A DNA stretch of 11,176 bases from Chloroflexota bacterium (GTDB lineage Bacteria; Chloroflexota; Chloroflexia; JAMDCE01), in assembly GCA_023489135.1 (NCBI GenBank), contig JAMDCE010000363.1, positions 1 to 11,176 of the forward strand. The letters run 5' to 3'. Each line of letters begins with the position of its first letter. The stretch's first letter is position 1. This document shows, one piece after another, positions 1-11,176 of this stretch. The position numbers and the translations under genes are program-made. The notes below the pieces were generated by a model. That model was not told the origin of the DNA. It saw only the letters and a list, made by a program, of their open reading frames with translations, and ran no database searches.

Positions 1-371
1 GGAACCGGTGTCGGGAGTACACAAGAGAGCCGGTGTTCTAAACGATTCTCAATTCCTTGACCCTGGCGCGCCGCGCGTCGCGGTCAGACCACGGGAGGGG
101 CTTGCGGGTCGAGAGCGGTGTCGGGGAAGGACAAGGTTGCACTAAGCTCCGATCAGGGGAAAGAGTCTCTTGGGTCCATCGCCACAGACTGGAAAGGAGG
201 TGAGTCCCACAAAACCGGATCCCTCGCGAGAGGCTAGTCTGCCGACGAATGGCGAACGGAGCGCCAACCGGCGAGGGGTTGGGAATTAGACCCGTCGCAT
301 CAACGGACCAAGCCAATGGGGCGACCTCTGGTTTTCGCTTGCATTCCATTTGAACCTGATGGAGGTGTTTG
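1..371. other. Gene-free region upstream of the permease
   Basis: No credible gene is seen here. The one long open frame, on the minus strand, runs into the permease gene and has no recognisable protein features. A hairpin with 5 bp, a 2x2 internal loop and 6 bp (one G-U) spans 58-86, and a 6-bp stem with a 7-nt loop (CCAACC/GGTTGG) spans 264-282. An imperfect direct repeat around CGGTGTCGGG occurs at 6-26 and 116-136. No confident promoter was found, so the permease may be transcribed from further upstream or from a non-consensus promoter inside this stretch. A Shine-Dalgarno sequence GGAGGTG at 361-367 serves the permease. Confidence 0.5.
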
Positions 372-1997
372 ATGGCAACGTCATCGGCATCGGGGGAGTT
401 GTTCGTTAGGCGGGCTTCCGGGCTCACCAGAACCGTGAGCCCTTGGACCGCGCTCATCTACGCGTTCATGGCCCCCACCATGAGCTCGACTTTTGTGTTC
501 ATGACTCAGACTGGCACGGTGTACCCCGGGACGAACTTGTATTTCGCTGGTCTGGCGATTCTGCTTCTCTTACCCGTCGGTGGAATCTATCTGTTCATGT
601 CACTGAGTATGCCGCGGTCAGGCGGCGAATACATCTACGTCAGCCGAATTCTGCATCCGCTTCTCGGCTTTGTGTCATCTTGGACGATAACTATCGTGGG
701 CCTTACCTGGTCGGGGATCCAGGTTTCTTGGTTCTTGAACTGGGGCGTGGGCAACCTTTTCCTCGCCGAAGGCCACGTCCTGAACAACCAGACGCTGGTC
801 GATTGGGGCAAGTACTTCAGCCTCATCACGGACGAGAACCGCTGGGTGCTGTGGGGCATCGGCACGATTCTCCTGGCGATCACCTACTTCATCATGTCTC
901 GGGGCACCAAGGCCGTGATGAGGGTGATGTGGGTGGCCTTTGCATTCTGCTGGTTGATGCTGATCTGTTTTCTGATAGCCACTCTAACGGCCGGTCCGGA
1001 GCAGACTATCGCCGGAATGGAAGCGGCCCAGGGCATCAAAATGGCTGACCTGACCGCCAAAGTCAGCGAGATGTCTGGCGGCAGCGGTCTACCGCTGTTC
1101 TCCGTCCTGGCCACCCTCTATGGCGGCCTCGTTTTTGCGCAATTGGGCACCCTGGGCACGACCTACGCGGCCAATATCTCTGGCGAAATCAAGAGGGTCA
1201 ACCTGGCCCAGCCGCTGGCCCAAATCGGCGCCGTGGGGCTGTGCTTCGCCTGGTGGATGATGGTCAGCTTCGGGGTCAATCAGGGTATCGGCGAGAACCT
1301 GGTCAGGACAATCTCTTACCTGGAGACTCAGGGTGAAGCCAGCAGCATGCTTGGCACCTATCCGCTGGTCGTCTACATGGTATCCTGGTCTTCCAGTAAT
1401 CCTTTCCTGGTCGCCTTCGGCGGACCGCTCGGCCTCATGATCGTGGGTTGGGCCGGGTCGATGCTGGGTTTGGGCTTTGCTCCGGTGAGAAACCTGTTCG
1501 CTTACTCCTTCGACGGTCTTCTTCCCGGATGGTTCAACAAAGTGTCTCGCAACGGATCTCCCAACAATGCCGTTATCGCCGGTTTTGTCGTCGCCTGGGG
1601 CACCGTGACGGTAAGCTTCTTCACCACCTGGTTCAGCTACATCGTCTATTCCGTAACCGTGTGGATGGTGGGCTGGGTGATTCTCGGCATCGCGGCAATG
1701 GTCTTCCCGTACGTACGGCGAGATATCTTCGAGAAATCGCCAGCTATGGTTCAGTCAAAGCTGGGCGGTGTTCCCATTATCAGCATACTTGGCGCAGCCG
1801 GGTTCATCACGAGTGCGCTTACCGTCTACGCAACCTTTCTTGTGGGCGACACCCCGGTGCTCTCGGTCCAAAGCCTGGCCTGGACGTCGGCGTTCTTCAT
1901 CGCTCTGCCGATCGTCATTTACGTGGTGGCCTACTTCTGGCAGCGCTCGAAGGGAATCTCTATGGATCTTCGGTTCAAAACTATACCTCCGGACTAG
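372..1997 (+). CDS. APC-superfamily amino acid permease
   Basis: A 541-residue polytopic inner-membrane protein, predicted to carry amino acids or related amines by proton- or ion-coupled symport or exchange. About 12 hydrophobic segments run from residue 22 to residue 527. The segment after TM2, PRSGGEY at 81-87 followed by SRILHPLLGF, is the typical APC signature. A GEIKRVN stretch after TM6 and the DGLLPGWF...GSPNNAV loop in the second half are also characteristic of the family, and the length is normal. The ATG at 372 is preferred over the TTG immediately before it because GGAGGTG lies 4 bases upstream of the ATG. The gene stands alone: no same-strand gene abuts it, and strong hairpins follow the stop codon. 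The substrate cannot be read from sequence. A link to glycine through the distant riboswitch is tempting but unsupported. Confidence 0.9.
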   Translation: MATSSASGELFVRRASGLTRTVSPWTALIYAFMAPTMSSTFVFMTQTGTVYPGTNLYFAGLAILLLLPVGGIYLFMSLSMPRSGGEYIYVSRILHPLLGFVSSWTITIVGLTWSGIQVSWFLNWGVGNLFLAEGHVLNNQTLVDWGKYFSLITDENRWVLWGIGTILLAITYFIMSRGTKAVMRVMWVAFAFCWLMLICFLIATLTAGPEQTIAGMEAAQGIKMADLTAKVSEMSGGSGLPLFSVLATLYGGLVFAQLGTLGTTYAANISGEIKRVNLAQPLAQIGAVGLCFAWWMMVSFGVNQGIGENLVRTISYLETQGEASSMLGTYPLVVYMVSWSSSNPFLVAFGGPLGLMIVGWAGSMLGLGFAPVRNLFAYSFDGLLPGWFNKVSRNGSPNNAVIAGFVVAWGTVTVSFFTTWFSYIVYSVTVWMVGWVILGIAAMVFPYVRRDIFEKSPAMVQSKLGGVPIISILGAAGFITSALTVYATFLVGDTPVLSVQSLAWTSAFFIALPIVIYVVAYFWQRSKGISMDLRFKTIPPD

Positions 1998-2039
1998 AAC
2001 TCTCTGACGATCCAGCGAGGATCGGCTAGCACAAGCTCG

Positions 2040-2085
2040 GAAAGTGATCAGGGGAGGCGCCGCAGCGCCTCCCCTGATCACTTTC
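2040..2085 (+). terminator. Perfect 21-bp hairpin after the permease
   Basis: Arms 2040-2060 and 2065-2085 are perfectly complementary over 21 bp with a 4-base loop (CGCA). The hairpin begins 42 bp after the permease stop. It would be a very stable RNA structure that stops transcription or protects the mRNA 3' end. It lacks a clear T-run on either side and the stem is longer than in most intrinsic terminators, so termination is inferred from its position, not from a complete signal. Confidence 0.5.
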
Positions 2086-2095
2086 CATTGATTTA

Positions 2096-2141
2096 AAGGG
2101 AGTAGAATGCTGGGGCCACAGCGGCAGCATTCTACTCCCTT
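2096..2141. repeat. Second perfect inverted repeat (17 bp)
   Basis: Arms 2096-2112 and 2125-2141 match perfectly over 17 bp around a 12-base loop. It starts only 10 bp after the preceding 21-bp hairpin and has a different sequence, so it is not a copy of it. No T-run follows. It could be a second transcription stop or mRNA-end structure, a protein-binding palindrome, or a remnant of a small palindromic element. Confidence 0.5.
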
Positions 2142-2256
2142 CGTAGACTTAGGCGTGCTGATGAGGCTGGTTCGGAGAAGAGCGCAGAATGAGTTACACT
2201 TTGTTCTCCTCTTATCTGCGCCCTCCATGACACCTCCGCCCAGAGACTTCAGAGGA

Positions 2257-2285
2257 TTGACAGGCGACCCGGGAGACCGTATGCT
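2257..2285 (+). promoter_or_regulatory. Sigma-70-type promoter
   Basis: TTGACA (6/6) at 2257-2262 and TATGCT (4/6) at 2280-2285 are separated by exactly 17 bp. The predicted start is near 2291-2292. The nearest gene with a credible start lies almost 300 bp downstream and has its own promoter, so this promoter may serve a non-coding RNA. Confidence 0.55.
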
Positions 2286-2291
2286 AGAAAA

Positions 2292-2530
2292 GGAGCGAAT
2301 TGGGTAGCTGCCAGTGGAGGCGCCCGTCGTTGACCTCGCTCAATGGGGTGTCCGGACGGAGGTTCCACCACCCGGGTCATACCTGGCAAAGACCAGCCCG
2401 GCAGTCTCCTGGGGGCCAGGCCAGCCGGAGGGTTTCTCGGAGTAGAAAGGCACGACAGAGGTGATTGGAGCGAAGACGGTTGCCTGGCCTCCTCTGTCAG
2501 AGCGAATCCCGGTCTCAGGTTTCTGGCGGG
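2292..2530 (+). ncRNA. Candidate structured RNA, class not recognised
   Basis: The stretch follows the 2257-2285 promoter and has no convincing open frame. It can fold into consecutive hairpins: CCGGGT/ACCTGG around 2373-2387; CCGGC/GCCGG (2398-2402 with 2424-2428) enclosing CCTGG/CCAGG (2408-2412 with 2416-2420); TTTCT/AGAAA (2433-2437 with 2444-2448); and a perfect 8-bp stem 2454-2461 with 2491-2498. GAGCGAA occurs three times (near 2294, 2468 and 2500). I could not match it to RNase P RNA, tmRNA, SRP RNA, 6S, 5S or a riboswitch class. GC-rich DNA readily gives hairpins, so this is a suggestion only. It could also be a 5' leader of the zinc-ribbon gene. Confidence 0.25.
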
Positions 2531-2542
2531 ACTCTGATGAGG

Positions 2543-2571
2543 TGGACAGGCACTCGCAGGACTCCTATAAT
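2543..2571 (+). promoter_or_regulatory. Near-consensus promoter giving a leaderless mRNA
   Basis: TGGACA (5/6) at 2543-2548 and a perfect TATAAT at 2566-2571 are spaced 17 bp apart. The usual 6-7 base distance from the -10 box to the start point places +1 at or next to 2578, the A of the zinc-ribbon gene's ATG. No Shine-Dalgarno sequence lies ahead of that ATG, which fits leaderless translation. Confidence 0.7.
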
Positions 2572-2577
2572 TCTCCT

Positions 2578-3084
2578 ATGCTTCATCTAACTTGTCGGTC
2601 CTGCGGGGCGAAAATAGATCTTCCAAATGAGGCGAACTGGTTCATCTGTGCCACTTGTGGCGCAGAATACACGGTGGAGCGCGGCGGCGGTGCCGTCGTC
2701 TTCCAGCCAATAGGTCTCGAGACGTCGCCCGAAGATTCGCCGGATGAAATCGATCAGAAGGCCCTGGCGTCGCAGATGGAGCGCCTCGGCGCGGAGTTGG
2801 CTGACCTGGAGCGGAGAATGATGCTGGGTGTGGTCATTGCCTCCACGGGTACTCTCGTCGTCCTCGTCGCCCTTTTTCTTTCCGAGGGAAGGATGCTGTT
2901 CGAATTTTCCCTGGCGCTTCTCGGTGTTGGGGCTCTGATCACGGCCATAGGCGGAGCGCTGTGGATCGGCGCGCGCGATCCCATTTTCCTTAAGAGACGA
3001 GAGATTCGCAGGGTTGAGGAAACGGCGTTTATGAGAACCCCAGACGGGCCGGACCAGCGCCCAGAGGGACAACGGCCGGATTGA
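2578..3084 (+). CDS. Zinc-ribbon membrane protein, hypothetical
   Basis: A 168-residue protein of unknown function. It has an N-terminal zinc ribbon with two CxxC knuckles (C6/C9 and C24/C27), an acidic linker, a short coiled-coil-like stretch at about 56-80, two hydrophobic helices (about 82-102 and 108-131), and a basic tail (KRREIRR, about 139-145) ending in a Pro/Gln/Arg-rich segment. The layout suggests a small inner-membrane protein with a cytoplasmic metal-binding head, perhaps for protein or nucleic acid contacts, but no function can be assigned. An upstream in-frame GTG at 2461 would add residues with no family character and has no ribosome-binding site. The ATG at 2578 is chosen because the protein then opens directly into the zinc ribbon and sits on the predicted transcription start. 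It converges on the LysM gene. Confidence 0.75.
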   Translation: MLHLTCRSCGAKIDLPNEANWFICATCGAEYTVERGGGAVVFQPIGLETSPEDSPDEIDQKALASQMERLGAELADLERRMMLGVVIASTGTLVVLVALFLSEGRMLFEFSLALLGVGALITAIGGALWIGARDPIFLKRREIRRVEETAFMRTPDGPDQRPEGQRPD

Positions 3085-3180
3085 TCTTGAAACGGAAGAG
3101 GTTTGCGAGGCTGGCCACGGCGATGGTAAGGGCCGGCCACTCCACCATCGCGTTCCGCCCCTGATGTTTACATAACGATA

Positions 3181-3211
3181 CTGAGATGATCGAAGCGGGA
3201 AGTCGTCTCAG
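3181..3211 (-). terminator. Hairpin abutting the LysM stop codon
   Basis: A 10-bp stem with two G-U pairs (3181-3190 with 3202-3211) and an 11-base loop begins immediately after the LysM stop codon when read on the minus strand. Only a weak T-rich stretch follows. It lies in the convergent gap with the zinc-ribbon gene and may end the minus-strand transcript. A second 8-bp stem at 3120-3127 with 3144-3151 lies in the same gap. Confidence 0.35.
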
Positions 3212-3212
3212 A

Positions 3213-3887
3213 CTATTGAGGCGTGAAGGTGACCTGCGAGCGGAAGGTCCGGTCCCGCGTGTCCACATAGACATCTACCAGCACCGTGACGCCCCTCTTT
3301 CCTTTCTTCACGGGAAACTCCACTGAGGCTGTACCACTTCCGTCGGAGGCCTTGCTCGCCACCAAACGCTCGTCGCCGCTCTCAAAGTGTACGACAGCGT
3401 ACATCTGAGCGCCTTTTACTCCAACATCGTAGCTAGTGAGCTTGGCGTAGATCGTTTCCTTGCCTGACACAAAGGGAGTCACCCGAGCCACCCAGGTAGT
3501 CAACTTGAATGGATAATCCACCACGGGCGTGAAAGTCGCCAGCGCTGCGGCGGTGGCGGCATTGACCGGGCCGGCCGGTCCCCCCAGGGGTATAAGCAGC
3601 TCCTGACCCGCCTCGATCCGGTTGGGGTCAGAAAGATTATTGGCCTCTAAGATATCCTCCATCCTGATGCCGTACTGCAGCGAAATTCCCCAGAGAGTCT
3701 CGCCCTCCTTGACGACGTGGACTACCGGGCCGACCGTCGAGGTAGGGGCAGCTTCTTTCTCTGGAGAGCTAGCGGGCGAAGGGGAGGAGTTTGAAGTAGA
3801 GGACAGCGGTGACGAGGAAGAGGTGCCGGCCAACTCGCAGCCACCCAGCGCTACGATCAGCGCCAGAAGCAAAGCGACCCTTCTCAT
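3213..3887 (-). CDS. LysM-domain lipoprotein
   Basis: A 224-residue secreted lipoprotein. The N-terminus has MRR, a hydrophobic run and a lipobox-like L-G-G-C with C17 as the lipidation site. A Ser/Pro/Thr-rich linker (about 21-55) leads to one LysM domain (about 56-100, HVVKEGETLWGIS...ANNL...I..GQELLIP), which binds glycan of the cell wall. A second linker leads to a beta-rich C-terminal domain (about 125-224) that resembles an Ig-like fold but has no recognised catalytic motif. It probably anchors to the membrane and contacts peptidoglycan or another envelope polymer. GGAGGG lies 6-11 bases before the ATG. The uspA-like gene is 113 bp upstream on the same strand. No convincing separate promoter was seen in that gap, so the two may be cotranscribed. 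Confidence 0.85.
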   Translation of the reverse strand: MRRVALLLALIVALGGCELAGTSSSSPLSSTSNSSPSPASSPEKEAAPTSTVGPVVHVVKEGETLWGISLQYGIRMEDILEANNLSDPNRIEAGQELLIPLGGPAGPVNAATAAALATFTPVVDYPFKLTTWVARVTPFVSGKETIYAKLTSYDVGVKGAQMYAVVHFESGDERLVASKASDGSGTASVEFPVKKGKRGVTVLVDVYVDTRDRTFRSQVTFTPQ

Positions 3888-4000
3888 ACTGAGCCCTCCA
3901 AATCACTAAGACTACGTGAAATGACGCAGGTCAGTGAGCAAAGAAAGGGGCACCACGTTGGCCGAATTACGCTGGCGATATCAGGGAAGATTGGGAACAG

Positions 4001-4441
4001 CTAGTCGCAGACGGTGGCTGATCTAACCAGGAAAACCGGCACGTTGGTTCCTCGGAGCACTCTATCGGTTGTGCTTCCCATCACCATACGAGCGATGCCG
4101 GATCGCCCGTGCGTGGACATAGCGATTAAATCTACATCGTGTTCCTCAACATACTTGATGATCTCGTCGGCTACTAAGCCTTCTACAATAGCGATGCTGA
4201 CCTTCACCCCGCTCTCGGAAAGCGCTTCTGCTTTTCGCTCCAGATACAGGCGCACCAGGGCCGTCGTATCGCGGACGTGTTCCTCTCTGGCGAACTCCTC
4301 CGCTTCTGGGAATCCCTCAGGAGGAATGACGGTCAGAAGTACAAGCTCCGCATCGAACCGCTTTGCCAATCCCACCACGCAGGGCACCACGGCTCCTCCC
4401 AAAGCGGAACCGTCCAGCGGTACCAGGATTCGCTTGTACAT
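4001..4441 (-). CDS. UspA-family universal stress protein
   Basis: A 146-residue single-domain cytoplasmic protein of normal length for the family. It begins with the typical RILVPLDGS strand (D10). The C-terminal nucleotide-binding stretch STHGRSG...GS (about 109-123) corresponds to the G-x2-G-x9-G(S/T) motif, with Ser in place of the first Gly, a common variant; this suggests the ATP-binding class. It ends in the usual strand VPVFLVR. Such proteins modulate stress and energy responses, generally as dimers. AAGGAGG lies 7 bases before the ATG. The thiolase stop is 93 bp upstream on the same strand with no clear terminator between, so read-through from the operon is possible, though a weak TAGAAT-like -10 lies in the gap without a good -35. 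Confidence 0.92.
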   Translation of the reverse strand: MYKRILVPLDGSALGGAVVPCVVGLAKRFDAELVLLTVIPPEGFPEAEEFAREEHVRDTTALVRLYLERKAEALSESGVKVSIAIVEGLVADEIIKYVEEHDVDLIAMSTHGRSGIARMVMGSTTDRVLRGTNVPVFLVRSATVCD

Positions 4442-4534
4442 CCGTCAGCCTCCTTGAGGATTCTGGCGCACTGGAGCCTGATCGCTTTGTCGTGTACCTC
4501 CCACAATTCTATAACGCTGATCGGAGCGGCTTTG

Positions 4535-5713
4535 TTATCGCTTCAAAATCGCCGCAATGCCCTGCCCACCGCCGATGCACATGGTGATCAAGCCGTAGGT
4601 AGCCTGACGCCGAGCCAGTTCGTAAATGGCCTTGACCGTGAGGAGCGCTCCGGTTGCCCCGATGGGATGTCCCATGGCTATAGCCCCACCGTTGACGTTG
4701 AGCTTGGACGAATCCATTTTCAGATCGCGGGCGACCGCCAGCGCCTGCGCGGCGAAGGCCTCGTTCAATTCGATGATATCCATTTGTTCCATTTTCAGGT
4801 CGGCCCGCCCAAGGGCCCTGTCCACGGCCGGGATGGGACCAATGCCCATATACTTTGGATCAACTCCCGCGGTCCCGTACGAGACGATGGTAGCCATTGG
4901 CGCGACCCCCAATGACTCCGCCTTAGCCCGGCTCATCAGAACCACAGCGGCGGCTCCGTCGTTCAACCCCGACGCATTGCCGGCCGTCACGGTTCCATCC
5001 GGCTTGAAGGCTGGTTTGAGGGACGCCAGTTTCTCCCGAGAAGTGTCGGCCCGGGGGTGCTCGTCGGTGTCAAAGATGTTTGGGGTCCCCTTGCGCGAAG
5101 GCAATTCCACGGGAACAATTTGCTCCTTGAAAAGGCCTTCCTGAATGGCCTTGACGGCTTTCTGTTGGCTCTCCAGAGCGAATTCATCCTGCTCCTGCCG
5201 GGTGATTCCATATTGCTCCGCCACGTTCTCGGCGGTAATGCCCATGTGAATTTTGTTAAAAGGATCGGTCACTCCACCGACCACCGGATCGATGAGCGTC
5301 TCGTTGCCCAGGCGGTAGCCCCAGCGGGCCTTGTCGATCCAGTAAGGACCGCGGCTCATAGATTCGGCGCCACCAGCGACTACTACCTGAGCATCGCCTG
5401 AAATGATGCTCTGAACACCGGAGATGATAGCCTGCATTCCCGATCCGCAGAGGCGGTTGACGGTGAACGCGGGAACCCCGATAGGTATGCCGGCGTTTAC
5501 GGCGACCACTCGCGAAATGTACATGTCGTCTGTGGAAGAGTGAATGACGTTGCCGAAGATAGTGTGCTCCACCTGATCGCCGGCGATACCGGCGCGCCGG
5601 AGGGCCTCCTTTACCGCTATTGACCCGAGAGTGGTAGCAGGAACGTCCCTGAGTGATCCGCCATAGGTCCCTATCGCCGTGCGGGCTCCGCTAGCTATGA
5701 TCACTTCTTCCAT
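4535..5713 (-). CDS. Acetyl-CoA C-acetyltransferase (thiolase)
   Basis: A 392-residue cytoplasmic thiolase that condenses two acetyl-CoA to acetoacetyl-CoA or cleaves 3-ketoacyl-CoA. All active-site blocks are present: nucleophilic C89 in NRLCGSGMQA, NEAF at 317-320, H349 in GHPIGATGA, and C379 in CIGGGQG. Length is typical for the degradative/biosynthetic thiolase group. The GHPIGATGA and NEAFAAQ signatures separate it from SCP2-like thiolases, but chain-length preference cannot be read. AGAGGAG precedes the ATG at good spacing, inside the 20-bp gap after the GlcD-type gene, so it should be the third gene of the minus-strand operon. That context suggests use in acyl-CoA oxidation or fermentation together with a hydroxy-acid oxidase. 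Confidence 0.95.
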   Translation of the reverse strand: MEEVIIASGARTAIGTYGGSLRDVPATTLGSIAVKEALRRAGIAGDQVEHTIFGNVIHSSTDDMYISRVVAVNAGIPIGVPAFTVNRLCGSGMQAIISGVQSIISGDAQVVVAGGAESMSRGPYWIDKARWGYRLGNETLIDPVVGGVTDPFNKIHMGITAENVAEQYGITRQEQDEFALESQQKAVKAIQEGLFKEQIVPVELPSRKGTPNIFDTDEHPRADTSREKLASLKPAFKPDGTVTAGNASGLNDGAAAVVLMSRAKAESLGVAPMATIVSYGTAGVDPKYMGIGPIPAVDRALGRADLKMEQMDIIELNEAFAAQALAVARDLKMDSSKLNVNGGAIAMGHPIGATGALLTVKAIYELARRQATYGLITMCIGGGQGIAAILKR

Positions 5714-5733
5714 TTGTCGTTTCTCCTCTTCTG

Positions 5734-7140
5734 TTATTTTCCCTTGTCTGGGAAGATCTTACCCGGGTTCAGAACTCCATTGGGATCGAGAGCATTCTTC
5801 AGTGTTCTCATAAACTCGGCCGTTTCAGCCCCCACGGCCATTTCCAGGAAGTCTTTCTTGTCCAGCCCCACGCCGTGCTCGCCGGAGATGGTTCCACCCA
5901 TTTCGACGGCCAGGGTCAGGATATCACGCACCGCCGCGTGGGCCGCCGCAGTCTCCTTTTGATCCCTTTTGTCGTAAAGGACGGTGGGGTGTAGATTGCC
6001 GTCGCCCGCGTGTCCTACCGTGAAAATGTGGATGGAGTACCGCTTCTTGATCTCATTTATTCGGGCGATGGCTGCGGGGATAGCGCTGCGCGGCACGACG
6101 ATATCCTCCGACAGCCGGTCCGGTCGAACTCTGGCCACGGCAATGGCGAAGGCCTGTCGTGCCTGCCACAGCGCCTCGGCTTGCTCTGATTTCTCGGGAA
6201 TCAGGATTGACCGGGCCCCGATTTCCTGGCACAGATGACCTATGGCGGCGGCGTGTTTCTCGACCGTCTCCTTTTCGCCGTCCACTTCGATCAACAGGAG
6301 GGCTTCGACGTCCTCCGGGAAGCCCGCGTGGGCGTGCTCTTCGATGTTTCGAACAGAAGCGCCGTCCATTAGCTCTATCTTAGACGGGACCATACCAGAG
6401 GCGATGATGCGGGAGACAGCCGCACCAGCCTCTTCCATCGACCCAAAAACGGCCATCATCGTCTTCCGTTGCTTGGGGAGGGGCAGCAACCGGAGGGTCA
6501 TTTCGGTAATGACGCAGAGTGTTCCTTCGGAACCGATGAACAACCGGGTAAGATCGTACCCGGTGACGTTCTTGATGGTCTTGCCGCCAGTCCTGATGAT
6601 CTCCCCGGTCGGCATTACCACTTGTAGACCTATCACGTAATCCTTGGTGACCCCGTATTTCACGCCGTGTGGTCCCCCGGAGCACTCCGCCATGTTTCCG
6701 CCGAGGGTGCACATCCTGATACTGCTGGGATCGGGGGGATAGAAAAGCCCCCTTTTCTCCACCTCAGCCTGGAACTGGGCGGTGACGACGCCCGGCTGGG
6801 CGACGGCGACGAGATTGGCCGGATCTATTTCGATGATCTTGTCCATACGCGATAGATCGAGGAGTATTCCTCCCTCCGCGGGAACACATCCCCCTGAGTT
6901 GCCCGTGCCCGCGCCTCGCGGCGTCACCGCGAATCCTTCCTGGTTGGCCAGCTTGAGGATGGCTGAGATCATTTCCGCGGAATCAGGCAGCACAACGGCG
7001 TCGGGCTGGCCCTCCAGAGCGGTGGCGTCGGAGGAATAACAGATTGTGTCCTCGGACGAGGTAAGAAGACCGCTCGGACCGGCAATATCTTTTAGCCTGG
7101 CAATCACATCGTGCTTCGACGCGCTTCCTGGTCGAGTCAT
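5734..7140 (-). CDS. glcD: GlcD-type FAD-linked oxidase (glycolate/D-lactate dehydrogenase)
   Basis: A 468-residue flavoprotein of the GlcD/D-lactate dehydrogenase family, oxidising a 2-hydroxy acid to a 2-keto acid. The FAD-binding domain covers about 45-220, with PRGAGTGNSGG at 74-84, a GGNMAE segment at 148-152, and GYDLTRLFIGSEGTLC. The C-terminal FAD-oxidase domain has the His-rich metal site GHAGDGNLHP (376-385) and EHGVG (421-425), and ends in the usual NPGKIFP. The ATG at 7140 overlaps the preceding stop codon as ATGA, with AAGGA just upstream, and is preferred over an in-frame GTG at 7161. GlcD usually works with GlcE and the Fe-S protein GlcF; here neither is present. A QueG-like Fe-S protein lies directly upstream instead. 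The substrate is not settled by sequence. Confidence 0.9.
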   Translation of the reverse strand: MTRPGSASKHDVIARLKDIAGPSGLLTSSEDTICYSSDATALEGQPDAVVLPDSAEMISAILKLANQEGFAVTPRGAGTGNSGGCVPAEGGILLDLSRMDKIIEIDPANLVAVAQPGVVTAQFQAEVEKRGLFYPPDPSSIRMCTLGGNMAECSGGPHGVKYGVTKDYVIGLQVVMPTGEIIRTGGKTIKNVTGYDLTRLFIGSEGTLCVITEMTLRLLPLPKQRKTMMAVFGSMEEAGAAVSRIIASGMVPSKIELMDGASVRNIEEHAHAGFPEDVEALLLIEVDGEKETVEKHAAAIGHLCQEIGARSILIPEKSEQAEALWQARQAFAIAVARVRPDRLSEDIVVPRSAIPAAIARINEIKKRYSIHIFTVGHAGDGNLHPTVLYDKRDQKETAAAHAAVRDILTLAVEMGGTISGEHGVGLDKKDFLEMAVGAETAEFMRTLKNALDPNGVLNPGKIFPDKGK

Positions 7141-7853
7141 CTGTCCTTGACTTTCCCCCACGGGCAGGCTTGCACACAGAGCCCGCAGACCCGGCTACCG
7201 ATCTGGGGTTTCCTGGCGAAAAAGCGAAGACGCTCGTCACATTTCTGGAGATGGAATAGGTATTTCTCCCCAGGCCTATCTGTATTTCTTTCCCGGCCTT
7301 CGATTGCCCCTGCGGGGCAGGCGGCTATGCAGGTGATGCAATTGCCGCAACGTTCTGCAACTGGCTCATCGGAAGTGAGGGGCCAATTCGTGAACACCGT
7401 GGCCAAACGTAGTCGGGGTCCCAGATCGGCATTAACCAGCAACTGGCTCTTCCCAATCCAACCAAGGCCCGCCGCCTGAGCCAGGACTTTATGAGATGCA
7501 GCGGCTCTAAAACCCTCTTTGTCTACGGTGCGTGAAGCCGGGATGGAAAGGGCCAGGTAGCCTTGCGTCTTGATATGGGAGACAGTGTGGTCGGTCAGGC
7601 TATCCAAAACGCCGTTGACCGCGCGGTAGTGCTGAGCGTAGGCCGGCGTCGGATCGCTTATGGTGATGGCGTCCACGATGGGATCGGAGAGGCGGATGGC
7701 CAGCGATATCGCGCGACAAAAGGGGCTGGCGAGGTCAGGTGGAATGGTCTCGAACGTGGGCACATTCGCCAGGTCAGCTATTCCTACTAGGTCGACACCT
7801 CGAGACTTAAGATGCTCCTTGAGCTTTGCGGCGGTGTCTTTGCTGCGCGGCAC
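7137..7853 (-). CDS. QueG-like double 4Fe-4S protein, probably not epoxyqueuosine reductase
   Basis: A 238-residue cytoplasmic Fe-S protein resembling the core of QueG: an AGLGWIGK block (128-135), then two cysteine sets, C169/C172/C175/C179-Pro and C205 with C223/C226/C230-Pro, enough for two [4Fe-4S] clusters, and the ending ACPWGK. True QueG is about 350-390 residues and carries a conserved aspartate about 13 residues before AGLGW; here that position reads FRAAASHK with no Asp. It is therefore better called a QueG-like ferredoxin, and cobalamin binding is open. It starts at GTG (7853) with only a weak Shine-Dalgarno. Its stop overlaps the GlcD-type start, so translation is coupled; electron transfer from the flavoprotein is a reasonable inference. 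Driven by the promoter at 7944-7971. Confidence 0.8.
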   Translation of the reverse strand: MPRSKDTAAKLKEHLKSRGVDLVGIADLANVPTFETIPPDLASPFCRAISLAIRLSDPIVDAITISDPTPAYAQHYRAVNGVLDSLTDHTVSHIKTQGYLALSIPASRTVDKEGFRAAASHKVLAQAAGLGWIGKSQLLVNADLGPRLRLATVFTNWPLTSDEPVAERCGNCITCIAACPAGAIEGRERNTDRPGEKYLFHLQKCDERLRFFARKPQIGSRVCGLCVQACPWGKVKDR

Positions 7854-7943
7854 TGTTCTCTGTTTACTCCGCTACACCTGGGCTCTTTTCATCGTCGAAT
7901 TGGAACGCCCGGCCTCTGCGCCTGGTTCGCCCAGAGTCCCTTC

Positions 7944-7971
7944 AGTATAACCCAGTTCCAGAAGTTGTCAA
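7944..7971 (-). promoter_or_regulatory. Promoter of the Fe-S/GlcD/thiolase operon
   Basis: Read on the minus strand, TTGACA (6/6, positions 7971-7966) and TATACT (5/6, positions 7949-7944) are 16 bp apart. The predicted start is near 7937, giving a leader of about 84 nt before the GTG start at 7853. It is divergent from the promoter at 8073-8101, about 100 bp away. Confidence 0.65.
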
Positions 7972-8072
7972 ATGATCCTGGGACGCCATATTGACGGGTG
8001 AACGACCAACAAAAAGAATCGACCACAAAGCGATTTGGAATAAATGGCTATCGACATAGAGCCCCCGAAATC

Positions 8073-8101
8073 TTGACAGCTTTCGGAAGACCCTATATAC
8101 T
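8073..8101 (+). promoter_or_regulatory. Promoter of the amidase-SDR unit
   Basis: TTGACA (6/6) at 8073-8078 and TATACT (5/6) at 8096-8101, spaced 17 bp. The predicted start is near 8108. A second TATACT at 8110-8115 repeats the -10 box 14 bp downstream but has no matching -35 at the right distance. Confidence 0.7.
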
Positions 8102-8307
8102 CAGCCCAATATACTTAACCTAGCTCTAGCTTCAATCCTTTTGATTCGTTCCGGCCTATCCCTTTCCTCCGACGGATTCTTCCGCCGAGTGTCGTACAGT
8201 AAGTTATCGCTTTCCTCTGTGTGGTGCCCTATTCCGTTTCCAGAAAGATAGCTTCTTTTAGGTTTAGCAGCCAGGCCAGTTGGCACCTAGTAAAGGAGTA
8301 AGGAAAA
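8102..8307 (+). other. Long 5' leader of the amidase gene
   Basis: About 200 nt separate the predicted start from the ATG at 8308, long for a simple leader, and no gene is seen. It has a tandem CTAGCT repeat near 8120-8131. A hairpin lies near 8170-8187, with 6 of 7 pairs around a TTCT loop. GCCAGTTGGC around 8275-8284 makes a short stem just before the Shine-Dalgarno AAAGGAG at 8292-8298. No known riboswitch consensus was recognised. Confidence 0.4.
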
Positions 8308-9345
8308 ATGGGCGAGGTATCCAGGTACAGTGTGGTCGCGATCCAGACAGCTAATCCCAACGGGCGCGACAAGCAAACCGTTCGTCGCAATCTGCAACGC
8401 AACATCGCCTTGATAGAGACGGCCATTACTGGCTACTCTTTCACTGGGTTTCCCCTCAAGTTGTTTGCGTTTCCGGAGCTTACCGTCCACGGCATCCCCT
8501 ATATGACTGCGAAGGAGGCCCTGGATAGTGGTGCCTGTGTGACCATTCCGGGCGAGGAGACGGATAGGTTAGTGGAAGTCGCCAAGGAAAACGACATCTA
8601 CATCGAGACGGGTAGTTTTCTCGAGTACGATCCAAAATGGCCCAGCCACGTCTTCAACACGGCATGCATAATCGGGCCGAAGGGGATCGAGGCCAAATAC
8701 CGCAAGGTCCAAACGTGGGTGCCTCTCGATTTCTGGACGAGCCCTCATTCCTTAGAGGGCTACGACGAAGAGTTGTTCCCTGTGGCCGATCTTCCTATAG
8801 GCAAGCTTGCCGTAGGCATCTGCTACGACTTCATCTTCCCCGAGCTTCTCAGAGAGTACACGATGAAGGGGGCCGAGGTTCTTATCAGGGCCTCGGCCTA
8901 TATGCCGCCTTGGGGCCCGGAGTCTCCTACCAACTGGTGGACCATTATCTCCCAGGTTAGATCTCTAGAAAACGTGGCTTACGGTGTGCACGTGAATCAA
9001 GGAGCGTCTCTGCGCGATGTTCCTCCTTTTGCCTGGCCAGGTGGGACCTGTATTGTGGACTACGAGGGAAGAGTGCAAACTCAGACTCAACAGGTGGGAG
9101 AGCAGCTTGTCCTCGGCCATATCGACCTCGACCGCCTTAGAGAGTGGCGAGCCAACACATACACTCACCTAATGCCGGCCCATCTCCGGTCCGAAGCCTA
9201 TACCTACCTCAGCAAGCCTCGGTTTCCGGCCAGAACCTTCGCGAAGGATCAGTTGGTAACTACGGACGAACTCGCGCGGCAGATTGATGCCGCCCGGGAA
9301 CGGGTTTACGGAGAAATAGCGACCAGGTATAAGCGAGAACCATAG
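8308..9345 (+). CDS. Nitrilase-superfamily aliphatic amidase/formamidase-type hydrolase
   Basis: A 345-residue carbon-nitrogen hydrolase. The catalytic triad is visible: E57 in FAFPELTVHG, K133 in YRKVQTWVP, and C172 in GICYDFIFPE. Length and internal motifs (IPGEETD, AMKGAE-like MKGAEVLIR, NVAYGVHVNQGA, EWRAN near 282) match the aliphatic amidase/formamidase branch (AmiE/AmiF) more closely than true nitrilases. The expected reaction is hydrolysis of a small amide to the acid and ammonia in the cytoplasm; the exact amide is unknown. AAAGGAG lies 9 bases before the ATG, with a second AAGGA closer in. The SDR gene follows after 96 bp, probably in the same transcript from the promoter at 8073-8101. 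Confidence 0.88.
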   Translation: MGEVSRYSVVAIQTANPNGRDKQTVRRNLQRNIALIETAITGYSFTGFPLKLFAFPELTVHGIPYMTAKEALDSGACVTIPGEETDRLVEVAKENDIYIETGSFLEYDPKWPSHVFNTACIIGPKGIEAKYRKVQTWVPLDFWTSPHSLEGYDEELFPVADLPIGKLAVGICYDFIFPELLREYTMKGAEVLIRASAYMPPWGPESPTNWWTIISQVRSLENVAYGVHVNQGASLRDVPPFAWPGGTCIVDYEGRVQTQTQQVGEQLVLGHIDLDRLREWRANTYTHLMPAHLRSEAYTYLSKPRFPARTFAKDQLVTTDELARQIDAARERVYGEIATRYKREP

Positions 9346-9441
9346 ACTTATTCTGCGCTAGCGTGATACGTGGGAGAGCGGGTTGATTCGCTGAGGCACA
9401 CAATGTTGCAGGGTTCCAAGCCCTTCAGATAGCTGGATGTT

Positions 9442-10203
9442 ATGAGGCTTCAGGACAAGGTGGCCGTCATCACGGGGGCGAGCTCCGGAATCGGACGCGC
9501 CGCCGCCACCCTTTTTGCTCGGGAAGGGGCCAGGGTAGTAGTGGCGGATATCGATGAGGTTGAGGGCCATAGTACCGTCAGCAGAGTGCGCAAGCAGGAC
9601 GGGCAGGCCGAGTTCATACGCACCGATGTCTCGAGTTCCAAGGATGTGCAAAGCATGGTTGGCTTTACCGTGGAGAAGTACGGGAAGATCGACGTTCTCT
9701 TTGCGAATGCCGGACTGGAGATCATAGGCCTCACCGGTGATACCACGGAGGAGGAGTATGACCATATGATGGAGGTTCTCCTCAAGGGAGTGTGGCTTTG
9801 CGCGAAGTACTGTCTGCCAGCCATGATTGAGAACGGGGGAGGATCCATCGTCAATACCGCTTCGGTGGCAGGGCTGGTAGCCTGGCCAGGAGGCGGGATC
9901 TATGGCACGGCGAAGGCGGGGGTGATAGGTTTGACTCGAGCCATTGCCGTAGACTATGCCCGGCACCACATTCGCTGCAACTGCATTTGTCCGGGGAATA
10001 TCTGGACCCCCCTGTCCGAGAAGTATGTTGCCCTTCAACCGAACCCAGCGGCGGCCCGGGAAGCCCTGGACAGAGCTCATCCCCTCGGGCGAAGCGGGTC
10101 TCCCGAGGAAGCAGCGCAGGTCGCCCTATTCTTGGCCTCCGACGAGTCGTCTTTCGTCACCGGCGCCACCTACACAGTGGATGGAGGACTTACCGCCCGA
10201 TAG
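9442..10203 (+). CDS. Classical SDR-family NAD-dependent dehydrogenase
   Basis: A 253-residue short-chain dehydrogenase/reductase. It has the Rossmann dinucleotide motif TGASSGIG (11-18), D36 at the end of the second strand (favouring NAD over NADP), NAG at 89-91, and the catalytic S141, Y154 and K158 (YxxxK). It ends in the usual TGATYTVDGG. The overall form resembles 3-oxoacyl-ACP reductase/glucose dehydrogenase-type SDRs, but the substrate cannot be told. The start has only a weak GGATG element before the ATG; the start is nevertheless fixed by the family-typical LQDKVAVITG opening. The amidase gene is 96 bp upstream with no promoter seen between. No terminator is visible before the riboswitch region. 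Confidence 0.92.
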   Translation: MRLQDKVAVITGASSGIGRAAATLFAREGARVVVADIDEVEGHSTVSRVRKQDGQAEFIRTDVSSSKDVQSMVGFTVEKYGKIDVLFANAGLEIIGLTGDTTEEEYDHMMEVLLKGVWLCAKYCLPAMIENGGGSIVNTASVAGLVAWPGGGIYGTAKAGVIGLTRAIAVDYARHHIRCNCICPGNIWTPLSEKYVALQPNPAAAREALDRAHPLGRSGSPEEAAQVALFLASDESSFVTGATYTVDGGLTAR

Positions 10204-10273
10204 AATCTGCAGTCTGGGTTCCCACGTCTGAATAAGAAAACGCCCCAAAAGCGACAGAGAACAGAAGGTATAC

Positions 10274-10326
10274 CACCTAGTGTGTGAAGAGTTAAATAAG
10301 AACGCCAGTTTATAACACATAGTGTA
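10274..10326. promoter_or_regulatory. Pair of CAC-NTA-GTG sites, candidate operators
   Basis: CACCTAGTGTG (10274-10284) and CACATAGTGTA (10316-10326) agree at 9 of 11 positions and share the palindromic core CAC-NTA-GTG. They lie 42 bp apart, about four helical turns, and the second ends 8 bp before the -35 box of the riboswitch promoter. This fits two half-complexes of one regulator on the same DNA face. No regulator is encoded in the window. Confidence 0.35.
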
Positions 10327-10334
10327 CAAAGGTA

Positions 10335-10363
10335 TTGACAAACTAGGAAACCAATGATAGGAT
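10335..10363 (+). promoter_or_regulatory. Promoter of the glycine riboswitch transcript
   Basis: TTGACA (6/6) at 10335-10340 and TAGGAT (4/6) at 10358-10363, spaced 17 bp. The predicted start is near 10370, about 36 nt before the first aptamer. Confidence 0.7.
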
Positions 10364-10405
10364 AAGAGAAATCAACGGTGGGCAACCGTGAATGCCAATT
10401 GGGTT

Positions 10406-10584
10406 GGTGGTGGGAGAGACCGCTTGCGGCGCTGAAGGGGCAAGGCACTGCCGAAACTCTCAAGCAAAAGGACCACCGTCACCGTTCCTCTGGAGAGACC
10501 CCCCCAACTAGATTGGGTTTGGGCACCGAAGGAGCTAGTCCCAATGAGGGATGAATCTCTCAGGTAAAAAGACAGGGGCAGAGG
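10406..10584 (+). promoter_or_regulatory. Tandem glycine riboswitch
   Basis: Two successive aptamers match the glycine riboswitch pattern. Aptamer 1 (10406-10477): stem GGTGGT/ACCACC closes it, with GGGAGAGAC, the core GCTGAAGGGGCAAG and CCGAAACTCTCAAGCAAAAG. Aptamer 2 (about 10487-10584): CTGGAGAGACC, core GCACCGAAGGAGC, and AATCTCTCAGGTAAAAAGAC. The linker is short, as in known tandem switches. Glycine binding usually turns downstream expression on. An intrinsic terminator overlaps the 3' strand of aptamer 2's closing stem. The next gene is an iron-type alcohol dehydrogenase about 420 nt downstream; the usual targets are glycine cleavage genes or transporters. Confidence 0.93.
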
Positions 10585-10601
10585 GTTTCCCTGCCTTTTT
10601 T
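10577..10601 (+). terminator. Intrinsic terminator of the riboswitch
   Basis: Stem GGCA(GA)GGG with CCCTGCC (10577-10585 with 10589-10595), a two-base bulge, a TTT loop, then six T (10596-10601). Its left arm includes CAGAGG (10579-10584), which can instead pair with CCTCTG (10487-10492) to close aptamer 2. The two folds are exclusive, which is the expected expression platform for a glycine-activated switch. Confidence 0.85.
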
Positions 10602-11024
10602 GTTTGCCGTGACGGCAATCGCTGACTACCCCGAGTCCCAGATTGTCGCGTGCGGGCTGCGGTCACCTCGCTGGACTAGGCCACTCTTTTGTCCCTATCT
10701 TAGCTGGCCTGCCGATCCAGCGACCTTTACCAGTGCCGTCCGCTCCGAAATTGCGCTAACAGCGTTCCGGAAGCGCTACGGTGCCACCCGTGAAAGCCGC
10801 CAATTTGTGGCACCACTTCGCCCAACTCTGCTCAACTCGCATTCCCTCCTTGGTGACGGCCTTTTCACCATCACTAAGGTGAAATCTAACGTGGACGTCG
10901 TCAATCTATCCTTTGCTCCGAGGAGCCAAGCCACCAAGTAGGCTTGACCTTGTAGCTACACACTGCCACTGGAGCGAGCAGGTGTGGAATGTGACAAATC
11001 TACTACTCAAGAAGGGAGTGCATC
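10602..11024. other. Gene-free stretch between riboswitch terminator and alcohol dehydrogenase
   Basis: No convincing gene. The one open frame on the plus strand starts inside the terminator T-run, has no Shine-Dalgarno and encodes nothing recognisable. AGCG at 10761-10764 can pair with CGCT at 10754-10757 or, around the palindrome TTCCGGAA (10765-10772), with CGCT at 10774-10777. TTTCACC (10863-10869) and GGTGAAA (10878-10884) form a perfect 7-bp inverted repeat. A TTGACC at 10944-10949 has no suitable -10. A leader this long may hold further regulation. Confidence 0.45.
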
Positions 11025-11176
11025 ATGGTTAAGGAGTTGCGGCCAACAGCGTGGGAGGTTTGGCCCCCTTACATCCAGTTCGGTGAGGGAGCCGTCGAGA
11101 ATCTCGCCGCTTATGTCGTCGAGTTAGGCCTGAGAAAGCCACTGATCGTGGCTGATAAGGGCATTACGAAAGCTGG
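11025..11176 (+). CDS. Iron-containing alcohol dehydrogenase, N-terminal part only
   Basis: The first 50 codons are in the window; the gene runs off the right edge. The start MVKELRPTAWEVWPPY leads into FGEGAVENL (about 19-27) and PLIVADKGITKAG, the typical opening of group III Fe-dependent alcohol dehydrogenases (strand, FGxGA, then LIVxDKG in the NAD-binding domain). These enzymes interconvert alcohols or polyols and aldehydes or ketones with NAD(P). The metal ligands would be further on. GGGAG at 11014-11018 is 6 bases before the ATG. It is the first gene downstream of the glycine riboswitch. Confidence 0.85.
   Translation, partial: MVKELRPTAWEVWPPYIQFGEGAVENLAAYVVELGLRKPLIVADKGITKA

Follow-up and report, generated by a model that had tools for sequence, protein, structure and literature searches.

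Targets of glycine riboswitches have been sorted in three surveys. The main text of one assigns them to the metabolism of glycine or serine and to the transport of glycine (PMC3766115); that of another names gcvT, malate synthase and serC, and leaves about 14% of the sites without an identified function (PMC2211319). A further main text distinguishes GCV, transporter, other glycine metabolism and a class called Other (PMC6944388), which may hold an alcohol dehydrogenase. The word dehydrogenase is absent from the main texts of the three papers, and no report of a glycine riboswitch paired with an iron-type alcohol dehydrogenase (Fe-ADH) was found in the open papers searched. The Bacillus subtilis gcvT riboswitch is described as an ON switch, acting via a transcription terminator (text of PMC5666159).

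The DNA analyzed here, called the window, is the whole 11,176-nt stretch of a Chloroflexota contig. A glycine riboswitch lies close to its end, followed on the same strand by the 5' part of an Fe-ADH gene (Table 1). The reading favored here, to which a probability of about 0.6 is given, is that a glycine ON switch controls a transcription unit having the Fe-ADH as first gene. Riboswitch targets reveal which enzymes a cell couples to a metabolite. If the reading holds, membership in the glycine regulon would offer a new substrate clue for one of the many unassigned Fe-ADHs; the mechanism of the switch would be a known one.

Riboswitch and expression platform

The earlier note had described promoter, aptamers and terminator as forming a complete glycine riboswitch, and each of the parts was recovered. 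The promoter-like site matches the consensus in 10/12 positions, and is the sole one in the 10200-11176 interval, where 0.5 are expected in shuffled sequences. Both aptamers score well above the RF00504 cut-off (32 bits). The scan of the whole window gave aptamer 1 only, and aptamer 2 emerged when the 10478-10612 interval was scanned alone. The layout is that of tandem riboswitches, as the aptamers adjoin, are served by one expression platform, and the terminator shares bases with P1b. The model of the glycine-GGAnGA variant (RF03166) similarly spans both aptamers, but the alignment scores 67.8 bits, less than the gathering score of 110, and the element has therefore been filed in the ordinary class. 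Judged by its sequence, the riboswitch is real and ordinary in kind, and glycine is its presumable ligand.

Table 1. Positions of the features in the window, and basis of each assignment
Feature	Positions	Strand	Basis
BktB-type thiolase	within 4535-7853	-	603.5 bits, above NF006552 cut-off (565)
GlcD-like FAD oxidase	within 4535-7853	-	TIGR00387, 497.7 of 567.9 bits
QueG/RDH-like 4Fe-4S protein	within 4535-7853	-	under both cut-offs
Formamidase-like CN hydrolase	8308-9345	+	under the cut-offs of each of the 9 listed NCBIfam models
SDR	9442-10203	+	profile search
Promoter-like site, sigma-70-type, TTGACA-17-TAGGAT, TG before -10	10335-10363	+	consensus scan
Small leader hairpin ACGGUGGGCAACCGU, ACGGU-GGGCA-ACCGU	10375-10389	+	sequence
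Tandem glycine riboswitch	10401-10585	+	RF00504
Glycine aptamer 1	10401-10485	+	RF00504, 62.2 bits, E 3e-11 (whole-window scan)
Glycine aptamer 2	10480-10585	+	RF00504, 58.4 bits, E 3.6e-12 (10478-10612 alone)
P1b, closing helix of aptamer 2	10487-10492 with 10573-10578	+	listed pairs
Intrinsic terminator (stem 10574-10598, one bulge; six U at 10596-10601)	10574-10601	+	folding
TTG-started 113-codon frame, no support	10600-10941	+	open reading frame
Leader without detectable coding signal, 423 nt	10602-11024	+	codon score, Pfam, similarity search
Ribosome-binding-site-like AGAAGGGAG before ATG 11025	11010-11018	+	read from sequence
Fe-ADH gene, 5' part, 50 codons, cut by window end	11025-11176	+	Pfam and P0122 identity

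Residues ACGGUG in the leader could alternatively pair, as judged by eye, with CACCGU in the linker (10479-10484), to form a 6 bp helix. A leader-linker kink-turn (P0) is reported for >90% of tandem glycine riboswitches in the text of PMC5666159; in the linker between the two aptamers of the window, no GA-type kink-turn is evident by eye. Free folds of the aptamers are no more stable than those of shuffled sequences (z 0.80 for 10395-10490, -0.17 for 10485-10582, 0.10 for 10485-10605).

The 5' arm of the terminator and the 3' strand of P1b have residues 10574-10578 in common, and the two structures are mutually exclusive. This overlap was computed directly, as were the aptamers and the identity and position of the ADH. 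The 10573-10601 segment folds to -12.9 kcal/mol, and the stretch 10565-10605 has a z of -1.83, 10/200 shuffles being equally stable. The stem was not picked up by a consensus terminator scan of the + strand, probably because of its bulge. Free folding of the 10480-10612 interval favors the terminator (-48.8 kcal/mol); the P1b form is 12 kcal/mol less stable in a model which omits glycine and tertiary contacts, and if P1b is forced just a weak G-U-rich hairpin is left in the terminator region. The preference for the terminator, like the unremarkable free folds of the aptamers, weighs against the favored reading.

Base sharing between P1b and terminator predicts an antitermination switch turned on by glycine, the direction being suggested by a layout like that of B. 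subtilis gcvT. In the absence of the ligand, the nascent RNA would form the terminator stem, and transcription would end at the U tract. In the presence of glycine, residues 10573-10578 would be taken up by P1b, the terminator would be blocked, and RNA polymerase would read on through a long leader into the unit headed by the Fe-ADH, which may either be the actual target, or head an operon carrying more glycine genes past the contig end.

The Fe-ADH gene

The 50 residues encoded before the window end score 22.7 bits against the Pfam Fe-ADH model (PF00465), below the cut-off of 31.3. The one protein retrieved with them, P0122, is encoded on a 10,176-base record, has 393 aa and is 100% identical over the entire 50 residues; on this stretch of identity, P0122 is probably the product of the same gene, or of a near-identical copy. 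P0122 passes PF00465 with 174.2 bits, and the claim that the first gene after the riboswitch encodes an Fe-type alcohol dehydrogenase is thus confirmed.

P0122 looks like an intact, full Fe-ADH. It matches over the full length members of the PF00465 family such as the NAD-dependent methanol dehydrogenase 8zrl and the lactaldehyde reductase 1rrm. The family Asp and His positions are conserved, and residues D203, H207, H273 and H287 are invariant in 120/120 aligned sequences, P0122 included. We take these four residues to sit at the metal-ligand places of FucO (one Asp and three His). P0122 falls below the cut-offs of all the 17 NCBIfam models listed, so that a substrate is not assignable in this way; the best scores are those for lactaldehyde reductase (383.3 of 523.15) and choline dehydrogenase GbsB (376.6 of 550). 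Since 8zrl is the best sequence match among solved structures, redox conversion of a short-chain alcohol or aldehyde is the likeliest guess. The nearest relatives of P0122 are a JGI protein (57%) and, among proteins with the organism named, one from a Chloroflexi MAG (54%).

The pairing with the riboswitch is supported by the location of the gene on the same strand, by the ribosome-binding-site-like sequence preceding the ATG, and by the codon score of the ADH start (0.167), the highest of the stretch. The Fe-ADH is a real gene, and the first supported one behind the riboswitch, and is expected to be reached by its transcript.

Genes for a CN hydrolase and an SDR lie directly upstream of the riboswitch, on the same strand. 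The nearest relative of the CN hydrolase is 77% identical, the nearest with the organism named, from a Desulfotomaculales MAG, 64%. Three pairs of CN-hydrolase and Fe-ADH homologues come from contigs of exactly equal length (3973, 7068, 7718), which hints weakly at linkage. Coincidences of this type amount to 3/117, versus 0 to 5 when lengths are shifted by 1 to 10, too faint a signal for linkage to be claimed. Thiolase, FAD oxidase and 4Fe-4S protein genes reside farther upstream on the opposite strand.

Glycine riboswitches in other genomes

A genome (G001), taken from a locus of the CN-hydrolase profile scan, served as center for the search of similar arrangements. Glycine riboswitches were found in 36/98 relatives around G001, and in 222/398 genomes of its phylum. 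None of 22 riboswitch loci around the relatives features an Fe-ADH, GcvT being found at 6 and AgcS at 16. A census was made of the 100 best-scoring of 143 typed riboswitch sites, distributed in 82 genomes, analyzing up to 5 kb of downstream DNA (12 sites have less than 5 kb, 8 of these 12 less than 3 kb). An Fe-ADH was found downstream of 0/100 riboswitches on either strand (tblastn, E 1e-5); all 30 Fe-ADH loci used as positive control were detected (30/30). A known regulon member is a gene found repeatedly behind the riboswitch in relatives, and the Fe-ADH is not such a gene in the one phylum surveyed; the census contains no close relatives of the window, and the count bounds the frequency of the pairing, rather than its conservation in the lineage of the window.

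Searches from the opposite side gave the same picture. None of the 30 Fe-ADH loci (3.1-4.1 kb) carries a glycine riboswitch, or reaches the cut-off of any other Rfam family. Among the Fe-ADH matches listed from the 398 genomes, the best is 46% identical to P0122, so that the window probably belongs to another phylum; among those listed from plasmids, the best is 44% identical. Viral contigs contain neither relatives of P0122 nor exact copies of a 43-base aptamer-1 stretch. The riboswitch region matches two Rhizobium plasmids, over ~63 bases only. When 48 CN-hydrolase loci, several with short flanks, were compared with seven window proteins and P0122 (E 1e-10), an SDR turned up once (33% identity, locus L023), and an Fe-ADH at none. 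These searches yielded no locus orthologous to that of the window.

Genes found downstream of the census riboswitches include GcvT (40/100) and AgcS (7/100). First genes at the other 53 sites were clustered by similarity, and one member per cluster, plus 4/7 singletons, were identified. They fall into GrdX (20), thioredoxin (6), SerC (6), GcvPA (4), class-V aminotransferase (3), GrdG-type subunit (3) and periplasmic binding protein (2) clusters; 7 are singletons, and 2 sites have no frame. This gene content makes glycine genes a strong prior for the target of a riboswitch. It speaks for an arrangement in which the ADH heads an ordinary glycine operon, and gcv, glycine reductase or transporter genes located past 11176 explain the switch, as GcvT, AgcS and, at 39 of the 53 other sites, the GrdX, thioredoxin, SerC, GcvPA and GrdG-type clusters account for most of the census. 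Against it, no census site has an Fe-ADH before or among the glycine genes. The arrangement is a tentative but real candidate; it is one case of the reading favored here, and the confidences given to the two overlap.

In three genomes, one contig carries two separate glycine riboswitches at a distance of about 9 kb (L116 and L161 in G311, L138 and L191 in G286, L140 and L189 in G197); in all, one riboswitch precedes GcvT, the other a gene of the GcvPA cluster (GcvPA was identified for L116). Other unusual riboswitch neighbors are a PrdR-like sigma-54 regulator (L186:266-2134, 390 of 795 bits), found behind a glycine riboswitch, and a TctC-type binding protein, encoded 1.6 kb past a glycine riboswitch (L125:1703-2734).

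Gap region and target of the switch

The ADH start is separated from the U tract by 423 nt, and from the aptamer-2 motif CTCARGYAAAA by 466 nt. In the census the distance between motif and gene, measurable at 82/100 sites (16 lack the motif, 2 a frame), has a median of 202 nt, and is at least 460 nt at 15/82 sites, a number inflated by sites at which the true first gene was missed, as L108, L174 and L199. A spacing of 466 nt is unusual, yet compatible with control of the ADH.

A gap of 423 nt is long enough to conceal another promoter. According to the earlier note, an independent promoter just upstream of 11025, not joined to the riboswitch by any transcript, would refute the pairing. Sigma-70 sites matching at least 9/12 positions are missing from the gap, the best relaxed match (10672-10701) being 8/12, and the best sigma-54-like matches are 7/10. 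A strong sigma-70 promoter thus found no support; weaker promoters, or promoters of other types, may be present. The riboswitch could accordingly be an orphan, left by a rearrangement in which the former target was lost, with the ADH transcribed from a promoter of its own in the gap. The length of the gap, devoid of coding signal, and the absence of the pairing from all the other genomes examined fit this history. Aptamers, terminator and promoter look intact, though, and decay would not keep them; no remnant of a gene was found when the six frames of the gap were compared at E 1 with 668 census and homologue proteins, and sigma-70 matches at the above threshold are lacking. Altogether the orphan origin appears unlikely.

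A small protein encoded in the gap, for example by the 113-codon frame, is a most improbable first gene: the frame belongs to an open stretch of 128 codons between two stops, and 20/100 census sites begin with a small-protein cluster (the tested member is GrdX, 131 aa), but the frame starts with TTG, has no clear ribosome-binding site, overlaps the U tract, lacks matches in Pfam at E 10 and, at E 1, among the 668 proteins, which include the GrdX cluster, and has a codon score of -0.035, versus 0.071 to 0.161 in 7/8 window genes. The eighth gene scores -0.010, wrong frames of the window genes -0.365 to 0.071, and the score of the 113-codon frame is within the range of the latter. With no Pfam match, no similarity, and a codon score like those of wrong frames, coding or remnant genes in the gap were rejected.

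Control by glycine of a unit headed by the Fe-ADH remains the favored reading, an operon leader being included in it. The narrower proposal that the Fe-ADH is a dedicated target, i.e. that excess glycine induces an NAD-dependent oxidoreductase acting on short-chain alcohols or aldehydes, is less likely, and is put forward with some doubt. The enzyme might, for example, balance one-carbon units and NADH derived from glycine breakdown. If true, a dedicated ADH target would tie glycine sensing to alcohol redox metabolism. The interpretation of the earlier note, either a new regulon member or gcv-type genes following beyond the window, is partly supported. The locus is best viewed as an ordinary riboswitch with an unusual neighbor that may be its target, the ADH being at most a new regulon member.

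Riboswitches located before genes outside glycine cleavage and transport have been described in metagenomes, the targets being malate synthase (glcB) and serC. According to the main text of PMC2211319, glcB accounts for ~20% of 119 cases, whereas the ADH pairing is a single case. The closest relative in terms of architecture is the B. subtilis gcvT riboswitch (RF00504). As described in the text of PMC5666159, this element has, like that of the window, two aptamers, one platform and a terminator next to aptamer 2, and turns gcvT on in glycine; in the window the first supported gene is not gcvT, but an Fe-ADH located 423 nt past the U tract.
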